Positions 1 through 64,000 of a stretch of 64,000 bases of DNA are shown piece after piece. The notes below the pieces were generated by a model that saw nothing but the letters and a program-made list of their open reading frames with translations, was not told the DNA's origin and did not search any database. The stretch is taken from contig NZ_CP134779.1 of assembly GCF_031884435.1 (NCBI RefSeq), positions 1,302,001 to 1,366,000 of the forward strand, given 5' to 3'. Position numbers and translations under genes: made by a program. This stretch comes from Bosea sp. 685 (GTDB taxonomy: Bacteria; Pseudomonadota; Alphaproteobacteria; Rhizobiales; Beijerinckiaceae). Position 1 is the first letter of the stretch, and every line of letters starts with the position of its first letter.

Positions 1-1053
1 TCCGTCGAGCACATCATGCGCGATGTGAACTATGGCTGGCTGCTGCGCTACCTGCACGCCAACGGCGCTTCGATGTTCTTCGTCGCCGTCTATGTCCACA
101 TCTTCCGCGGGCTCTATTACGGCTCCTACAAGGCGCCCCGCGAGGTGCTCTGGATCCTCGGCGTGATCATCTTCCTGCTGATGATGGCGACCGCCTTCAT
201 GGGCTACGTCCTGCCCTGGGGCCAGATGTCGTTCTGGGGTGCGACGGTCATCACCAACCTGTTCTCGGCGCTGCCGGTCATCGGCGAGACGATCGTGGCC
301 TTCCTCTGGGGCGGTTATTCGGTCGACAATCCAACGCTGAACCGCTTCTTCTCGCTGCACTACCTGCTGCCGTTCATGATCTTCGGCGTAGTGATCCTGC
401 ACATCTGGGCGCTGCATGTCGTCGGGCAGAACAACCCGACTGGCGTCGAGGTCAAGAACGTCGCCAAGGACACCGTGCCGTTCACGCCCTATGCGACGAT
501 CAAGGACATCTTCGCGATGGTGTGCTTCACCTTCGTGTTCTCCTATTTCGTCTTCTACCAGCCCAATTTCATGGGCCATGCCGATAACTACATCCCGGCC
601 AACCCGTCGGTGACGCCGCTGCATATCGTGCCGGAATGGTACTTCCTGCCGTTCTACGCGATCCTGCGCGCCATCCCCGACAAGCTCGGCGGCGTGGTCG
701 CCATGGGCTCGGCCATCGTGGTGCTCGCCTTCCTGCCCTGGATCGACACCTCCAAGGTCAAGTCGATGAGCTATCGCCCGATCGCGCGGCAGCTCTTCTG
801 GGCCTTCGTGGCGGTCTGCATCGGCCTCGGCTATCTCGGCGCCATGCCGGCCGAGGGCGGCTATGTCACCGCCTCGCAGATCTTCACGGTGCTGTATTTC
901 GGCTTCTTCGTCGCCCTGTTCATCATCGGCCTGTTCGAGCGGCCACAGCCGCTACCGAGTTCGATCGCCGACTCCGTGCTGGACACGCTGAAGGGTGGCT
1001 CGGGAGCGCGCCTGGCCACCGCCACCGCTTCAGAACCGAACGCCAAGGGCTGA
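1..1053 (+). CDS. petB: cytochrome b of the bc1 complex, 5' end outside window
   Basis: Membrane subunit of ubiquinol:cytochrome c oxidoreductase. It binds both b hemes and forms the quinol-oxidising and quinone-reducing sites. The frame is open from base 1, so the N-terminus lies upstream; 350 residues are visible. Heme-ligand histidines sit in the segment HANGASMFF...YVHIFRG and again in SLHYLLPF...HIWALHVVG. The Qo-site PEWY motif is present in [16 protein letters not shown]. About seven hydrophobic segments follow in the order expected for the family. The cytochrome c1 gene starts 7 bases after the stop, so the two are one transcript, presumably with the Rieske protein gene upstream. Here b and c1 are separate polypeptides, unlike the fused FbcH of Bradyrhizobium. 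Confidence 0.96.
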
Positions 1054-1060
1054 CGAAACC

Positions 1061-1942
1061 ATGACGACCACTTCGTTTCGCCTGGCTTTCGCCGGCCTCG
1101 CTGCGGGCCTCTCGCTCTCCCTGACGATCTCGTCGGCGCTCGCCGCCGAAGGGCGCGTCGAGCCGCCGGCGCAGCGCTGGTCCTTCTCCGGGCCTATCGG
1201 CAAGTTCGACCGCGCCCAGCTGCAGCGCGGCTTCAAGGTGGTGAAGGAAGTCTGCGCCAACTGCCATTCGATGAACCTGATCCCGCTGCGCACGCTCGCA
1301 CAGCCTGGTGGCCCGGAGTTCACGACCGGCCAGGTGGCGGCGTTGGCTGCGACCTATACGGTCAAGGACGGGCCCAACGAGCAGGGCGAGATGTTCGATC
1401 GGCTGGGCCGCCCCGCTGACCGGTTCCCATCGCCTTTCCCGAACGAACAGGCTGCTCGCGCGGCCAATGGCGGCGCCTACCCGCCGGATTTCTCGGTGCT
1501 GGCCAAGGCGCGCACCTATGAGCGCGGCTTCCCGCGCTTCATCTTCGACATCTTCACCCAATATCAGGAGCAGGGGCCCGACTACATCCATGCCCTGCTG
1601 ACCGGCTACAAGGATGCGCCGCAGGGCTTCCCGCCGCTGCAGCCAGGGCAGAACTACAACGAGTACATGCCCGGCCATCTGATCGCGATGCCCAAGCCGA
1701 TTTCGGACGGGCAGGTCGAGTATCCCAAGGGGCCGGACGGTAAGTCACCAGTGCCGGAGACAGTCGATCAGTATGCCAAGGATGTCTCGGCCTTCATGGT
1801 CTGGATGGCCGAGCCGCATCTCGAGACACGCAAGCGTATCGGATTGCAGGTGATGGCCTTCCTGCTGATCTTCGCGGGGCTGCTCTACTACACCAAGAAG
1901 AAGGTCTGGGCGCGCATGCCCGACGGTTCGCCGCTTCACTGA
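1061..1942 (+). CDS. petC: cytochrome c1 of the bc1 complex
   Basis: Heme-c subunit that passes electrons from the Rieske protein to soluble cytochrome c in the periplasm. I start at 1061, giving 293 residues beginning MTTTSFRLAFAG. This yields a clean signal peptide ending at ALAA, whereas the longer frame from 995 adds an arginine/proline-rich stretch that overlaps cytochrome b. The heme-binding CANCH motif lies near residue 65. A candidate distal methionine is in IAMPKPISDG, and a C-terminal membrane anchor (VMAFLLIFAGLLYYT) is followed by lysines, as in the family. A hairpin terminator follows at about 20 bases, closing the bc1 operon. Confidence 0.95.
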   Translation: MTTTSFRLAFAGLAAGLSLSLTISSALAAEGRVEPPAQRWSFSGPIGKFDRAQLQRGFKVVKEVCANCHSMNLIPLRTLAQPGGPEFTTGQVAALAATYTVKDGPNEQGEMFDRLGRPADRFPSPFPNEQAARAANGGAYPPDFSVLAKARTYERGFPRFIFDIFTQYQEQGPDYIHALLTGYKDAPQGFPPLQPGQNYNEYMPGHLIAMPKPISDGQVEYPKGPDGKSPVPETVDQYAKDVSAFMVWMAEPHLETRKRIGLQVMAFLLIFAGLLYYTKKKVWARMPDGSPLH

Positions 1943-1961
1943 GCGGTCCGCGACAATCAGG

Positions 1962-1987
1962 AAAGGCCCCGGTGACGGGGCCTTTTT
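1962..1987 (+). terminator. rho-independent terminator after petC
   Basis: Arms AGGCCCC and GGGGCCT pair around GGTGAC and are followed by a run of five T. It is placed 20 bases after the cytochrome c1 stop and separates the bc1 operon from mtnP. Confidence 0.85.
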
Positions 1988-2095
1988 CATTATGGTGGGT
2001 TACGTGTCGGCTGCCCGGTTGTCGTCACAACCGTCATACAAAGCTGATCTGTCCTGCATATTGGGGCCGTACCGTCTGACATCGAGGAAGCACGC

Positions 2096-2974
2096 ATGAG
2101 CGAAGCCGTTCTGGGAATCATCGGCGGATCGGGCATCTACGATCTGCCGGGCCTGACCGATCTGCGCGAGGAGCGCATTGAAAGCCCCTGGGGCGAGCCT
2201 TCCGACGCCCTGCGGATCGGCTATATCGGCAAGACCAAGATCGTCTTCCTGCCGCGCCATGGCCGTGGCCACGCGATTCCTCCCTCCGAGATCAATTACC
2301 GCGCCAATATCGACGTGCTGAAGCGCGCCGGCGTCACCGATCTCGTCTCGCTTTCGGCCTGCGGCTCCTACAAATCGGAGCTTTATCCCGGCCTGTTCGT
2401 CCTGGTCGACCAGTTCGTCGATCGCACGTCGCGGCGCGAGAGTTCCTTCTTCGGCAAGGGCTGTGTCGCCCATGTCTCCTTCTCGCATCCGGTCGGCCCG
2501 GTGCTGCAGGCACGTATCGCCGACGCCGCCACAGCGGAGGATCTCGCCTTCGTGCGTGGTGGCACGCTGGTGACGATGGAAGGCCCGCAATTTTCGACCT
2601 ATGCCGAATCCCTGACCTATAAGGGCCTCGGCTATGATCTGATCGGCATGACTGCGATGCCCGAGGCCAAGCTCGCCCGCGAGGCCGAGATCACCTATGC
2701 GACTGTAGCAATGGTCACGGATTTCGACTGCTGGCATCCCGAGCATTCGATCGTCGACGTCGCCTCGGTGATCGCGGTGCTGCATGGCAATGCCGAGAAG
2801 GCGCGCCGGCTGGTGGCGCGGCTGGCGCAGGACTTTCCGGCGGAGCGCGAGCCCTGTCCGGCCGGCTCGCACAACGCGCTCGAACACGCCATCATCACCG
2901 CGCCGGACTATCGTGACCCGGCCTTGCTGGCGAAGCTCGATGCGGTTGCCGGGCGGGTGCTCAAGGCCGGCTGA
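2096..2974 (+). CDS. mtnP: S-methyl-5'-thioadenosine phosphorylase
   Basis: Phosphorolyses methylthioadenosine, a by-product of polyamine and other SAM-dependent reactions, to adenine and methylthioribose-1-phosphate in the cytosol. The 292-residue protein opens with IIGGSGIYDLPGL, carries RHGRGH, the central MEGPQFST segment and MTAMPEAKLAREAEI, and has TDFDCW near the C-terminus. The last feature and the length fit the MTAP branch rather than general purine nucleoside phosphorylases. It heads a same-strand run with apt, mtnA and a class II aldolase. Both reaction products are therefore handled by the next genes: adenine by Apt and methylthioribose-1-phosphate by MtnA. Confidence 0.93.
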   Translation: MSEAVLGIIGGSGIYDLPGLTDLREERIESPWGEPSDALRIGYIGKTKIVFLPRHGRGHAIPPSEINYRANIDVLKRAGVTDLVSLSACGSYKSELYPGLFVLVDQFVDRTSRRESSFFGKGCVAHVSFSHPVGPVLQARIADAATAEDLAFVRGGTLVTMEGPQFSTYAESLTYKGLGYDLIGMTAMPEAKLAREAEITYATVAMVTDFDCWHPEHSIVDVASVIAVLHGNAEKARRLVARLAQDFPAEREPCPAGSHNALEHAIITAPDYRDPALLAKLDAVAGRVLKAG

Positions 2975-3048
2975 GCTGTGCGCTCTTGACGTCGGGCCTC
3001 TGAGGCCCGACCAAGACGGCGCTGCCATTCCGTTCGAGACGGTCTTTC

Positions 3049-3576
3049 ATGAACCTCGCTGATACGATCCGCGCGATTCCGGACTATCCCAAGCCCGGCA
3101 TCATCTTCCGTGACATCACCACGCTCTTGGGCGATGCGCGCGCCTTTCGCCGTGCCGTGGACGAGCTGGTCCAGCCTTTCGCCGGGCTGAAGATCGCCAA
3201 GATCGCCGGCATCGAGGCGCGCGGCTTTATTCTCGGGGGCGCGGTCGCGCATCAGCTTTCGGCCGGCTTCATCCCCGTGCGCAAGAAGGGCAAGCTGCCG
3301 CATGAGACGGTCAGCGTGACCTATCAACTCGAATACGGCACCGACGAGATCGAGGTGCACAAGGACGCGGTCAAGCGCGGCGAGCGCGTGCTGCTGGTCG
3401 ACGACCTGATCGCGACCGGGGGCACGGCGGAGGGGGCGGTCAGCTTGCTCTCCAGCCTGGGCGCCGAGGTCGTGGCTGCCTGCTTCATCGTCGATCTCCC
3501 GGATCTGGGCGGTGCCGACAAGGTCAGGCGGCTCGGCGTGCCGGTGCGCACGCTGGTCTCCTTCTCCGGACATTGA
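3049..3576 (+). CDS. apt: adenine phosphoribosyltransferase
   Basis: Converts adenine plus PRPP to AMP. The 175-residue length is standard. The N-terminus has [20 protein letters not shown], typical of Apt, and the PRPP-binding signature [16 protein letters not shown] is intact. It sits between mtnP and mtnA, which suggests that its main substrate here is the adenine released by MtnP. The mtnA start lies 4 bases after the apt stop, so the genes are almost certainly cotranscribed and probably translationally coupled. Confidence 0.94.
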
Positions 3577-3580
3577 GCCC

Positions 3581-4687
3581 ATGAAGATCCACGGCCAGCC
3601 CTATCGCACGATCTGGCTTGCACAGGATGGCTGGCGTGTCTGCGTCATCGACCAGACCAGGCTGCCCTTCCGTTTCGAGACGGTGACGCTGGGTTCCGTC
3701 GAGCAGGCGGCCGACGCGATCCGAACGATGATCGTGCGCGGCGCGCCCTTGATCGGTGCGACGGCAGCCTATGGCGTGGCGCTGGCGATGCGGAGCGATC
3801 CGTCCGATGCCGCATTGGAAGCCGTGCTGGCGCTGCTGGGCGCGACGCGACCGACCGCCGTCAACCTGCACTGGGCCTTGAACCGCATGCACATCCGGCT
3901 CGTCGGCCTGAAGCCCAGGGTGCGTGCCCAGGCAGCGTATACCGAGGCTGCCCTGCTTTGCGATGAGGACGTCGCGCTCTGCCGGTCGATCGGCGACCAT
4001 GGCCTGCCGCTGATCCGCGAGATCGCGTCGCGCAAGCCTGCCGGCGAGCCGATCAATATCCTGACCCATTGCAATGCCGGCTGGCTCGCCACCGTCGACT
4101 GGGGCACGGCGCTGGCGCCGATCTACCGCGCTCATGATGCTGGCCTGCCCGTCCATGTCTGGGTCGATGAGACCAGGCCACGCAACCAGGGCGCGGCGCT
4201 GACGGCTTATGAACTCGGCGCTCATGGCGTGTCCCATAGCGTGATCGTCGACAATGCCGGCGGGCACCTGATGCAGCGCGGGCAGGTCGACATGGTCATC
4301 GTCGGCACCGACCGCACGACCGCGACCGGCGATGTCGCCAACAAGATCGGCACCTATCTCAAGGCGCTCGCGGCGCATGACAATGGCGTGCCCTTCTATG
4401 TCGCGCTACCTTCGCCGACGATCGACTGGAGCCTGCATGATGGTTTCAGCATTCCGATCGAGGAGCGCGCGGCGCGCGAGGTCACGCATCTTTCAGGCCT
4501 GGATGAGGCTGGCGAAGTTGCTTCGTTCCGCGTCGTTGCGCCCGGCAGCCCGGCGGTGAATCCCGCCTTCGACGTCACGCCCGCCCGGCTCGTGACCGCG
4601 CTGATCACCGAGCGCGGCGTCGCGCCGGCTACAGTCGAGGGGCTGGCCGCTCTCTTTCCGGATCTCGCGCGCGGAGCCGCAGCATGA
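3581..4687 (+). CDS. mtnA: S-methyl-5-thioribose-1-phosphate isomerase
   Basis: Isomerises methylthioribose-1-phosphate to methylthioribulose-1-phosphate. I start at 3581 ([12 protein letters not shown], 368 residues), because the longer frame from 3512 overlaps apt and adds unrelated residues. Family signatures are present: [16 protein letters not shown] near the N-terminus, the catalytic-cysteine segment [19 protein letters not shown], and the acidic-site segment [21 protein letters not shown]. The protein is related to eIF2B subunits, but these motifs and the operon make the isomerase role secure. Its last four bases overlap the start of the aldolase gene (ATGA), a coupling arrangement. 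Confidence 0.94.
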
Positions 4688-5328
4688 ACGAGGCAGATCT
4701 GCGCGCGGAGATCGTCGCGGTCGCCCAGGCGATCGACAAGGCCGGCTTCTGCCCGTCGAAATCCGGCAATGTCTCGGCGCGTTTTGGGGATGGCCTGCTG
4801 ATCACGCCATCGGGCCTGCCCTATGCGCAGACGACGCCCCAGGACCTGATCCATCTCTCGCTTGAGGGGGCGGTCCTCGGCGGGGCGCGCAAGCCCTCTT
4901 CGGAATGGCCGTTTCATGTCGAGATCTACAAGGCGCGGCCCGATGCTCAGGCGATCGTGCACACGCATTCGCCGCGCGCGACTGCGCTCTCCTGCACGCG
5001 GCGCGGCATCCCGGCCTTTCACTACATGATCGCGCTCTGCGGCGGGGCCGATGTCCGCTGCGCGCCTTACGCCACCTTCGGCACGCCGGAACTGGCGCAG
5101 AACGCGGTCAGAGCTCTGGAGGGTCGCAAGGCGGTCCTGCTCGCCAATCACGGCGTCATCGCGCTGGGCGGGTCGCTTGCGGGCGCGCATCAGATCGTGG
5201 CGGAGGTCGAGAACCTCGCCGGGCAGTATCTCGACATCCTGGCGGCGGGGCTGGAGCCTGTCATCCTCGACGAGGCCGAGATGGCGCGGGTGAGCGCGAA
5301 ATTCGCAGGCTACGGCAAGGTCGGCTGA
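4684..5328 (+). CDS. class II aldolase/adducin protein, probable methylthioribulose-1-phosphate aldolase
   Basis: Zinc-dependent class II aldolase fold of 214 residues. Visible signatures are KSGNVSAR near the N-terminus, the zinc-ligand pair in [12 protein letters not shown], and a third histidine in [12 protein letters not shown]. The ATG overlaps the mtnA stop, so it acts next in the pathway. Two related activities are possible. One is MtnB dehydratase of the full methionine salvage pathway. The other is the Ald2-type aldolase of the DHAP shunt, which splits methylthioribulose-1-phosphate to dihydroxyacetone phosphate and methylthioacetaldehyde. No mtnC or mtnD follows, which favours the aldolase, but the residues I can see do not separate the two. 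Fuculose-phosphate aldolase is a weaker alternative. Confidence 0.78.
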
Positions 5329-5344
5329 CGTCCGTCATCCGGCT

Positions 5345-5773
5345 TTAGCGCGACAGCTCGGTGCGCAACGCCGCCGAGATGAAGGGGTTCCTGTTCAGGT
5401 TAGCCCACATCTCCGGCTCCGCTTCGCGGGCGTAGCGGTTGAAGGTCACGATTGTCCAAGGCTGGCTTGGAGCAAATGATGTGCCGCGCGCCGGTGACAC
5501 CACCCCGTCGCTCGCCGCCTGCTTGTCGATCTGCTGCATGCGGAAGATCCAGAAGGCGAGCGTCGTGTCGAAGATACCCTCTCGGCTGATGGGCAGGGAT
5601 TTCCCCTTGATGCCGAATTGCTTGACCTTGGGATGCCGCTGAAACATGACGCAGAGCGTATTCAGCAATTCGACATCGGTTTGAAGGTTGGGCTCATTGA
5701 AATTCGGGCCGACACGGTTGGTTACATTCCAGATGAAGGGTAGCGTTCCCTTGAGCAGCAGTTTCTGCGCCAT
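5345..5773 (-). CDS. hypothetical protein, possible peptidoglycan-binding-like fold
   Basis: A 142-residue protein of no family I can name with confidence. It has no signal peptide or membrane segment. The order of features loosely resembles peptidoglycan-binding repeats: TDVELLNTLCVMF (a D-V-x-L start), then REGIFDTTLAFWIFRMQ (G-x-F-x-x-T...Q), then SDGVVSP, then TIVTFN. This is a pattern impression, not a match. The base composition looks less GC-rich than the flanking genes. It faces the mtn operon convergently, with its stop 17 bases from the aldolase stop, and stands alone. It could be an acquired gene. Confidence 0.6.
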   Translation of the reverse strand: MAQKLLLKGTLPFIWNVTNRVGPNFNEPNLQTDVELLNTLCVMFQRHPKVKQFGIKGKSLPISREGIFDTTLAFWIFRMQQIDKQAASDGVVSPARGTSFAPSQPWTIVTFNRYAREAEPEMWANLNRNPFISAALRTELSR

Positions 5774-5998
5774 CGTTCAAACCCCAAGGACCGCGTCACG
5801 GATCTTAAATCTCCTATGAAGAAGGATGATTGCCAAGCGTAAAACGTTAGGCCAAGGCCGGCATCAGGCCCTGTGCGCGATGCGTGTCTGACTATCGCCG
5901 CCCGGCAACGGGAACAAGCCTGGCCGCTCCGGCGTCCTTTGCCCGAACGCTTGTCACGGACCGTGGCGTGCGGCGCAGAGATGGATGGAGACCAACCG

Positions 5999-6193
5999 AT
6001 GTCTGATACGGAAATGGCGCTGGATGACCGCATTGCCCTGGCCCGCCGCAACATCTCGGAGCTGACGGATCAGGCGACGAGTGCCTCGGGAGCGGCAGCG
6101 GAAGAACGCTTGGCCGACCGGATCAACGAACAGCAGGATTTGCTCGATCGGTTGCTGCAGGAGCGTGAGGCGCTGGCAAAAAAGAAGGGCTGA
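5999..6193 (+). CDS. small charged hypothetical protein
   Basis: A 64-residue protein starting MSDTEMALDDRIALA. The start at 5999 is chosen over 5873 because GGAG lies 8 bases upstream and the extra N-terminal frame is arginine-rich filler. The sequence is helical and heptad-like (NISELTDQAT..., RINEQQDLLDRLLQEREAL) and ends KKKG, suggesting a short coiled coil. No family recognised. It ends 33 bases before the stop of the convergent MaoC-domain gene. Confidence 0.6.
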   Translation: MSDTEMALDDRIALARRNISELTDQATSASGAAAEERLADRINEQQDLLDRLLQEREALAKKKG

Positions 6194-6226
6194 TCGCCTG
6201 CCAGCTGCGTTGCCGTATGTGCTGGT

Positions 6227-7243
6227 TCAGGCTGGTGATTTGCGCTCCACGAAGGCGCAGCCGTCGAAGCTGAAGACCTCTTCGCCATGCTGGTTCACCC
6301 CGGTGTTGTGGTGGAAGAACAGGCCCCATTGCGGGCGCGAGGCGCTGGTGCGCTTGTCGGTGATCGCGGAGTGATAGGTGATGCGGTCGCCGACGAAGAC
6401 CGGCTTCGACCAGCGCAGGTTGTTGAAGCCGGGCGAGGGGCCAAGGCGCGGTGCCGTCTCGGGGAGGCTGGCCGCGATCTGGCGCTTGCGATGGGCGACC
6501 ATCGCCGCCATCCAGACCGAGCCGGTATGCCAGCCCGACGCGGCAAGGCGCCCGAAGGAGCTCTTGGCAGCGGCTTCCGCATCCATGTGGAAGGGCTGCG
6601 GATCGAAGGAGCGGGCGAAGCCGACGATCTCTTCATCCGTGAACAGGAAGCTGCCGAGTTCGTGGCTGCTGCCGATCTCCATCTCCTCGAAGAAACGCGC
6701 CGGCTCGTTCTCCCCGCGAGGCTCTTCGAGCGGGCTTTCGACGGCTGGGCGGACATAATGCGGGGGATGGGCCAGCCAGTTGCCGGGATGCGGCGTGACG
6801 GATGAACCGCGACGACCGAACATGATCCAGTTGGTCTGTTCGAGCACGGGTTCGTCGCGCTGGTTCAGGAGCTCGAAGCGGAAGCGCACCAGCCCCATCT
6901 CCGGCCGTGAGCGCGAAGCCTTGCTTTCGAGCACGGTGCGGCGCGCGCTCAATCTATCGTCCGGCTTGACCGGCCGCAGCCATTTGACCTCTTCGATGCC
7001 GGGCGCGCCCATCGCGGTCGAGCCGAGCAGGACGTTTTCCGCGATCAGCCGCATCAAGAGCGAACAGCTGTGCCAGCCCGAGGCTATCAGGGTTCCGACG
7101 AAGCTCTGCTTGGCGGCGATTGGGTCGGTGTGGAAGTCCTGGGCGTCATAGCGCGAGGCATAGGCGATGATGTCGGATTGCGAGACACTGAGGCTGCCGG
7201 CCTGCGCCGTCTCGCCCGCAATGAAATCCTCGAAGCAAATCAT
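6227..7243 (-). CDS. MaoC-family protein with two hot-dog domains
   Basis: 338 residues from MICFEDFIAGE; the longer frame to 7318 adds 25 unrelated residues. Two tandem MaoC-like hot-dog domains are visible. The first, residues about 1-150, has ASRYDAQDFHTDP and ASGWHSCSLLMRL. The second, about 185-335, has ARSFDPQPFHMDAEAA and ASGWHTGSVWMAAM. The repeated D-x-Q-x-F-H-x-D and ASGWH pattern is the hydratase 2 signature, so both halves may be catalytic. Members hydrate enoyl-CoA type substrates; the substrate is not evident. No fatty-acid or CoA genes flank it. Confidence 0.85.
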   Translation of the reverse strand: MICFEDFIAGETAQAGSLSVSQSDIIAYASRYDAQDFHTDPIAAKQSFVGTLIASGWHSCSLLMRLIAENVLLGSTAMGAPGIEEVKWLRPVKPDDRLSARRTVLESKASRSRPEMGLVRFRFELLNQRDEPVLEQTNWIMFGRRGSSVTPHPGNWLAHPPHYVRPAVESPLEEPRGENEPARFFEEMEIGSSHELGSFLFTDEEIVGFARSFDPQPFHMDAEAAAKSSFGRLAASGWHTGSVWMAAMVAHRKRQIAASLPETAPRLGPSPGFNNLRWSKPVFVGDRITYHSAITDKRTSASRPQWGLFFHHNTGVNQHGEEVFSFDGCAFVERKSPA

Positions 7244-7345
7244 GAAGCGCGACCCTCGGCTTGCAATGTGCCGAGGGTGTATCACGTCAAAGCCGGGGCG
7301 GAAGTCCCGTCCGCGCAAAGGTTGCGCTCAGTTTGCGCGCGCCGG

Positions 7346-7519
7346 TCACAGATGCCGGGGTTGATGCTTCGTATCGGTTTCATCGTCCCGGCGCCCGGTG
7401 ACCAGCCAGATGATCAGGCCGAATGCCACGCCCAGGCCAAGGACTAGTTCGTTGGAGGCCATTGCCAGGACACCGGCAAAGCCGCTCGCTGTTTCGAACA
7501 CGGTCTCGAGAGTGTCCAT
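7346..7519 (-). CDS. small single-span membrane protein
   Basis: 57 residues from MDTLETVFETAS. The start at 7519 is supported by GGGAGG about six bases upstream; the longer start at 7543 lacks one. One hydrophobic segment (LVLGLGVAFGLIIWLVTG) is followed by RRDDETD, giving a cytoplasmic charged tail. No family recognised and no obvious partner. Confidence 0.55.
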   Translation of the reverse strand: MDTLETVFETASGFAGVLAMASNELVLGLGVAFGLIIWLVTGRRDDETDTKHQPRHL

Positions 7520-7642
7520 TGGAACCTCCCTTGCTGCGTCCATCAGATATCGGCCTGCCGAAGAGGCAATTCAACTTACAGTTTCGTCATCTTTCATGAG
7601 CGGGGCGCATAGCTGCCCCGCCCGCCGGTCCGGGAAGCCGGC

Positions 7643-8740
7643 TCAGTTGGCGAAACGGAAATGCAGCACGTCGCCGTCGGCGACGACGTATTCCTTGCCT
7701 TCGAGCCGGAATTTTCCGGCCTCGCGCGCCCCGGCCTCGCCCTTGTTGGCGATGTAGTCGGGATAGGCGATCGTCTCGGCGCGGATGTAGCCCTTCTCGA
7801 AATCGCTATGGATCACGCCGGCGGCGGCGGGGCCCTTGGTGCCCTTCTCGATCGTCCAGGCGCGGGCTTCCTTTGGGCCGACGGTGAAGTAGGTCACGAG
7901 GTCGAGCAGGGTGTAGCCGGCGCGGATGACGCGGTTGAGGCCAGGTTCCCCCAGGCCCACTGCCTCCAGATAATCCTTCTGGTCGGCTGCCGGCAGCACG
8001 GCGATCTCGCTCTCGATCTTGGCCGAGACCACCACCGCAACGGCGTTCTCCTCGGCGGCGCGGGCCTTGACCAGCTCGGAGAAGGCGTTGCCTTTGTCGG
8101 CGCTCGCCTCCTCGACGTTGCAGACATAGAGCACGGGCTTGGAGGAGAGCAGGCCGAGCGTCTCGAAGGTCTTGCGCTCGTCGGCTGCGACCTGCACCAA
8201 TCGGGCAGGCTTGCCCTCGCGCAGCAGCACGAGGCAGCGATTCATCAGATCGGCCAGTTCCTTGGCTTCCTTGTCGCCGGTCTTGGCCTTCTTCTCCAGC
8301 GGCAGCACGCGTTTCTCGAGGCTTTCGAGATCGGCGAGCATCAATTCGGTCTCGATGATCTCGATGTCGTTGATCGGCGCGACCTTGCCCTCGACATGGG
8401 TGATGTCGCCATCCTCGAAGCAGCGCACGACATGGGCGACGGCGTCGCATTCGCGGATATTGGCGAGGAACTGGTTGCCGAGGCCTTCGCCTTTCGAGGC
8501 GCCGCGCACCAGGCCGGCGATGTCGACGAAGGTCAGCCGTGTCGGGATGATCTCCTTCGAGCCCGCAATGGCGGCGAGCTGCTCAAGCCGGTCGTCGGGC
8601 ACGGCAACGTCGCCGACATTGGGCTCGATCGTGCAGAAGGGATAGTTCGCGGCTTGTGCCGCCGCCGTCTGCGTCAGCGCGTTGAACAGGGTCGACTTGC
8701 CGACATTCGGCAGGCCGACGATACCGCATTTGAAACCCAT
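7643..8740 (-). CDS. ychF: redox-regulated ATPase YchF
   Basis: Obg-like P-loop NTPase that associates with ribosomes and binds ATP rather than GTP. The start at 8740 (MGFKCGIVGLPNVGKSTLF) gives 365 residues, the standard length; the longer frame upstream is out of family. The Walker A motif GLPNVGKST is at the N-terminus and the DIAGLVRGASKGEGLGN switch segment follows. The base-specificity position reads CNVEE, the NxxE form that marks ATP preference. A C-terminal TGS-like domain ends in EYVVADGDVLHFRFAN. It lies 5 bases from the VapC-type gene on the same strand. Pth, a common ychF neighbour, is 1.4 kb away on the same strand. Confidence 0.95.
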   Translation of the reverse strand: MGFKCGIVGLPNVGKSTLFNALTQTAAAQAANYPFCTIEPNVGDVAVPDDRLEQLAAIAGSKEIIPTRLTFVDIAGLVRGASKGEGLGNQFLANIRECDAVAHVVRCFEDGDITHVEGKVAPINDIEIIETELMLADLESLEKRVLPLEKKAKTGDKEAKELADLMNRCLVLLREGKPARLVQVAADERKTFETLGLLSSKPVLYVCNVEEASADKGNAFSELVKARAAEENAVAVVVSAKIESEIAVLPAADQKDYLEAVGLGEPGLNRVIRAGYTLLDLVTYFTVGPKEARAWTIEKGTKGPAAAGVIHSDFEKGYIRAETIAYPDYIANKGEAGAREAGKFRLEGKEYVVADGDVLHFRFAN

Positions 8741-8745
8741 GATGG

Positions 8746-9195
8746 TCAGTTCGCTTTGAAGAAGGCGTCGGGATCGACGCGGAAGGGGTTGATGATCGTC
8801 AGATCGCCATAGCGGGTCTCGTGGCCCATGTCTTCCGACAGGAAGTAGCGGCAGCCCTCGGCGGTGGCCCAGGCGAGCAGCAGGCAATCAAACCATTGGT
8901 AGCCAAGGCGCTGGCGAACCGACCAGGCGAGCGCGACATGCGAGGCTTGGAGGCCGGATTCGCCGAAGCGCCGCAGTTCGTCGACCCGACTTCTGGCGGT
9001 GGCCAACGGCACGGATTCGTTGCGAAGGACCCAACGGGTCAATTCGTTCAGGACTTGCAGATTAACGATGAGTCGACCACCGACGGCCAGTTCCCGGAGC
9101 CACCGCACGGCGACTGCGCGCTTTTCTCCCGCGTTCTCGTCGCGCGCATAGATCAGCACATTGGTGTCGACGAAGACGCGGCCTTCAGCGATCAT
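8746..9195 (-). CDS. PIN-domain toxin of a VapBC-type pair
   Basis: 149 residues from MIAEGRVFVDTNVLIYARDEN. The PIN acidic residues are visible in FVDTNVLIYA, LQVLNELTRW, YQWFDCLLLAWA and LSEDMGHE, so the Mg-dependent ribonuclease centre looks intact. The ATG overlaps the end of the antitoxin gene by 11 bases, the usual toxin-antitoxin coupling, and fixes the start at 9195 rather than 9282. The target RNA cannot be predicted. It sits directly upstream of ychF on the same strand. Confidence 0.85.
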   Translation of the reverse strand: MIAEGRVFVDTNVLIYARDENAGEKRAVAVRWLRELAVGGRLIVNLQVLNELTRWVLRNESVPLATARSRVDELRRFGESGLQASHVALAWSVRQRLGYQWFDCLLLAWATAEGCRYFLSEDMGHETRYGDLTIINPFRVDPDAFFKAN

Positions 9196-9421
9196 AAATC
9201 TGGTCACGCGTCGGAGCGTTGCCGTTCTCGTCGGTGAGATTCCAGAGCGGGCCAGCGAGGAAACGTTCCAGCGCCGCTGCATCGGCGCGCGTCTCGTCGG
9301 GGCCGATCTGACGGTCGAGCAGCGCGCCGACGAATTTCGACATGCTTTTGCCCTCTCGCGCTGCCGCCATACGCAGGCGCGCGAATGTCTCTTCGGGCAG
9401 GGTTACGGTCAGGTTCTTCAT
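9185..9421 (-). CDS. ribbon-helix-helix antitoxin of the VapBC-type pair
   Basis: 78 residues. The first 40 (KNLTVTLPEETFARLRMAAA... SMSKFVGALLDRQ) have the strand-helix-helix look of CopG/Arc repressors: an N-terminal beta strand for DNA binding, then two helices. The C-terminal part (LAGPLWNLTDENGNAPTRDQIYDR) would wrap the toxin. The gene ends inside the toxin start. A matching inverted repeat lies 15-47 bases upstream of its ATG and is probably its own operator. Confidence 0.82.
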   Translation of the reverse strand: MKNLTVTLPEETFARLRMAAAREGKSMSKFVGALLDRQIGPDETRADAAALERFLAGPLWNLTDENGNAPTRDQIYDR

Positions 9422-9435
9422 TTCAAAGCTCTGCA

Positions 9436-9468
9436 GACACGGATATCGTGTTTCCGTGTTTCCGTGTC
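9436..9468 (-). promoter_or_regulatory. putative autoregulatory operator of the VapBC-type pair
   Basis: GACACGGA at 9436-9443 is the exact inverse of TCCGTGTC at 9461-9468. A third half-site TCCGTGT lies at 9453-9459, so half-sites are spaced by 8 bases on one side. Position just upstream of the antitoxin ATG fits ribbon-helix-helix autorepression. Binding is inferred. Confidence 0.55.
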
Positions 9469-9567
9469 AACATTGCGCTTTGGTGTTGGTCACGCGAACG
9501 TGCATGGCTGCATGGTTTCTGCCGGTGCAGGAATGCTCAGCCACGTTTCGATCCGACGGATAATCCC

Positions 9568-10164
9568 ATGCGTTCTCTCGCTGCTGCCTGCGTTGTTCTC
9601 GGCCTCACCGTCGCGGCACAAGCCCAATCGCCGACGACGCGCGTCCGGGGTACGGTCGAACGGGTCGAGGCTTCGGCCTTGAGCCTCAAGACCCCGGCAG
9701 GGGATGCCGTCATGGTTGCCCTGGCGCCGGGCTATGCGGTCGGCGGCGTGGTCAAGGCCTCCGTCGCCGACATCAAGAAGGGCGGCTTCATCGGTGTCGG
9801 CGCGCGGCCGCAGGCGGACGGGTCGCTGCTCGCCGTGCAGGTCTTCATCTTTCCCGAGGCGATGCGCGGCACCGGCGAGGGCCACAGGCCCTGGAGCGTC
9901 CTGCCCGAATCGACCATGACCAACGCCACGGTGGCGGAGACTGTGTCCCGCGTCGACGGCGCCAATATCGTGCTGAGCTATCCCGGTGGCGAGCAGAAGG
10001 TGACGATCACCGCCGACGCCAACATCATCATGGCGGCGCCGGCGCAGGTCTCGGATCTCGTGCCCGGCGCGCAGGTGGCGATGAGCGCCGTGAAGCAGGC
10101 CGATGGCAGCCTGAGCGCCAACCGCATCACGATCGCCAAGGCCGGCGCGCAGTTGCCGCTGTGA
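9568..10164 (+). CDS. periplasmic protein with DUF5666-like repeats
   Basis: 198 residues from MRSLAAACVVLGLTVAAQAQ, a signal peptide cleaved after AQA; the longer frame from 9385 is rejected. The mature part has two similar beta-rich units: TRVRGTVERVEASALSLKT...GDAVMVAL, and ETVSRVDGANIVLSYPGGE...KVTITADANI. Each ends with a statement of the type ADGSL... This pattern resembles DUF5666 proteins, whose function is unknown. It is divergent from the toxin-antitoxin genes and convergent with pth, sharing a terminator. Confidence 0.7.
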   Translation: MRSLAAACVVLGLTVAAQAQSPTTRVRGTVERVEASALSLKTPAGDAVMVALAPGYAVGGVVKASVADIKKGGFIGVGARPQADGSLLAVQVFIFPEAMRGTGEGHRPWSVLPESTMTNATVAETVSRVDGANIVLSYPGGEQKVTITADANIIMAAPAQVSDLVPGAQVAMSAVKQADGSLSANRITIAKAGAQLPL

Positions 10165-10180
10165 CGGGCTGAGGCCTCGC

Positions 10181-10203
10181 CCCCCGATCTATTCGGGGGT
10201 CTT
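10181..10203. terminator. shared hairpin terminator between convergent genes
   Basis: CCCCCGA (10181-10187) and TCGGGGG (10193-10199) pair around TCTAT, followed by TCTTTT on the plus strand. It overlaps the pth stop region and can end the plus-strand exported-protein transcript. Confidence 0.65.
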
Positions 10204-10803
10204 TTCGCCAAGCCGCTTCACTGACGCATGGCCGCGCGCATCCATGAAGAGATGCACCTTGTTCTGGAAGCCGGCATCGTCATGGGCGGCGAGCAATGTC
10301 GCATTGTCGGCGCAGGCAATGCAAAGATCCTCGACCCAGGGCTGCTCGGCCTTGCCGAAATCGTTCAGCACATAGGCGTGGACGAGCTCCTTGAGGCCGG
10401 GATGGCCGATGCCCATCCGCACACGGCGATACTCGTTGCCGATCGCGGCCGTGGTCGAACGCAGGCCGTTATGGCCGGCATTGCCGCCGCCGAGCTTCAT
10501 GCGCAGCTTGGCAGGGGCGAGGTCGAGCTCGTCATGGAAGACGATGACGTCCTCAGGCGCGACCTTGAAGAAGCGCGCCGCCTCGCCGATCGCGCGGCCG
10601 GATTCGTTCATATAGGTCTGCGGCTTGAGCAGAATGACCTTTTCGGAGCCGATCGTCGCTTCGCAGGCTTCGGCCTGAAAACGTGCGCGCCAGGGCGATG
10701 CGCGATGCGCGCGGGCGATCGTCTCGACCGCCATGAAGCCGATATTGTGGCGGTTGCGGGCATAGCGCGCGCCTGGATTGCCGAGGCCGGCGAAAATCAG
10801 CAT
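10189..10803 (-). CDS. pth: peptidyl-tRNA hydrolase
   Basis: Frees tRNA from prematurely released peptidyl-tRNA in the cytosol. 204 residues starting [20 protein letters not shown], with the catalytic histidine in RHNIGF. The family segments [28 protein letters not shown] and [10 protein letters not shown] are all present. It lies downstream of rplY on the same strand, 168 bases apart with a hairpin terminator between. The rplY-pth order is conserved widely in Proteobacteria. Confidence 0.95.
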
Positions 10804-10917
10804 GGGGCATTTCCAGCGTCAGAGCGTGATGCCAAACCGAAGGCCCGCGTCAGCAAATAGCGGGAGCCGGCTTTCGGACAATATCCGGCTCTAGTGCAGT
10901 TTCAGGGCCTCAAACGC

Positions 10918-10941
10918 AAAACGGCCGGGCAAGCCCGGCCG
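10918..10941 (-). terminator. rho-independent terminator after rplY
   Basis: Perfect 9-base arms (10922-10930 and 10933-10941) with a 2-base loop; on the minus strand the stem is followed by TTTT. It lies 30 bases after the rplY stop and may only partly separate rplY from pth. Confidence 0.7.
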
Positions 10942-10970
10942 CCATGCATGCCTCACGGCAGGGAGTGGAC

Positions 10971-11591
10971 TCAGGCCGCCGGCTTGGCGGCGGCGTCAGC
11001 CGCCTCGGCCGCATCGGCTTCCTCGTCGACCGACGGCGGCACGATCGTGACCAGCGTCAGATTCTCGCGCGAGGTCAGCGAAACGCCGGCCGGCAGCTTG
11101 AGGGCATCGACATGGATCGAATCGCCGATATTGAGACCGGCCACCGAGATCTCGAGGAATTCGGGGATGCTCTCGGGAGAGACGTCGATCTCGACGGCAT
11201 GCTCGACAATCTGCATCGCGCCGCCAGCCTTGAGGCCGGGGCAGGCGTCCTGGCCGACGACGTGGACCGGCACTTCGACCTTGATGGTCTGGCCCGCCGC
11301 GACGCGGAGGAAATCGACATGGATCGGGAAATCCTTGACCGGGTCGAGCTGATAGTCGCGCGGGATGACGCGCGTCTTCTTGCCGTCGACGCTGACTTCG
11401 AACAGCGTGGTCAGGAAATGTCCGGCATAGATCAGGAGGCGGGTCTTGTTGGCGTCGAGAGCGATGGCTTCGGGAGCAGCGCCCCCACCATAGATCACGG
11501 CAGGTGTAAGGCCTTGACGACGAACTGCACGGGCGGCCCCCTTGCCGACCTGTGCGCGCGCCGAAGCCTCGATTTGCTTCACGGCGGTCAT
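10971..11591 (-). CDS. rplY: 50S ribosomal protein L25, Ctc form
   Basis: 5S-rRNA-binding ribosomal protein with the longer TL5/Ctc architecture. The start at 11591 (MTAVKQIEASARAQVGKGAA) gives 206 residues. The N-terminal L25 domain includes RAVRRQGLTPAVIYGGG and VIPRDYQLDPVKDFPIHVDF. The C-terminal beta domain includes VHVVGQDACPGLKAGG and ESIPEFLEISV. The tail is alanine and acid rich (DEEADAAEAADAAAKPAA), common in Alphaproteobacteria. A hairpin lies in its leader, and a terminator follows the gene. Confidence 0.95.
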   Translation of the reverse strand: MTAVKQIEASARAQVGKGAARAVRRQGLTPAVIYGGGAAPEAIALDANKTRLLIYAGHFLTTLFEVSVDGKKTRVIPRDYQLDPVKDFPIHVDFLRVAAGQTIKVEVPVHVVGQDACPGLKAGGAMQIVEHAVEIDVSPESIPEFLEISVAGLNIGDSIHVDALKLPAGVSLTSRENLTLVTIVPPSVDEEADAAEAADAAAKPAA

Positions 11592-11618
11592 GATTTTAGT
11601 CCTTGCTTCAAATGACAA

Positions 11619-11636
11619 GGCCGCCAGTTGGCGGCC
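11619..11636 (-). promoter_or_regulatory. hairpin in the rplY leader
   Basis: GGCCGCC and GGCGGCC (11619-11625, 11630-11636) form a perfect 7-base stem with a 4-base loop, 27 bases upstream of the rplY ATG. No T run follows on the minus strand, so it is not an obvious terminator. A role in ribosomal autoregulation is possible but unsupported. Confidence 0.4.
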
Positions 11637-11733
11637 TCTTTCGGTTCGCGCCCGTGCCTCCAAGGGTGTCAGTCGGGCGCTGGCAGGCTCATAAGGGAAA
11701 AGGGCGGAGAGGACAAGCCTGCGGCCGCACTTG

Positions 11734-12255
11734 TCACGATGGCGGAAGGGCGCGCGCGAAGGTCATGATGGCGGCTGTTCCCGAGAAACCGTCTGCGAGT
11801 TCGATGGCTTCGTCGCCATTGTGCCGAAAGCCTCGCCCCTCATAGAACGCAATGGCCCATGGACTTGATCTCAGAGCTCTTGCTTCAAGTATCGAAACCA
11901 AAGCCAGATCGGCGATAACGGCCGACAGAAGCCGTGTCCCGAGACCTAAGCGCTGCTGTCCCGGATCAACATACATGCCCCAAAGAAAGGCCTTTTGGCC
12001 TCGTTCCGCGGCGATCGCGGTTCCTACGAGCCGCTCTCCGCATAGAGCGCAATAGCCTCGTTCGCCATTGCCAGGCAGCATGCCGGAAAGGCCCTTCCGA
12101 TCAAGCCCCGACAGCATGGCGTCCAGCACCTGCGATCCAAGACTTGATCCGTAGGTGCTCGTCCAAACGTATCGCCAAAATGCCAGAAGCCGCTCTTCGT
12201 CGCCGCGCTCGATAGAACGTATGCGGATATCGTCTACTGGCGTCAGTTCTCTCAA
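11734..12255 (-). CDS. GNAT-family N-acetyltransferase
   Basis: 173 residues. The acetyl-CoA site is visible as LWGMYVDPGQQRLGLGTRLLSAV (Q-x-x-G-x-G/A-like loop), with the C-terminal AIAFYEGRGFRHNG. The start codon is TTG at 12255, whose TTGA overlaps the stop of the upstream transporter gene, indicating translational coupling. Substrate unknown. Being third in a queC-transporter-GNAT run may be chance. Confidence 0.8.
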   Translation of the reverse strand: MRELTPVDDIRIRSIERGDEERLLAFWRYVWTSTYGSSLGSQVLDAMLSGLDRKGLSGMLPGNGERGYCALCGERLVGTAIAAERGQKAFLWGMYVDPGQQRLGLGTRLLSAVIADLALVSILEARALRSSPWAIAFYEGRGFRHNGDEAIELADGFSGTAAIMTFARALPPS

Positions 12256-12815
12256 GCCGGCATCAACCCCAGCCGCTCATCGCGGCGGCGCAGCAGATGC
12301 ATCAACGGCAGCGCGAACAGCACCATCCAGGCTTTGCCGATGATCTGGCCGGCGACGAAATCCAGGCTGCCGAAGGCGAGCCAGAGGAAGACGATGCTGT
12401 CGACGATGAGACCGACAACGCTCGAGGCGACGACGGCGGTGACGAAACGGCGGCGCTGAAGCGGCGTATAGACCGCGAAATCCGCCAGCTCGGAGATGAG
12501 GAAGGCGGCGACCGAGGCGACGACGATGGCGGAGGGGGCGAGGAAGGCGGAGATCGCGGCGCCGACGGCGATCGCGCCGAGGCCGGCGACGGGGCCGAGC
12601 CGGCGCTGGACGATGTCGCGCAGCACGAGCGCCAGGCCGATCATCAGCACGCCGCTCGGTGCGGCGATGCCGGGCGCGACCGGCACGAGGCAGGGGCCAT
12701 TGGGCACGCAGACCGTGCCGAGATTGCCGATCAGCCAATTCGCGGCGGGGATGGTGAGAGCGAAGAGGGCGAGGGCAACGAGACCCTCGGTGCGGCGCTG
12801 CTGGTCAAGTGTCAT
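12252..12815 (-). CDS. VUT-family (YhhQ-like) transporter, probable queuosine-precursor transporter
   Basis: 187 residues with about six hydrophobic segments. The charged IVQRRLGP follows the third segment, and SELADFAVYTPLQRRR in the middle is typical of the VUT/YhhQ family (PF02592). Family members such as E. coli YhhQ import queuosine precursors (preQ0, preQ1). It starts 7 bases after the queC stop on the same strand, a context that supports a 7-deazaguanine link. As QueC makes preQ0 de novo, this protein would be a salvage route or may handle another precursor. Confidence 0.85.
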   Translation of the reverse strand: MTLDQQRRTEGLVALALFALTIPAANWLIGNLGTVCVPNGPCLVPVAPGIAAPSGVLMIGLALVLRDIVQRRLGPVAGLGAIAVGAAISAFLAPSAIVVASVAAFLISELADFAVYTPLQRRRFVTAVVASSVVGLIVDSIVFLWLAFGSLDFVAGQIIGKAWMVLFALPLMHLLRRRDERLGLMPA

Positions 12816-12822
12816 GGCTTGG

Positions 12823-13569
12823 TTAAGTATCCTGGCTTGGTCCGGTGTCGTCTGGAGAAATCAGATAGGCAGAGTAGCCGTTGGCGCGCAATTCGCAGGC
12901 CGGGCAATGGCCGCAGCCATGGCCCCAGGCATGGCGCGTTGCCCGGTCGCCGAGATAGCAGCTATGGCTGTCCTCGACCACCAGATCGAGCAAGGGCTGT
13001 CCGCCGAGCGCCTTGGCCAGAGCGAAGGTCTGCGCCTTGTCGCGCCACATCAGCGGCGTGTGCAGCACGAGCCTGCGGTCGAGTCCAAGGCCGAGCGCGA
13101 CCTGCATCGCCTTGATGGTGTCGTCGCGGCAGTCGGGATAGCCGGAATAGTCGGTCTCGCAGACGCCGAGCACGATGTGCCTGCAATCGCGGCGATAGGC
13201 CAGCGCCGCGGCGAAGGAGAGGAAGATCAGGTTGCGGCCCGGCACGAAGGTGGTGGGAAGCCCGGTCTCAGCGAAGGCGATCTCGGTCTCGCGCGTCAAC
13301 GCCGTATCGGAGATCGCGCCCAGCGCCTTGAGGTCGATGAGATGATCTGGGCCGAGCCGTTCCGAATGGAGCGTGGACAGGGCGGGCAGCTTGTCGCGAA
13401 TGGTCTGCCGGCATTCCAGCTCGACGCGATGGCGCTGGCCGTAGTCGAAGCCGACGGTCTCGACGCTGGCGAAGCGCTCCAGCGCCCAGGCGAGCGCGAC
13501 GGTCGAATCCTGGCCGCCGGAGAACAGCACGAGCGCCCGGCTTTCACTGGCTGAGGCCGTTGTCGCCAT
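12823..13569 (-). CDS. queC: 7-cyano-7-deazaguanine synthase
   Basis: ATP-dependent conversion of 7-carboxy-7-deazaguanine to preQ0 in queuosine biosynthesis. 248 residues from [23 protein letters not shown] lies just upstream, and the longer frame to 13617 overlaps prs. The PP-loop SGGQDST is at the N-terminus. The C-terminal zinc cluster cysteines appear in SCYLGD and [30 protein letters not shown] and [14 protein letters not shown] match the family. No other queuosine synthesis genes (queD, queE, folE) are in the window. It lies 16 bases after prs, same strand. Confidence 0.95.
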
Positions 13570-13585
13570 CAGACCACTCCTTGCC

Positions 13586-14530
<945 letters not shown>

Positions 14531-14796
14531 GCCGGGGCGCACCGTTTGAGACTTGGCTGGGCTGGACCAGCACGAAGCTGGCTCATTTCGCAGGGCTCAT
14601 AACAGCGAGATGACAGCGAGTCGACCGCTGCACTGCAACAGAAGCGTGCAAAACCGCCTATCCGTGGGTACTTCATCACGATTGCGCCGCGCCAGGGTCG
14701 CTCAAGCCTCTGGCCGAGGCGCGGTCGCAACTCGACCGTCAGCGCAATATCAGGATCTAGCTGGCGGAGGCGGAAGGCGCCGAGCCCGCCCGAATT

Positions 14797-15375
14797 CTAG
14801 AGCTTTTTGCCGCCCGTTGCCGAAGCGGTCTTCGCTCCTGCGGCCGTCTTGGCTCCCGCGGCCGTCTTGCCCTTGGTCTTGTCGCTGGGATTTAGCGCCT
14901 CCACTGCGGGCGCCGTCACCAGGAAGCTCGCGATCGCATCCATGGATTCGGAGGCTGCCTTGGCGACGATGGTCTGGTCGAGGCCGGCCCAGGGATCGTC
15001 GCCGCCGCCACGCTTGCCGAGGCTCTCGCCCTGGACGCGCTGGGCCCGCTTCTTGCCCGCATCATAAACATCCCAGACGAAGGCGAGCGAGGTCTGGCCA
15101 TCCTCTGTCGGCTGTGCCGTGAGGTAGCCGCGCACCCGGAAGCGGGCGGGCTTGTCGCCGGGCACGATCTCCATGCTGCGCTCGGCTGCCGCTTCGCCGA
15201 GCAGGCCGGCAAAGCGTGTCGTCACCGAATCGGGTGCGCCGGTAATGCTCTGAACCGAGACGGGCACGCCGGGCGCATCGACCCGCTGCCGTGCCGCCGT
15301 CGTGGTTTCCTGGCAGCCCGCGAGTGCAAGCGCTGCCACCGGCCCCAGGACGAGGCCGCTCAAACGTTGGATCAT
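14797..15375 (-). CDS. putative lipoprotein with repeated alanine/lysine tail
   Basis: 192 residues. The signal peptide MIQRLSGLVLGPVAALALAGC has a lipobox LAGC, so it is probably lipid-anchored. The middle (SVTTRFAGLLGEAAAERSMEI... FRVRGYLTAQPTEDGQTSLAFVWDVYD) resembles uncharacterised alphaproteobacterial lipoproteins. The C-terminus is low complexity, with TAAGAK repeated twice and then TASATGGKKL. No function can be named. The 266 bases between it and prs hold nothing I recognise. Confidence 0.72.
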   Translation of the reverse strand: MIQRLSGLVLGPVAALALAGCQETTTAARQRVDAPGVPVSVQSITGAPDSVTTRFAGLLGEAAAERSMEIVPGDKPARFRVRGYLTAQPTEDGQTSLAFVWDVYDAGKKRAQRVQGESLGKRGGGDDPWAGLDQTIVAKAASESMDAIASFLVTAPAVEALNPSDKTKGKTAAGAKTAAGAKTASATGGKKL

Positions 15376-15711
15376 GACGCCTCCGCTCGGTTGGTTCGAG
15401 CTTGGATTGCTGTTCCCTGCGCCGCAGGTTGTAAGCTCAACGGATGGCGAGGTCCAGTTCGGGGAGATTCAGGGCCTCAGTGCGGTTTTCGCCCGTGAAA
15501 CAGACCCGTCCCAGGCGTGTCGCCGGCCCGGGTGTCGAATCGATCAGAGCCCTGTGAGGCGGTTCCGAGGCGGGCCGATCTCGTCGTTGAGAGCTCGGGC
15601 GGATGCGGCATAGCGGTCGGCATGGGGCGGTGCGCGAAAGATTGCGGGTTTTGCCCTTGTCGCCCATATGTGGGCCAGCGCGGGCTGAAAGGCCCCTTTT
15701 CGGAGAGCCCC
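15376..15711. other. 336-base intergenic region, divergent promoters
   Basis: Lies between the minus-strand lipoprotein gene and plus-strand ubiK, so it must hold both promoters. Frames run through it but have no family character and weak starts. I see no tRNA, repeat or strong hairpin beyond GC-rich noise. Confidence 0.5.
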
Positions 15712-15981
15712 ATGGTCACCACCAGCAACCGCTTCCTCGACGACATCGCCCGTCTCGCCACGGATGCCGCCGGCGCGGCCCAGGGCGTGCGCCGCGAGGT
15801 CGAGACCGTCGTGAAGACGCAGATCGAGCGCCTGCTGCGCGATATGGATGTCGTCACCCGCGAAGAGTTCGAGGCTGTGCGCGAGATGGCGCTGCTGGCG
15901 CGCGAGGAAAACGACAAGCTGGCGCAGCGCCTCGCCGCGCTGGAGGGCAAGAAGGCCAAAAGTCCTGAAGCCAAGTCCTGA
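15712..15981 (+). CDS. ubiK: ubiquinone biosynthesis accessory factor UbiK
   Basis: 89 residues from MVTTSNRFLDDIARLATDAA; the longer frame from 15517 adds a cysteine-rich filler. Residues 1-75 match the BMFP family (PF04380): an amphipathic N-terminal helix, then RREVETVVKTQIERLLRDMD and REEFEAVREMALLAREEN, followed by a C-terminal coiled coil. UbiK works with UbiJ to present ubiquinone intermediates to the Ubi enzymes at the membrane. The stop codon lies inside a tandem repeat. Confidence 0.85.
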   Translation: MVTTSNRFLDDIARLATDAAGAAQGVRREVETVVKTQIERLLRDMDVVTREEFEAVREMALLAREENDKLAQRLAALEGKKAKSPEAKS

Positions 15982-16009
15982 GCCTGGTCCTGAAGCCAAG
16001 TCCTGAGCC
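15963..16009. repeat. 22-base tandem repeat across the ubiK stop
   Basis: The 22-base unit TCCTGAAGCCAAGTCCTGAGCC occurs at 15963-15984 and again at 15988-16009, period 25. The unit itself contains shorter repeats of TCCTGA. The first copy encodes the last residues of UbiK and its TGA. Confidence 0.8.
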
Positions 16010-16351
16010 AGGCCCTGAGGTCTCGCCTTGAGCGTTTCGCGTCCTGCGTGCCGTTAGGTCGCGCCATCCACAACCATGTGCTGTGGACAGGCGCGGCCGG
16101 GTCTTGAGCCGCGCCCCCGAATCCGGGGAGCTTCACGCCGTGTTGGGAGCGTCACAGCGCCTGCGCTATCGTCGAGGAAGAGAGTTGATTCGACGGTCGG
16201 TCCCGCGCCTCGGGGTCTGCCGCCGGAAACGGGGCGCAGACCAGCGCGCTCCGGCAGTCGGGTTGTGTCCGTTGCGCTTTCCAGTCGCCGTGTTCCCGTT
16301 CTCGAACGTGTCGGACCGCTTGAGCGGATGTCGACAGTTGGACCTTAGGGC
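15982..16351. other. 370-base intergenic region
   Basis: Begins with the second copy of the ubiK tail repeat. The remainder up to the YbjN gene is GC-rich and holds no gene, RNA or strong inverted repeat that I recognise. It must contain the promoter of the YbjN gene. Confidence 0.5.
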
Positions 16352-16858
16352 ATGATGGATCTTGACCTGGACGCTGAACTCGACCGGCCTTCCAACCCCC
16401 TCGACCTGATCGAACGCTTAGCCGCTCTCAACAACTGGACCTTCGACCGTGACAGTGACGACGAACTCTCCGTCGCGGTCACGGGCGGCTGGGCCGATTA
16501 CCACGTCGCCATCACCTGGCTCGCCGAGGTCGAAGCGATCCATATCGCCTGCGCCTTCGACCTGAAGGTGCCCGATCGCCGCCGGGCCGAGGTGCTGCAG
16601 CTCGTCAGTCTCGTCAACGAGCAGCTCTGGCTCGGCCATTTCGACCTCTGGAGCTCGGAAAACGTGGTGATGTATCGCCACGCTCTCCTGCTCTCGGGCG
16701 GGGCGGAGCCGACCGACGAGCAGGCCGCTGCGCTGATCAAGGCGGCGATCGACGCCTGCGAGCGCTACTTCCAGGCCTTCCAGTTCGTCGTCTGGGCGGG
16801 AAAGACGGCCAAGGAAGGCCTCGAAGGCGCGATGCTGGAGACGGTCGGCGAGGCCTGA
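16352..16858 (+). CDS. YbjN domain-containing protein
   Basis: 168 residues of the YbjN/DUF1790 type. The central WADYHVAITWLAEVEAIHIACAF and LVSLVNEQLWLGHFDLWSSE, with the acidic N-terminus LDLIERLAALNNWTFDRD, are characteristic. The fold resembles type III secretion chaperones and is often met upstream of proC in Rhizobiales. The molecular role is unsettled. Starts ATGATG at 16352 or 16355; no strong ribosome-binding site separates them. Confidence 0.82.
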   Translation: MMDLDLDAELDRPSNPLDLIERLAALNNWTFDRDSDDELSVAVTGGWADYHVAITWLAEVEAIHIACAFDLKVPDRRRAEVLQLVSLVNEQLWLGHFDLWSSENVVMYRHALLLSGGAEPTDEQAAALIKAAIDACERYFQAFQFVVWAGKTAKEGLEGAMLETVGEA

Positions 16859-16874
16859 GCTTTCGGGCCGTGTG

Positions 16875-16956
16875 CGTCATGGCCGGGCTTGACCCGGCCA
16901 TGACGCGACGAGAAGGCTGTCCTGTAGGAGATTCTCGGGGCAAGCCCGAGAATGAC
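16875..16956. repeat. two-hairpin intergenic palindromic element (family B, copy 1)
   Basis: The first hairpin, CGTCATGGCCGGG.../...CCCGGCCATGACG, spans 16875-16905. A linker carrying AGGAGATTCTCGGG leads into a second hairpin whose arms are ATTCTCGGG and CCCGAGAAT, ending AATGAC. The reverse complement of 56745-56821 has the same two-hairpin plan and linker. Confidence 0.8.
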
Positions 16957-16984
16957 ATTGCCTTTGACCCGCGAGAGAATGCCC

Positions 16985-17806
16985 ATGTCCAGCTCGTTGC
17001 CGCAAACCCTCGTCCTCATCGGTGCGGGCAAGATGGGGGGCGCGATGCTGGAAGGCTGGCTGCGCATCGGCATGAATCCGGCCGGCATCAGCCTGATCGA
17101 CCCCAAACCCTCCGACGAGATGGTGGCGCTCGCGACCGAGAAGGGCATGGTGCTCAACCCCGCGGCCGGCGCCATCGCCCCGGCCGAGGTCGTGGTGCTC
17201 GCGACCAAGCCGCAGATGCTCGATACCGCAGCACCCGCCGTCCAGGCCTTCATCCATCCCAGGACGCTGCTGATCTCGATCCTCGCCGGCAAGACGCTGG
17301 GCGATCTCGCCGCGCGCCTGCCGAACGCGAACGCGCTGATCCGCGCCATGCCGAACCTGCCGGCCTCGGTGCAGCGCGGCGCCACGGCGGCGGCTCCCGG
17401 CCCCGGCGTCAGCGCGGCGCAGCGGGCGATGGCCGACGCGCTGCTCGGCAGCATCGGCAAGGTCGAGTGGCTCGACAATGAGAACCTGATCGATGCCGTG
17501 ACAGCCGTCTCCGGTTCGGGGCCGGCCTATGTCTTCCATCTCGTCGAATGCCTGGCGGCGGCGGGGGCGGCGGCGGGCTTGCCGCCCGAGATCGCCGAGA
17601 GGCTGGCGCGCGCCACGATCGAGGGGGCGGGCGAGATGCTGTTCCAGTCATCGCTTTCGCCTGCGACCCTGCGCCAGAACGTGACTTCGCCGGGCGGGAC
17701 CACGGCTGCGGCCCTCGAGGTCCTGATGGCCGATGACGGGCTCAAGCCCCTGATGGGCCGGGCGGTGGCTGCCGCTAAACGTCGCGCCGAGGAGCTTTCG
17801 GGCTGA
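16985..17806 (+). CDS. proC: pyrroline-5-carboxylate reductase
   Basis: Last step of proline synthesis, NAD(P)H-dependent. 273 residues from MSSSLPQTLVLIGAGKMGGA. The start at 16985 has GAGAG 8 bases upstream; the frame from 16952 runs back into the palindromic element. The Rossmann motif LIGAGKMGGAM is at the N-terminus. RAMPNLPASV and the C-terminal SGSGPAYVFHLVE and TSPGGTTAAALEVL are family signatures. It is downstream of the YbjN gene with the element in between. Confidence 0.95.
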   Translation: MSSSLPQTLVLIGAGKMGGAMLEGWLRIGMNPAGISLIDPKPSDEMVALATEKGMVLNPAAGAIAPAEVVVLATKPQMLDTAAPAVQAFIHPRTLLISILAGKTLGDLAARLPNANALIRAMPNLPASVQRGATAAAPGPGVSAAQRAMADALLGSIGKVEWLDNENLIDAVTAVSGSGPAYVFHLVECLAAAGAAAGLPPEIAERLARATIEGAGEMLFQSSLSPATLRQNVTSPGGTTAAALEVLMADDGLKPLMGRAVAAAKRRAEELSG

Positions 17807-17872
17807 TCGGCCTTTCAACGGTCGCGATCGGGGCCTAGTTTTATCCGATCGCGTCGCGAGAGGAGATCTCCT

Positions 17873-18616
17873 ATGGCCCGCAAACCCGTTTCCCCGACAT
17901 CCGAAACCGCAGCACCTCCGAGCGATCCGCGCAAACGGGCGATCGAGGCGCTGATGCGTCTTTCCGCCGATCGCGCCTGGAGCGAGATCGAACTCGGCGA
18001 CATCGCCACGGAGGCGGGCCTGCCGCTCGCCGGTCTGCGCAGCCTCTTCCCCTCGAAGCTCGCCATGCTCGGCGGGCTGACACGTCTCGTCGATGACGCC
18101 GTGCTGGCGGGCTCTTCCGACGATCTCGCGGGCGAGCCCATCCGCGAGCGGCTCTTCGACCTCGTGATGCGCCGGCTCGACGCACTCGCACCCTATAAGA
18201 CGGGTCTGCGCCGGATCATGCCGGCCATCCGGCGCGATCCGCTGACGCTTGCGGCCCTCAACCGCGGTGCGGTGAATTCCTGGCGCTACATGCTCGCCTC
18301 GGCCGGCATCCCGACCGAGGATGCGCTTGGCGGTCTGCGCGTGCAGGGCGCGGTGCTGTTGATGGCGCGCGTCGGCGAGACCTGGCTCGGCGATGACGAG
18401 CCCGAGCTCTCGCGGACGATGGCGCGGCTTGATCGCGAATTGAAGACGGCGGGTGCGATCATGGCGCGCGTCGAGGACGTCCACAGGCTCACCGCGCCGC
18501 TGCGCGGACTGGCCCGGGCGCTCTGCTCAGGCAAGCGGCCACATATCCGCCGCCGGGAACGCAGCGAGGAGCGCCAGCGCGGCGGCGATGCCGAGGATTA
18601 CGCGCCCGCGATCTGA
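17873..18616 (+). CDS. TetR-family transcriptional regulator
   Basis: 247 residues from MARKPVSPTSET; AGGAGATCTCCT lies just upstream of the ATG. The helix-turn-helix is visible at residues about 25-70 (WSEIELGDIATEAGLPLAGLRSLFPSKLAML), with the TetR-type LFPSK ending. The C-terminal ligand domain contains DALAPYKTGLRRIMPAIRRDP, which resembles the COQ9-linked TetR subgroup of Alphaproteobacteria, but I am not certain. The last 30 residues are arginine/glutamate rich. Target unknown. Confidence 0.8.
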   Translation: MARKPVSPTSETAAPPSDPRKRAIEALMRLSADRAWSEIELGDIATEAGLPLAGLRSLFPSKLAMLGGLTRLVDDAVLAGSSDDLAGEPIRERLFDLVMRRLDALAPYKTGLRRIMPAIRRDPLTLAALNRGAVNSWRYMLASAGIPTEDALGGLRVQGAVLLMARVGETWLGDDEPELSRTMARLDRELKTAGAIMARVEDVHRLTAPLRGLARALCSGKRPHIRRRERSEERQRGGDAEDYAPAI

Positions 18617-18720
18617 GGCCTGCCGGAAACATGGCGAAAACGAGGCATCGTTAAGCGGCCCTTAGCCATTTCACGCAAGTGTGGGGAATCTCACTTTGCG
18701 CGGGGGGCGCGGTGTCGCCG

Positions 18721-20685
18721 ATGAAGAAACTTGCCATGTTGTCGATCGGCCGCTCCTTCGGGCTGGTCGCGATCCTCGCCGCCATCATCGCCATCGGCAG
18801 TGTGAGCTTCACGCTGTTCGAGGCGCGCAAGGAGATGATCAATCTCAAGCGCGCCGAGATGAAGAATGCGGTCGAAGCCGCAGCCTCTACGGTCAACAGC
18901 TATCTCGCGCGCGCCGAGAAAGGCGAGCTGAAGGAGGCCGATGCCAAGAAGATGGCGATCGACGCGATCTCCAGCGCCCGCTTCGACAACGGCAACTACT
19001 ATTTCGTGATCAATTTCGACAACATCAGCGTCTCGCATGCCAACAAGAAGATCGAGACGACGGACATGTCGCCGCTCAAGGATGCGACCGGCAAGTTCTT
19101 CGTCAAGGACATGATCGAATTGGCCAAGACGAAGGGCGCCGGCTTCATCGACTATGGCTGGACGAAGCTGGGCGACAAAGAGCCTTCGCTCAAGATTTCC
19201 TATGTCATCGCCGTGCCGAAATGGCAGTGGGCGATCGGCTCTGGCCTGCATGTTCACGATGTCGATGCCGCCTTCAACAGCGTGATCGGCGATGTCGCCA
19301 AGGTGCTGGTGCCGCTCGGCCTTGTGATGCTCGGCGTCGTGATTTTCCTCAGCCGCCGTGCCTCGGGCATGCTCGCTTCGACCGCCAAGACGATGAACGG
19401 CCTTGCCGCCGGCGATCTGCAGGCCGCGATCGCGCATCAGGAACGGTCCGACGAAGTCGGTTCGATGGCGCGTGCGCTCGTCGTGTTCCGCGACGCCGGC
19501 CTAGCCAAAGCCGGGATGGAGGCCGACAAGACCCGCGTCGAAGCGCAGGCCAATGCCGAGCGCGACGCGGCCGACAGCGAACGGCGGCACAATGAAGCCG
19601 AACGCGCCGAGGCGTCCAGGACGCAGGAGGGTGTCGTCCAGGCGCTCGGCGCCGGGCTTGAGCGGCTCGCCGAGGGCGACCTGACCTACCGGATCAACGA
19701 GGCCTTCAGCGCCGACTACGCCAAGCTGAAGGACGATTTCAACGCCGCCATTGCCAAGCTGCAGGAGACGATGCGGCAAATCGCGACCAATACCGAGAGC
19801 ATGAAGGCGGGCTCGGTCGAGATCAGCCAGGCGGCCGACGACCTCGCCGGGCGCACCGAGCAGCAGGCCTCTTCCGTCGAGGAAACCGCGACGGCGCTGG
19901 ACGAACTGACCGCGACCGTGCGCCAGACCGCCGAGAGCGCTCGCCTTGCCAGCCAGGCAACGAGCCAAGTCAAGACCGAGGCCGAGCAGTCGACCTCGAT
20001 CGTGCGCGACGCGGTGCACGCCATGGGCGGCATCGAGAAGTCGGCCGACGAGATCTCGCAGATTGTCGGCGTCATCGACGAGATCGCCTTCCAGACCAAT
20101 CTGCTCGCGCTGAATGCCAGCGTCGAGGCGGCTCGCGCCGGCGATGCCGGCAAGGGCTTTGCCGTCGTCGCCTCCGAGGTGCGTGCGCTGGCGCAGCGCT
20201 CGGCCGAGGCGGCCAAGGAGATCAAGGGCCTGATCTCGGCCTCGAATATCGAGGTCGAGAAGGGCGTCACGCTGGTCGGCCAGACCGGTGGCGCGCTGCA
20301 GCGCATGGCCGAGGAGATCACGCGCGTGACCTCGCTGGTCGCCGAGATCGCCAGCGCGGCGCAAGAGCAGGCGGCCGGCCTCCAGGAGGTCAACTCCGCC
20401 GTCAACGAAATGGACCAGGCGACGCAGCAGAACGCCGCCATGGCCGAGCAATCGACCGCCGCCGCGCATTCGCTCTCGCAGGAGGCGGACAAGCTCGGCG
20501 GGCTCGTGGCGCGCTTCCAGCTCGGCGGCGATGTCAGCGGGCTCAAGGCCATGGCCAAGACGATGCAGGCGGCAGTGGCCGCCGCACCGCGCGCGGCAGT
20601 ACCCAGGCCCGCGCGGACCACAGGCGCCGCTGGGGCGGCGACCATGTCAAAACGCGACCATGACAAGGCTTGGGAGGAATTTTGA
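18721..20685 (+). CDS. methyl-accepting chemotaxis protein with Cache sensor
   Basis: 654 residues from [20 protein letters not shown]. First membrane segment at about 8-30. A periplasmic single Cache domain spans about 35-185 ([40 protein letters not shown]). The second membrane segment is [17 protein letters not shown], then HAMP segments, then the signalling domain with the conserved tip [19 protein letters not shown]. The chain ends in an alanine/proline linker and KAWEEF, which fits the W-x-x-F CheR/CheB tether consensus. Ligand unknown. Its stop overlaps the TTG start of the next gene. No che genes are nearby. Confidence 0.92.
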
Positions 20686-21041
20686 GCATCTCTTCGGAAC
20701 CCGCCGCCACGATCGGCTTCGACGATTTCCTCAAGGTCGACATTCGTGTCGGCACGATCGTCGAAGCCGCGCCCTATCCCGAGGCACGCAAGCCGGCGAT
20801 CAAGCTCGTGATCGATTTCGGCGGCACGATCGGGCTGAAGAAATCTTCGGCCCAGATCACCAAGCATTACCGACCGGAGGATCTGCCCGGCCGGCAGGTC
20901 CTCGCGGTGGTGAACTTCCCGCCGCGCCAGATCGGCAAGTTCATGTCCGAGGTCCTGACGCTCGGCGTGCCGGACGCCGATGGCGAGGTCGTGCTGCTCG
21001 CGCCGACCCTGGCCGTGCCGGATGGCGGGCGGCTATATTGA
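20682..21041 (+). CDS. CsaA-like tRNA-binding domain protein
   Basis: 119 residues. I choose the TTG at 20682 because GGAGG lies five bases upstream; that TTG overlaps the chemoreceptor stop (TTGA). The alternative TTG at 20670 has no site. The sequence ([57 protein letters not shown]) is the EMAP-II/CsaA OB-fold that binds tRNA or acts as a secretion chaperone. Its link to chemotaxis is probably only positional. Confidence 0.88.
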
Positions 21042-21090
21042 GCCTGCAGCGCGGTTCTGCAGGAAAGGCGCGATCTTGCTTGAAAGTCAC

Positions 21091-21624
21091 ATGTCGGAGC
21101 ATTCGCAGCAGCATGAGGCCGTGGCCTCCCGCCGGTCCAGCCGCCTCGTGCTGCGTATCCCGCGGCCTGACGATCTCGATTTCGTGGTCGCGCTCTTCCA
21201 GCGGCCCGAGCTTGTGGCGCATCGCCCGCATCCGGCTCCCGACACGCCCGCGGCCAGCGCCGAGCGTCTGGCCCGCGACATCGCGCATTGGCGGCAGCAT
21301 GGCTTCGGGCGTTGGGCGATCGAGCAATCGGGAACGCCGATCGGCTTCGGCGGTCTGACGGTGAAGCCGGGCGTCGACAGCCTGAACCTGTCATACCACC
21401 TTGACCCCGCTTCCTGGGGGCAGGGCTTTGCCTCAGAGTTCGTGGCGGAGGCTCTGGCGGTCGCGTTCGGCCCGCTGCGGGCCGGCCGTGTCATTGGGCT
21501 GGTGCGTCCGGCCAATCCGGCCTCGCGCCGCGTGCTCGAGAAATCCGGCTTCATCTTCGAGCGCGAGATCATGCTCGACGGTGCACCGACGCAGCAATTG
21601 GCGCGGTATCCGCAGGCGGATTGA
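21091..21624 (+). CDS. GNAT-family acetyltransferase (RimJ/RimL type)
   Basis: 177 residues from MSEHSQQHEAVASRRS. RLVLRIPRPDDLDFVVALFQ is the typical N-terminal strand of ribosomal-protein-type acetyltransferases. HLDPASWGQGFASEFVAEAL holds the acetyl-CoA loop, and VRPANPASRRVLEKSGFIF is a family signature. It lies 49 bases after the CsaA-like gene and is probably cotranscribed. Substrate not predictable. Confidence 0.83.
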   Translation: MSEHSQQHEAVASRRSSRLVLRIPRPDDLDFVVALFQRPELVAHRPHPAPDTPAASAERLARDIAHWRQHGFGRWAIEQSGTPIGFGGLTVKPGVDSLNLSYHLDPASWGQGFASEFVAEALAVAFGPLRAGRVIGLVRPANPASRRVLEKSGFIFEREIMLDGAPTQQLARYPQAD

Positions 21625-21667
21625 AGCGGGCGATGACGTCTAGTCTGGCGATGCTCACCTGAACCAC

Positions 21668-21819
21668 GCCGTCATTCCGGGGCAGGCCGCAGGCCTGAGC
21701 CCGGAGCCCAGAACCGATGCGCTTGATCGTTGAGGCTCGCCATACGAGCGCGTTATCGAAAACCCGTATCGGTTCTGGGTTCCGGGCTCTTCGCTGACGC
21801 GAAGCCCCGGAATGACGGC
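21668..21819. repeat. long intergenic inverted repeat (family A, copy 1)
   Basis: GCCGTCATTCCGGGGC at 21668-21683 is the exact inverse of 21804-21819. Inner arms, CCCAGAACCGAT and ATCGGTTCTGGG, pair as well, giving a stem of about 50 bases with interruptions. The region lies between convergent genes. A second copy is at 32368-32498. Confidence 0.85.
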
Positions 21820-21846
21820 TGCGGTCCCGAGCAAAGCCAGCGCGCT

Positions 21847-22758
21847 CTAAGCCCAGATGCCGGTCCCAAGCGTGGTCGCGGCCGGTTCAGGCGGCGACCA
21901 ATGCAGCGGCAGCGCGGCGTGACGCCGCCAGCCACTGGTGACATGCAGGCGCCAGATCCGCTCGGCGCCGGTCAACCGCGTGACCTCGAGCCCCGACCAG
22001 ACGATCTCGACGCGGCCCTGAAGCTGCAGCATCGCGCCGTTCTCGAAATCGATGAAGAGCAGCGAGGCGCGGGGATCGCGCAGCAGATTGCCGAGCGTGT
22101 TGAAGTAATTGTTGCCGGCGAAATCCGGCACGCTCAGCACCTCGCCATCGATGCCGACGAAGCCCGGCCTGCCACCGCGATGCGAGATGTCGAGGCCGCC
22201 AAGCTTGCGAACCTCGCTCGTGCTGGCGACGAAGAAGGTGTCTGAACGGCGGATCAGGGCGCGCGCCGCGTCATCGAGCTGCGAGATGATCTCGGTCGAG
22301 CCGCCTGCCGCATGCTCGACCGCTTGCGGCGTCCGGGCCTGGATGTATTTGGCGCAGTTGCCGAAGCTCTGCCTCACCGCGACCGAGAAGCCGCCGGGAT
22401 CGCGCGCCGTGATCAGGCCGTTGGCGCGGTTGCGCCGGCGCGTCGGGAATTCGAGGCCGAGCAGACCGATCGGCTGGCCCGGCTTGAGGTGAAGGGCGGC
22501 GGGATCATCCAAAGCGGGGAGGGCGCGGATCGAGAGCGTCGTCGGTGCCGGGCTGCGGATGAAGCCGGGCTCGCCGCTCAGCACGGTTGCGATCGGATGG
22601 CCCGTTTCGTCGCCAAGCGCGGCGAAGAGCAGCGGCAGCTGCCCGAAGAAGATGCGGTGCTGTTCCGGCATCAGGTCGCGGATGCCGGCACCGCGAGAAC
22701 CCGCTCCGGCGAGGGCCTGCGCCTCAAGCTCACCTGGATGGAAGGGCGTGCCGTCCAT
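21847..22758 (-). CDS. pyridoxamine 5'-phosphate oxidase-type flavoprotein
   Basis: 303 residues from MDGTPFHPGELEAQALAGAG. A PPOX/FMN-binding split barrel occupies about residues 150-260 (TFFVASTSEVRKLGGLDISH, GFVGIDGEVLSVPDFAGNNY, NTLGNLLRDPRASLLFIDFE). This form is often annotated flavin-nucleotide-binding protein. Its start lies 5 bases after the stop of a glutathione transferase gene on the same strand, so they form a pair. Both lie divergent to a broken LysR gene. The substrate is unknown; a detoxification role is an inference from the neighbours. Confidence 0.82.
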   Translation of the reverse strand: MDGTPFHPGELEAQALAGAGSRGAGIRDLMPEQHRIFFGQLPLLFAALGDETGHPIATVLSGEPGFIRSPAPTTLSIRALPALDDPAALHLKPGQPIGLLGLEFPTRRRNRANGLITARDPGGFSVAVRQSFGNCAKYIQARTPQAVEHAAGGSTEIISQLDDAARALIRRSDTFFVASTSEVRKLGGLDISHRGGRPGFVGIDGEVLSVPDFAGNNYFNTLGNLLRDPRASLLFIDFENGAMLQLQGRVEIVWSGLEVTRLTGAERIWRLHVTSGWRRHAALPLHWSPPEPAATTLGTGIWA

Positions 22759-22763
22759 GGCGC

Positions 22764-23387
22764 TCAACTCGCCTTGGGCAAGGGCGAGGCGGGCATCGCC
22801 TTGAAGAAGGGCAGCGCCTCGATCCGGGCAATCCAGCCCCGCAAGGCCGGATAGGGCGCCAGCGATATGCCGCCCTCCGGTGCATGCGCGACATAAGAAA
22901 AGCAGGCGAGGTCGGCGAGCGTCGGGTGATCGGCGGCAAGGAAATCGCGCCCAGTCAGGTGCTCCTCCATGAAGCCGAGCAGCTTGCTGGCGATCCGGCC
23001 GGCGCGCGCGGGGTCGTCGACCACGCCGAATTGCGCGATCAGGCGGGCACTGCCCGGCCCATGCATGACCTCGCCCGCGGCGATTGAGAGCCAACGCTGC
23101 ACTTGCGCCGCCGCGACCGGTTCCTCCGGCAGCCATTGGCTGCCCGCGCCATAGCGCTTGGCGAGATAGACCATGATCGCGTTGCTGTCGCAGAGCGTCA
23201 GCGTGCCATCCTGCAGCACCGGGATCTGCTGCAGCGAGTTCAGCTTGCGGAAGGCGTCGCCGCGGCGGATGTCGGCGGGTGCGGCGGCAAGCTCAAAGGG
23301 CAGGCCGAGCGCCAGCAGTAGCAACTCGACGCGATGGGCATGGCCGGAGAGCGGTGTGCCGTGGAGAACGATCCGGGGGTGTGTCAT
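22764..23387 (-). CDS. glutathione S-transferase family protein
   Basis: 207 residues from MTHPRIVLHGTPLSGHAHRV; the longer frame to 23453 is dropped. The thioredoxin-like N-terminal domain has QQIPVLQDGTLTLCDSNAIM, with the cis-proline and the Ser/Asn glutathione contacts. The helical C-terminal domain has HLTGRDFLAADHPTLADLAC. Followed directly by the PPOX flavoprotein gene. Divergent from the LysR gene with a gap of about 100 bases, the usual arrangement for LysR control. Confidence 0.88.
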   Translation of the reverse strand: MTHPRIVLHGTPLSGHAHRVELLLLALGLPFELAAAPADIRRGDAFRKLNSLQQIPVLQDGTLTLCDSNAIMVYLAKRYGAGSQWLPEEPVAAAQVQRWLSIAAGEVMHGPGSARLIAQFGVVDDPARAGRIASKLLGFMEEHLTGRDFLAADHPTLADLACFSYVAHAPEGGISLAPYPALRGWIARIEALPFFKAMPASPLPKAS

Positions 23388-23485
23388 CGGAACCTCGCTG
23401 AAGAACGGCCCGAATGTGATCGTTTCGGCTTCAGGCGAAAATCCGCTATCCATTGACTTCAGAATTTCACAAACTGGAACAATCC

Positions 23486-24393
23486 GTGGATCGTCTCGAC
23501 GAGCTTGCGATCTTCGTCGCCATCATCGATGCCGGCAGTCTTGCGGAGGCGGCGCGGCGCTTACGCCGCTCGCGTCCGGCCGTGACGCGCGCGCTTGCCG
23601 GGCTCGAGGAGCGTGCCGGCGCCAGGCTGATCGCTCGCACCACCCGCCAGCTCACGCCGACGGAGGCCGGGCAGGAGCTGGCGGTCGCGGCGCGGCGCAT
23701 GCTGGCGGATTACGAGGGCGCGTTGGGCGGCGTGGCGTCGGCGCCGGTTCGCGGCTTGTTGCGCGTGACCGCGCCGCTTGCCTTCGGGCGGCGGCATGTG
23801 ACGCCGCTGGTGGCGGAATTCCTGGATCTGCATCCCGAGGTGCGGGTCGAGCTCGTGCTGGCCGATCGCAATCTCGATCTGATCGAGGAGGATCTGCACG
23901 TCGCGCTCCGGATCGGGGCGCTGCCCAACTCGCGATTGGTCGTGCGCAAGGTCGGCGAGGTCAGGCGCGTGCTGGTGGCGGCGCCAAGCTACCTGCAACG
24001 CCGACCCCCGCCCAAGCGTCTTGCCGACATCGCAGGGCACGACATCATCGCCAGTGTCGGCGCCGGCAGCGATCTGGTCTGGCGTTTTGGGGGAGGGGGC
24101 GGTCCTCGCGCATCGCGATCACGCCGCGCCTCATCATCAACGAGGTCGAGGCGGTGCTGATCGCGGCGCGCGCCGGGCGTGGCCTGGCGCGGTTGCTGTC
24201 CTATCAGCCGGCCGACGATCTGGCGGCCGGCGTGCTCGTTCGTCTGCTACCGGAATTCGAGCCGCCGCCGTCACCGGTCCAGCTCGTGGTGCCGAGCGGC
24301 CAGCGCCTGGCGCCGAAGGTGCGCGCCTTCATTGATTTCGCGGCTTCCCGCCTGCTGCATTTGAGCGTCATCCGGCCGGAGCACGGCCATTGA
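23486..24393 (+). pseudogene. LysR-family regulator interrupted by a frameshift
   Basis: The N-terminal helix-turn-helix (LDELAIFVAIIDAGSLAEAA RRL...) and effector domain read in one frame from the GTG at 23486 (TTG at 23453 is an alternative). They run as far as DLVWRF near 24088. Beyond two G5 runs (24089-24093 and 24095-24099) that frame becomes arginine/serine filler. The proper LysR C-terminus (RIAITPRLIINEVEAVLIAA... to 24393) continues in another frame. The geometry matches the loss of one base. It could be a true null allele, a phase-variable tract or an assembly error. The intact form would be about 302 residues. Confidence 0.8.
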
Positions 24394-24424
24394 CGCCGCG
24401 ACCTCCGGCTCTCATCTAAAAGTG

Positions 24425-24570
24425 AGAGCAGGATCAATGCGAAAAACCGGTGCCCGCTTTTTCGCATCCTGCTCTAGCTTTTTGTTTTGACGCGTTTCCC
24501 CCGCGCAAACGCTTCGCGTTTGCGCGGGGGAAACGGTATCCACTGCGCTCGAAAACGCTCTAACGCAGCG
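24425..24570. repeat. mosaic intergenic palindromic element with a 20-base perfect stem
   Basis: Two hairpins. The first pairs AGAGCAGG...ATGCGAAAAA with TTTTTCGCATCCTGCTCT (24425-24475). The second has 20-base perfect arms at 24493-24512 and 24516-24535 with a 3-base loop. A tail CGCTCGAAAACGCTCTAACGCAGC is shared word for word with 41940-42038. The tail overlaps the stop and last codons of the minus-strand gene ending at 24560. Confidence 0.85.
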
Positions 24571-25255
24571 ATCCCGCAAAACCCGTGATCGCGGAGACGA
24601 CGGCGCCTTCGCGGCCGATGAAGCCGTGATAGGCGCGCGCCTGGCAAGGATCGCCCGTCGAGGTGCCGCCATCGATCCAGACCGTCCTGGCGCGGTTGCC
24701 GGCCCAGCTCTGGAAGGGCGCGACTGAGTCCGCCAGCGTCAATCGGCAGCTATCCTGGCGATGATGCACGACCAGCGTCGGCGGCAGGCGCGCGGGATCG
24801 CCCAGCGTGGCGCGGACATCATCGAGCATCGACGAGACGAAGACGACACCGTCGGGCCGCGACGCGAGCAGGCCTGGAACCTTGAGCGAGCCCCGGCTCA
24901 TCGCGACGACGATGACGCGCGGCGCGATGCTGCGCATCAGCTCGACCGCCTTGCTCGGGTCGGCGTCGCCATCGACGAGAATGCTGGCAATGCCGCTGCG
25001 GGCATAGGCGCCGCGCATGCGCACGATCCAGTTGCCTTGCCGGGCGACATCGCCGCCGCTGCTTATGCCGACATAGCCGTCGCCGCCGGTCAGCAGGATA
25101 AGCCCGGCCCTGGCCTTGCCGGCGGGCTTGTTGAGCAAGGCTCGTCCGCCGCCGAACAGGCCGCCGCCGAGTTCGACAACCTCTTCGGCCGAAGCGGTGC
25201 AGGGCAGCGCTAGCAGCAGCGCCGAGAGCAGGAGCATCTTCGTCGTCGCCATCAT
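24560..25255 (-). CDS. exported protein, possible alpha/beta-hydrolase relative
   Basis: 231 residues from MMATTKMLLLSALLLALPCT; AGGGGGAA precedes the start. The signal peptide ends at ASA. The mature part begins EEVVELGGGLFGGGRALLNK, has LILLTGGDGYVGISSGGDVA, and a segment VIVVAMSRGSLKVPGL that looks like a nucleophile elbow (S-R-G-S). LPPTLVVHHRQDSCRLT could supply acid and histidine near the end. These resemble a hydrolase fold, but no named family is clear. The C-terminal codons and stop lie within the tail of a repeat element. Confidence 0.7.
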   Translation of the reverse strand: MMATTKMLLLSALLLALPCTASAEEVVELGGGLFGGGRALLNKPAGKARAGLILLTGGDGYVGISSGGDVARQGNWIVRMRGAYARSGIASILVDGDADPSKAVELMRSIAPRVIVVAMSRGSLKVPGLLASRPDGVVFVSSMLDDVRATLGDPARLPPTLVVHHRQDSCRLTLADSVAPFQSWAGNRARTVWIDGGTSTGDPCQARAYHGFIGREGAVVSAITGFAGSLR

Positions 25256-25380
25256 CCGTTCCCCCTGTCCCCGATCGGGAAGCTGTGGTTCGCTCACCGG
25301 AAGCCATGATGCGACGAGGTGAGGCCGGACGCTACTGCCATTCGAAGCGTTAGCCGTGGTCGACTGGCTGCCCGCAGTGA

Positions 25381-26304
25381 TCAGCGCAAATCGGCGTGCT
25401 TGGCGGCCTCTTCGCGGATCCAGCCGCGGAACGCGGCGATTGCGGGCCGCTCCGCGGAGGCCTCGGGGCAGACCACATAATACTGGAAGGAGCTCTGCAA
25501 CTGTTGCGGAAACGGGCGAATAAGGCGCCCGGCGTCGAGATAGTCGCCGATCAGGGCGCTCGTCGCCAGCGCGATGCCCTGGCCGGAGGCTGCCGCCTGC
25601 AAGGCGAGGAAGGTGTGCGAGAAGCGCGGGCCGTGTGTCGCGTCGATGTCGTCGACACCGGCGAAGGCGAGCCATTTTGGCCAGGTGACGTAGTCCGGGA
25701 TGCCCTCCGCATGCTCGTGCAGCAAGATGTGGTGGCGCAGATCCGAGGGCTGTCGCAGCGGGCGGTCCGGATCGTTGAGCAGCGCCGCGTTGCAGACGGG
25801 AAAGAAACTCTCCGCCATCAGCAGTTCCGAGTGCAGGCCCTGGTAGCCCCCGGGCCCGTAGCGGACCGCCACATCGACGTCCTCGCGCGCGAAGTCGGTC
25901 AGGTGGAGCGAAACCGAGATGCGAACCTCGAGCTCGGGATGGCGCTGCTTGAGCGTGCCGAGTCGCGGGATCAGCCAGCTCAGGGCGAAGCTTGGCATGG
26001 TGCTGACCGTCAGGACGTTCGACGCATCGGGCCGCAGCGCCCGCGCCGTGGCCTCGTCGAGCTGGTCGAGTAATTGTGAGATCGAGGCGGCATAGCGCTG
26101 TCCGATCCCCGTCAGCGCGATGCCCTTGCTCGGCAGCCTGACAAACAGAGGCCGCCGGAGCCAGGCTTCAAGCGCCTTCACCTGCTGGCCGACTGCGCTG
26201 GCGGTGACGGCGAGCTCGTCGCCTGCCCGCTCATAGTTGAGGTGTCGTGCTGCGGCCTCGAAGGCGCGCAAGGAAGTGAGGGGCGGGAGTTGGCGGCGGG
26301 TCAT
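25381..26304 (-). CDS. LysR-family transcriptional regulator (GcvA-like)
   Basis: 307 residues. The N-terminal MTRRQLPPLTSLRAFEAAAR and ERAGDELAVTASAVGQQVKA are the GcvA-type winged helix-turn-helix. The effector domain follows (VSTMPSFALSWLIPRLGTL, DVAVRYGPGGYQGLHSELLM, GQGIALATSALIGDYLDAG). It is divergent from a DUF1127 gene with about 105 bases between, so it may control that gene. The frame is intact, unlike the other LysR gene in the window. Confidence 0.9.
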   Translation of the reverse strand: MTRRQLPPLTSLRAFEAAARHLNYERAGDELAVTASAVGQQVKALEAWLRRPLFVRLPSKGIALTGIGQRYAASISQLLDQLDEATARALRPDASNVLTVSTMPSFALSWLIPRLGTLKQRHPELEVRISVSLHLTDFAREDVDVAVRYGPGGYQGLHSELLMAESFFPVCNAALLNDPDRPLRQPSDLRHHILLHEHAEGIPDYVTWPKWLAFAGVDDIDATHGPRFSHTFLALQAAASGQGIALATSALIGDYLDAGRLIRPFPQQLQSSFQYYVVCPEASAERPAIAAFRGWIREEAAKHADLR

Positions 26305-26408
26305 CGCATGGCCAAGTTTTGCTTGGGCTGGGGCGAAGAACTTCTCATTTGCTTACAGGCTCCACAACCCCCAATTTACGGGCGGGAAATCTATCACAGG
26401 AGGCCGCC

Positions 26409-26633
26409 ATGCCGGCCATGATCGCCACAGAAAATCTTGCCTTCGCCACACACCGCATCACGCACGGGCTTTCCGGCCTGTTCCTGCGCATAGAGGATTG
26501 GCTCACGGCGCGGGCCAGCGCGCGAGCGCTCTACCGCATGGACGATTTCGCGCTCTCGGACATCGCGCTGTCGCGCAGCGATGTGGAGCGGGTGAACGAG
26601 ACGGCCCGCTGGGCGTTCTGGCGCCGCCGGTAG
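26409..26633 (+). CDS. DUF1127 small protein
   Basis: 74 residues from MPAMIATENLAFATHRITHG; AGGAGG precedes the ATG. The C-terminal half (ALYRMDDFALSDIALSRSDV) is the DUF1127/YjiS motif: an arginine-rich helix ending in a D-I-G/A-x-x-R-x-[DE]-type sequence. In Alphaproteobacteria some members bind RNA or influence phosphate and carbon metabolism. A strong hairpin follows at 26671. Confidence 0.85.
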   Translation: MPAMIATENLAFATHRITHGLSGLFLRIEDWLTARASARALYRMDDFALSDIALSRSDVERVNETARWAFWRRR

Positions 26634-26670
26634 CCGCGGGCCCGGCTACCGCGAGACATACAAGAATAAC

Positions 26671-26700
26671 AGATCGTCCCGGCTGCCGTCGGGACGATCT
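26671..26700. terminator. hairpin terminator between DUF1127 gene and histidine kinase
   Basis: AGATCGTCCCG (26671-26681) and CGGGACGATCT (26690-26700) pair perfectly over 11 bases. The T-rich tract after it is weak (TGCGTTTGC). It sits between convergent genes and could act on both strands. Confidence 0.65.
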
Positions 26701-26764
26701 TGCGTTTGCTGACAGGCTTCCGGAGATGATCTGCCGGGGCGCATAGCGCCCTAACAGCCTCTGG

Positions 26765-28222
26765 TCAGACGGGCAGCCGTACCGTCGCCCGCAATCCGCC
26801 CAGACCCGAATCCGCCAGGATGATGTCGCCGCCATGGGCGCGGGCGATGTCGCGGGCGATGGCGAGGCCGAGCCCCGTACCGCCGCTGTCGACATTGCGG
26901 GCCTCGTCCAGCCGGAAGAAGGGGCGGAAAACCTCCTCGCGCTGCTCGGGCGCGATGCCTGGGCCGTCATCCTCGACCATCACGATCAGGTAGCGCGCGT
27001 CATGCGTAGCGCGGATGGCGATGCGGTCGCCGAAGCGGGCGGCGTTGGAGACGAGGTTGGTCAGCAGGCGGCGAAAGGCGTCGGGCCGGATCACGACGAG
27101 CGGGTCGCCGACGACCTCGAGCTCGGTCTGGTGGCCCTGCCTTTCGGCGTCGAATTTCAACTCCTCAAGCAGAGCGCGGATGTCGGTTTCGACCGCCGCT
27201 TCGCCGGCGTCGCCGCGCGCGAAGGCGAGATAGTCCTCAAGCATGCGGCTCATTTCATCGACATCCTTCTCCAAGGCGTCGATTTCGGTCGAGCGCTCAA
27301 GAAGTGCGAGCGAGAGCTTGAAGCGGGTCAGGATGGTGCGCAGGTCGTGGCTGACGCCGTTCAGCATCGTCGTGCGCTCGCCGATGGAGCGTTCGACGCG
27401 GCGCTTCATCTCGATGAAGGCGTTGCCGGCGCGGCGGACCTCGCGCGCGCCGCGCGGGCGAAACTCGGCGTCACGGCCCTTGCCGAAGGCCTCCGCCGCA
27501 TCGGCCAGCTTGAGGATCGGCCGGATCTGGTTGCGCAGGAACAAGACCGCGATCGTCAGCAGGATCAGCGAGGTGCCGAGCATCCAGAGCAGGAAGATGT
27601 GGCTGTTCGAGGCATAGGCCGAGTTGCGCCGCGTCAGCACGCGCATCACATTCTTGCCGAGCTTGATCCTGATCTCGATCAGACTGGAGCGGCCGACCGT
27701 GTCGAGCCAGAACGGCCGCGCCACCTGCTGGCTGAGCTCGGTCGAGAGCGCGTTGTCGAGCAGCGAGAAGAAGGGCCGCGGGCCCGGCGCCGGCAGATCG
27801 GAATCGGGCAGGATATCGACATCCATGCCGAGCCTGTCGGCTGCGATACGTGACAGGATCGTGGTGTCGGCGTCCTGCGGATAGCTCTCATAGACGTCGA
27901 TCAACATGGCGATGTCGGCTGAGACGGCCGAGGACAGGCGCTGCGTCACGGTCTGCCAATGCCGCTCCATGAAGACATAGGCGATGACGGATTGCAGCAG
28001 AACGACCGGTGCGATGACGATGACCAGCGCGCGCGGATAAAGCCCCTTGGGCATGTAGCGCGCGACGCCGTGCAGCGGCCGGCCGGCGGCCTTCAGGATC
28101 GGTTTCAGCGTGCTGCGCAGGCTGGCGCGCCAGCGCGCCCACGCCGCCAGCGCCCGGTTCAGGCCCAGCCCTGCCGCCCGGGTCAGGCGCGACCGGCGAT
28201 CGGCGGGCTGCACGGGTGTCAC
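26765..28222 (-). CDS. membrane histidine kinase (EnvZ type)
   Basis: 485 residues. The start is GTG at 28222, whose GTGA overlaps the response regulator stop. Two membrane segments: VIVIAPVVLLQSVIAYVF near residue 70 and IFLLWMLGTSLILLTIAVLF near 215, enclosing a periplasmic sensor of about 125 residues. HAMP follows. The phospho-acceptor histidine is near residue 292 in SHDLRTILTRF, where the usual Pro after Thr is Ile. N box RLLTNLVSNAARFG and G boxes EDDGPGIAPEQR and GGTGLGLAIAR are intact. Signal unknown. Confidence 0.92.
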   Translation of the reverse strand: MTPVQPADRRSRLTRAAGLGLNRALAAWARWRASLRSTLKPILKAAGRPLHGVARYMPKGLYPRALVIVIAPVVLLQSVIAYVFMERHWQTVTQRLSSAVSADIAMLIDVYESYPQDADTTILSRIAADRLGMDVDILPDSDLPAPGPRPFFSLLDNALSTELSQQVARPFWLDTVGRSSLIEIRIKLGKNVMRVLTRRNSAYASNSHIFLLWMLGTSLILLTIAVLFLRNQIRPILKLADAAEAFGKGRDAEFRPRGAREVRRAGNAFIEMKRRVERSIGERTTMLNGVSHDLRTILTRFKLSLALLERSTEIDALEKDVDEMSRMLEDYLAFARGDAGEAAVETDIRALLEELKFDAERQGHQTELEVVGDPLVVIRPDAFRRLLTNLVSNAARFGDRIAIRATHDARYLIVMVEDDGPGIAPEQREEVFRPFFRLDEARNVDSGGTGLGLAIARDIARAHGGDIILADSGLGGLRATVRLPV

Positions 28223-28947
28223 GCGCGATCCGTTACGAGACGATAGCCGACGCCGCGCACGGTTTGCAGATAAAGCGGATCGGCGGGGTCGCGCTCGACC
28301 TTGCGGCGCAGACGGTTCATCTGCACGTCGACGGTGCGGTCATTGGCGGCGCTGCCCTGGGCGGCGAGCTGCTCGCGCGGCACGACCTCGCCGGCGCGCT
28401 CGGCCAGTGCGGTCAGGATTTCGCGCTCGCGCTCGGTCAGGCGGATCATCTCCTCGCCCTTGTGCAGATCGCCGCGCGCCAGCCCGTAGACGAAGGGGCC
28501 GAAGCGGACGAAATCCGGGCGCGTCGCGGATTGCGCGGCATCGACGACGATGCTGCGCTTGAGGATGTTGCCGAGCCGCAGCAGCAATTCACGCGGCTCG
28601 AAGGGCTTGGCGAGGTAGTCGTCGACGCCGAGTTCTAACCCGTTGATGCGGTCCTTGCTGTCGGCGCGAGCGGTCAGCATCAGGATCGGGATGGCGGAAT
28701 CGGAGCGGAAGCGCTTGGCGAAATCGAAACCGTTCTCGCCCGGCATCATGATGTCGAGCACGATGGCGTCGAAGACGAAGCTGGTCAGCCGCGTATCGGC
28801 TTCCGCGGCGCTGGCCGCGGTGGTGATGCGGTAACCATTGTCGCCGAGGAAGCGGCCCAGCAAATCGCGCAGGCGGCGGTCGTCATCGACCACGAGGATA
28901 TGGGGCGCTTCGTCGGGGAGCGGTTGTCGCGCGCTGGCGGCGGCCAT
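28219..28947 (-). CDS. OmpR-family response regulator
   Basis: 242 residues from MAAASARQPLPDEAPHILVV. An alternative ATG at 29064 overlaps the MarR gene stop (ATGA) and would add 39 non-conserved residues. I prefer 28947 because the receiver begins just after it. The receiver domain has ILVVDDDRRLRDLL, the phospho-acceptor in IVLDIMMPGENG, and the lysine in DYLAKPFEPREL. The winged-helix effector has LTEREREILTALAERAGEVV and TVDVQMNRLRRKVE. Its stop overlaps the kinase start, so the two are a cognate pair. Confidence 0.92.
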   Translation of the reverse strand: MAAASARQPLPDEAPHILVVDDDRRLRDLLGRFLGDNGYRITTAASAAEADTRLTSFVFDAIVLDIMMPGENGFDFAKRFRSDSAIPILMLTARADSKDRINGLELGVDDYLAKPFEPRELLLRLGNILKRSIVVDAAQSATRPDFVRFGPFVYGLARGDLHKGEEMIRLTEREREILTALAERAGEVVPREQLAAQGSAANDRTVDVQMNRLRRKVERDPADPLYLQTVRGVGYRLVTDRA

Positions 28948-29060
28948 CGGCTGTTCACATCCTTGTTTTCGGGCCGGAACGGCGCCCGGCATGCCGGTCA
29001 GGCCATCCTTCTGGCACGCCATGGTGACGCTGGCGTGTTGCTGGCCCGCGGCCCCCTCGC

Positions 29061-29579
29061 TCATCGAGGCTTGGCGAGGAATCCCAGCACTTTGTGGCGT
29101 TCCGACGCGTCGATCAACCCCGCGAGATAGCGTGCGACGATTGGGGCAGCCTCGGGACCGACGCCGTCGAGTGCGGCGTTGATGCGCTTGGCCTGCAATT
29201 GCACCAGGCTGAGTGCGAGTTTCTCGCCCGCCGGCGTGCTGTGGAGATGGCGCTGGCGCTTGTCCTGGACGCCGGTGCGCTGCTCGACATAGCCGGTCTC
29301 GACCAGCTCCTTGAGGACACGGTTCAGGCTCTGCTTGGTGATCTGGAGGATGTCGAGCAGTTCGGCGATCGTGAGGCCCGGCCGGCGCAGAACGAAATGC
29401 AGTACGCGATGATGGGCCCGTCCGAAGCCGTATTCGGACAGGATGCGGTCGGGATCGCCGACGAAATCGCGATAGGCGAAGAACAGCAATTCGATCAGAT
29501 CGAAGGGCACCTCTTCGGTCATTGCCGGGGCTTTGGCCGGGTCGATCGGTCGAGCATGCGTGTCCGTCACCAGAAGCAT
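29061..29579 (-). CDS. MarR-family transcriptional regulator
   Basis: 172 residues. The winged helix is visible at about residues 45-125: RAHHRVLHFVLRRPGLTIAE, ILQITKQSLNRVLKELVETG and DKRQRHLHSTPAGEK. It is first in a three-gene operon with the response regulator and kinase, and divergent from ilvE. The gap holds a paired TACGTC/GACGTA (29588-29593, 29614-29619) around GATGTTGACATATC, a candidate binding site for this protein. Function beyond regulation is not evident. Confidence 0.87.
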   Translation of the reverse strand: MLLVTDTHARPIDPAKAPAMTEEVPFDLIELLFFAYRDFVGDPDRILSEYGFGRAHHRVLHFVLRRPGLTIAELLDILQITKQSLNRVLKELVETGYVEQRTGVQDKRQRHLHSTPAGEKLALSLVQLQAKRINAALDGVGPEAAPIVARYLAGLIDASERHKVLGFLAKPR

Positions 29580-29769
29580 CTCCGCTATACGTCAGTGATG
29601 TTGACATATCTCAGACGTAAGATTACCGGTCAAGCGTGCACGGCGACGGAATATGTCGCAATAGGCCGCTGTCGCGCATTTTTCGGTCCGGACTTGCGCG
29701 CTTTGCGCCGTTGTGGCGGTGTTTGGTCGAACCGGACGTTCAAAATCGGATGTGCAAGAGGAGCACCCC

Positions 29770-30657
29770 ATGTCAGTCATTCCTTTCGACCAGCGCGACG
29801 GCGTCATCTGGTTCGACGGCAAGCTCGTGCCGTGGAAGGATGCCAAGGTGCACGTACTGACCCATGGGCTGCATTACGGCTCCTGCGTGTTCGAGGGCGA
29901 ACGCTCCTATGACGGCGTCATCTACAAGGGCACCGAGCATTCGCAGCGCTTCCACAAATCGGCCGAGATCATGGATTTCACGATCCCTTATTCGGTCGCC
30001 GAGCTCGACGCTGCCAAATATCTCTGCCTGAAGGAAAACGGGCTGAAGGACGCCTATATCCGTCCGGTCGCCTGGCGCGGCTCGGAGATGATGGCGGTGT
30101 CCGGCATGAACAACACGATCCATACCGCGATCGCGGTCTGGGAGTGGCCGAGCATGTTCGACATGGCGCAGAAGCTGAAGGGCGTGCGCCTCGACGTGGC
30201 GACCTATCGCCGGCCCGATCCGGCCTGCGCCCCGGTCCATGCAAAGGCGGCGGGCCTCTACATGATCTGCTCGCTGTCGAAACATAAGGCCGAGCGTGCC
30301 GGCTATGCCGATGCGATGATGCTGGATTGGGAAGGCAATGTCGCCGAATGCACCGGCGCCAACATCTTCTTCATCAAGGACGGCGTGGTCCACACCCCGC
30401 TGGCCGACCGCTTCCTCAACGGCCTGACCCGCCAGTCGGTGATCGAGCAGTGCAAGAAGCGCGGCTTCGAGGTGGTCGAGCGCCGCATCCGCCCGGAAGA
30501 GCTGGAGAGCTTCAACGAGTGCTTCATCACCGGCTCGGCTGCCGAGGTGACGCTGGTCTCCGAGATCGGGCCTTACTCCTTCATCACCGGCAATATGGGC
30601 AAGGTGATCATGGAGGATTATTCTGCCGCGGTCAGGCCGCAGTCCAAGGCGGCGTAA
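29770..30657 (+). CDS. ilvE: branched-chain amino acid aminotransferase
   Basis: Last step of leucine, isoleucine and valine synthesis, PLP-dependent fold type IV. 295 residues from MSVIPFDQRDGVIWFDGKLV, the standard short form of Alphaproteobacteria. HVLTHGLHYGSCVFEGERSY is the family N-terminal signature. The PLP lysine is in VHAKAAGLYM, and the C-terminal signature is NVAECTGANIFFIKDGVVHT. It is monocistronic, divergent from the MarR operon, and followed by a palindromic element. Confidence 0.93.
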   Translation: MSVIPFDQRDGVIWFDGKLVPWKDAKVHVLTHGLHYGSCVFEGERSYDGVIYKGTEHSQRFHKSAEIMDFTIPYSVAELDAAKYLCLKENGLKDAYIRPVAWRGSEMMAVSGMNNTIHTAIAVWEWPSMFDMAQKLKGVRLDVATYRRPDPACAPVHAKAAGLYMICSLSKHKAERAGYADAMMLDWEGNVAECTGANIFFIKDGVVHTPLADRFLNGLTRQSVIEQCKKRGFEVVERRIRPEELESFNECFITGSAAEVTLVSEIGPYSFITGNMGKVIMEDYSAAVRPQSKAA

Positions 30658-30680
30658 AGGCTGCAAGCCTCAAGCACGAC

Positions 30681-30772
30681 CGTCATGCCCGCCTTGTGGC
30701 GGGCATCCACGTCTTGAACGCGGACTTCGAAGACGGAAGACGTGGATGGTCGGGACAAGCCGGACGATGACG
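30681..30772. repeat. intergenic palindromic element after ilvE
   Basis: Outer ends CGTCAT and ATGACG pair. Inside are a hairpin GCCCGCC-TTGT-GGCGGGC (30687-30704) and long-range arms ATCCACGTCTT (30705-30715) with AAGACGTGGAT (30737-30747). It lies between convergent genes and shares the terminal CGTCAT/ATGACG with family B elements. Confidence 0.8.
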
Positions 30773-30818
30773 GGGTTGGCTCGACAATGCCGCTTGGCCC
30801 CACCGGCATGCAGCCGAT

Positions 30819-31898
30819 CTACTTGGCGACCTTCACTTCGCTGCGAAACAGCGTGATCCAGTCGTCGCCGATCAGACCCTTGCATTCGTCCATCGCCTGG
30901 AACGTGGCCAGCACGAAGCTTGACCCGGTCCAGGCATAGCTGCCGCTGGCGCCGCAATCGCCTATGCCCCGGCCCTTGCTGAAGAAGCTGACCTGCCCGC
31001 TGGCGGGGTCGAACGCGGCGTTGACGAGGAGATTGTCCTTGCCGCCGTCGAGCTGCGGAAACACGGCCTTGCGCGCCTTGGCGACATCCATGCCCGGCAC
31101 GATCCAGAAGCCCGTCGAGAGATTATAGGCGCCACGCGAGCAGAGCAGGCCGACGAGCCGTGTCGCTGCATCCAGCGGCCAGGCGTTCTCGGTATCGTCT
31201 ACATCCTCGGGATTGTCCTCGCAGGCGTCGGGATCGAGCTGCTTCAGCTGCTTGCGCAGCGCCACGGTCAGCGCCTTCGCCGCCTTGGGCGGGATGGCGG
31301 GCAGAGCCGATCCCTTCGCCGTGATGACGGGCAGCGCCGGCGCGGCCGGGATGGCCGTGCCTGGACCTTTGCGGACCAGCGCTGAAGTGGTGTTGAGCCT
31401 TCCCTGCTGCTCGTCGATCCAGAGCATCGCGGCGACTGAGCCGGCGAGCGAGACGCCATAGCTCTTGCCGGAGAGCCTCACTGTGAGCTTGGCGCCTTTG
31501 CGCGCAGCCGAGATCAGCGCCTCGGTTTCCATGGGCGAGAGCGCGATCGTCGCGTTCTCTTCGTCGACTATCGCGGCTGTGAGGCGCTTTCCGGCCGCGG
31601 GGAAGGGCGCGCCGTCGATCGCGAGATCGGCCGCCAGCGGGGCTTTCAGCTTTTCGCTCCGGACCTTGATCGCGAGGTTTGCGGTGCCATCCGGCCCGGC
31701 CGGCCGTTCGAGCTTGAGGAAGGCAATCTGTTCCTCTGCCTCACCCGGCAGGGACAAGGCCGTGCAGCTCTTGACGTTGTCGCAACCGGCAACCCAGTCG
31801 CGGAATGTTTTGCTCGCCGGGTCGGCGGCCCAGGCAGCGCCTGACAGCAGCAGAGCGAGAGCCAGCCCTCCAGCCAAAGAATGTCCCAACCGAACCAT
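30819..31898 (-). CDS. DUF1176 domain-containing exported protein
   Basis: 359 residues. The signal peptide MVRLGHSLAGGLALALLLSG ends at AWA. The mature chain begins ASKTFRDWVAGCDNVKSCTA, the DUF1176 signature, with paired cysteines. KSYGVSLAGSVAAMLWIDEQ and a C-terminal domain with ITLFRSEV match the family. Function unknown; periplasmic. It begins 3 bases after the moaE stop and is the last gene of the uvrC operon. Confidence 0.87.
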   Translation of the reverse strand: MVRLGHSLAGGLALALLLSGAAWAADPASKTFRDWVAGCDNVKSCTALSLPGEAEEQIAFLKLERPAGPDGTANLAIKVRSEKLKAPLAADLAIDGAPFPAAGKRLTAAIVDEENATIALSPMETEALISAARKGAKLTVRLSGKSYGVSLAGSVAAMLWIDEQQGRLNTTSALVRKGPGTAIPAAPALPVITAKGSALPAIPPKAAKALTVALRKQLKQLDPDACEDNPEDVDDTENAWPLDAATRLVGLLCSRGAYNLSTGFWIVPGMDVAKARKAVFPQLDGGKDNLLVNAAFDPASGQVSFFSKGRGIGDCGASGSYAWTGSSFVLATFQAMDECKGLIGDDWITLFRSEVKVAK

Positions 31899-31901
31899 AT
31901 C

Positions 31902-32357
31902 CTAGTCCCAGCGTTGCGCTGCGGTGTCGTCTTCCGCCTTGGCCTCGACCCAGCCGCCGACCGTGCCGTCGACCAGATGCTCGCGTTTCCAGAATGGTGC
32001 GCGGGTCTTGAGATAATCCATCAGGAACTCGGCCGCCTCAAAAGCGGCGCGGCGATGGGCGGAGGCCGCAATCACCAGCACGATCTGCTCGCCCGGCGCG
32101 ACCAGCCCGTGGCGATGGATCGCAACGAGGCCCCGGAGCGGCCAGCGCCCCGCCGCCTCCTCGGCGACGCGGGCGATCTCGGCCTCAGCCATGCCGGGAT
32201 AATGCTCCAGCTCGAGCGCCTTCAGTCGCCCGCCCTCGTCGCGGCAGAGCCCGGCGAAGCTGACGACGGCGCCGATATCGCTGCGGCCGGCCGTGAGCGC
32301 CGCGATCTCGGCCGAGAGATCGAAATCCTCGCGCTGGATGCGGATGACGGGCGTCAT
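31902..32357 (-). CDS. moaE: molybdopterin synthase catalytic subunit
   Basis: Adds sulfur from MoaD to cyclic pyranopterin monophosphate to make molybdopterin. 151 residues from MTPVIRIQREDFDLSAEIAA. Family segments are VVSFAGLCRDEGG, LELEHYPGMAE, IHRHGLVAPGEQIVLV and the lysine-bearing APFWKREHLVDGTVGGWVEA. It follows moaD with a 160-base gap filled by a long palindrome. The other moa genes are not in the window. Confidence 0.93.
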   Translation of the reverse strand: MTPVIRIQREDFDLSAEIAALTAGRSDIGAVVSFAGLCRDEGGRLKALELEHYPGMAEAEIARVAEEAAGRWPLRGLVAIHRHGLVAPGEQIVLVIAASAHRRAAFEAAEFLMDYLKTRAPFWKREHLVDGTVGGWVEAKAEDDTAAQRWD

Positions 32358-32367
32358 GGCTCCACCT

Positions 32368-32498
32368 GTCATTCCGGGGCCGCGCGCAGCGCGGAACCCG
32401 GAACCCATGACTGGGCGTAGTGGATTGGATTGCGCATCGACAGAGGCTCACCCGGTCGTGGGTTCCGGGTTCGCGCCTTCGACGCGCCCCGGAATGAC
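32368..32498. repeat. long intergenic inverted repeat (family A, copy 2) between moaD and moaE
   Basis: GTCATTCCGGGGC (32368-32380) pairs with 32486-32498, and GAACCCGGAACCCA (32394-32407) with 32459-32472. The outer arm is the same as in the copy at 21668-21819. It interrupts the otherwise overlapping operon between the two molybdopterin synthase subunits. Confidence 0.85.
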
Positions 32499-32517
32499 AA
32501 TGGGGCGGCGCGCACCA

Positions 32518-32799
32518 TCATCCCCCCGTCATCGGCGGGAAGAAGGCGATTTCGCTGGCGCCAGTGATCACCGCATTCGGCTTGACGTGGTGGTGGTCGA
32601 TCGCGGCGCGCACGATCGCCTCGTTCTCGAAAGCGGCCTCGTAGCCCTCGTCGCGGGTCTTCAGCCAGCGCACCAGATCGGCGATCGTCTCCGTACCGGC
32701 AGGCGGCGCGACGGTCTCCTCGGAGACACCAATGCGCTCGCGAACCCAGGCGAAATAGACCAGCTTCACAGTGCGAGCCTGGGTTGGCGCTTGCGTCAT
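32518..32799 (-). CDS. moaD: molybdopterin synthase sulfur carrier subunit
   Basis: Ubiquitin-like sulfur carrier of 93 residues. It carries VKLVYFAWVRERIGVSEETV, and the C-terminus is FFPPMTGG; the terminal Gly-Gly is needed for thiocarboxylation. The ATG overlaps the pgsA stop (ATGA). The segment NAVITGASEIAFFPP just before the tail is typical. It supplies sulfur to MoaE encoded next. Confidence 0.92.
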   Translation of the reverse strand: MTQAPTQARTVKLVYFAWVRERIGVSEETVAPPAGTETIADLVRWLKTRDEGYEAAFENEAIVRAAIDHHHVKPNAVITGASEIAFFPPMTGG

Positions 32800-33419
32800 G
32801 GCGTGCGCGTATCTTCCTCGACGAGGTGGCGGATGCCGGCGTTGAAATAATCCCAGCCGGTATAGATCGTCAGTCCGGCCGCGATCCAGAGCATGACGAT
32901 GCCGATCTGCGTATTGTGAGGCAGCACCGTGTCGCCCGCGGGGCCGGCGACGAGGAAGCCGAGCGCCAGCAATTGCGTTGCGGTCTTCCATTTCGCGACC
33001 CTGCTGACGGGCACGCTGACTTTCAGCTCCGCCAGGAATTCGCGCAGGCCCGAGACCAGGATCTCGCGGCAGAGAATGACGATCGCGGCCCAGATCGCCC
33101 AGCCCTTGATCGTCTCGGTATGGACCAGCATCAGGAGCAGGGCGCAGACGAGCAGCTTGTCGGCGATGGGATCGAGCATGCGGCCGATCGCCGATTGCTG
33201 GCTCCAGGCGCGTGCGATCCAGCCGTCGAGATAGTCGGTGACGGCTGCCAGCACATAAACGGCGAGTGCGATCCAGCGGACCCAGTCGTCCTTGGGCCAG
33301 AACAGCAGGCCGACCAGCGCCGGAATCGCCAGGATCCGGCCGTAGGTCAGGAGGTTTGGCAGCGACCAGGGGCCCCGCCGCCTTATGGCTTCTGGAAGAA
33401 TCGTCACGGGCACCACCAA
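32796..33419 (-). CDS. pgsA: CDP-diacylglycerol--glycerol-3-phosphate 3-phosphatidyltransferase
   Basis: Makes phosphatidylglycerol phosphate at the inner membrane. About 207 residues. The CDP-alcohol phosphotransferase motif D-x2-D-G-x2-A-R-x8-G-x3-D-x3-D is complete, reading DYLDGWIAR then GRMLDPIAD. Several membrane segments follow. The start is uncertain: TTG at 33419 and GTG codons at 33416, 33413 and 33407 are all in frame without a clear ribosome-binding site. It lies 54 bases after uvrC and overlaps moaD, an order common in Rhizobiales. Confidence 0.92.
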   Translation of the reverse strand: MVVPVTILPEAIRRRGPWSLPNLLTYGRILAIPALVGLLFWPKDDWVRWIALAVYVLAAVTDYLDGWIARAWSQQSAIGRMLDPIADKLLVCALLLMLVHTETIKGWAIWAAIVILCREILVSGLREFLAELKVSVPVSRVAKWKTATQLLALGFLVAGPAGDTVLPHNTQIGIVMLWIAAGLTIYTGWDYFNAGIRHLVEEDTRTP

Positions 33420-33473
33420 AGCAGTGCGGTTGTGACAGCGTCAACACGCAAGGATGCGAGGTCGCAAATACGT

Positions 33474-35603
33474 TCAAGCATCATGAAAGAATTCATGCAC
33501 GGCCTTCGCGGTGGCGGCGTTGACGCCGGGGGTGCGCATCAGGTCGTCGAGCTTGGCGCGCTGGATCGCCTTCACCGTGCCGAAATGCAGCAAAAGCGCG
33601 CGTTTGCGCGAGGGGCCGATGCCGGGAATCTCGTCGAGCGGGTTCGTCATCGTGTCGCGCTTGCGCTTGGCCCTGTGGGTGCCGATGGCGAAACGGTGCG
33701 CCTCGTCGCGCAGCCGCTGGATGAAATAGAGCGCGGGATCGCGCGGCGGCAGCTTGAAGGGCTCGCGGCCGGCCATGAAGAAGGTCTCGCGCATGGCGTT
33801 GCGGTCGGCGCCCTTGGCGATGGCGACGAGCGGAATGTCGGTTGCGCCGAGCTCGGCCATGATTTTCCGCGCCGCTTCGAACTGCCCCTTGCCGCCGTCG
33901 ACGATGACGAGATCGGGGCGGGAGGGGAAGGCGATGTCGTCGGCCTCATCCTCCCGCGCCGCTTGTTGGGGCGCTTCCCTTCCCCCTTGTGGGGAAAGGA
34001 GAGGGATGGGGGGCGTACCGCTTGGTGAGCCCTCGCCAAGCGGTACGCCCTCCACCTCCAGCTCCTCCCCACCAGGGGGAGGAGAGTCGGTCGAGGTTGT
34101 CGGATTCGTACCCGCTTCCTTCGCCAACCGCGCGAACCGCCGCTGCAGCACCTCGCGCATCATGCCGAAATCGTCGCCCGCGATGGTGTCGGCCGAGATG
34201 TTGAAGGTGCGGTAATGGCTCTTCATGAAGCCGTCCTTGCCGGCGACGATCATGCCGCCGACCGCATTAGTGCCCATGATGTGCGAGTTGTCGTAGACCT
34301 CGACGCGGCGCGGGGGCTTCTCGATGCCGAAGGCGGCGCCCAGCGCCGCCAGCAGCGATTGCTGGCCGGCATTGTCGGCGAGCTTGCGGGAGAGCGCCTC
34401 GCGGGCATTCTTCTGGGCGTGGGCGACGAGATCGTATTTCTCGCCGCGCTTGGGTGCGGCGACCTCGACCTTGCGGTTGGCGCGGGTCGAGAGCGCCTGG
34501 GCGATCAGCTCGATCTCCTCGACAGGGTGGGAGAGCAGCACGAGGCGCGGCGGCGGCTTGTCGTCGTAGAACTGGCTGACCACGGAGGCCAGGACCTCCG
34601 CCGGGGTCAGGCTCTTGTCGGCGCGCGGAAACAGCGCCCGATTGCCCCAGTTCTGGTGGTTGCGGAAGAAGAAGATCTCGACGCAGAACTGCCCAGCCTG
34701 CTCGTCGATGGCGAAGACGTCCGCCTCTTCGACATCTTGCGTGTTGATGTCCTGCCCGGCCTGCACGGCCGAGAGCGCCGCGAGCCGGTCGCGATAGCGC
34801 GCCGCCTTCTCGAATTCGAGCTCCTCGGCAGCCTCCTGCATGCGGGCGGACAAGGTCTGCTTCACGGTCGATGAGCGCCCCGACAGGAAATCGCGGGCCT
34901 GGCTGGCGAGGCCCTGATAGTCGGGGATCGAGATCTCCCCAGTGCAGGGTCCGGAGCAGCGCTTGATCTGGAAAAGCAGGCAGGGTCGGGTGCGGTTCTC
35001 GTAGAATGAGTCGGTGCAGGAGCGCAGCAGGAAGGCTTTCTGGAGCGCATCGATGGTGCGCGTCACCGCCCAGACCGAGGCGAAGGGGCCGAAATAATCG
35101 CCCTTGCGCTGGCGCGAGCCGCGATGCTTGGCGATCTGCGGCGCCTCGTGGTCGCCGCTGAGCAGGATATAGGGGAACGACTTGTCGTCACGCAGCAGCA
35201 CATTGTAGCGCGGCCGCAATTGCTTGATCAGGTTGGATTCGAGCAGCAGTGCCTCGGCTTCGGTGCCGGTGGTGACGAACTCCATATTCGCCGTCTCGGC
35301 GATCATGCGCGCGACGGCGTTGGTGTGGGCCATGCCGCGGGCATAGGCCGTGACCCGGTTCTTCAGGTTCTTGGCCTTGCCGACATAGAGCACCTCGCCG
35401 GCACGATCGAACATGCGGTAGACGCCGGGCTTGCCCGGCAGATGCCTGGCGAAGCCGGCGATCACCTCGATGCCGTGCTTTAGCGCGCCGGGAGTTGCCT
35501 CTGTGAGATCAGCCGCAGGCGCGGGAAGCGGGAGGCTTTCCTCCTCATCCTCCATCTCGGCATCCGGCAGGTCGTCTGGACGTTCGCGATTCATGCCACG
35601 CAT
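33474..35603 (-). CDS. uvrC: excinuclease ABC subunit C with an inserted palindromic element
   Basis: Makes both incisions in nucleotide excision repair. 709 residues (alternative ATG at 35594), longer than the 610 of E. coli. An acidic N-terminal extension is followed by the GIY-YIG nuclease ([20 protein letters not shown]), the cysteine segment [12 protein letters not shown], a UVR helix pair, and the RNase H-like nuclease with [15 protein letters not shown] and [10 protein letters not shown]. The tandem helix-hairpin-helix is [20 protein letters not shown]. Between [12 protein letters not shown] and [11 protein letters not shown] there are about 45 proline/glycine-rich extra residues, encoded by a translated palindromic repeat. 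Confidence 0.95.
33973..34085. repeat. palindromic element (family C) translated inside uvrC
   Basis: Terminal hairpins CCTTCCCC...GGGGAAAGG (from 33979) and CTCCTCCCC...GGGGGAGGAG (to 34084) flank a central palindrome. Its 15-base perfect arms are 34011-34025 and 34036-34050. Architecture and terminal-hairpin sequence match the intergenic element at 56025-56195. It contains no stop codon in the uvrC frame. Confidence 0.85.
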
Positions 35604-35830
35604 GTAGGACGTGATGCGGGTTTCGTCATGTCAGGAGCGTGCGATTCTCGATTTCGGCGGCCGACCCTTCGAGAGATTGCATTGAGGCATCGCCTGTCCC
35701 AAAAGTCGATTCCGGGCTGGTTCCCAGGCTCGGAGCGCCAAAGAAGCATGGGGCGATCCTCTCCGTCGTCATTGGCCGATATAAGGCCGGTCGATTCCTC
35801 AGCTTCGAGACAGAACGGAAAGCTCAGCTC

Positions 35831-36160
35831 ATGTGGCAAGATCTCAAGGCGCGGCTGGGTGGCCTTGTCCTCATCGCACTCGGGCTGGGCCTGGGCTGGT
35901 ACTTCGTCCTGGGGCCGCTTCAGGAAGCTCGGCAGGGCGTGCCGGAAGTGCGGTATTTCCTCAAGATCTTCGCGATCGTGCCGCTTTGCATCATCTGCGG
36001 ACTGGGTTTCGTCCTGTTCGGGGAGAGGCTCAAATATGCCGACGCTTCACGTCAGAACCTGACCGCGACCGGCTGGTTCATGTTCGTGCTCATCGCGGTG
36101 GCGACCGCGGCCGGCTTCTGGTGGTTCAAGGAGCAGTTCGCGGCGCTCGGCTATCGCTGA
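35831..36160 (+). CDS. small membrane protein, three predicted spans
   Basis: 109 residues from MWQDLKARLGGLVLIALGLG; longer frames upstream lack membrane character. Hydrophobic segments are VLIALGLGLGWYFVLGPL, IFAIVPLCIICGLGFVLFG and WFMFVLIAVATAAGFWWF. The last loop is short and the C-terminus KEQFAALGYR is charged. No family recognised. Divergent from uvrC; the 226-base gap upstream shows no repeat I recognise. Confidence 0.68.
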   Translation: MWQDLKARLGGLVLIALGLGLGWYFVLGPLQEARQGVPEVRYFLKIFAIVPLCIICGLGFVLFGERLKYADASRQNLTATGWFMFVLIAVATAAGFWWFKEQFAALGYR

Positions 36161-36175
36161 GCGTTGAAGAACGAA

Positions 36176-36202
36176 TGGCCGCCTCGCCCATGCGGGCGGC
36201 CA
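36176..36202. terminator. possible bidirectional hairpin between convergent genes
   Basis: TGGCCGCC (36176-36183) and GGCGGCCA (36195-36202) pair perfectly with an 11-base loop. There is no T run, so termination is only suggested by position between the membrane protein gene and the RidA gene. Confidence 0.35.
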
Positions 36203-36248
36203 AATCCAGGCGACAGGCTTCAGCAAGCAGACAGATCCAACGGCGCGC

Positions 36249-36641
36249 TCACACTGCGGCGATGCAGTCGATCTCGATGTCGAACGGCCCGAACCAGGCC
36301 GGCACGCAGAGAAAGATGCGGGCTGGCGGGTCCTTGGGAAAGTAGCGCGCATAGACCGCGTTCACGGCCGCGAACTGTTCGACTGAGGTGCAATAGACAT
36401 TGCATTTCAGCACATTCTCCAGCGACGAGCCGGCGGTTTCGAGACAGAGTTTCATCTGGTCCAGGACGATCTCGGTCTGGCGTTCGACCGAGGCCTGGAG
36501 GATCTCGCCGGTCGCCGGATCGAAGGGCGGAATGCCGGAGAGATAGAGCGTGTCGCCATGGCGGACCAGTGTCGAGACCGGCACCTTCAGGCGCTCGCCC
36601 CAGCTCGAGAACGGTTCGACGCGGATGATTTCTCGTTTCAT
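36249..36641 (-). CDS. RidA/YjgF family protein
   Basis: 130 residues. The YjgF fold is recognisable from ILQASVERQTEIVLDQMKLC, LENVLKCNVYCTSVEQFAAV and the C-terminal YFPKDPPARIFLCVPAWFG. The Arg in PPAR corresponds to the imine-deaminating arginine of RidA. The following residues (IFLCV) differ from the usual T-x-V, so it belongs to a Rid subfamily that may not be the canonical RidA. Divergent from a zinc-free MDR oxidoreductase gene. Confidence 0.86.
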   Translation of the reverse strand: MKREIIRVEPFSSWGERLKVPVSTLVRHGDTLYLSGIPPFDPATGEILQASVERQTEIVLDQMKLCLETAGSSLENVLKCNVYCTSVEQFAAVNAVYARYFPKDPPARIFLCVPAWFGPFDIEIDCIAAV

Positions 36642-36672
36642 GGGGCGGCTCCGAGCCTTGCTTTCGGGGGTG

Positions 36673-36719
36673 TCTTGCGTTCGGGGAATTCTTGCGTTCC
36701 GGGGTATCTTGCGTTCCGG
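36673..36719. repeat. three-copy 17-base direct repeat
   Basis: The core CTTGCGTTC occurs three times with a 17-base period (36674, 36691, 36708), the last two extended as TCTTGCGTTCCGG. It lies in the divergent promoter region between the RidA gene and the oxidoreductase gene. Confidence 0.75.
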
Positions 36720-36802
36720 CGCTGTTGTGCAGAGCTTAGAGGAAACCGGCGTCGTTGCGACGCCGAACGCTACGGCCTGCGCCGAAGGATGGGAGATCGA
36801 TC

Positions 36803-37819
36803 ATGACCGCAGAGGACAACCAGCGCATCGTTCTGGCCTCCCGCCCCACCGGCCGGCCGCGCCCGAGCGATTTCCGGCTTGAGCACGCCGCGATTCCTAC
36901 GCCGGCTGACGGACAAGTGCTGTTGCGTATCCTCTATCTCTCGCTCGACCCCTATATGCGCGGGCGGATGAGCGCTGCGAAATCCTACGCCGCGTCCGTC
37001 GAGATCGGCCAGGTCATGGAAGGCGGCACGGTCGCGGAGGTGCTGGAGAGCCGCCATCCCGACTTCAAGCCCAGCGATATCGTGCTCTCCCATTCCGGCT
37101 GGCAGTCCCATGCGGTGGCTGGCGGCCCTCATCTGCGCAAGCTCGATCCCACTGTGGCGCCTGTTACGACAGCGCTGGGTGTGCTCGGCATGCCGGGTTT
37201 CACCGCCTATGCCGGCCTTTTGACGATCGGCCAGCCCAAGCCGGGCGAGACCGTGGTCGTGGCGGCGGCGAGCGGGCCGGTCGGCTCTGCCGTCGGCCAG
37301 ATCGCCCGGATCAAGGGCGCTCGCGCCGTGGGCATCGCCGGCGGCGAGAGGAAATGCGCCTTCATCCGCGAGACCTTCGGCTTCGATGCTGTCATCGATC
37401 ACAGCGCTCCCGATTTTGCGGCGCAACTGGCGGCGGCCTGTCCCGGTGGCGTCGACGTCTATTTTGAGAATGTCGGCGGCAAGGTCTGGGACGCGATCTT
37501 TCCGTTACTGAATACGTTTGCCCGGATCCCGGTCTGCGGCCTTGTCGCCCAGTACAACAGCGAGGGCGATTTCGAAGGACCCGACCGGCTGCCGGTCGTC
37601 ATGCGCCAGGTGCTGTCCAAAAGCCTGACGATCCGTGGCTTCATCCAGCGCGAATTCGTCGCGCAGCGCCCGGCTTTCGAACAGGAGATGCCGCGCTGGA
37701 TCGCTGACGGCGCGTTGAAATACAAGGAGGACATCGTCGAGGGGCTGGCCAATGCGCCCGAGGCCTTCATCGGCCTGCTCGAGGGTCAGAATTTCGGCAA
37801 GCTGATCGTCAAAATTTGA
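36803..37819 (+). CDS. NADP-dependent oxidoreductase, leukotriene B4 dehydrogenase/CurA-like MDR
   Basis: 338 residues from MTAEDNQRIVLASRPTGRPR; GGGAG lies upstream. N-terminal PSDFRLEHAAIPTPADGQVL and LYLSLDPYMRGRMS are the signature of this zinc-free medium-chain reductase subfamily. The Rossmann segment is AAASGPVGSAVGQIARIKGA. DVYFENVGGKVWDAIFPLLN matches the active-site loop. Such enzymes reduce enals or enones with NADPH. The RidA gene opposite hints at handling of reactive metabolites, which is inference. Confidence 0.9.
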   Translation: MTAEDNQRIVLASRPTGRPRPSDFRLEHAAIPTPADGQVLLRILYLSLDPYMRGRMSAAKSYAASVEIGQVMEGGTVAEVLESRHPDFKPSDIVLSHSGWQSHAVAGGPHLRKLDPTVAPVTTALGVLGMPGFTAYAGLLTIGQPKPGETVVVAAASGPVGSAVGQIARIKGARAVGIAGGERKCAFIRETFGFDAVIDHSAPDFAAQLAAACPGGVDVYFENVGGKVWDAIFPLLNTFARIPVCGLVAQYNSEGDFEGPDRLPVVMRQVLSKSLTIRGFIQREFVAQRPAFEQEMPRWIADGALKYKEDIVEGLANAPEAFIGLLEGQNFGKLIVKI

Positions 37820-37852
37820 GAGCCGCCCGACGGGACATCTCTCAAGCGACCT

Positions 37853-38272
37853 TCATATCGTCCACGGATTGACTACAGGCACGCCAGCCGCTTCGAAGCG
37901 GGTGGTGTCGCGCGTTGCAACGGTCAAACTGTGAGCTGCCGCGATCGCCGCGATGTAGCCATCGACGGTGGCGATCGCCTTGCCGTTCGCGCGCGCCTTT
38001 GCGCGCAGGGATGCGTAGGCGCTTGCGGCTGAGATGTCGAAAGCCAGAATGCGGCCCTCGAACAGAGGCAATACGTCCCGCTCCAACCGTGTCTGAAGCT
38101 GGCTCCTGCGCCGTCCGGCGGGAAGCGCAGCAATCCCGAACAGAAGCTCCGCGAGCCCGATTGCCGACAGGCAGAGCGTTTCGATGGCCTGCGCATCGAG
38201 CCAGCGCAGCACTGCTGGGTCTGGGTTTGCCTTGAGCGGCTCGGAGACGACGTTGGTGTCGAGCAAGATCAT
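37853..38272 (-). CDS. PIN-domain toxin (FitB/VapC type)
   Basis: 139 residues. Acidic site residues are visible in MILLDTNVVSEPLK, IGLAELLFGIA and ATVDGYIAAIAAAH, followed by TVATRDTTRFEAAGVPVVNP, the usual PIN ending. The sequence is closest in style to FitB proteins. Its ATG overlaps the antitoxin stop (ATGA). Catalytic residues look intact. This is the second PIN pair in the window. Confidence 0.9.
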   Translation of the reverse strand: MILLDTNVVSEPLKANPDPAVLRWLDAQAIETLCLSAIGLAELLFGIAALPAGRRRSQLQTRLERDVLPLFEGRILAFDISAASAYASLRAKARANGKAIATVDGYIAAIAAAHSLTVATRDTTRFEAAGVPVVNPWTI

Positions 38273-38508
38273 TCGAAGCGCATCGGCTCGGAGATCGATC
38301 TGTCTCGAAGGCCATCCGTTTCGAAACCGCCAATCTCCTGGCCGATCTCGGCGAGTAACGAGCCGAGCTTGACGGGGGCGGGCGAACTGACCGCGGCATC
38401 GAGAATGAGCCGAATCTCCGCTTCTGTGCTGCGGCCGTGACGAGCCGCCCGCAGTTTCAGCGCCCGGTGGGTTTCCGCAGAGAGCTGGCGAACGGTGACG
38501 GATGGCAT
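38269..38508 (-). CDS. FitA-like ribbon-helix-helix antitoxin
   Basis: 79 residues from MPSVTVRQLSAETHRALKLR; the longer frame to 38610 enters the AT-rich operator region. The FitA pattern is clear: S-V-T-V-R-Q-L strand, then ETHRALKLRAARHGRSTEAE and IRLILDAAV. The C-terminal toxin-binding part contains IGQEIGGFE. An inverted repeat upstream is its probable operator. Confidence 0.88.
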   Translation of the reverse strand: MPSVTVRQLSAETHRALKLRAARHGRSTEAEIRLILDAAVSSPAPVKLGSLLAEIGQEIGGFETDGLRDRSISEPMRFE

Positions 38509-38524
38509 TGTCAGCATCCTTTCC

Positions 38525-38566
38525 GATAATATCAATGCTATCATTATATCATCAATGATTGCATTG
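38525..38566 (-). promoter_or_regulatory. AT-rich operator region of the FitAB-type pair
   Basis: CAATGC (38533-38538) pairs with GCATTG (38561-38566), and ATCAATG occurs twice in direct orientation (38532, 38551). GATAATATC is a small palindrome at 38525-38533. The tract is much richer in A and T than its surroundings and ends 17 bases from the antitoxin ATG. Binding is inferred. Confidence 0.55.
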
Positions 38567-38654
38567 TCGATCCCACTATCCTGGGCGCGGCCCCCTTGAC
38601 CCTGCCTCATTCAGATGGCCATCAACATCCGCCCGTCCACCGGACCCTTTGCCC

Positions 38655-39515
38655 ATGCCCGTCTTCGCCATTCCCTTCCCGGTGATCGACCCGGTTGCGC
38701 TGTCGATCGGCCCGCTTACGGTGAAGTGGTACGGGCTCGCCTATGTCGCGGGTCTGCTCGGCGGCTGGTGGTATTCGCGCCGGCTGGTCTCGGCTGATCC
38801 GCTTTGGGCCGGGAGGTCGCGGCCGAAGGCGGAAGAGCTCGACGACATGATATTGTTCGTGGCGCTCGGTGTCGTGCTCGGTGGGCGGCTCGGCTTCGTG
38901 TTGTTCTACGATCTGCAGCGCTATCTCTCCCGCCCGCAGGACATCATCGCGATCTGGCAGGGCGGCATGTCCTTCCATGGCGGACTGCTTGGAGCGGCGA
39001 CCGGCCTGTGGCTGTTTGCGAAACGGCGCGGCTATCCGGTGCTGGCGATGTTCGATCTCGCCTCCGCCGTCGTGCCGATCGGTTTGTTCCTCGGCCGCAT
39101 CGCCAATTTCATCAATGCCGAGCTTTGGGGGCGGCCGGCGCCCGGGCTGCCCTGGGGCATGGTCTTCCCCAATGCCGGGCCGCTGCCGCGCCATCCGAGC
39201 CAGCTCTACGAGGCTTTTGCGGAGGGCCTGCTGCTGTTTATCCTGCTCGCGCTGGTCGTGAGGCTTGGCGGCTTGAAGCGGCCGGGGCTGGTCGCTGGCG
39301 TCTTCGGCATGGGCTATGCGGTTGCGCGCATCGTCTGCGAGTTCTTCCGCGAGCCCGATCCGCAGCTCGGCTTCCTGTTCGGCGGCAATGTCGACGCGCT
39401 GAGTGGCGGCGTCACCATGGGCATGCTGCTCTCGCTGCCGCTCTTCCTCGCCGGACTCGCGCTGGTGCTGCGGGCGAGGCGCGCCCATCAGACGTCAGCC
39501 GGCTCTAGCGCGTGA
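38655..39515 (+). CDS. lgt: prolipoprotein diacylglyceryl transferase
   Basis: Transfers diacylglyceryl from phosphatidylglycerol to lipobox cysteines at the inner membrane. 286 residues from MPVFAIPFPVIDPVALSIGP. Family segments: VKWYGLAYVAGLLGGWW, GGMSFHGGLLGA, the signature LGRIANFINAELWGRP, RHPSQLYEAFAEG and ARIVCEFFREPD. About seven membrane spans. The last bases overlap the GTG start of the MidA-family gene. Confidence 0.95.
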   Translation: MPVFAIPFPVIDPVALSIGPLTVKWYGLAYVAGLLGGWWYSRRLVSADPLWAGRSRPKAEELDDMILFVALGVVLGGRLGFVLFYDLQRYLSRPQDIIAIWQGGMSFHGGLLGAATGLWLFAKRRGYPVLAMFDLASAVVPIGLFLGRIANFINAELWGRPAPGLPWGMVFPNAGPLPRHPSQLYEAFAEGLLLFILLALVVRLGGLKRPGLVAGVFGMGYAVARIVCEFFREPDPQLGFLFGGNVDALSGGVTMGMLLSLPLFLAGLALVLRARRAHQTSAGSSA

Positions 39516-40603
39516 GTGCGCTCAAGGCCGAGCTTGCCGGCCTGATCCGTGAGGAGGGACCGATCAGCGTCTCGCGCTACATGGCGCTCTGCCTCGGCCA
39601 CCCCAGCCATGGCTACTATATGAAGCGCGATCCCTTCGGCGCGCAGGGTGATTTCACGACCGCGCCCGAGATCAGCCAGATGTTCGGCGAGCTGATCGGG
39701 CTCTGGGCGGCGCATGTCTGGCAAGCGATGGGCGCGCCGGCCTCGCTGCGATTGATCGAGCTCGGGCCGGGGCGCGGCACGCTGATGGCCGACGTCCTGC
39801 GCGCGACGAAAATCGTTCCCGGCTTTCGCGAGGCTGCCTCTGTCCACCTCGTCGAGACCAGCCCGGCGTTGCGCGAAGTGCAGGCGCGAACACTGGCAGG
39901 ATTGGCCGCACCGGTCTGGCATGACGGCATCGCGACGGCGCTGGATGGCCCGGTGCTCGTCCTCGCCAATGAATTCCTCGACGCACTGCCGCTCGACCAG
40001 TTCGTGATGACGCCGCAGGGCTGGCGCGAGCGTCTGGTCGGGCTCGATGCAGCGGGCGAACTGGGCTTTGGCCTGTCGACGGTCGACGCCGGGCCGTCGC
40101 CGGCTGCGCCGCAGGGCGCGTTTCTCGAGCAGCCGCTTGCGGCGCTCGATATCGTCGCAGTGCTTGCCCGTCATCTTGCCGAGGCAGGCGGGGTGGCGCT
40201 GCTGATCGATTATGGCTCAATCCGGTCCGGCTTTGGCGACACGCTCCAGGCGATGAAGAGCCACGCCTTCACGCCGCCGCTCAGCGAGCCGGGCGAGGCC
40301 GATCTTACCGTCCATGTCGATTTTGCGCGTGTGGCGCAGGCCGGCCTGTCGTCGGGCGCAGCGGCGCATGGTCCTGCGACCCAGCGTGATTTCCTGCTGG
40401 CGCTGGGCTTGGGCGCGCGCGCGCAGGCGCTGTCGCACAAGGCCAGCCGCGACCAGGGGGCGGCGATCTCTGCCGCTTTCGACCGTCTCACCGAACAGGG
40501 CGCGACCGGCATGGGCGAATTATTCAAGGTTTTGGCGCTATCGCATCGGAACCTGCCGCCGCTGCCCGGATTTGACCTTCATCGGCTGCCAGAGCAGGCC
40601 TGA
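39512..40603 (+). CDS. MidA/NDUFAF7-family SAM-dependent methyltransferase
   Basis: 363 residues starting with GTG at 39512, overlapping the lgt stop (GTGA). The SAM-binding motif is LIELGPGRGTLMADVLRA, and the family N-terminus is SVSRYMALCLGHPSHGYYM with QGDFTTAPEISQMFGELIG. ANEFLDALPLDQFV is the DUF185 signature. Mitochondrial NDUFAF7 methylates an arginine of complex I; the bacterial target is presumed similar. The lgt-midA-pgeF order recurs in Alphaproteobacteria. Confidence 0.9.
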   Translation: MSALKAELAGLIREEGPISVSRYMALCLGHPSHGYYMKRDPFGAQGDFTTAPEISQMFGELIGLWAAHVWQAMGAPASLRLIELGPGRGTLMADVLRATKIVPGFREAASVHLVETSPALREVQARTLAGLAAPVWHDGIATALDGPVLVLANEFLDALPLDQFVMTPQGWRERLVGLDAAGELGFGLSTVDAGPSPAAPQGAFLEQPLAALDIVAVLARHLAEAGGVALLIDYGSIRSGFGDTLQAMKSHAFTPPLSEPGEADLTVHVDFARVAQAGLSSGAAAHGPATQRDFLLALGLGARAQALSHKASRDQGAAISAAFDRLTEQGATGMGELFKVLALSHRNLPPLPGFDLHRLPEQA

Positions 40604-40647
40604 AGCCCGCTGCCCTAGAGCTCACTCTTCGATGAGAGACGGATTCA

Positions 40648-40686
40648 GATTTTGGATGGGATCACTCTGTGGTTCCATCCAAAATC
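40648..40686. repeat. palindrome upstream of pgeF
   Basis: 12-base perfect arms GATTTTGGATGG (40648-40659) and CCATCCAAAATC (40675-40686) with a 15-base loop. It ends 15 bases before the chosen pgeF ATG, so it is transcribed as a leader hairpin if pgeF is cotranscribed with midA. Confidence 0.7.
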
Positions 40687-40701
40687 ATCCGGCTCCAGCA
40701 G

Positions 40702-41484
40702 ATGCAACCGGATCCGACGATGTTCATCACCTCCCCCGATCTCGCCAATGAAACCGGCATCCGCCACGCCTTCTTCACCCGCGAGGGTGGCGTCTCGACC
40801 GGGATCTTCGCGTCGCTGAATGGCGGTCTGGGCTCGTCGGACGAGCCTGCGGCCATCGTCGAGAACCGGGCGCGCATGGCGGCCCATCTCAAGGTCGCGC
40901 CCGATCATCTGGTCAGCCTCTACCAGGTGCATTCGGCCGATGTTGAGGTCGTGACCGGTCCCTGGCCGGGCGAAAAACCCAAGGCGGACGCGATGGTGAG
41001 CGCGGCCCATGGCGTTGCGCTCGGGGTGTCGAGCGCCGATTGCGGGCCGATCCTCTTCGCCGATAGCGAGGCGCGCGTCATCGGCGCGGCGCATTCCGGC
41101 TGGAAGGGCGCCTTCACCGGCGTCGTCGCCGCGACGGTGACGGCGATGGAGAAGCTCGGGGCAAGGCGCGAGCGCATCCTGGCCGTGCTTGGCCCGACGA
41201 TCAGCGCCAAGGCCTATGAGGTCGGTCCCGAATTCGTCGAGCGCTTCAAGGCCATGAATCCGACCTATGCGCGCTTCTTCGCGGCCTCGGAGCGGCCGGC
41301 CCACGCCATGTTCGATCTGCCCGCCTTCATCGGGCTTCGGGCGCAGGAAGCCGGCATCGGCCGCTTCGTCGATCTCGGCCTTTGCACCTATAGCGACGAG
41401 CAGCGCTTCTTCAGCTATCGCCGCACGACTCACCGCTCGGAGGCGGATTATGGCCGGTTGATTTCGGCGATCACGCTCGATTGA
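40702..41484 (+). CDS. pgeF: peptidoglycan editing factor PgeF (multicopper polyphenol oxidase fold)
   Basis: 260 residues from MQPDPTMFITSPDLANETGI; ATG at 40720 is an alternative. Metal-site residues appear in YQVHSADV, SSADCGPIL and AAHSGWKGAFTG, with LGPTISAKAYEVGPEF and CTYSDEQRFFSYRRTTH as further signatures. The YfiH/LACC1 fold prevents misincorporation of serine into the peptidoglycan stem in E. coli, and purine nucleoside activities are known for relatives. It follows midA with a hairpin between. Confidence 0.92.
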   Translation: MQPDPTMFITSPDLANETGIRHAFFTREGGVSTGIFASLNGGLGSSDEPAAIVENRARMAAHLKVAPDHLVSLYQVHSADVEVVTGPWPGEKPKADAMVSAAHGVALGVSSADCGPILFADSEARVIGAAHSGWKGAFTGVVAATVTAMEKLGARRERILAVLGPTISAKAYEVGPEFVERFKAMNPTYARFFAASERPAHAMFDLPAFIGLRAQEAGIGRFVDLGLCTYSDEQRFFSYRRTTHRSEADYGRLISAITLD

Positions 41485-41587
41485 CCGGTAAGGGCGAGTA
41501 TTTTCCCTTGTTTCGATCAGGAGTTGCATAGATTCGCGGACGGAGTCATCGTTCCCGTGCCACGTGGGGTGGCATCTTGGGGGGAAC

Positions 41588-41872
41588 ATGGAACAGATCT
41601 TGATGAACCTCGTCGCCGGAGCCATCGGCGGAAACGCAGCGGGCAAGGCCACTCCGACCTTCGATCTCGGCACATTGGGCAATACCATCTCCGGCCTCGT
41701 CGGCGGCGGCGTCCTCGGCCAGATCATTCCGCTCGTCCTGCCAGCCCTCGCAACGGCGGTGCAAGGCGGCAGCTTCAGCGTGGGCAGCATCGTCACCAAC
41801 CTGATCGCCGGCGGCGCCGGCGGCGCCATCCTGACCGCCATCATCGGCGCAGTGAAGAACAAGGCGGCCTGA
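41588..41872 (+). CDS. small glycine-rich hydrophobic protein
   Basis: 94 residues from MEQILMNLVAGAIGGNAAGK; GGGGGGAA precedes the ATG. It is rich in Gly, Ala, Ile and Leu, with segments LGQIIPLVLPALATAVQGG and IAGGAGGAILTAIIGAVKN that could be membrane helices. It resembles short DNA-binding-free membrane proteins annotated as hypothetical in Rhizobiales. Monocistronic, followed by a strong palindromic element that could terminate it. Confidence 0.7.
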   Translation: MEQILMNLVAGAIGGNAAGKATPTFDLGTLGNTISGLVGGGVLGQIIPLVLPALATAVQGGSFSVGSIVTNLIAGGAGGAILTAIIGAVKNKAA

Positions 41873-41939
41873 GCCGCCTGCGGCGGCTGGTCTGGCGGGC
41901 TGCCGCTGGAAAGATACGAGGCTGATTTTATCCGACACG

Positions 41940-42038
41940 AGAGCAATTTCCGATCCGATTGGATCGGAAATTGCTCTTTTTACGCGTTTTCTTCACGCGA
42001 ACCGGTAGCCACTTCGCTCGAAAACGCTCTAACGCAGC
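41940..42038. repeat. mosaic intergenic palindromic element, second copy
   Basis: Perfect 17-base arms at 41940-41956 and 41961-41977 with a 4-base loop, followed by five T, so it can act as a terminator for the gene upstream. The tail CGCTCGAAAACGCTCTAACGCAGC, preceded by ACGCGTTTTC and CGCGAACCGGTA, is the same module as in 24425-24570. Confidence 0.85.
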
Positions 42039-42144
42039 AAGGGCGCGCTCCCAGAGTCCATAACAGCCTCTCGATTGGGCGCGCCCTTGTTTCGTCGTAC
42101 CGAAGGATCGTAGCTTCGTTTGCCTCCAACGAGTTGAGACAAGC

Positions 42145-42774
42145 ATGCCCCGCTCCATCGATTATTATTTCACGCTGCTCTCGCCCTGGACCTATCTCGG
42201 TCACTCCGCTTTCGTCGCGATGGCGCGGCGGCATGGCTGCACGGTCGTGTACAGGCCGACGCCGCTGCGCATGGTTTTCGACGAGACCGGCGGCCTGCCT
42301 TTGCCGAAGCGTCATCCGGTGCGCCAGCGCTATCGCATCCTCGAACTCCAGCGCTGGCGCGAAAAGCGCGAGCTGCCGCTGGTGCTCTATCCGCAGCATT
42401 TCCCATTCGACGTCTCGCTGGCGGACCGGGTCGTGATCGCGATTCGGGAAGCGGGGGGCGATCCTTCCGTTTTCGTGGGAGAGGTGCTCGCCGGCGTCTG
42501 GGCGCGGGATGAGGATTTGTCGCAGCGGGATCTGATCGCCGGTATCGCCGATGCGGCGGGCTTCAATGGTGCCGCTCTGCTTGAGACCGCCGACAGCGAG
42601 GCCGTGCTTCAGATCTATGCGGCGACGATCAACAGCGCCATCACCGCTGGCGTCTTCGGCGCGCCGAGCTATGTGCTGGATGGCGAGGTGTTTTGGGGGC
42701 AGGACCGCCTCGAATTGCTGGACGATGCCTTGAGTAGCCAGCGCGCGGCCTATCGCGACGATGCGCAGGTCTGA
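42145..42774 (+). CDS. DsbA-fold 2-hydroxychromene-2-carboxylate isomerase family protein
   Basis: 209 residues. MPRSIDYYFTLLSPWTYLGH is the N-terminal strand and active-site turn of the HCCA isomerase/GST-kappa group, with Ser in place of the DsbA CxxC. GVFGAPSYVLDGEVFWGQDR is the matching C-terminal signature. Family members use glutathione in aromatic degradation. No naphthalene-type genes are nearby, so the physiological substrate is open. Confidence 0.88.
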   Translation: MPRSIDYYFTLLSPWTYLGHSAFVAMARRHGCTVVYRPTPLRMVFDETGGLPLPKRHPVRQRYRILELQRWREKRELPLVLYPQHFPFDVSLADRVVIAIREAGGDPSVFVGEVLAGVWARDEDLSQRDLIAGIADAAGFNGAALLETADSEAVLQIYAATINSAITAGVFGAPSYVLDGEVFWGQDRLELLDDALSSQRAAYRDDAQV

Positions 42775-42809
42775 ATCCGTCTCTCATTATGTGATAGAGA
42801 ACGCGTTGT

Positions 42810-42838
42810 CCGATCAGGTTGCATCGCAACCTGATCGG
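42810..42838. repeat. 13-base inverted repeat after the isomerase gene
   Basis: CCGATCAGGTTGC (42810-42822) and GCAACCTGATCGG (42826-42838) with a 3-base loop, preceded by ACGCGTT as in the mosaic elements. It lies between convergent genes and may be a fragment of that family or a terminator. Confidence 0.7.
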
Positions 42839-42868
42839 CGCGTGCCCTAGCGGCGCGCGGGCGGATGC

Positions 42869-43615
42869 TCAGCTGACGATATCGGGCGTACGCCAGCCGA
42901 GATGCTGGCCGGCGTCGACCGCGATCATCTGTCCGGTCACCGAGCGTGCCCGGGCGAGGTAGAGCACGGCCTCGGCGATCTCCGCCGCGTCGACCTTGTG
43001 CCGGAGCAGGGTTCCGGCGATCTCCGCTTCCATCAGCGCGGCGCCATCATGCGAATTGGGCAGGGTCGGGCCGGGGCCGACGGCGTTGACGCGGATATGC
43101 GGCGCCAGCGCCTGAGCCATGGTCTGCGTCGCCGTCAGCAGGGCGGCTTTGCTCAGGGTGTAGGAGTAATATTGCGGCGTCAGTTTCCAGACGCGCTGGT
43201 CGATGATGTTGATGATCGCGCCATCGGTCCCGGCGGGCAGGCGGTTGGCCATTGCGCCGGCGAGCACCGAAGGCGCGCGCAGATTGATCGAGAACTGCCG
43301 GTTCCAGGTCGGCACGTCGATGGTGCGGACATCGTCGAGCAGGAAGCTTGATGCGTTGTTGACGAGCAGGGTGACCGGGCCGAGCACCGCCTCTACCGCT
43401 GGCAGAATCGCTTCGACAGCAACGGGATCGGCAAGGTCGGCGGGAATCACACAGGCCTGGACGCCTTGTGCCACCAGGCTGGCGGCCAGCGCGTCCGCCT
43501 CCTCGCGTGCGCTGCTGCAATGGATCGCGACGACATAGCCCGCCTCCGCCAGGCGCTCGACGATGGCGCGGCCGATCCGCTTCGCGCCCCCGGTGACCAG
43601 TGCGACCTCAGCCAT
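42869..43615 (-). CDS. SDR oxidoreductase, pteridine reductase/FolM-like
   Basis: 248 residues from MAEVALVTGGAKRIGRAIVE (alternative ATG at 43624). The cofactor motif TGGAKRIGRAI with Arg after the glycines, and VAIHCSSAREEADAL, are typical of FolM and pteridine reductases, which prefer NADPH. The catalytic Y-x3-K is YTLSK within YYSYTLSKAALLTA, and HIRVNAVGPGPTLP follows. A role in pterin reduction is likely but not proven. The start overlaps the end of the glycosyltransferase gene. Confidence 0.85.
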   Translation of the reverse strand: MAEVALVTGGAKRIGRAIVERLAEAGYVVAIHCSSAREEADALAASLVAQGVQACVIPADLADPVAVEAILPAVEAVLGPVTLLVNNASSFLLDDVRTIDVPTWNRQFSINLRAPSVLAGAMANRLPAGTDGAIINIIDQRVWKLTPQYYSYTLSKAALLTATQTMAQALAPHIRVNAVGPGPTLPNSHDGAALMEAEIAGTLLRHKVDAAEIAEAVLYLARARSVTGQMIAVDAGQHLGWRTPDIVS

Positions 43616-44405
43616 CGCGGCCATCCGCGGGTTTCGTTGAGGCGCGACGTTGCAGCCGCCGCTCCCAATGCTTGGCGACGCGGAGATAACGATAGAAGGC
43701 GTAGTTCATCGCCGTCATGAAGCCGTAGACGCCGCGCAGCGCATGGCGACGGCCGATATAGGCCTTGATGAAGTTGGCGGGAAATTCTGCGACGAGCCGG
43801 AACACGGACAAGGTCGCGTTGCGCCGGTCGAGATCGTCGGCCTGCGCGTCGCTATAGCCGTTGAGCTTGTCCATCTGCTCGCCGAGCGACCGGACGGAAT
43901 AGTGATGCACCGTGCCCTTCAGCCGCGCGACGCGGGCATCCGGCGCAAGATCGACGCGGTCATGGACCGGTGAGGGCGAATAGCGGCCCTTCGCCTTGCG
44001 GTAGAGCCGCACCGGCGAAAGCGCGTAAGCGAAGCGATGCGGCGCGGGCTCGCCGGGGAAGATCTCAGCGATGCGCAGCTTATAGGCGTCGGCGGCGGGC
44101 TGGCCCTGGCTGAAGAGCTCCGCGATCTCGGTCGCGAGATCGGCCGGCACGACTTCGTCGGCATCGAGATTGAGCAGCCAATCATGGCGGCAGAGATCCT
44201 CGGCGAAGCGCTTCTGCGGGCCGTAACCCGGCCAGGGATTAAAGACGACGCGCGCGCCGAGGCCTTCGGCGATGGCCTGGGTGCCGTCTGTCGAGCCGGA
44301 ATCGACCACGAGGATGTCGTCGCTCAGCGCGCGAACAGCCTCAATTGTCCGTGCGATGCGATCGGCCTCGTCGCGCGTGATGATGAAAATCGAAAGAGGC
44401 GGCAC
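43608..44405 (-). CDS. family 2 glycosyltransferase (WaaE/KdtX-like)
   Basis: 265 residues. The GT-A fold shows MPPLSIFIITRDEADRIART, DILVVDSGSTDGTQAIAEGL, and the metal-binding LLNLDADEVVPADL. The pattern GYGPQKRFAEDLCRHDWLLN is typical of WaaE/KdtX enzymes that add sugars to the LPS core. No other LPS genes are adjacent. Its 3' end overlaps the SDR gene by 8 bases. Confidence 0.87.
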   Translation of the reverse strand: MPPLSIFIITRDEADRIARTIEAVRALSDDILVVDSGSTDGTQAIAEGLGARVVFNPWPGYGPQKRFAEDLCRHDWLLNLDADEVVPADLATEIAELFSQGQPAADAYKLRIAEIFPGEPAPHRFAYALSPVRLYRKAKGRYSPSPVHDRVDLAPDARVARLKGTVHHYSVRSLGEQMDKLNGYSDAQADDLDRRNATLSVFRLVAEFPANFIKAYIGRRHALRGVYGFMTAMNYAFYRYLRVAKHWERRLQRRASTKPADGRDG

Positions 44406-44780
44406 CCGCGGTATCTCATTCTGTGATTGGTCGTTTCCGGCTTAAGCACGCGTCGCCGATACCGGCAAGCGGGTCGGTGAGAGCCCTGCGCCAGGAGCAG
44501 TGGAACCTTACGACAAGACCGGCGCTATGCGTTTGGAAGGGTGGGGCGTTTCAAAAGTGTATTAGTATTCAATTTACTATTCAGCGTGCTTTAACAGTGA
44601 TTAATCTGGATTAATGCTTTTGCCGTAGTCATCCCCATTCGTGCCGCATTTCTGCCTCGGTCTGCAAGCCTGATGTGCTTCCAACGCAACAGACAAAGGC
44701 GCGGGATCGTCTTATATACGGTTCATCGAATTCACCCGCCGCGCCTCAAGCCGGCACTAGCGACGACTAAGGAGTATACC
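44406..44780. other. 375-base AT-rich intergenic region upstream of the porin gene
   Basis: Between divergent genes. The stretch 44545-44630 is far poorer in G and C than the rest of the window (TGTATTAGTATTCAATTTAC and GTGATTAATCTGGATTAATG lie within it) and holds a repeated GATTAAT. It is a good candidate for strong promoter and UP-like sequence of the porin gene. I recognise no gene or RNA. Confidence 0.5.
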
Positions 44781-45455
44781 ATGAAGAACTATCTGCTTTC
44801 GAGCGTCGCGGCTCTGGGCCTCGTCGCCGCCGGCGCCGCCTCCGCCGCTGACCTGCCGTCCCGCAAGGGCCCGGTCGTTGCCCCGATCTACGCTCCGATC
44901 TTCACCTGGACCGGCTTCTACGTCGGTGTGAACGCCGGCTACGGCTTCGGCAACTATGACGTCAAGGGCGCCGCCACCAACACGCTCGGCGATCCCGATG
45001 GCTTCGTCGGCGGTGGTCAGATCGGCTACAACTACCAGATCGGCCAGATCGTTCTCGGCCTCGAGACCGACCTGCAGTACTCGGACATGAAGTCCAGCCG
45101 CGTGAACACGATCGGCGGCACCAACAAGGGCGAGCTCGAGTACTTCGGCACCGTCCGCGGTCGCGTCGGCTATGCCATGGACCGGTTCCTGCCCTACGTC
45201 ACCGGCGGTTTCGCCTATGGCCAGAACAAGATCACGGTCAGCGGTCTCGGCCTCTCCACCTCCGACGACGCCACGCATTACGGCTACACCGTCGGTGCTG
45301 GTCTGGAATACGCCTTCACCAACAACCTGACCGCCAAGGTCGAATATCTCTACACGGACCTCGGCGAGAAGCGCTACTTCACCAACGCTGGCGTCGGCAC
45401 CAAGGTCAGCAACGACTTCTCGGTCATCCGCGCCGGCCTGAACTACAAGTTCTAG
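44781..45455 (+). CDS. outer-membrane beta-barrel protein, Omp25/RopB type
   Basis: 224 residues from MKNYLLSSVAALGLVAAGAA; TAAGGAG lies 8 bases before the ATG. The signal peptide ends ASA. The start of the mature chain, DLPSRKGPVVAP then FTWTGFYVGVNAGYGFG, is the hallmark of the family. Alternating strands follow and the C-terminus ends VIRAGLNYKF with the aromatic terminal Phe needed for barrel assembly. An AT-rich leader and a very strong terminator suggest high expression. Confidence 0.94.
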   Translation: MKNYLLSSVAALGLVAAGAASAADLPSRKGPVVAPIYAPIFTWTGFYVGVNAGYGFGNYDVKGAATNTLGDPDGFVGGGQIGYNYQIGQIVLGLETDLQYSDMKSSRVNTIGGTNKGELEYFGTVRGRVGYAMDRFLPYVTGGFAYGQNKITVSGLGLSTSDDATHYGYTVGAGLEYAFTNNLTAKVEYLYTDLGEKRYFTNAGVGTKVSNDFSVIRAGLNYKF

Positions 45456-45481
45456 TCTCAATCCCCTCACGGGGCTTGATG

Positions 45482-45511
45482 AACCCGGTGGCTTCGGCCA
45501 CCGGGTTTTTT
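45482..45511 (+). terminator. strong rho-independent terminator after the porin gene
   Basis: AACCCGGTGGC and GCCACCGGGTT (11-base perfect arms) close a TTCG tetraloop and run into a tract of six T. It is placed 27 bases after the stop. Confidence 0.93.
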
Positions 45512-45584
45512 GTTGTCTGGAGCGCTGTCGTGTTCGGGCTTGCGTCATCCTGACACGCGCCTCGGAAGGCGAGGGTCTAAGACG

Positions 45585-45621
45585 GAAAACGCGCCGTCAT
45601 CCCGGATGACAGCGCGTTTTC
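45585..45621. repeat. short intergenic palindrome
   Basis: GAAAACGCGC (45585-45594) pairs with GCGCGTTTTC (45612-45621), with GTCATC/GATGAC pairing inside. The inner CGTCATCC resembles the ends of the larger elements. It lies between convergent genes. Confidence 0.65.
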
Positions 45622-45665
45622 AGCAGAAGACAGGCCGCGTTTGCGGCGCCGAGTCGCGGGGTCGT

Positions 45666-46271
45666 TCAGCCCTTGAAGCGGGTCGCCTCGAAGGCCGGCA
45701 CCTTCGCCGCGAAGGCATCGAGCCAGGCGACAAGCGCCGGATACTCGGCGCGCCATGTCCCGGCGAAGCGCAGATCGAGATAGCCGAGCGCGCAGGCGAG
45801 CGCGATCTCGCCGATGCGCGGCCGGTCGGGATAGGCGGGAGGCGTGACTTCCAGGGCGATGAGCGCCCGCGAGACCTTGCCCGCCTGATTGGCGACCCAT
45901 GCCGCGTTGCGGCCTTCCTCGGGACGGAAGCGGGTCTCATAGACTTGCAGCAGCGCCGCGTCGCAGATGCCGTCGGCCAGCGCCTGCAGGCGCTGTTGCG
46001 GGAACCTGGCCTCACCGGCCGGGATGATTTTGCCGCCACCGGCGAGATGGTCGAGATAGTCGACGATGACGCGCGAATCAAACAGCGTCGTGCCGTCCTC
46101 CAGCACCAGCGTCGGGATCTTGCCGAGCGGGTTCTGCTGGCGCAGCGGGTCGGCCGGGTCGTTGGTGTCGGCGGCGACGATCTCGATTGTGTCCATCAGG
46201 CCGAGTTCGAGCGCGGCGATCTTGACCTTGCGGCCGAAGGGAGAGGCGGGCGAGGAGCGCAAGGTCAGCAT
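45666..46271 (-). CDS. glutathione S-transferase family protein
   Basis: 201 residues from MLTLRSSPASPFGRKVKIAA; the frame to 46604 overlaps rlmJ and is rejected. The N-terminal domain has Ser in SPASPFGRKV and the NPLGKIPTLVLEDGTTLFDS glutathione-site segment. The helical domain has RPRIGEIALACALGYLDLRF. This is the GstB/YibF-like class common in Proteobacteria. Substrate unknown. It follows rlmJ by 44 bases, same strand. Confidence 0.9.
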   Translation of the reverse strand: MLTLRSSPASPFGRKVKIAALELGLMDTIEIVAADTNDPADPLRQQNPLGKIPTLVLEDGTTLFDSRVIVDYLDHLAGGGKIIPAGEARFPQQRLQALADGICDAALLQVYETRFRPEEGRNAAWVANQAGKVSRALIALEVTPPAYPDRPRIGEIALACALGYLDLRFAGTWRAEYPALVAWLDAFAAKVPAFEATRFKG

Positions 46272-46315
46272 CGGTCGTATCCTGGTCGTGGGAGAAAGGC
46301 AGGCAAAGGGGTTGG

Positions 46316-47167
46316 TCAGCCGTCCGGGCGGATCGGCTCGCAAAGGTAGCGTGGGCTCGGCCCCTGCGCGAGACGTTCGGTCAAGGCAGGCAGCAAAATC
46401 GCGGCCTCCTCCGCCAGTTTCCAGGGCGGATTGACGACGAGCAGGCCCGTCGCGCTCAGGCCTCCGGCGGCTTCGGGGCGATCGACATCGATCTCGAGGC
46501 GCAGCAGCCGCCCGATGCCCGCAGCCAGGATGGCGCTGGTGAGATTGGCGACGGCGACGCGGTCCTTGACCGGATACCAGAGCGCATAGATCCCGTTGGG
46601 CCATTTGCGGTGAGCGGCGATGAACTCCGCCTCCAACGTCGCGAATTCGTCCTTCTCCTCGAAGGGCGGGTCGATCAGCACGAGGCCGCGTCGTTCCTTC
46701 GGCGGCACATTGGCGCGCAGGACGTTCCAGCCGTCGATCGCCAGCGCCTTGCAGCGCGAATCGCGCCCGAGTACGGCGGCGAGCTTCTTATGCGTGTGCT
46801 CGTGCAGTTCGGCTGCGATCAGACGGTCGTCGGCGCGCATGGCGTGGCGGCAAAGCCAGGGCGAGCCGGGATAGGCGTCCGCGCCATAAAGCGCGCGCGC
46901 TCCGGCAAGCGCATTGCGCCAGGGCTTCAGCAGCTCTTCGACGGCCGGCGATAGCGGCGAACGGTCGATCCGGGCGACGCCGTCCTTCCACTCATGGGTG
47001 CGCAGCGCTTCTTCCGAGCCGAGATCGTAGCGGCCGGCTCCGGCGTGGGTGTCGATGACGCGATAGGGCGTGTCCTTGGCGTTCAGATGCGCCAGGATGC
47101 GTGTCAGCATGACATGCTTGAGGACGTCGGCGAAATTTCCGGCGTGGAAGCCGTGACGATAGTTCAT
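46316..47167 (-). CDS. rlmJ: 23S rRNA (adenine(2030)-N6)-methyltransferase RlmJ
   Basis: 283 residues. MNYRHGFHAGNFADVLKHVM is the family N-terminus. VIDTHAGAGRYDLGSEEA carries the SAM site and LVLIDPPFEEKDEF the DPPF catalytic motif of N6-adenine methyltransferases. LSATGLLVVNPPWKLAEEA is a further RlmJ signature. It modifies A2030 of 23S rRNA. Confidence 0.94.
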   Translation of the reverse strand: MNYRHGFHAGNFADVLKHVMLTRILAHLNAKDTPYRVIDTHAGAGRYDLGSEEALRTHEWKDGVARIDRSPLSPAVEELLKPWRNALAGARALYGADAYPGSPWLCRHAMRADDRLIAAELHEHTHKKLAAVLGRDSRCKALAIDGWNVLRANVPPKERRGLVLIDPPFEEKDEFATLEAEFIAAHRKWPNGIYALWYPVKDRVAVANLTSAILAAGIGRLLRLEIDVDRPEAAGGLSATGLLVVNPPWKLAEEAAILLPALTERLAQGPSPRYLCEPIRPDG

Positions 47168-47243
47168 CGCGCGCTCTTACGCGGGTTTTGCGTCCGTGTC
47201 AGCGCCAGTGAGATCGTCGGCTTCGCCTCCTCGCAATGACGAC

Positions 47244-47915
47244 TCAGCGCGGCGCGACGACAGTGATGTCGCGGGTGCGGCAGCCGGAACGATCGACCTC
47301 CTGGCAGGTCTGGAAATTGCGCAGATCCTTGCTGAAGCAGATGCGCACCTCCTGCAGCACGCCGCGCTTGCAGCCGACCGACATCATATCGGTGCGCAAG
47401 CCCGGATTGGCGGCCACAAAAGCGCGCTCGATGTCGAGCGCCGTCCAGTTCTGGTCGCTATCGGCTTTCGCCAGGGTGGGCGGGATCGCGACCTTGTCGC
47501 GGGCGCGGCGGATATCGGCGAAATAGTCGCTCGGGCTCGAGCCCGAGCAGGTGCCGTGCTTGCGCCATTCATAGCGGGCGAGGCTTTCGCTCGGGAATAG
47601 GCCTTGCGCCTGGTCGAACACCATGCGCGACGGGGTGCGGCCGGACGGGCCGCAATCGCTGGGGTAGCCGCGCTCATATTGCGGCCACAGGCCATGCACG
47701 ACGAAGCGCAGATTGGCGCCGCTGGCGCATTGCTCGCGATTGCGGTCGCTGCCGCCGTCGAGTTCGCAGAAGCCCGGCGACCAGGACAGCGCCAACACAT
47801 AGAAATCGAAATCGCCAGGCTCGGCGCCGCGGTTGTTGCGGCCTTGCGCCAGTGCCGGCAGGCCAGAAAGAATCAGGCCGGTAAGGAGCGTGGCGATGAG
47901 GCGCAGCATGGTCAT
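47244..47915 (-). CDS. secreted ribonuclease T2 family protein
   Basis: 223 residues. The signal peptide MTMLRLIATLLTGLILSGLP ends near ALAQ. Both catalytic segments are present: CAS1 FVVHGLWPQ and CAS2 EWRKHGTCSG, with histidines for acid-base catalysis. Cysteines are spaced for disulfides, fitting a periplasmic or extracellular RNase that yields 2',3'-cyclic phosphates. The next upstream gene on the same strand encodes a small secreted cysteine protein whose stop lies 17 bases before this ATG. Confidence 0.92.
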   Translation of the reverse strand: MTMLRLIATLLTGLILSGLPALAQGRNNRGAEPGDFDFYVLALSWSPGFCELDGGSDRNREQCASGANLRFVVHGLWPQYERGYPSDCGPSGRTPSRMVFDQAQGLFPSESLARYEWRKHGTCSGSSPSDYFADIRRARDKVAIPPTLAKADSDQNWTALDIERAFVAANPGLRTDMMSVGCKRGVLQEVRICFSKDLRNFQTCQEVDRSGCRTRDITVVAPR

Positions 47916-47932
47916 GGCGCGCGGTCAGCCGT

Positions 47933-48394
47933 TCAGGGCCGCGCCATCTTGCAGTCCGGCGCATAGGAGCGATGCCGGTCGAGCCCGTTGACACACCAGT
48001 TGACGTTCCAAGTGTAGCCGAACAGGCCGAGGCTCTGGCGCACGGAATAATCGACGCGGTGCAGGCTGCCATCGTTCAGCGCGACGCGCCCGGTGCAGAA
48101 GCGGCGCGGGATGAAGTCATCGCCCCAGGGCCTGAAGGCGACAGGCGCGATGCGGTCATAGGTCACGACCTGGAGCGGCCCCCAGAACTTGGCCTCGCGC
48201 GAGTTGAACCAACTGCTGAGCTGGCCCAGCACCGCAGGATCCTCGCAGGCCGGCAGATTGCCGTCCATCGGGATGACACGGTTCTCGGCGATGTCGGACG
48301 GCGCGACATGCCGGCGGCTCGATGCCTCGGCAGGCAGTACAGCCGTCAGGCAAGCGAGAGAGAGCAGGGCGGTTCGCAGCAAAGCGCGGCGCAT
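47933..48394 (-). CDS. small secreted four-cysteine protein
   Basis: 153 residues with a signal peptide MRRALLRTALLSLACLTAVL ending near EASS. The mature chain holds four cysteines (LPACEDP, RRFCTGR, NWCVNG, APDCKM), enough for two disulfides, and an aromatic-rich core FWGPLQVVTYDRIAPVAFRP. No named family. It precedes the RNase T2 gene by 17 bases, so the two are cotranscribed and may act in the same compartment, but no functional link is shown. Confidence 0.72.
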   Translation of the reverse strand: MRRALLRTALLSLACLTAVLPAEASSRRHVAPSDIAENRVIPMDGNLPACEDPAVLGQLSSWFNSREAKFWGPLQVVTYDRIAPVAFRPWGDDFIPRRFCTGRVALNDGSLHRVDYSVRQSLGLFGYTWNVNWCVNGLDRHRSYAPDCKMARP

Positions 48395-48572
48395 GGGAGC
48401 AAAGCCTCGTGCAGGTGGGCGAGATTATGGTGCACGATGGCTGGCGGCGGAGTCGGGGTCAAGGCGCTCGCATGCGCATTGGGCCTGCTGGGCATGCGCT
48501 GTTGCATTTCGATCCGGTCTGGCGCGGCCGGGCCGGATCGTGGCAACTTCGTCAAGTGCGCAGGAGGATGGA

Positions 48573-49208
48573 ATGACCGCGACCTTCGATGATCCCACGG
48601 CCCGGATCGAGGATCCGGCCGAGTTGCGGAGCCATGTGGGAGCGGTCGCTCCGCTCGCCGAACGCAAGGTCTTGAATCATCTCGACCAGTTCTGCCGCGA
48701 CTTCATCGCGCTCTCGCCCTTTCTCGTGCTGGCGAGCGCGGACGAGGCCGGGCGCGCCGATGCCAGCCCGCGCGGTGATGCGCCCGGATTCGTCCGCGTG
48801 CTGGACGACAACACCCTGCTGATCCCGGACCGGCGCGGCAACAATCGGGTCGACAGTTTCGCAAACATCCTGTCGGCGGCCGGCGTCGGCCTGATCTTCA
48901 TGGTGCCGGGCATCAGCGAGACCTTGCGCGTGAATGGACCGGCACGGGTGACGCGCGACCCGGCGCTGCTGGAGCCGTCGACGGTTCAGGAACGGCCACC
49001 GACGACCGGGCTCCTGGTCGCGGTCGAGGAGGCATTCTTCCATTGCGGGAAGGCGCTGATCCGCTCGAAGCTCTGGGACCCGGCATCGCAGGTCGAGCGC
49101 GGCAGCTTCCCGACGCTTGGCCGCATCGTCGCGGAGCAGACCAAAGTGATCGGAGTCGCGGAGCTGGAGGCGACCCTGGACGAGGGTTATCGCACCCGGT
49201 TGTATTGA
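48573..49208 (+). CDS. PPOX-type FMN-dependent flavoprotein (MSMEG_1061-like)
   Basis: 211 residues from MTATFDDPTARIEDPAELRS; AGGAGG precedes the ATG. The split-barrel is visible in FLVLASADEAGRADASPRGD, NTLLIPDRRGNNRVDSFANI and GLIFMVPGISETLRVNGPAR. The order and N-terminal helix match the MSMEG_1061 family. Substrate unknown. It stands alone, and the 178 bases upstream show no repeat I recognise. Confidence 0.88.
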   Translation: MTATFDDPTARIEDPAELRSHVGAVAPLAERKVLNHLDQFCRDFIALSPFLVLASADEAGRADASPRGDAPGFVRVLDDNTLLIPDRRGNNRVDSFANILSAAGVGLIFMVPGISETLRVNGPARVTRDPALLEPSTVQERPPTTGLLVAVEEAFFHCGKALIRSKLWDPASQVERGSFPTLGRIVAEQTKVIGVAELEATLDEGYRTRLY

Positions 49209-49272
49209 GGGATGCCGGACGAGCGTGGTCTCCGGGCCGCGTGCGATGCGCCCCGGAGCTTTGTGCTGTTCG

Positions 49273-50373
49273 TCAGCGGCGGCTGCGCGAACGGATCTGG
49301 TAGGCGTCGTAATTGAACTCGGCGACCTGTTGCCAGAGCAATTGCTCGTTGCGATACGCCATCATGTGGTCATGCAGCTTCTTGAACATCGGGTTCTTGG
49401 CGCCGATCTCTTCGTAGAGTTCGCTCGCCGCCTTGGCGCAGGCATCCAAGATCTCGGGCGAGAAAGCCCGCAACTGCGTACCCGACGCGATCAGACGCCT
49501 GATCGCAGCGGGGTTGACGTCGTCATATTTGGCGATCGTCAGGGAATTGGCCTGATGCGCGGCGGCGACGAAGATCGCCTTGTCGGTGGCGCTGAGTTCG
49601 TTCCATTTCGACCGGTTGATCATCAACAGGATGGCCGATGCGCCTTCCCACCAGCCGGGGTAGTAATAATAGGGCGCGACACGGCTGAAGCCGAGCTTCT
49701 CGTCGTCATAGGGCCCGACCCATTCCGCTGCGTCGATGGTGCCGCGTTCCAGCGCCGGATAGATGTCGCCGGCGGCGATCTGCTGGGGCACGGCGCCGAG
49801 CTTCGCGATGACCTGGCCGGCGAGGCCGCCGATCCGCATCTTGAGGCCCTTGAGATCGTCGACCGTTTTGATCTCCTTGCGAAACCAGCCGGCCATCTGG
49901 GCATTGGTGTTGCCGATCGGCAGGCCGATCACGTTGAACTGAGCCAGCAGTTCATTGAAGAGCGCGAGCCCGCCACCCTGGAAGAACCAGGCATTCTGTT
50001 GGCGCGTGTTGAGGCCGAAGGGGACTGCCGCGCCGAAGGCGAAGGACGGATCCTTGCCGACATAGTAAAACGAGGCGGTGTCGCAGCATTCGACGGTGCC
50101 GTTCTGGACGGCGTCGAGCGCCTGTAGGCCCGGGACGATTTCGCCCGACGCGAAATGCTGGAGCTGGATGCGGCCTCCCGACATGTCCGAGACGGCCTTG
50201 AGGAAGATGTCGCCAGCTCCGAAGACGGCGTCGAGCGCCTTCGGGTAGCTCGACGCCATCCGCCAGTTGACCGCTGCCGCGGTCTGCTGGGTCTGGGCCG
50301 AAGCGGCCGCCGTGGCGAGGGCCGCACCTGCGCCGGCCAAGCCCCCCACAAGCATATCACGTCTGTTGGTCAT
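49273..50373 (-). CDS. TRAP transporter substrate-binding protein, TakP-like
   Basis: 366 residues. The N-terminus MTNRRDMLVGGLAGAG contains a twin-arginine-like motif, then AAASAQ cleavage. The DctP fold is shown by WRMASSYPKALDAVFGAGDI, MSGGRIQLQHFASGEIVPGL and AAEWVGPYDDEKLGFSRVAP. The sequence style is that of TakP proteins, which bind 2-oxo acids with a cation. No dctQ or dctM gene lies beside it, so its membrane partner must be elsewhere. It follows the iron alcohol dehydrogenase gene by about 100 bases on the same strand. Confidence 0.88.
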   Translation of the reverse strand: MTNRRDMLVGGLAGAGAALATAAASAQTQQTAAAVNWRMASSYPKALDAVFGAGDIFLKAVSDMSGGRIQLQHFASGEIVPGLQALDAVQNGTVECCDTASFYYVGKDPSFAFGAAVPFGLNTRQQNAWFFQGGGLALFNELLAQFNVIGLPIGNTNAQMAGWFRKEIKTVDDLKGLKMRIGGLAGQVIAKLGAVPQQIAAGDIYPALERGTIDAAEWVGPYDDEKLGFSRVAPYYYYPGWWEGASAILLMINRSKWNELSATDKAIFVAAAHQANSLTIAKYDDVNPAAIRRLIASGTQLRAFSPEILDACAKAASELYEEIGAKNPMFKKLHDHMMAYRNEQLLWQQVAEFNYDAYQIRSRSRR

Positions 50374-50477
50374 CTCGATCTTCTCCCTTTCTCGGCCCTT
50401 CAGGTCTTGGTGTCGGCGGGCCTTGTGCTCGACGGTGCGCAGGCCGATATGGCCCGCGCGGTATGCGACGGAGGGGC

Positions 50478-51611
50478 TCAGCCGAAGGAGGCCTCCAGCA
50501 TGGCGGCATAATCGGCGGCGCTTGCGGCGCGCGGGTTGGTCGCGCTCGAATGGTCCTTGGTCGCCGCCTCGGCGATGGCGGGAATCACGCCATGCGGCAA
50601 CCCCATCTCCGAAAGGCTTCCCGGCATGCCGAGATGCCTGACCAGATCGGCGATCCAGGCCGCAAGATCGGTCTCGGCCGGCAGGCCGAGCGTGGCGCGG
50701 ATCATGGCGTATTTCGCTTTTGCTTCCGGCTCGTTGAAGCGCAGCACCGCTGGCAGCAGCACGGCGTTCAGCGTACCGTGATGCAGCGAGACCTCCTTCA
50801 GCCCGCCAAGCGGGTGGGAGAGTGCATGCACGGCCCCCAGCCCCTTCTGGAAGGTCAGGCCGCCCTGAAGAGCCGCCATCATCATTTCCTTGCGGGCTTC
50901 GCGGTCGGAGCCGTCCTTGACCGCGCGCGCAATGAAGGCGACCGCGCGCTTCAGGCCATCGAGCGCGATCGCCTCAGCCGGGGGATTCTCACGCGGGCTG
51001 AGATAAGTCTCGATGCAATGGGTGATCGCATCCATGCCCGTGGCGGCTGTGAGCCAAGCGGGGAGCCCCAGCGTCAACTCGGGGTCGCAGATCGCCAGCC
51101 GCGGGATCAGATGGGGCGAGATGAAGCCGAGCTTGCGCCCGTCGTCGAGCGTTACCAGTGCGGCGCGGCCAACCTCGCTGCCGGTGCCGGCGGTCGTCGG
51201 CACCGCAACGACTGGAGCTACAGCGGGCGTGATCCTGCCGATGCCGCCGAGAATCGCCGCATAGGTCTCTAGTTTGCCGTCATGGGTCGCGAGCAGGGCG
51301 ACGGCCTTGGCGAGATCGATCGGCGAGCCGCCGCCGATCGCGACAAGGCCATCGCAGCCATGCTGCCGGTAGATGGCCAAAGCGGCGAGCGTCGCGCCCT
51401 CGGTGGGGTTGGTCGGCGTTGCGTCGAAAAGGGGGGCCGCTGCGAGCAGGGGCGAGTGCGCGCAGATGCCGGAAATCAGTCCGGCGCCGACGATTCCCTT
51501 GTCGGTGACGATCAACGGTCTGGTGATGCCGAGCCCGGCAAGATCGGCCTCGATGCCGGCGATTTCGCCAAAACCGAATTTCACGGACGTGAGATAGGTG
51601 ATCAAAGCCAT
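50478..51611 (-). CDS. iron-containing alcohol dehydrogenase
   Basis: 377 residues from MALITYLTSVKFGFGEIAGI; the frame to 51701 is rejected. The NAD motif is AIGGGSPIDLAKAV, followed by VPTTAGTGSEVGRAA. Metal ligands lie in MDAITHCIE, VHALSHPLGG and SLHHGTLNAVLLP. This is the group III family, with substrates from butanol to hydroxy acids. A FadR regulator gene is divergent and a TRAP binding protein gene follows, suggesting catabolism of an imported alcohol or hydroxy/oxo acid. Confidence 0.92.
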   Translation of the reverse strand: MALITYLTSVKFGFGEIAGIEADLAGLGITRPLIVTDKGIVGAGLISGICAHSPLLAAAPLFDATPTNPTEGATLAALAIYRQHGCDGLVAIGGGSPIDLAKAVALLATHDGKLETYAAILGGIGRITPAVAPVVAVPTTAGTGSEVGRAALVTLDDGRKLGFISPHLIPRLAICDPELTLGLPAWLTAATGMDAITHCIETYLSPRENPPAEAIALDGLKRAVAFIARAVKDGSDREARKEMMMAALQGGLTFQKGLGAVHALSHPLGGLKEVSLHHGTLNAVLLPAVLRFNEPEAKAKYAMIRATLGLPAETDLAAWIADLVRHLGMPGSLSEMGLPHGVIPAIAEAATKDHSSATNPRAASAADYAAMLEASFG

Positions 51612-51751
51612 GATGGTCCTCGCCAGGTGTCTGCGACCATGCGCATGGTCTACGCTGCCCTGCCGGGCTTTGGTCTTACCGGTATGGCCACGAATTGACA
51701 TGCGTCACCGGTGCCGTCAACGGCTATGATGGGATGAGGGGGGAGAGGACC

Positions 51752-52453
51752 ATGCGCGTCGAGAAGGACAGGCGGCCGGTCACCACTCAGCTGGTCCAGC
51801 AGATCCGTCGTCTGATGGCCGAGACCGGGCTGAAACCGGGCGACCGCGTTCCACCGCAGCGCGAGTTGGCGCAGCGGCTGGGCGCGAGCCGGCCGACCGT
51901 GCGCGAGGCGGTCCTGCAACTGGAGGGAATGGGCCTGATCCGGATAGAGCCGGCCCGCGGCGCCTTCGTCGCTGAGGGCTTCGACCGGCCCGACGCCGAC
52001 CTCACGGGCTGGACCTTCGAGCAGCGCTTCTCCGAGGTTGAAATCTACCAGCTTCGCTTTGCGCTGGAGGGCTTCACGGTCAAGCTCGCCGCGCGCCATG
52101 CCTCGCAGGACGATATCGCTCGCCTCTCCCAACTGAACGAGGCGATGCGCGAAGCGATCGAGCAGGCTCGATTCCTCGATGCGATGGAATGTGATTTCGC
52201 GCTGCACATGGCCATCGCCGAGATCGCGGGCAACCGCTCTATCAGCGACATTATAGGCCTTTACCGGCCGATCATCACCCGGACCCAGCGGCCGCCGGTC
52301 CTGGAACCCGGTCGCCTGTCAGAGGCTTTCAACGAACATGGCGCCATCCTGCGCGCCCTGAGCCGGCGCGATGGAGAAACCGCCGCCATCGCGATGCGCC
52401 ATCATATCGTGCAGTCTTCGGACCGGATGAAGGTGCCCTTCATCGCGAGCTGA
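51752..52453 (+). CDS. FadR-type GntR-family regulator
   Basis: 233 residues from MRVEKDRRPVTTQLVQQIRR; GGGGGAGAGGA precedes the ATG. The GntR winged helix reads LKPGDRVPPQRELAQRLGAS, RPTVREAVLQLEGMGLIRIE. The FCD domain follows, with a likely metal-binding D/H set in MECDFALHMAIAEIAGN and MRHHIVQSSDRM. Divergent from the iron alcohol dehydrogenase gene, which is its most likely target. Its 3' end overlaps the convergent exporter gene by 14 bases. Confidence 0.9.
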   Translation: MRVEKDRRPVTTQLVQQIRRLMAETGLKPGDRVPPQRELAQRLGASRPTVREAVLQLEGMGLIRIEPARGAFVAEGFDRPDADLTGWTFEQRFSEVEIYQLRFALEGFTVKLAARHASQDDIARLSQLNEAMREAIEQARFLDAMECDFALHMAIAEIAGNRSISDIIGLYRPIITRTQRPPVLEPGRLSEAFNEHGAILRALSRRDGETAAIAMRHHIVQSSDRMKVPFIAS

Positions 52454-53357
52454 GGTCAGGCGAGGAGGAGATTTCGACCTCCTTCGCAACGAGCTGCGTC
52501 GCCGTACGGCGTTCGAGCAGGAGCAGGGCAAGCCCGGCCGCGACGATCAGGGCCGAGCCGAACAGCATCGCCGGCGTCGGCCAGTCGCCGAAGACGAGCC
52601 AGCCGAAGAGCAGCGCCCAGACGATCAGCGTGTACTGATAGGGCACGACGACCGAGGCCTCGGCGAGCTTGAGCGAGCGCGTGACGAAGAGATGCGCGAC
52701 CATCGCGACGACGCCGAGCAGGCCAAGAAGCGCGGCATCGGTCAGCGTCGGCGTGACCCAGCCGAAGGGCAGCAGGACAAGCCCCATGATCAGCGCGCCC
52801 AGCGTCTGCCAGGCGACGAGGGTGACGTCGGGTGTACCGCGTAATTGCCGCCCGGCGATCATCATCGCCGCGAACAGGAGGCTGCCGGCGAGCGCGATCA
52901 GAGCCGGCAGCGAGAGGCTCGCACTGGTCGGATTGAGCGCGATCGCGACGCCGATGAAGCCGGCCGCAGCGGCAAGCCAGCGCGCGGCGTCGACGCGCTC
53001 GCCGAGCAGGAGCGCCGCCAGCACCACGACCCAGACCGGGGCCGCGAGCCAGATCGTCATCGTGTCCGCCAGCGGCAGATAGGAGACGGCGAGATAAAAC
53101 AGCGCGACCTCGCCGGAGCCGAAGAGCACGCGCAGGAGCTGAAGGCCCGGTCGTTCGGGCCTGAGCGTGCGCATCACGCCCTGCTTGAAGACGAAAGGCA
53201 GCAACAAGGCGAGCCCGGCAGCGCTGCGCAGCAGCAGCACCTGGCCGACCGAATAGGTGGCGACCAGCCATTTCCCCATCACGTCGTTGAGCGAGAACAT
53301 CAGGATGCCGATGAGCATCATGACGATGCCGTTCAGGGTCGCGTTTCGTGAAGGCAT
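52440..53357 (-). CDS. EamA/DMT-family transporter
   Basis: 305 residues with ten hydrophobic segments in two repeats of five, the DMT pattern. MMLIGILMFSLNDVMGKWLV begins repeat one and LAGSLLFAAMMIAGRQL repeat two. PYQYTLIVWALLFGWLVFGD is the typical final EamA segment. Direction and substrate cannot be inferred; relatives export amino acids or metabolites. The C-terminus overlaps the end of the FadR gene on the other strand. Confidence 0.9.
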   Translation of the reverse strand: MPSRNATLNGIVMMLIGILMFSLNDVMGKWLVATYSVGQVLLLRSAAGLALLLPFVFKQGVMRTLRPERPGLQLLRVLFGSGEVALFYLAVSYLPLADTMTIWLAAPVWVVVLAALLLGERVDAARWLAAAAGFIGVAIALNPTSASLSLPALIALAGSLLFAAMMIAGRQLRGTPDVTLVAWQTLGALIMGLVLLPFGWVTPTLTDAALLGLLGVVAMVAHLFVTRSLKLAEASVVVPYQYTLIVWALLFGWLVFGDWPTPAMLFGSALIVAAGLALLLLERRTATQLVAKEVEISSSPDLSSR

Positions 53358-53469
53358 GGCGGACGGCAGGCAGCTCCGGAGCGGGGCCGCTGCTTTGGCG
53401 CAGAGACGGGCTCAGCGCAATCCTGCGGTGCAGCATGGCGCATGCGCATTCGATGACGATATTTTATTA

Positions 53470-53498
53470 TTGACTTAATTAAGTAAATGACGAATTAT
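53470..53498 (+). promoter_or_regulatory. probable promoter with operator for the ArsR gene
   Basis: TTGACT (53470-53475) and AATTAT (53493-53498) are separated by exactly 17 bases. The palindrome ACTTAATTAAGT (53473-53484) sits between and over the -35 box. Transcription would start near 53505, at the ATG chosen for the ArsR gene, so the message may be leaderless. Prediction from sequence alone. Confidence 0.5.
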
Positions 53499-53504
53499 CG
53501 GGGC

Positions 53505-53867
53505 ATGGATCGTTTCGCCGCCCTCGCCGAGCCCACACGCCGCAGCATCGTCGAGATGCTGGGGCAGGGCGCACTGTCTGCAGGCGAGATCGGGGCGCGG
53601 TTCAAGGTCAGCGCACCGGCGATCTCGCAGCATCTCAAGGTGCTGAAGGAGGCCGGGCTGGTCAGGGTCGAGGTCAGCGGCCAGCGCCGCATCTACCGGC
53701 TCGATCCCGCGGGGCTCGACGAGTTCGACGCCTGGGTGCGCAAGGTTCGCGGCTTCTGGGGGCCGAAACTCGACGATCTGGAGCAAGAACTGGCGAAAGC
53801 CGAGAAACAAGAACTGGCGAAAGCCGAGACAACGAAGGGAGAGAGCGATGCAAATAGCGACACATGA
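53505..53867 (+). CDS. ArsR-family regulator paired with SRPBCC protein
   Basis: 120 residues from MDRFAALAEPTRRSIVEMLG; ATG at 53487 is possible but lies between the predicted -35 and -10 boxes. The winged helix is LSAGEIGARFKVSAPAISQH, LKVLKEAGLVRVEVSGQRRI. No metal-binding cysteines are seen. This subgroup (ArsR/SdpR type) is commonly encoded next to an AHSA1/SRPBCC protein. Near the C-terminus a direct repeat encodes QELAKAE twice. It overlaps the SRPBCC gene by 20 bases. Confidence 0.88.
   Translation: MDRFAALAEPTRRSIVEMLGQGALSAGEIGARFKVSAPAISQHLKVLKEAGLVRVEVSGQRRIYRLDPAGLDEFDAWVRKVRGFWGPKLDDLEQELAKAEKQELAKAETTKGESDANSDT
53784..53829 (+). repeat. 24-base in-frame tandem repeat in the ArsR gene
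   Basis: The 22-base unit CAAGAACTGGCGAAAGCCGAGA at 53784-53805 recurs at 53808-53829, period 24, adding eight residues without a frameshift to a helical tail. Confidence 0.85.
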
Positions 53868-54402
53868 GTATGGCGTGGTTCTGGAAAGCGGCGCGGTGCG
53901 CTTCGAGCGGCTGCTGCCGGGCCCGATCGAGCGGGTCTGGGCTTATCTGGTCGAGGGCGACAAGCGCGCGACCTGGTTCTGCGGCGGCGAGACCGAGCCG
54001 CGGATCGGCGGCCATGTCGCGTTGTTCTTCAAGCATTCCCAGATCACCAAGGAGCCGCCGCCCGAAGGCGCCCGCAAGATGAACGACGAGGGCGCGCTGA
54101 TGGGTGGCACGATCACCGCATGGGAGCCGCCGCATCGCTTCGCCTTCAACTGGGTCGGCATGGGCGATCCCGACTCGGACGTCGAATTCGTGCTGTCGCA
54201 GGCCGGCGACAAGGTCCGCCTCGTGCTGACGCATCGCAGGCTCGCGACGAAGGACCGGATGGCGATGGTCTCCAGCGGCTGGCACCTGCATCTGGGCCTG
54301 CTCGAGGACCAGCTCACGGGGGCGAAGCCACGCGGGTTCTGGTCGCTGCATGAGGCGCTGAAGGCGGAGTATGTGGAGCGGCAGAAGGGCGCGGAGGCGT
54401 AG
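53848..54402 (+). CDS. SRPBCC (AHSA1-like) family protein
   Basis: 184 residues from MQIATHEYGVVLESGAVRFE; GAAGGGAGAG precedes the ATG. The START-like fold is shown by FERLLPGPIERVWAYLVEGD, KRATWFCGGETEPRIGGHVA and LMGGTITAWEPPHRFAFNWV, ending with the helix HLHLGLLEDQLTGAKPRGFW. The gene overlaps arsR by 20 bases, so they are coexpressed; the ligand is unknown. The protein may be the effector or target product of the ArsR repressor. Confidence 0.88.
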   Translation: MQIATHEYGVVLESGAVRFERLLPGPIERVWAYLVEGDKRATWFCGGETEPRIGGHVALFFKHSQITKEPPPEGARKMNDEGALMGGTITAWEPPHRFAFNWVGMGDPDSDVEFVLSQAGDKVRLVLTHRRLATKDRMAMVSSGWHLHLGLLEDQLTGAKPRGFWSLHEALKAEYVERQKGAEA

Positions 54403-54545
54403 GGAGCGATCCTCGGCTTAAGGCGTCTCAGGAGCGGTCCGGCGGGATGCCGGGCCGCTTCGCGTCGCGCGAGGTGGGTTTGCGAGCCGTTGCGGACACG
54501 GTTTCGAATCAGTCGCAGCGGCCGGGCCATGGAAGATTCTGCCGT

Positions 54546-55109
54546 CTACGCCGGCAGAAGTCCCGCCGCGCGATAGCTGTCGATCAGCCCGTCATAGAGA
54601 GAAAGATCCGAGCGGCTCCTCGCAATCAGTTGGGCGCCGACGATTGCCGCGAAGATGGCGCGAGCTCGCCCTTCACTCTTCTCGGATCCGACGATGGCGG
54701 CTGCGGATAGGAGCCTGCTCAGCCAAGCCACATTGACATCGGCAAAGGTCTGGACCTCTTTTTTCACCGCGCCCGGAAGGCCGTCATATTCGGCGGCCAT
54801 GAAGCTGCAGAGGCAGATGCGATTGTCGTTCTCGAGCGCCTTGCGAAAAATATCGGGATATTGGCGCAGGCAGCGGATCGGATCCGAGGTTTCGGCCAGC
54901 ATAGACTCGAGACCTGCAGCTGTGTCCTCCCAGTAGCGTCTCGCTACTGCCGCGCCGAGATCGGCCTTGCTCGGGAAATGATAATGGATGCTAGCGGCCT
55001 TGATGCCCACGTCTTCCGCGAGTTCGCGGAAGTTCAAGCCGCCATAGCCATGCGCCTGCGCAGTCCTTCTGGCGGCCGCCAGGATGGCCTCCCGAGAGCT
55101 TGAACTCAT
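54546..55109 (-). CDS. TetR-family regulator, probable repressor of the divergent GST
   Basis: 187 residues. The helix-turn-helix GYGGLNFRELAEDVGIKAAS, IHYHFPSKADLGAAVARRYW is clear. The ligand domain resembles the YezE/AcuR-like group (NRICLCSFMAAEYDGLPGAV). Divergent from a glutathione transferase gene. Two matching inverted-repeat sites lie in the shared promoter region. Confidence 0.9.
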   Translation of the reverse strand: MSSSSREAILAAARRTAQAHGYGGLNFRELAEDVGIKAASIHYHFPSKADLGAAVARRYWEDTAAGLESMLAETSDPIRCLRQYPDIFRKALENDNRICLCSFMAAEYDGLPGAVKKEVQTFADVNVAWLSRLLSAAAIVGSEKSEGRARAIFAAIVGAQLIARSRSDLSLYDGLIDSYRAAGLLPA

Positions 55110-55138
55110 TTCGCTTCCTCACTGCTCCGCAGCTAGTT

Positions 55139-55215
55139 GCCTACCAAGTGACAGATAGGCGTTGACCGGCGAAGTGTGAAGCTCTACGTAGTCGTCTACC
55201 AAGTGACAGGTAGAC
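55139..55215. promoter_or_regulatory. two TetR-type operators in the TetR/GST divergent region
   Basis: Site 1 (55139-55160) and site 2 (55194-55215) share CTACCAAGTGACAG followed by ATAG or GTAG. Site 2 has perfect arms GTCTACC and GGTAGAC around AAGTGACA; site 1 has GCCTA and TAGGC at matching positions. Centres are 55 bases apart. Site 2 lies 15 bases before the GST ATG. Confidence 0.75.
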
Positions 55216-55229
55216 AAAAGGAAGCGGCG

Positions 55230-55886
55230 ATGAAGATTTACGATTGGTCCACCGGGCCTTACCCCGCCCGCGTCCGCATCGCTTTGGCCGAGAAAGCGCT
55301 CCGATCGCGCGTCCAGTTCGTGTCGGTCGATCTCTGGAAAGGCGAGCACAAGACGCCCGAATTCCTCGCCAAGAACTATTCGGGCACGCTGCCGGTGCTC
55401 GAACTCGAGGACGGGACCTTCATTGCCGAGTGCACCGCCATTACTGAATACCTCGACGCGCTTGATGGGGCTCCGACGCTCACCGGCAGAACACCGCGCG
55501 AAAAGGGCTTGATCCATATGCTGAGCAAGCGCGCCGAGCTGGAGTTGCTTGACGCCGTCAGCGTTTACTTCCACCACGCCACACCGGGGCTTGGACCCGA
55601 TGTCGAGATTTATCAAAACGCCGAGTGGGGCTTCCGTCAGCGCGACAAAGCCCTGAAAGGCATGCACTATTTCGATGGCATCCTGAAAACACAGCCATTC
55701 GTCGCCGGTGAGGCCTTCTCGATGGCGGACATCACGGTCATAGGCGGCTTGATCTTTGCCGGGCTCGTGGAGCTGCCGGTGCCTGCGGAGTGCGAGGCTC
55801 TTCAAGCCTGGTACGCAAGGATGCAGGAGCGTCCCAGCGTAAAGAACCGGGTGACGATGTCAGAGCCGGCCGCGGCGTCTGTTTGA
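55230..55886 (+). CDS. glutathione S-transferase family protein under TetR control
   Basis: 218 residues from MKIYDWSTGPYPARVRIALA; the start at 55176 would place codons over the operator. The thioredoxin-like domain has YPARVRIALAEK and SGTLPVLELEDGTFIAECTA. The helical domain ends FVAGEAFSMADITVIGGLIF. Probably induced when the TetR protein binds an electrophile or xenobiotic. This is the third GST gene in the window. Confidence 0.9.
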   Translation: MKIYDWSTGPYPARVRIALAEKALRSRVQFVSVDLWKGEHKTPEFLAKNYSGTLPVLELEDGTFIAECTAITEYLDALDGAPTLTGRTPREKGLIHMLSKRAELELLDAVSVYFHHATPGLGPDVEIYQNAEWGFRQRDKALKGMHYFDGILKTQPFVAGEAFSMADITVIGGLIFAGLVELPVPAECEALQAWYARMQERPSVKNRVTMSEPAAASV

Positions 55887-56024
55887 AATCTGTTGTCTGA
55901 ACGGGTCTATCGGCACGCAGCAGCACCTGCGACGGCCCCCGGCCCCGCGCATTCCCTTGGACACGCATAAAGGCAGAGCTGAAGCTCTCGCGGCCGGTGG
56001 CCAGCGGGGCTTTCGGTGTGGGCG

Positions 56025-56195
56025 CGCTCCCCTTCCCCCCCTGGCGGGGGAAGGTGGATCGGCGAAGCCGAGACGGATGAGGGGGCGCTGTGAGCTTTCC
56101 GCCTCAGCGTAACACGCCCCCAACCGGACAGGGCACGGCGCCCCCTCATCCGGCGCTGCGCGCCACCTTCTCCCGCCGGGGGAGAAGGGAAAGAG
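56025..56195. repeat. large palindromic element (family C) filling the gap before the winged-helix gene
   Basis: Terminal hairpin CCTTCCCCC.../...GGGGGAAGG (56031-56054) and its partner CTTCTCCCGCC/GGGGGAGAAG (56167-56187) flank inner arms GATGAGGGGGCGC and GCGCCCCCTCATC. This and its flanks account for most of the 314 bases between the GST and winged-helix genes. The same module is translated within uvrC. Confidence 0.85.
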
Positions 56196-56200
56196 CCGCT

Positions 56201-56731
56201 TTACAGGCTCGCCGCCGCCCGCGCCGCCTGGTCGTAATGGCCCGAGAGCGAGCGCATCGCGGCGGCGATCTCGGAGAGGCGCGCCGGGTCCAGGCCGGTG
56301 CCGAGCACTGATTTGACCAGGAGCTGCTCGCGGATCTGGGCGTAGCGCTTGCAGGCGTCTTCGCCGGCCTGGGTGACCTGGACGGTCTTTTCCTTGCCCT
56401 TGCGGCCGCCCTTCAGGAGTTTGAGGCGTTCGAGCTTCTTGAGCGAGTAGTTCACCAGATGCGTGTCCTCGATATTGAGGACGAGGCAGATATCGGCGAG
56501 GCGCTTGGGTTTGCTGCGATGGTTGACGTTGTGCAGTACCAGCACGTCGAGCTGTGACAGATCGGCGAGGCCGGCCGCCGCCATGGCGCGCACGATCCAG
56601 CGCTGGAAGGCGTGCGCCGTCATGTTCATGGCGAACTCGAACTCCGACAGCGCCGGCATCGCGCCCGAGGCGAGGTGGCCGGAGGAGACGATGGGTCCGA
56701 GGTCGTCGGGGGAGGGATTGGACTCTGGCAT
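56201..56731 (-). CDS. winged-helix DNA-binding protein (MarR-like)
   Basis: 176 residues from MPESNPSPDDLGPIVSSGHL; ATGs further upstream fall within a repeat element. The helical core MTAHAFQRWIVRAMAAAGLA and the winged helix KRLADICLVLNIEDTHLVNY, SLKKLERLKLLKGGRKGKEK are clear. It is downstream of the TRAP genes on the same strand, about 100 bases after dctP, and is a candidate regulator of that transporter and of the divergent oxoprolinase gene. Confidence 0.85.
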   Translation of the reverse strand: MPESNPSPDDLGPIVSSGHLASGAMPALSEFEFAMNMTAHAFQRWIVRAMAAAGLADLSQLDVLVLHNVNHRSKPKRLADICLVLNIEDTHLVNYSLKKLERLKLLKGGRKGKEKTVQVTQAGEDACKRYAQIREQLLVKSVLGTGLDPARLSEIAAAMRSLSGHYDQAARAAASL

Positions 56732-56744
56732 TTTGCGACCGCTC

Positions 56745-56821
56745 GTCATTCTCGGGCGGCGCGGTCGCGCCAACCCGAGAATCTCCTGCAAGAGATGGTC
56801 GGCTCAAGGCCGACCATGACG
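56745..56821. repeat. two-hairpin intergenic palindromic element (family B, copy 2)
   Basis: Hairpin arms ATTCTCGGG (56748-56756) and CCCGAGAAT (56774-56782), then linker CTCCTGCAAGAG, then ATGGTCGGC (56795-56803) and GCCGACCAT (56809-56817). It has the same two-hairpin layout as 16875-16956, in the opposite orientation. It lies between the dctP-type gene and the winged-helix gene. Confidence 0.8.
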
Positions 56822-56828
56822 GTGTTCC

Positions 56829-57818
56829 TCACATCTTCTTATAGGAGTCGACGATCGCCTGGCCGTCGGTGCCGGCCTTCTTCAGCCAGTCGGCGGTCAG
56901 GGTTTCGCCAGCCTTCTTGAAGCCGGCGGTGAGCGCGGGCGTGGGCTGCAGGATCTTCAGGCCCTTGGCCTTGAGCTGGTCGAGATACCAGTTGGTCTTG
57001 TCTTCCCAGGCCTTCCAGCCGCGCGCTTCGGCGGTCGCGGCGGCTTTCAGGATCGCCTCCTGCGTCGGCTTGTCGAGCGCCTCGAAAGCCGCCTTGTTGA
57101 CGAAGGTTGCGTCCTTCGGGATCCAGGCCTGCACATCGTAGAAATGCGTCAGCGATTCCCAGACCTTGCTGTCATAGCCGGTGCCGCCCGAGGACATGAA
57201 CGAGTTGACCACGCCGGTTGCCAGCGCCTGGGGCAGCTCGGCCGCCTGGATCGTCACCGACTGCATGCCGAGCAGTTCGCCCAGGCGCGCGGTGCCGACA
57301 TTGTAGGAGCGCCATTTCAGCCCCTTCATGTCCTCGATCGTGTTGAGTTCCTTCTTGGCGTAGACGCCTTGGGGCGCCCAGGGAACCATGAAGAGCAATT
57401 GCAGGCCCTGGGCTGCGAGCTTCTTCTCCACCGCGGGCTTCGAGGCTTTGTAGAGCTTCATCGAGTCCGCGAAGCTGGTGGCCAGGAACGGTACCACGTC
57501 GATGCCGAACAGCGGGTCCTCGTTCTCGTGGATCGAGAGCAGCACTTCGCCCATCTGGGCTTGCCCGCTCTGCACGGCGCGCTTGATCTCCGGCGCCTTG
57601 AACAGCGATGCGCCGGGGTGGATGGTGATGATGAGCTTGCCTGACGTCGCGGCCTCGACGTCCTTGGAGAAGGCGACGAGGTTCTCGGTGTGCGGGTTGT
57701 CGGACGGGTAGGCGCCCGGCAGGTTCCATTTGGTTTGGGCTGTGGCGGGGGCTGCGAGCGCGAGCGCGCTGATGCCGAAGGCGAACGCGGCGGCGGCCAG
57801 GGTTCTGCGGCTGATCAT
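56829..57818 (-). CDS. dctP: TRAP transporter substrate-binding protein
   Basis: 329 residues from MISRRTLAAAAFAFGISALA, a signal peptide ending at ATAQ. The DctP fold is shown by WNLPGAYPSDNPHTENLVAF, HPGASLFKAPEIKRAVQSGQ and LATGVVNSFMSSGGTGYDSK. The conserved ligand-carboxylate arginine is probably in LKWRSYNVGTARLGELLG. Last of three TRAP genes on this strand (Q, M, P) and divergent from a 5-oxoprolinase-type gene. Pyroglutamate or a cyclic amide is a reasonable ligand guess, since P subunits binding pyroglutamate are known. Confidence 0.9.
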   Translation of the reverse strand: MISRRTLAAAAFAFGISALALAAPATAQTKWNLPGAYPSDNPHTENLVAFSKDVEAATSGKLIITIHPGASLFKAPEIKRAVQSGQAQMGEVLLSIHENEDPLFGIDVVPFLATSFADSMKLYKASKPAVEKKLAAQGLQLLFMVPWAPQGVYAKKELNTIEDMKGLKWRSYNVGTARLGELLGMQSVTIQAAELPQALATGVVNSFMSSGGTGYDSKVWESLTHFYDVQAWIPKDATFVNKAAFEALDKPTQEAILKAAATAEARGWKAWEDKTNWYLDQLKAKGLKILQPTPALTAGFKKAGETLTADWLKKAGTDGQAIVDSYKKM

Positions 57819-57853
57819 GATGCGTATCCCTCTCTGTTGTTCGGCTTTTTTGG

Positions 57854-59170
57854 TCAGTCCGGGAAAGCGAGCTTCGGCAGATAGAGCACGATCTGCGGGA
57901 AGGTGGTGATGATGATCACGGCGACGTTGAGCAGAAGAAAGAACGGGAAGGCCGCCTTCGCCACCGTCATCGTGTCCTTGCCGCTCATGTTCTGCAGCAC
58001 GAAGAGGTTGAAGCCGACGGGCGGGGTGATCTGCGCCATCTCGACATGGATGATCAGGTAGACGCCGAACCAGACCAGGTCGAAGCCGGCCTCCTTGACC
58101 ATCGGCAGCACGATCACGGCGGTGAGCACGATCATCGAGATGCCGTCGATCAGGCAGCCCAGGATGATGTACATGCAGGTCAGCGCCAGCACGAGCATAT
58201 GTGGCGAGAGTTGCTGGCCCTTGACCCATTCGGCGAGTGCTGCCGGGATGCCGGTATAGGCCATGGCGGCGGTGCAGAACGCGGCGCCGGCCAGGATCAG
58301 CATGATCATGCAGGTCAGCCGCGTCGCGCTCATGATGCTTTCGAGCAGCGTCGGCCAGGTCAGCGTGCCGCTCCACCAGGCGAGCAGCAGCGCGCCCATC
58401 ACGCCCCAGGCGGCGCATTCGGTCGCCGTGGCGAAGCCGAGCACGAGCGAGAGGAAGACGAGCGCGATCAGGATGAGGCAGGGCGCGAGCTTGGCCGATT
58501 CCCTGAGCTTGGTCAGGAACGGCATGACCGGGTCGCGCGGCGGTGTCTTGTCCGGGTTCAGCAGCGACCAGATGATGACGTAGCCCATATAGAGCGCCAT
58601 CACGAGCGCGCCGGGCAGGAAGCCGCCGAGGAAGACCTGCAGCACCGAGACATTGGCCGTGACCGCATAGACCACCATCGGGATCGAGGGTGGGATCAGC
58701 AGGCCCAGTGTTCCGGAGCCGGCGAGCGAGCCCAGCGCCATGCTGTCGTCGTAGCCGCGCTTCTTCAATTCGGGCAGGGCGATCTTGCCGATCGTCGCGC
58801 AAGTCGCCGCCGATGAGCCCGAGACGGCGGCGAAGATGCCGCAGCCGATGATGTTGGTATGGATCAGCCGGCCCGGCAGCCATTGCAGCCAGGGCGAGAG
58901 GCCCTTGAACATCTGCTCGGAGAGGCGGGTGCGGAACAGGATCTCGCCCATCCAGATGAAGAGCGGCAGCGCTGCCAGCGTCCAGGAGGCCGAGGCGCTC
59001 CAGACCGTGGTGGCGAGCACCTGGCCGATCGGGATGTTGGTGGTGATGACCATGGCGAGCAGGCCGACGAGGCCCAGCCCCACCGCGATCCAGACGCCGC
59101 TGGCGAGGATGGCGATGAGGAAGCCGAGCAGCACCATCGAGAGTTCGGGCAGGCCGAGAGCGGGAAACAT
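57854..59170 (-). CDS. dctM: TRAP transporter large permease subunit
   Basis: 438 residues from MFPALGLPELSMVLLGFLIA, with about twelve to thirteen hydrophobic segments. Family segments include GCGIFAAVSGSSAATCATIG, GSLAGSGTLGLLIPPSIPMV and VEMAQITPPVGFNLFVLQNM. It forms the sodium-coupled channel with DctQ. It starts 4 bases after dctQ and is followed 35 bases later by dctP. Confidence 0.94.
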   Translation of the reverse strand: MFPALGLPELSMVLLGFLIAILASGVWIAVGLGLVGLLAMVITTNIPIGQVLATTVWSASASWTLAALPLFIWMGEILFRTRLSEQMFKGLSPWLQWLPGRLIHTNIIGCGIFAAVSGSSAATCATIGKIALPELKKRGYDDSMALGSLAGSGTLGLLIPPSIPMVVYAVTANVSVLQVFLGGFLPGALVMALYMGYVIIWSLLNPDKTPPRDPVMPFLTKLRESAKLAPCLILIALVFLSLVLGFATATECAAWGVMGALLLAWWSGTLTWPTLLESIMSATRLTCMIMLILAGAAFCTAAMAYTGIPAALAEWVKGQQLSPHMLVLALTCMYIILGCLIDGISMIVLTAVIVLPMVKEAGFDLVWFGVYLIIHVEMAQITPPVGFNLFVLQNMSGKDTMTVAKAAFPFFLLLNVAVIIITTFPQIVLYLPKLAFPD

Positions 59171-59174
59171 GGTC

Positions 59175-59774
59175 TCAGACTCCCCCGCCCGAAGCGACGC
59201 GTTCGATAAGTTCCTCGGGCGTCGCTGCCGGCTCCTTCTCATAGGTCGGCCGCCGGCCGGAGGCGACGATCAGCCATTCGTCGAGAATGGCGATCAGCAG
59301 GATCGCAAGCCCGGCGACGAGGCCGAGCTGCGGGATCCAGAGCGGGATCGAGACGACGCCGGTCGACATGTCGAAGAAGCGCCAGGAATCATAGGCGAGT
59401 TGGCCGGCCTGCCAGGTAAAGTAGCCGATGAAGGCCGCGGCGATCGTCAGCGAGAGCAATTCGGCGATGCGCTTGGGCCGGCCTTGCAGTCTTTCGAGCA
59501 AGAGCCCGACGCGGATCATCTCGCCGCGCTTGAAGGTGTGGGCGAGGCCGAGGAACGCCATCGCCACGAGCGACCATGAGGTGAAGTCGTCGCCGGAGGG
59601 TACGTTGAGATTGATCTCGCGGCCGATCGAGAGGAGCATCATCAGCCCGAAGATGGCGACGAGGAAGGCGCCGGCGGCGTAGCCTGCGGCGAGGTAGAGG
59701 AAATCGAGCGCGCGACGGATCACTCCGGCCTCATTGCGACGCGCGTCGTCGATTGTCAGGGCTGACCCCGTCAT
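59175..59774 (-). CDS. dctQ: TRAP transporter small permease subunit
   Basis: 199 residues from [26 protein letters not shown] lies just upstream. Four membrane segments are visible, including [20 protein letters not shown] and [20 protein letters not shown], with the conserved charged loop [18 protein letters not shown]. First gene of the TRAP operon, divergent from the oxoprolinase-type gene; the shared gap holds a long inverted repeat. Confidence 0.9.
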
Positions 59775-59885
59775 TGCATCCTCCTGCTTCGTGAGAGCCC
59801 GGTATGCTCGGGCTCCAGATCCGCCTGGCCCCTCTGCCATGTTCCGGTCACAATTGGGATCGTAGCCGCCGAATCCTGCTTGTCA

Positions 59886-59916
59886 ACGTTTCATCGGCAA
59901 TTTATCGATGAAACGT
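59886..59916. promoter_or_regulatory. operator candidate between TRAP operon and oxoprolinase gene
   Basis: ACGTTTCATCG (59886-59896) and CGATGAAACGT (59906-59916) form perfect 11-base arms around GCAATTTAT. It lies between the two divergent starts, 112 bases from dctQ and 45 from the oxoprolinase ATG. The size fits a dimeric regulator contacting two successive major grooves. Confidence 0.7.
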
Positions 59917-59960
59917 CATCGGGCCTCTCGCCCGCTTGTTCGCGCCGAGGGAGGCTTCAC

Positions 59961-62900
59961 ATGACGACGGGTCGCTGGGATTTCTGGATCGACCGTGGTG
60001 GCACCTTCACCGATGTGATCGGCCGCGATCCCTCAGGCAAACTTCACGCCAGGAAGCTGCTCTCGGAGAATCCGGGCGCCTATCGCGATGCGGCCGTGCA
60101 GGGCATCCGCGACCATCTCGGGCTGAAGACGGGAGAGCCGATCCCAGCCGGGCTGATCGACGAGGTGCGGATGGGCACCACGGTCGCCACCAACGCGCTG
60201 CTCGAGCGCAAGGGCGACCGCACGCTGCTGGTCATCACCAAGGGTTTCCGCGATGCCCTGCGCATCGGCTACCAGGCGCGGCCCGACATCTTCGCCAAGG
60301 AGATCGTCAAGCCCGAGCAGCTCTATGACGCCGTGGCCGAGATCGACGAGCGCGTGCTGGCCGATGGCGAAGTCGAGCGCGCGCCCGACGAGGCCGCGAT
60401 CCGCGCTGCGCTTCAGGCGCAGTTCGATGCCGGCTTCCGCGCCGTCGCGATCGTCTTCATGCACGCCTATCGCTATCCCGCTCATGAGCAGGTCGCGGCC
60501 CGCATCGCCCGCGAGATCGGCTTTCCGCAGGTTTCGGTGAGCCATGAGGTCTCGCCGCTGATCAAGCTGGTCGGGCGCGGCGATACGGCGGTGGTTGACG
60601 CCTATCTCTCGCCGATCCTGGGCCGCTATGTCGCGCAGGTCTCGGAGGAACTCGACATCGCCCGCACCGGCGCGCGCTTGATGTTCATGATGTCCTCGGG
60701 CGGCCTGACTGCCGCGGAGCTGTTCCAGGGCAAGGACGCGATCCTCTCCGGCCCGGCCGGCGGCGTCGTCGGCCTTGCCGAGACCGGCCGCTCGGCCGGC
60801 TTCGACAAGGTCATCGGCTTCGACATGGGCGGCACCTCGACCGACGTCGCCCATTTCGACGGCGAGTATGAGCGCGCCTTCGAGACCGAGGTCGCCGGCG
60901 TGCGCATGCGCGCACCGATGATGCTGATCCACACGGTCGCGGCCGGCGGCGGCTCGATCCTGCATTATGACGGCGCGCGTTTCCGTGTCGGGCCCGATTC
61001 CGCCGGCGCCAATCCGGGGCCGGCCGCCTATCGCCGTGGCGGGCCGCTCGCGGTGACCGATGCGAACGTCATGGTCGGCAAGCTGATCCCGGCCTATTTC
61101 CCGCCGATCTTCGGCGAGAAGCGCGATCAGCCGCTCGATGTCGAGACCGTCAAGACGAAGTTCGCGGCGCTCGCGGCCGAGGTCGGCGATGGGCGCAGTC
61201 CTGAGGAGGTCGCTGACGGCTTCATCCAGATCGCGGTCGCCAACATGGCTGAGGCGATCAAGAAGATCTCGGTCCAGCGCGGCTACGACATCACCCGCTA
61301 TGCGCTGAACTCCTTCGGTGGCGCCGGCGGGCAGCACGCCTGCCTGGTGGCCGATGCGCTCGGCATCAAGACCGTGCTGCTGCATCCGTTCTCCGGCCTG
61401 CTCTCGGCTTATGGCATGGGGCTCGCCGAAATCCGCTCGACCCGGACCGCGGCGCTCGATGTGCCGCTCGACGATGGGGCGAAGGCTGCCATCGCAGGCG
61501 TTGCCGACAAGCTCGCGGCCGAGACCCGCTCCGAACTGACGGGGCAGGGCGTGCCGACTGAGGCGATCGCCATCCATACCAGAGCCCATATCCGCTATGC
61601 CGGCACCGACACCGCGATTGCCGTCGCGGCCGGCACCCGCGCCGAGATGAGGCAAGCCTTCCAGCTCGCGCATAAGGCGCGCTTCGGTTTCATGGACGAA
61701 ACCAAGGCGCTGGTCGTCGAGGCGGTCGAGGTCGAGGCCGTCGGCGGCGGGGCGAAGTTCGAGGAGGCGTCGGCGCCCGAGAGCGCCGGCGAGCCGGCAG
61801 CAGCCGAGCGAACCCGCCTCTTTTCGAAGGGGCAGTGGCATGAGGCGGCAATCGTGCGCCGCGAGGCGATGTCTCCCGGTCAGCAGATCGCGGGGCCGGC
61901 CATCATCATCGAGCCCAACCAGACCGTCGTGGTCGAGGAGGGCTGGTCGGCCAAGCTCACGGCCAAGGACCATCTCGTGCTGGTGCGCTCGAAGGCGCTG
62001 GTCCAGAACGCCGCGATCGGCACCAAGGCCGATCCGGTGATGCTGGAGATCTTCAACAACCTGTTCATGTCGATCGCCGAGCAGATGGGCGTGACGCTGC
62101 AGAACACGGCCTATTCCGTGAACATCAAGGAGCGGCTCGACTTCTCCTGCGCCGTCTTCGACACCACGGCCTCTCTCGTCGCCAACGCGCCTCACATGCC
62201 GGTGCATCTGGGCTCGATGGACAAGTCGGTCGAGACCGTCATCAAGAACAATCCGGTGATCAAGCCGGGCGATGTCTACTGCCTGAACGCGCCCTATAAC
62301 GGCGGCACGCATCTGCCCGATATCACCGTCTGCACGCCGGTCTTCGACGAGGCGGAGAAGGAGATCCTGTTCTGGGTGGCGAGCCGCGGCCATCATGCCG
62401 ATGTCGGCGGCGTGGCGCCTGGCTCGATGTCGCCGCTGGCGACGCATATCGAGGAGGAGGGCGTCTATATCGACAATTTCAAGATCGTCGATCAGGGCCG
62501 TTTCTGCGAGGATGATCTCGTCAAGCTCCTGACCGGCGCACGCTACCCCGTCCGCAACGTCGTCCAGAACGTCAACGACCTGAAGGCTCAGATCGCCGCC
62601 AATGAGAAGGGCGTGGCCGAGCTCAGGAAGATGATCGCCTCCTTCGGGCTCGAGGTGGTCCAGGCCTATATGGGCCATGTCCAGGACAATGCGGCCGAGA
62701 GCGTGGCGCGGCTTTTGACCAAGCTCCACGACGCCGAGTTCACCTATCCGATGGACCAGGGTTGCGCGATCAAGGTCAAGGTCACGATCGATCGCGAAAA
62801 GCGCGAGGCGACGGTCGATTTCACCGGCACTTCGGGGCAGCGTGGCGACAATTTCAACGCGCCGGCCCCGGTGACGCGCGCCGCCGTGCTCTATGTCTTC

Positions 62901-63560
62901 CGCGTCATGGTCGATGATGCGATCCCGATGAATGCCGGCTGCCTCAGGCCGATCAGGATCATCATCCCGGAGGGGTCGATGCTCTCGCCACGCTATCCGG
63001 CCGCCGTGGTGGCGGGCAATGTCGAGGTCAGCCAGGCGGTGACGAACACGCTGTTCGGGGCGCTGGAGGCGATGTCGGCCTCGCAGGGCACGATGAACAA
63101 CCTCACCTTCGGCAATGACGAGTACCAGTATTACGAGACGATCTGCTCGGGCTCGCCTGCGGGGCCTGGCTTCAACGGCACCTCGGGCGTGCATGTCCAC
63201 ATGACGAACTCGCGCCTGACCGATCCGGAAATCCTGGAGACGCGTTTCCCGGTCGTGCTGGAGGATTTCCACATCCGGGCCGGCTCCGGCGGCAAGGGGC
63301 AGTGGAGCGCCGGCGACGGCACCAGCCGCACCATCCGTTTCCGCAAGACCATGGACTGCGCCATCCTCGCCTCGCATCGCAAGGTCCGCCCCTTCGGCGT
63401 GAAAGGCGGCGAGGCCGGGCAATTGGGCAAGACAACGGTGCGCAGGCTGTCCGGCGTGGTCGAGGAGCTGAAGCCCTCCGATCAGACGCTGCTGCAGGCC
63501 GGCGAGGCGGTGACGGTGATCACGCCGACGGCCGGGGGATATGGCAAGCCGAAGGGATGA
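59961..63560 (+). CDS. fused hydantoinase A/B, 5-oxoprolinase-type
   Basis: 1199 residues from [28 protein letters not shown] precedes the ATG, and the frame from 59880 is rejected as it covers the operator. The HyuA half (about 1-690) has ATPase-like motifs [33 protein letters not shown] and [20 protein letters not shown]. The HyuB half (about 694-1199) starts [20 protein letters not shown] and has [14 protein letters not shown] and [20 protein letters not shown]. Fused forms include ATP-dependent 5-oxoprolinases, which open pyroglutamate to glutamate; N-methylhydantoinases and related carboxylases are alternatives. The divergent TRAP transporter supports a small imported substrate. Confidence 0.93.
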
Positions 63561-63608
63561 AGGATTGCCCGCGTCTTGCCGTGTCGGGGGACGATGCGTT
63601 GCGCCTGC

Positions 63609-64000
63609 TCATGAATGGGCTGGCGTCGTGCCTTTCACGGCATTGGCCCGCGCGACATAGGAGACCTGGCCGTCGCGCCCGGCGGTCAGGTGTGCTTTGA
63701 CCCTCTCCTTCAGGAGCGCGACATCGCTTGGCGCCATTGCGGCGATCGCGCCACTGATCGCGGAGCTGAGCAGGCAGATCCTCCAGAACTCGTCGAAATC
63801 GGCAAAGTCGCGTTGCACCGTGATCTCGCGCGTCTCGACATTGATCAGGCCGGCTTCCGTCCAGAGCCGCGCCAGGGCGTCGATCCGCGCGATGTCGGCC
63901 TGTGGCGGACGCAGCGGCTCGAACCCGAAGGCCCTCATCTCCGCCTGGATCGGCTCGAGCGGGAAGCCGCCGCCGGGAATGTCCCAGGCATAAGCCGCGA
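63609..64000 (-). CDS. class I SAM-dependent methyltransferase, C-terminal part
   Basis: The frame is open to the window end, so only the last 130 or so residues are visible, with the N-terminal SAM site outside. YAWDIPGGGFPLEPIQAEM, then ARIDALARLWTEAGLINVET and DFDEFWRICLLSS, match the C-terminal half of methyltransferase type-11 proteins. Convergent with the oxoprolinase-type gene, 48 bases between stops. Confidence 0.75.
   Translation of the reverse strand, partial: AAYAWDIPGGGFPLEPIQAEMRAFGFEPLRPPQADIARIDALARLWTEAGLINVETREITVQRDFADFDEFWRICLLSSAISGAIAAMAPSDVALLKERVKAHLTAGRDGQVSYVARANAVKGTTPAHS

Follow-up and report, generated by a model that had tools for sequence, protein, structure and literature searches.

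The uvrC gene of Bosea sp. 685 is crossed by a palindromic repeat without a break in its reading frame, and in other Bosea species the same loop of UvrC is filled by repeats of other families, by a piece resembling the end of a tRNA gene, or by a linker with no recognised repeat. We consider it probable that mobile repeats have been tolerated on hitting a permissive, disordered loop of the protein. The DNA analysed here (the window) is a stretch of 64,000 nucleotides from contig NZ_CP134779.1, and the window's own Bosea carries the genome label G000. The features referred to below are as follows, with positions counted from the first letter of the window.

33474–35603, minus strand: uvrC, excinuclease subunit of 709 aa, frame unbroken across the element
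33939–34109, minus strand: the entire hypervariable uvrC linker, approximately residues 499–555
33974–34085, minus strand: family-a palindromic element in uvrC, approximately residues 506–544, with further full copies in the genome
33976–34000, unstranded: terminal hairpin 1, arms 33976–33985 and 33991–34000 (90%)
34011–34025, unstranded: left arm (15 nt) of the central perfect inverted repeat
34036–34050, unstranded: right arm (15 nt) of the central perfect inverted repeat
34062–34084, unstranded: terminal hairpin 2, arms 34062–34070 and 34076–34084 (100%)
56025–56195, unstranded: family-e intergenic palindromic repeat; a similar element, judged by eye, lies in frame in uvrC of genome G009
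60648–60689, plus strand: empty site in a HyuAB-like gene (called at 59961–63557, plus strand), filled in genomes G027 and G032

The palindromic element within uvrC

The gene was identified as uvrC by a full-length curated model (TIGR00194, 529 bits against a cut-off of 285) and by nuclease-domain matches; the Pfam domain UvrC_RNaseH_dom spans residues 424–640 with the insert included, and D569 and H636 are unchanged in all 30 aligned sequences. A reading made from the sequence alone (hereafter the sequence-only reading) had described the frame as traversing an element with two terminal hairpins and a central inverted repeat with perfect 15-base arms, which we confirmed at 33974–34085. In broad agreement with that reading, the insert adds about 40 residues (506–544) in the loop shortly before the conserved PDLVIVDGG motif, which starts at residue 563. 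The overall palindrome has 54-nt arms (33976–34029 and 34032–34085) that are 76% complementary and separated by a 2-nt spacer. The minimum free energy of the element as RNA was −86.1 kcal/mol (z −7.2), the fold as DNA had a z of −6.2, and in both cases none of 200 shuffles equalled it. Furthermore, the inverted repeat of the window linker was matched by none of 60 codon shuffles. Two remarks of the sequence-only reading did not hold. The stop-free frame had been offered as an explanation for survival of the insert, but five of the six reading frames of this copy are open and the frame is not special. Calling uvrC essential was too strong; it is a repair gene, and we know of no demonstration that it is essential for growth.

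In the AlphaFold model (30 sequences, mean pLDDT 76.9), residues 500–554 of UvrC have pLDDT below 50 and lie between a helix (478–498) and a strand (565–569). The loop at this place measures 2–8 residues in solved UvrC domains and approximately 64–70 in the window UvrC, and the predicted nuclease fold is not visibly disturbed by the added dozens of residues. In 17 sequence pairs, one of which has no core value, linker dN/dS was 0.18–0.93 against 0.02–0.17 for the core. The low pLDDT and the relaxed linker dN/dS suit a tolerated, disordered linker. In other Hyphomicrobiales and relatives, 35 linkers were read from 69 loci (34 loci were unmatched by the motif), and by our own motif measure the loop already had 25–53 residues in 31 of the 35. 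The inverted repeat was equalled by at least 2 of 60 codon shuffles in each of 33 of these linkers. The other two were a strongly palindromic linker in a Methylocystis uvrC (L079; score 27, z 15.5 against codon shuffles) and a weaker one in a Xanthobacter uvrC (L094; z 4.4).

Linker types and repeat families across Bosea

All but one of the 67 Bosea genomes had UvrC. For 64 of them, BLAST clusters and reading of the peptides gave a linker label, with seven sequence types in total. Family a or its variants occupied 16 of the labelled linkers, family b (the CCTCATCCTGAGGAG... type) 21, b together with an element d three, c three, e one, and f, the CGTC-tagged type, two, with the CGTC ends visible in uvrC of G046. 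Eight of the remaining linkers resembled the terminal (3') part of a tRNA-Met gene, and ten had no recognised repeat. Because a, c and d have a common hairpin style, we counted at least five unrelated kinds. The labels are weak for G035 (tRNA type), G037 (f) and the decayed b linkers of G005, G007, G024, G036 and G056. Unlabelled genomes were G021 and G064, owing to contig ends, and G033, where there was no match; the G021 uvrC frame does hold a family-a peptide. Among the 120 database UvrC matches listed, a motif rule assigned 57 to a, 30 to b, one to b with d and ten to the tRNA type, with 21 other and one unread; by eye, several of the 21 are a, d, decayed b or tRNA type, and a few pairs among those listed represent a single protein with two starts. 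A search with the insert region against proteins of similar length, of limited sensitivity, gave matches in 8 of 59 candidates, all of them UvrC.

The linker was open in frame in 62 of the 64 genomes read, the exceptions being G019 and G066, which are frameshifted within it. An inverted repeat beating all 60 codon shuffles was found in 25 of the 62 open linkers, while the 37 that do not beat them are decayed or of other types. In uvrC of G003, G014 and G019 (L159, L161 and L164), element d comes immediately after the initial half of element b, which looks like the entry of one repeat into another within the gene.

The repeat families recur elsewhere in the genomes. A search of G000 with the window element detected three other clear copies of family a, namely at the C-terminal end of CobN, in a HyuA-like protein and between liv transport genes, and both CobN and HyuA hold the element in frame. 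In G027, 39 places besides uvrC matched family a, a census that counts partial matches too; 36 were intergenic and three lay in called genes (HyuAB, the DNA ligase described below, and the C-terminal end of a small ORF with a match of 38 nt). Genes were called with a codon-usage script trained on seven ORFs of the window, which recovered HyuAB, the ligase, CobN and HyuA including their inserts, as well as the xanthine-dehydrogenase-like gene of G032. Altogether, 36 of 40 sampled family-a copies were intergenic, as were all 36 family-b copies sampled among the matches listed for G000, where none lay within a called gene; depending on the frame, 1 to 27 of these 36 were open. Coding copies are exceptions: none of the 36 listed family-b copies of G000 lies within a called gene, yet 21 labelled species have family b in frame in uvrC (24 counting those with b and d, one of which is frameshifted). 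Family b had at least 53–80 matches per genome in five genomes, with both strands counted and 40 of 89–180 candidates scored. Element d had 11 additional near-full copies and one partial copy in G003, element c two additional near-full copies in G012, and family f occurred at over 20 places in G003 and at roughly ten in G046; e-like copies elsewhere were seen by eye in L030 and L031.

The sequence-only reading had seen the same architecture in the intergenic repeat at 56025–56195 and had treated it as kin of the element in uvrC. Its architecture is indeed similar, but only approximately 31–34 bases match, and we rejected the placement of the two in one family. Another palindromic repeat of the window, GTCATTCCGGGG...CCCCGGAATGAC at 32366–32505, lies between two small genes and has related copies in many other Bosea loci examined.

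The linker differs sharply between some close species. For G000 (family a), G051 (family b) and G006 (tRNA type), the flanks are 93–99% identical and the linkers 51–58% in the three pairings. Between G000 and G051, identity is 95–98% per 150-base block on both sides and 56% in the linker; the corresponding values are 93–97% and 51% for G000 and G006, and 93–98% and 53% for G023 and G022. For G000 and G063, both with family a, the linkers are 90% identical. When the linker labels were placed on a UvrC-core tree with 32 of its 70 inner branches well supported, they required 27 changes compared with 34–41 for shuffled labels (30 draws). The types therefore partly track ancestry yet change often, by what may be new insertion, loss or allele exchange, and the 27 changes could be partly due to homologous exchange. 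The family-a copies in uvrC are 85–91% alike in pairs among G000, G020, G027 and G015, which may point to an old insertion common to several species and not a fresh jump in G000. All family-a copies in uvrC may even descend from one insertion. On the other hand, two family-a copies outside uvrC in G027 are 89% and 86% like its uvrC copy, and because they are equally close, the latter may also have arisen locally. Since the family-a copies may share one origin, it is the different families, and not family a alone, that argue for repeated insertion.

In the tRNA type, seen in eight labelled genomes, 27–31 nt of the UvrC linker resemble the 3'-terminal part of a tRNA-Met gene, two of the eight being diverged (L035, L153, L165, L152, L053, L151, L061 and L171, with the tRNA gene in L212). 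In some linkers the stretch runs through the terminal CCA, and its in-frame reading is VGGSSPSPAT or similar. The tRNA-Met gene was identified by ARAGORN in G000 and by eye in six other genomes. A 27-nt pattern allowing up to two mismatches matched twice in six of ten genomes (the tRNA gene and uvrC) and once in four. The type is not present in high copy number, and in G065 and G035 its uvrC piece shows further divergence. Such a stretch could have been left behind by an integrating element or copied from a tRNA end.

Filled and empty sites in other genes

Clean empty sites were found in relatives for two further hosts, HyuAB and a DNA ligase. In HyuAB (1266 aa), the family-a element occurred only in G027 and G032 among the 64 genomes that could be judged, the gene pieces of G021, G033 and G043 being on separate contigs or missing. 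Of 31 DNA sites tried, two were filled and 11 empty, the filled ones being longer by 132 nt; the other 18 were missed by the motif, and their match rows have the same break. Comparison of filled and empty sites by eye revealed no evident target-site duplication, but the flanks differ by several codons.

The ligase is a second host from the DNA damage response, a cisplatin damage response ATP-dependent DNA ligase (TIGR04120, 820.7 bits against a cut-off of 400). Its loop following YDYVGDLSETVALMWP was short or empty in 11 of the 21 sequences read and held family a in six (G027, G039, G032, G023, G002 and, frameshifted, G066). A remnant was present in G053, other linkers in G034 and G010, and in G028 a quite different repeat that is present also in other loci examined. 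Furthermore, a xanthine-dehydrogenase-like ORF of 1568 residues in G032 (L180) carries two in-frame family-a palindromes, near residues 217–250 and 1005–1047 as numbered in the stretch read. A FemAB-like gene of G026 has a family-a copy near its N-terminus, with the called start falling inside the element, and its status as a host is uncertain.

These sites back the proposal of the sequence-only reading that a mobile-looking repeat entered uvrC in frame, which also agrees with the presence of the family elsewhere in the genome and with relatives that lack the element or carry another repeat. Close relatives do not all carry the same residues without a palindrome, the pattern that would have spoken against entry.

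Explanations for the filled loop and known repeat systems

In the explanation we favour, the elements would be small, non-autonomous, REP-dimer-like palindromic repeats, with two inverted hairpin units flanking a variable centre, that spread through Bosea genomes chiefly between genes. Copies arriving in coding DNA would be lost except where they left the frame intact and struck a tolerant loop. That of UvrC, which connects the long helix (478–498) to the PDLVIVDGG strand, would be very tolerant and would have been filled repeatedly by differing repeats, with later decay, nesting and perhaps exchange between species. The insert would be translated into a Pro/Gly-rich, disordered linker under little sequence constraint, with the nuclease domain folding around it. 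The sequences and models themselves show the element and its open frame, the repeat family, the alternative fillings, the empty sites of HyuAB and the ligase, the predicted disorder and the relaxed linker dN/dS; transposition, translation and neutrality of the insert are what we infer. No transposase is linked to family a, which, with the lack of an evident target-site duplication at HyuAB, counts against a mobile repeat. The interrupted uvrC genes of G019, G066 and G049 weigh on the same side, as does the minority of open linkers (25 of 62) whose inverted repeat beats all 60 codon shuffles. Two RAYT-like Y1 transposase genes lie approximately 3 kb apart in G000 (L029, G000:C2:4057000-4063000); within 6 kb around these two Y1_Tnp genes there was no family-a copy, and they were rejected as its neighbours. 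Family a shares with REPIN/RAYT systems the two inverted hairpin units flanking a spacer and differs from them in this absence.

Coding palindromes and REPs in repair genes are already known, and the kind of phenomenon is not new. The Rickettsia palindromic elements (RPE) and their Wolbachia counterparts (WPE) are palindromes of approximately 100–150 bp, lying in frame in unrelated protein genes and tolerated there (PMC10969869, PMC2229807). Family a is likewise a multi-copy palindrome in frame inside unrelated genes. It differs in its Bosea host, apparently in its sequence (as judged without RPE sequences alongside) and in that most sampled copies are intergenic; in Bosea, moreover, one loop of one gene houses many unrelated repeats across species. 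The GTAG/CGTC REPs form hairpins and inverted dimers that are mostly intergenic and sometimes coding (Di Nocera et al. 2013, PMC3733652, main text). Family a is also an inverted dimer of two hairpin units, but the unpaired GTAG or CGTC tag at the end of a unit is absent by eye in 12 full G027 copies and in the window copy. According to the same main text, REP host genes include uvrA, uvrB and DNA ligase, and its Discussion mentions UvrABCD; uvrC and Bosea are absent from it as words. Its authors speculated there that REPs in uvr/rec genes might create mutators, and the text contains a single roughly common REP site, in recB of two Xanthomonas, compared with at least five kinds at the uvrC site of Bosea. 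ERIC/RU and other MITE-like repeats are short, non-autonomous and fused in frame to genes (PMC2229807, main text), and in-frame palindromes occur as fusions in enterobacteria (PMC2229807, PMC10969869, main texts). The Bosea elements are likewise short in-frame repeats, with no terminal TA or target duplication demonstrated.

The sequence-only reading had known of no description of this family in proteins of Rhizobiales. Among the titles and abstracts of open papers listed, we found none on palindromes in Bosea uvrC, nor did we find a description of one loop of one gene collecting many unrelated repeats across a genus; the statement needs the caveat that a 2013 paper had already placed REPs within uvr genes of other bacteria (PMC3733652). 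With Bosea, coding palindromes are now seen in a genus of which dozens of species have been sequenced, and in which a single gene occurs side by side in filled, empty and otherwise filled form. Such alleles offer natural material for two long-standing questions: how repeats turn into protein sequence, and whether those in repair genes have been tolerated by accident or alter the mutation rate.

UvrC and the ligase, the two hosts filled in several species, both belong to the DNA damage response, something that tolerance by itself would not lead one to expect. The inserts might instead be kept since a modified UvrC and a modified cisplatin-response ligase usefully shift the mutation rate. The occurrence of family a in the ligase of six genomes, with another repeat in that of G028, would fit, as would the uvrA, uvrB, further repair genes and DNA ligase named as REP hosts elsewhere (PMC3733652, main text). 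However, the remaining hosts (HyuAB, HyuA, CobN and the xanthine-dehydrogenase-like gene) are metabolic, the linker sequence is weakly constrained and ten of the 64 labelled genomes do without a recognised repeat, so that we consider a benefit of this kind unlikely. An element acting as nucleic acid, with a strong hairpin in uvrC mRNA or DNA tuning expression, would account for the RNA fold, but structure is not conserved in the 37 open linkers that fail to beat all codon shuffles (e.g., G006, G018 and G029), and the window had no Rfam match at gathering score; such a role is highly improbable. Hardly credible is a history free of insertion, in which an ordinary Pro/Gly-rich linker drifted and looks palindromic by composition. 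The composition and the already variable linkers of other genera would permit it, but none of the 200 shuffles folds equally well and the multi-copy families elsewhere in the genomes contradict it.

The finding of at least five unrelated kinds at a single site could also mean that the loop is a targeted insertion hotspot, whose DNA draws elements beyond what protein tolerance explains. Unrelated families, the tRNA 3' end included, would then require a common target, and by eye neither a common target sequence nor a duplication was seen; we regard this as very improbable. Another reading, to which we give little credence, treats the UvrC linker and the ligase loop as recurrent docking sites that take up and exchange unrelated repeats (for uvrC, a tRNA 3' end as well), and whose G/C runs would make the two genes frameshift-prone and their repair state switchable. 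It draws on three observations: in G066, uvrC (L169) and the ligase (L367) are both frameshifted inside the family-a element, with C5 in each where G039 has C6; uvrC of G019 is frameshifted; and the G002 linker (L037) has a C10 run within the reading frame. Against it, homopolymer runs average 5.3 in the linker and 4.9 elsewhere in uvrC (64 genomes), only slightly longer, and a homopolymer sequencing error is a simpler reading of the double frameshift in G066 than real slippage. Outside the linker, no uvrC stretch read in the 64 genomes has a run longer than 7. One further frameshift, in uvrC of G049 (L177), lies outside the linker, near residues 281–290.
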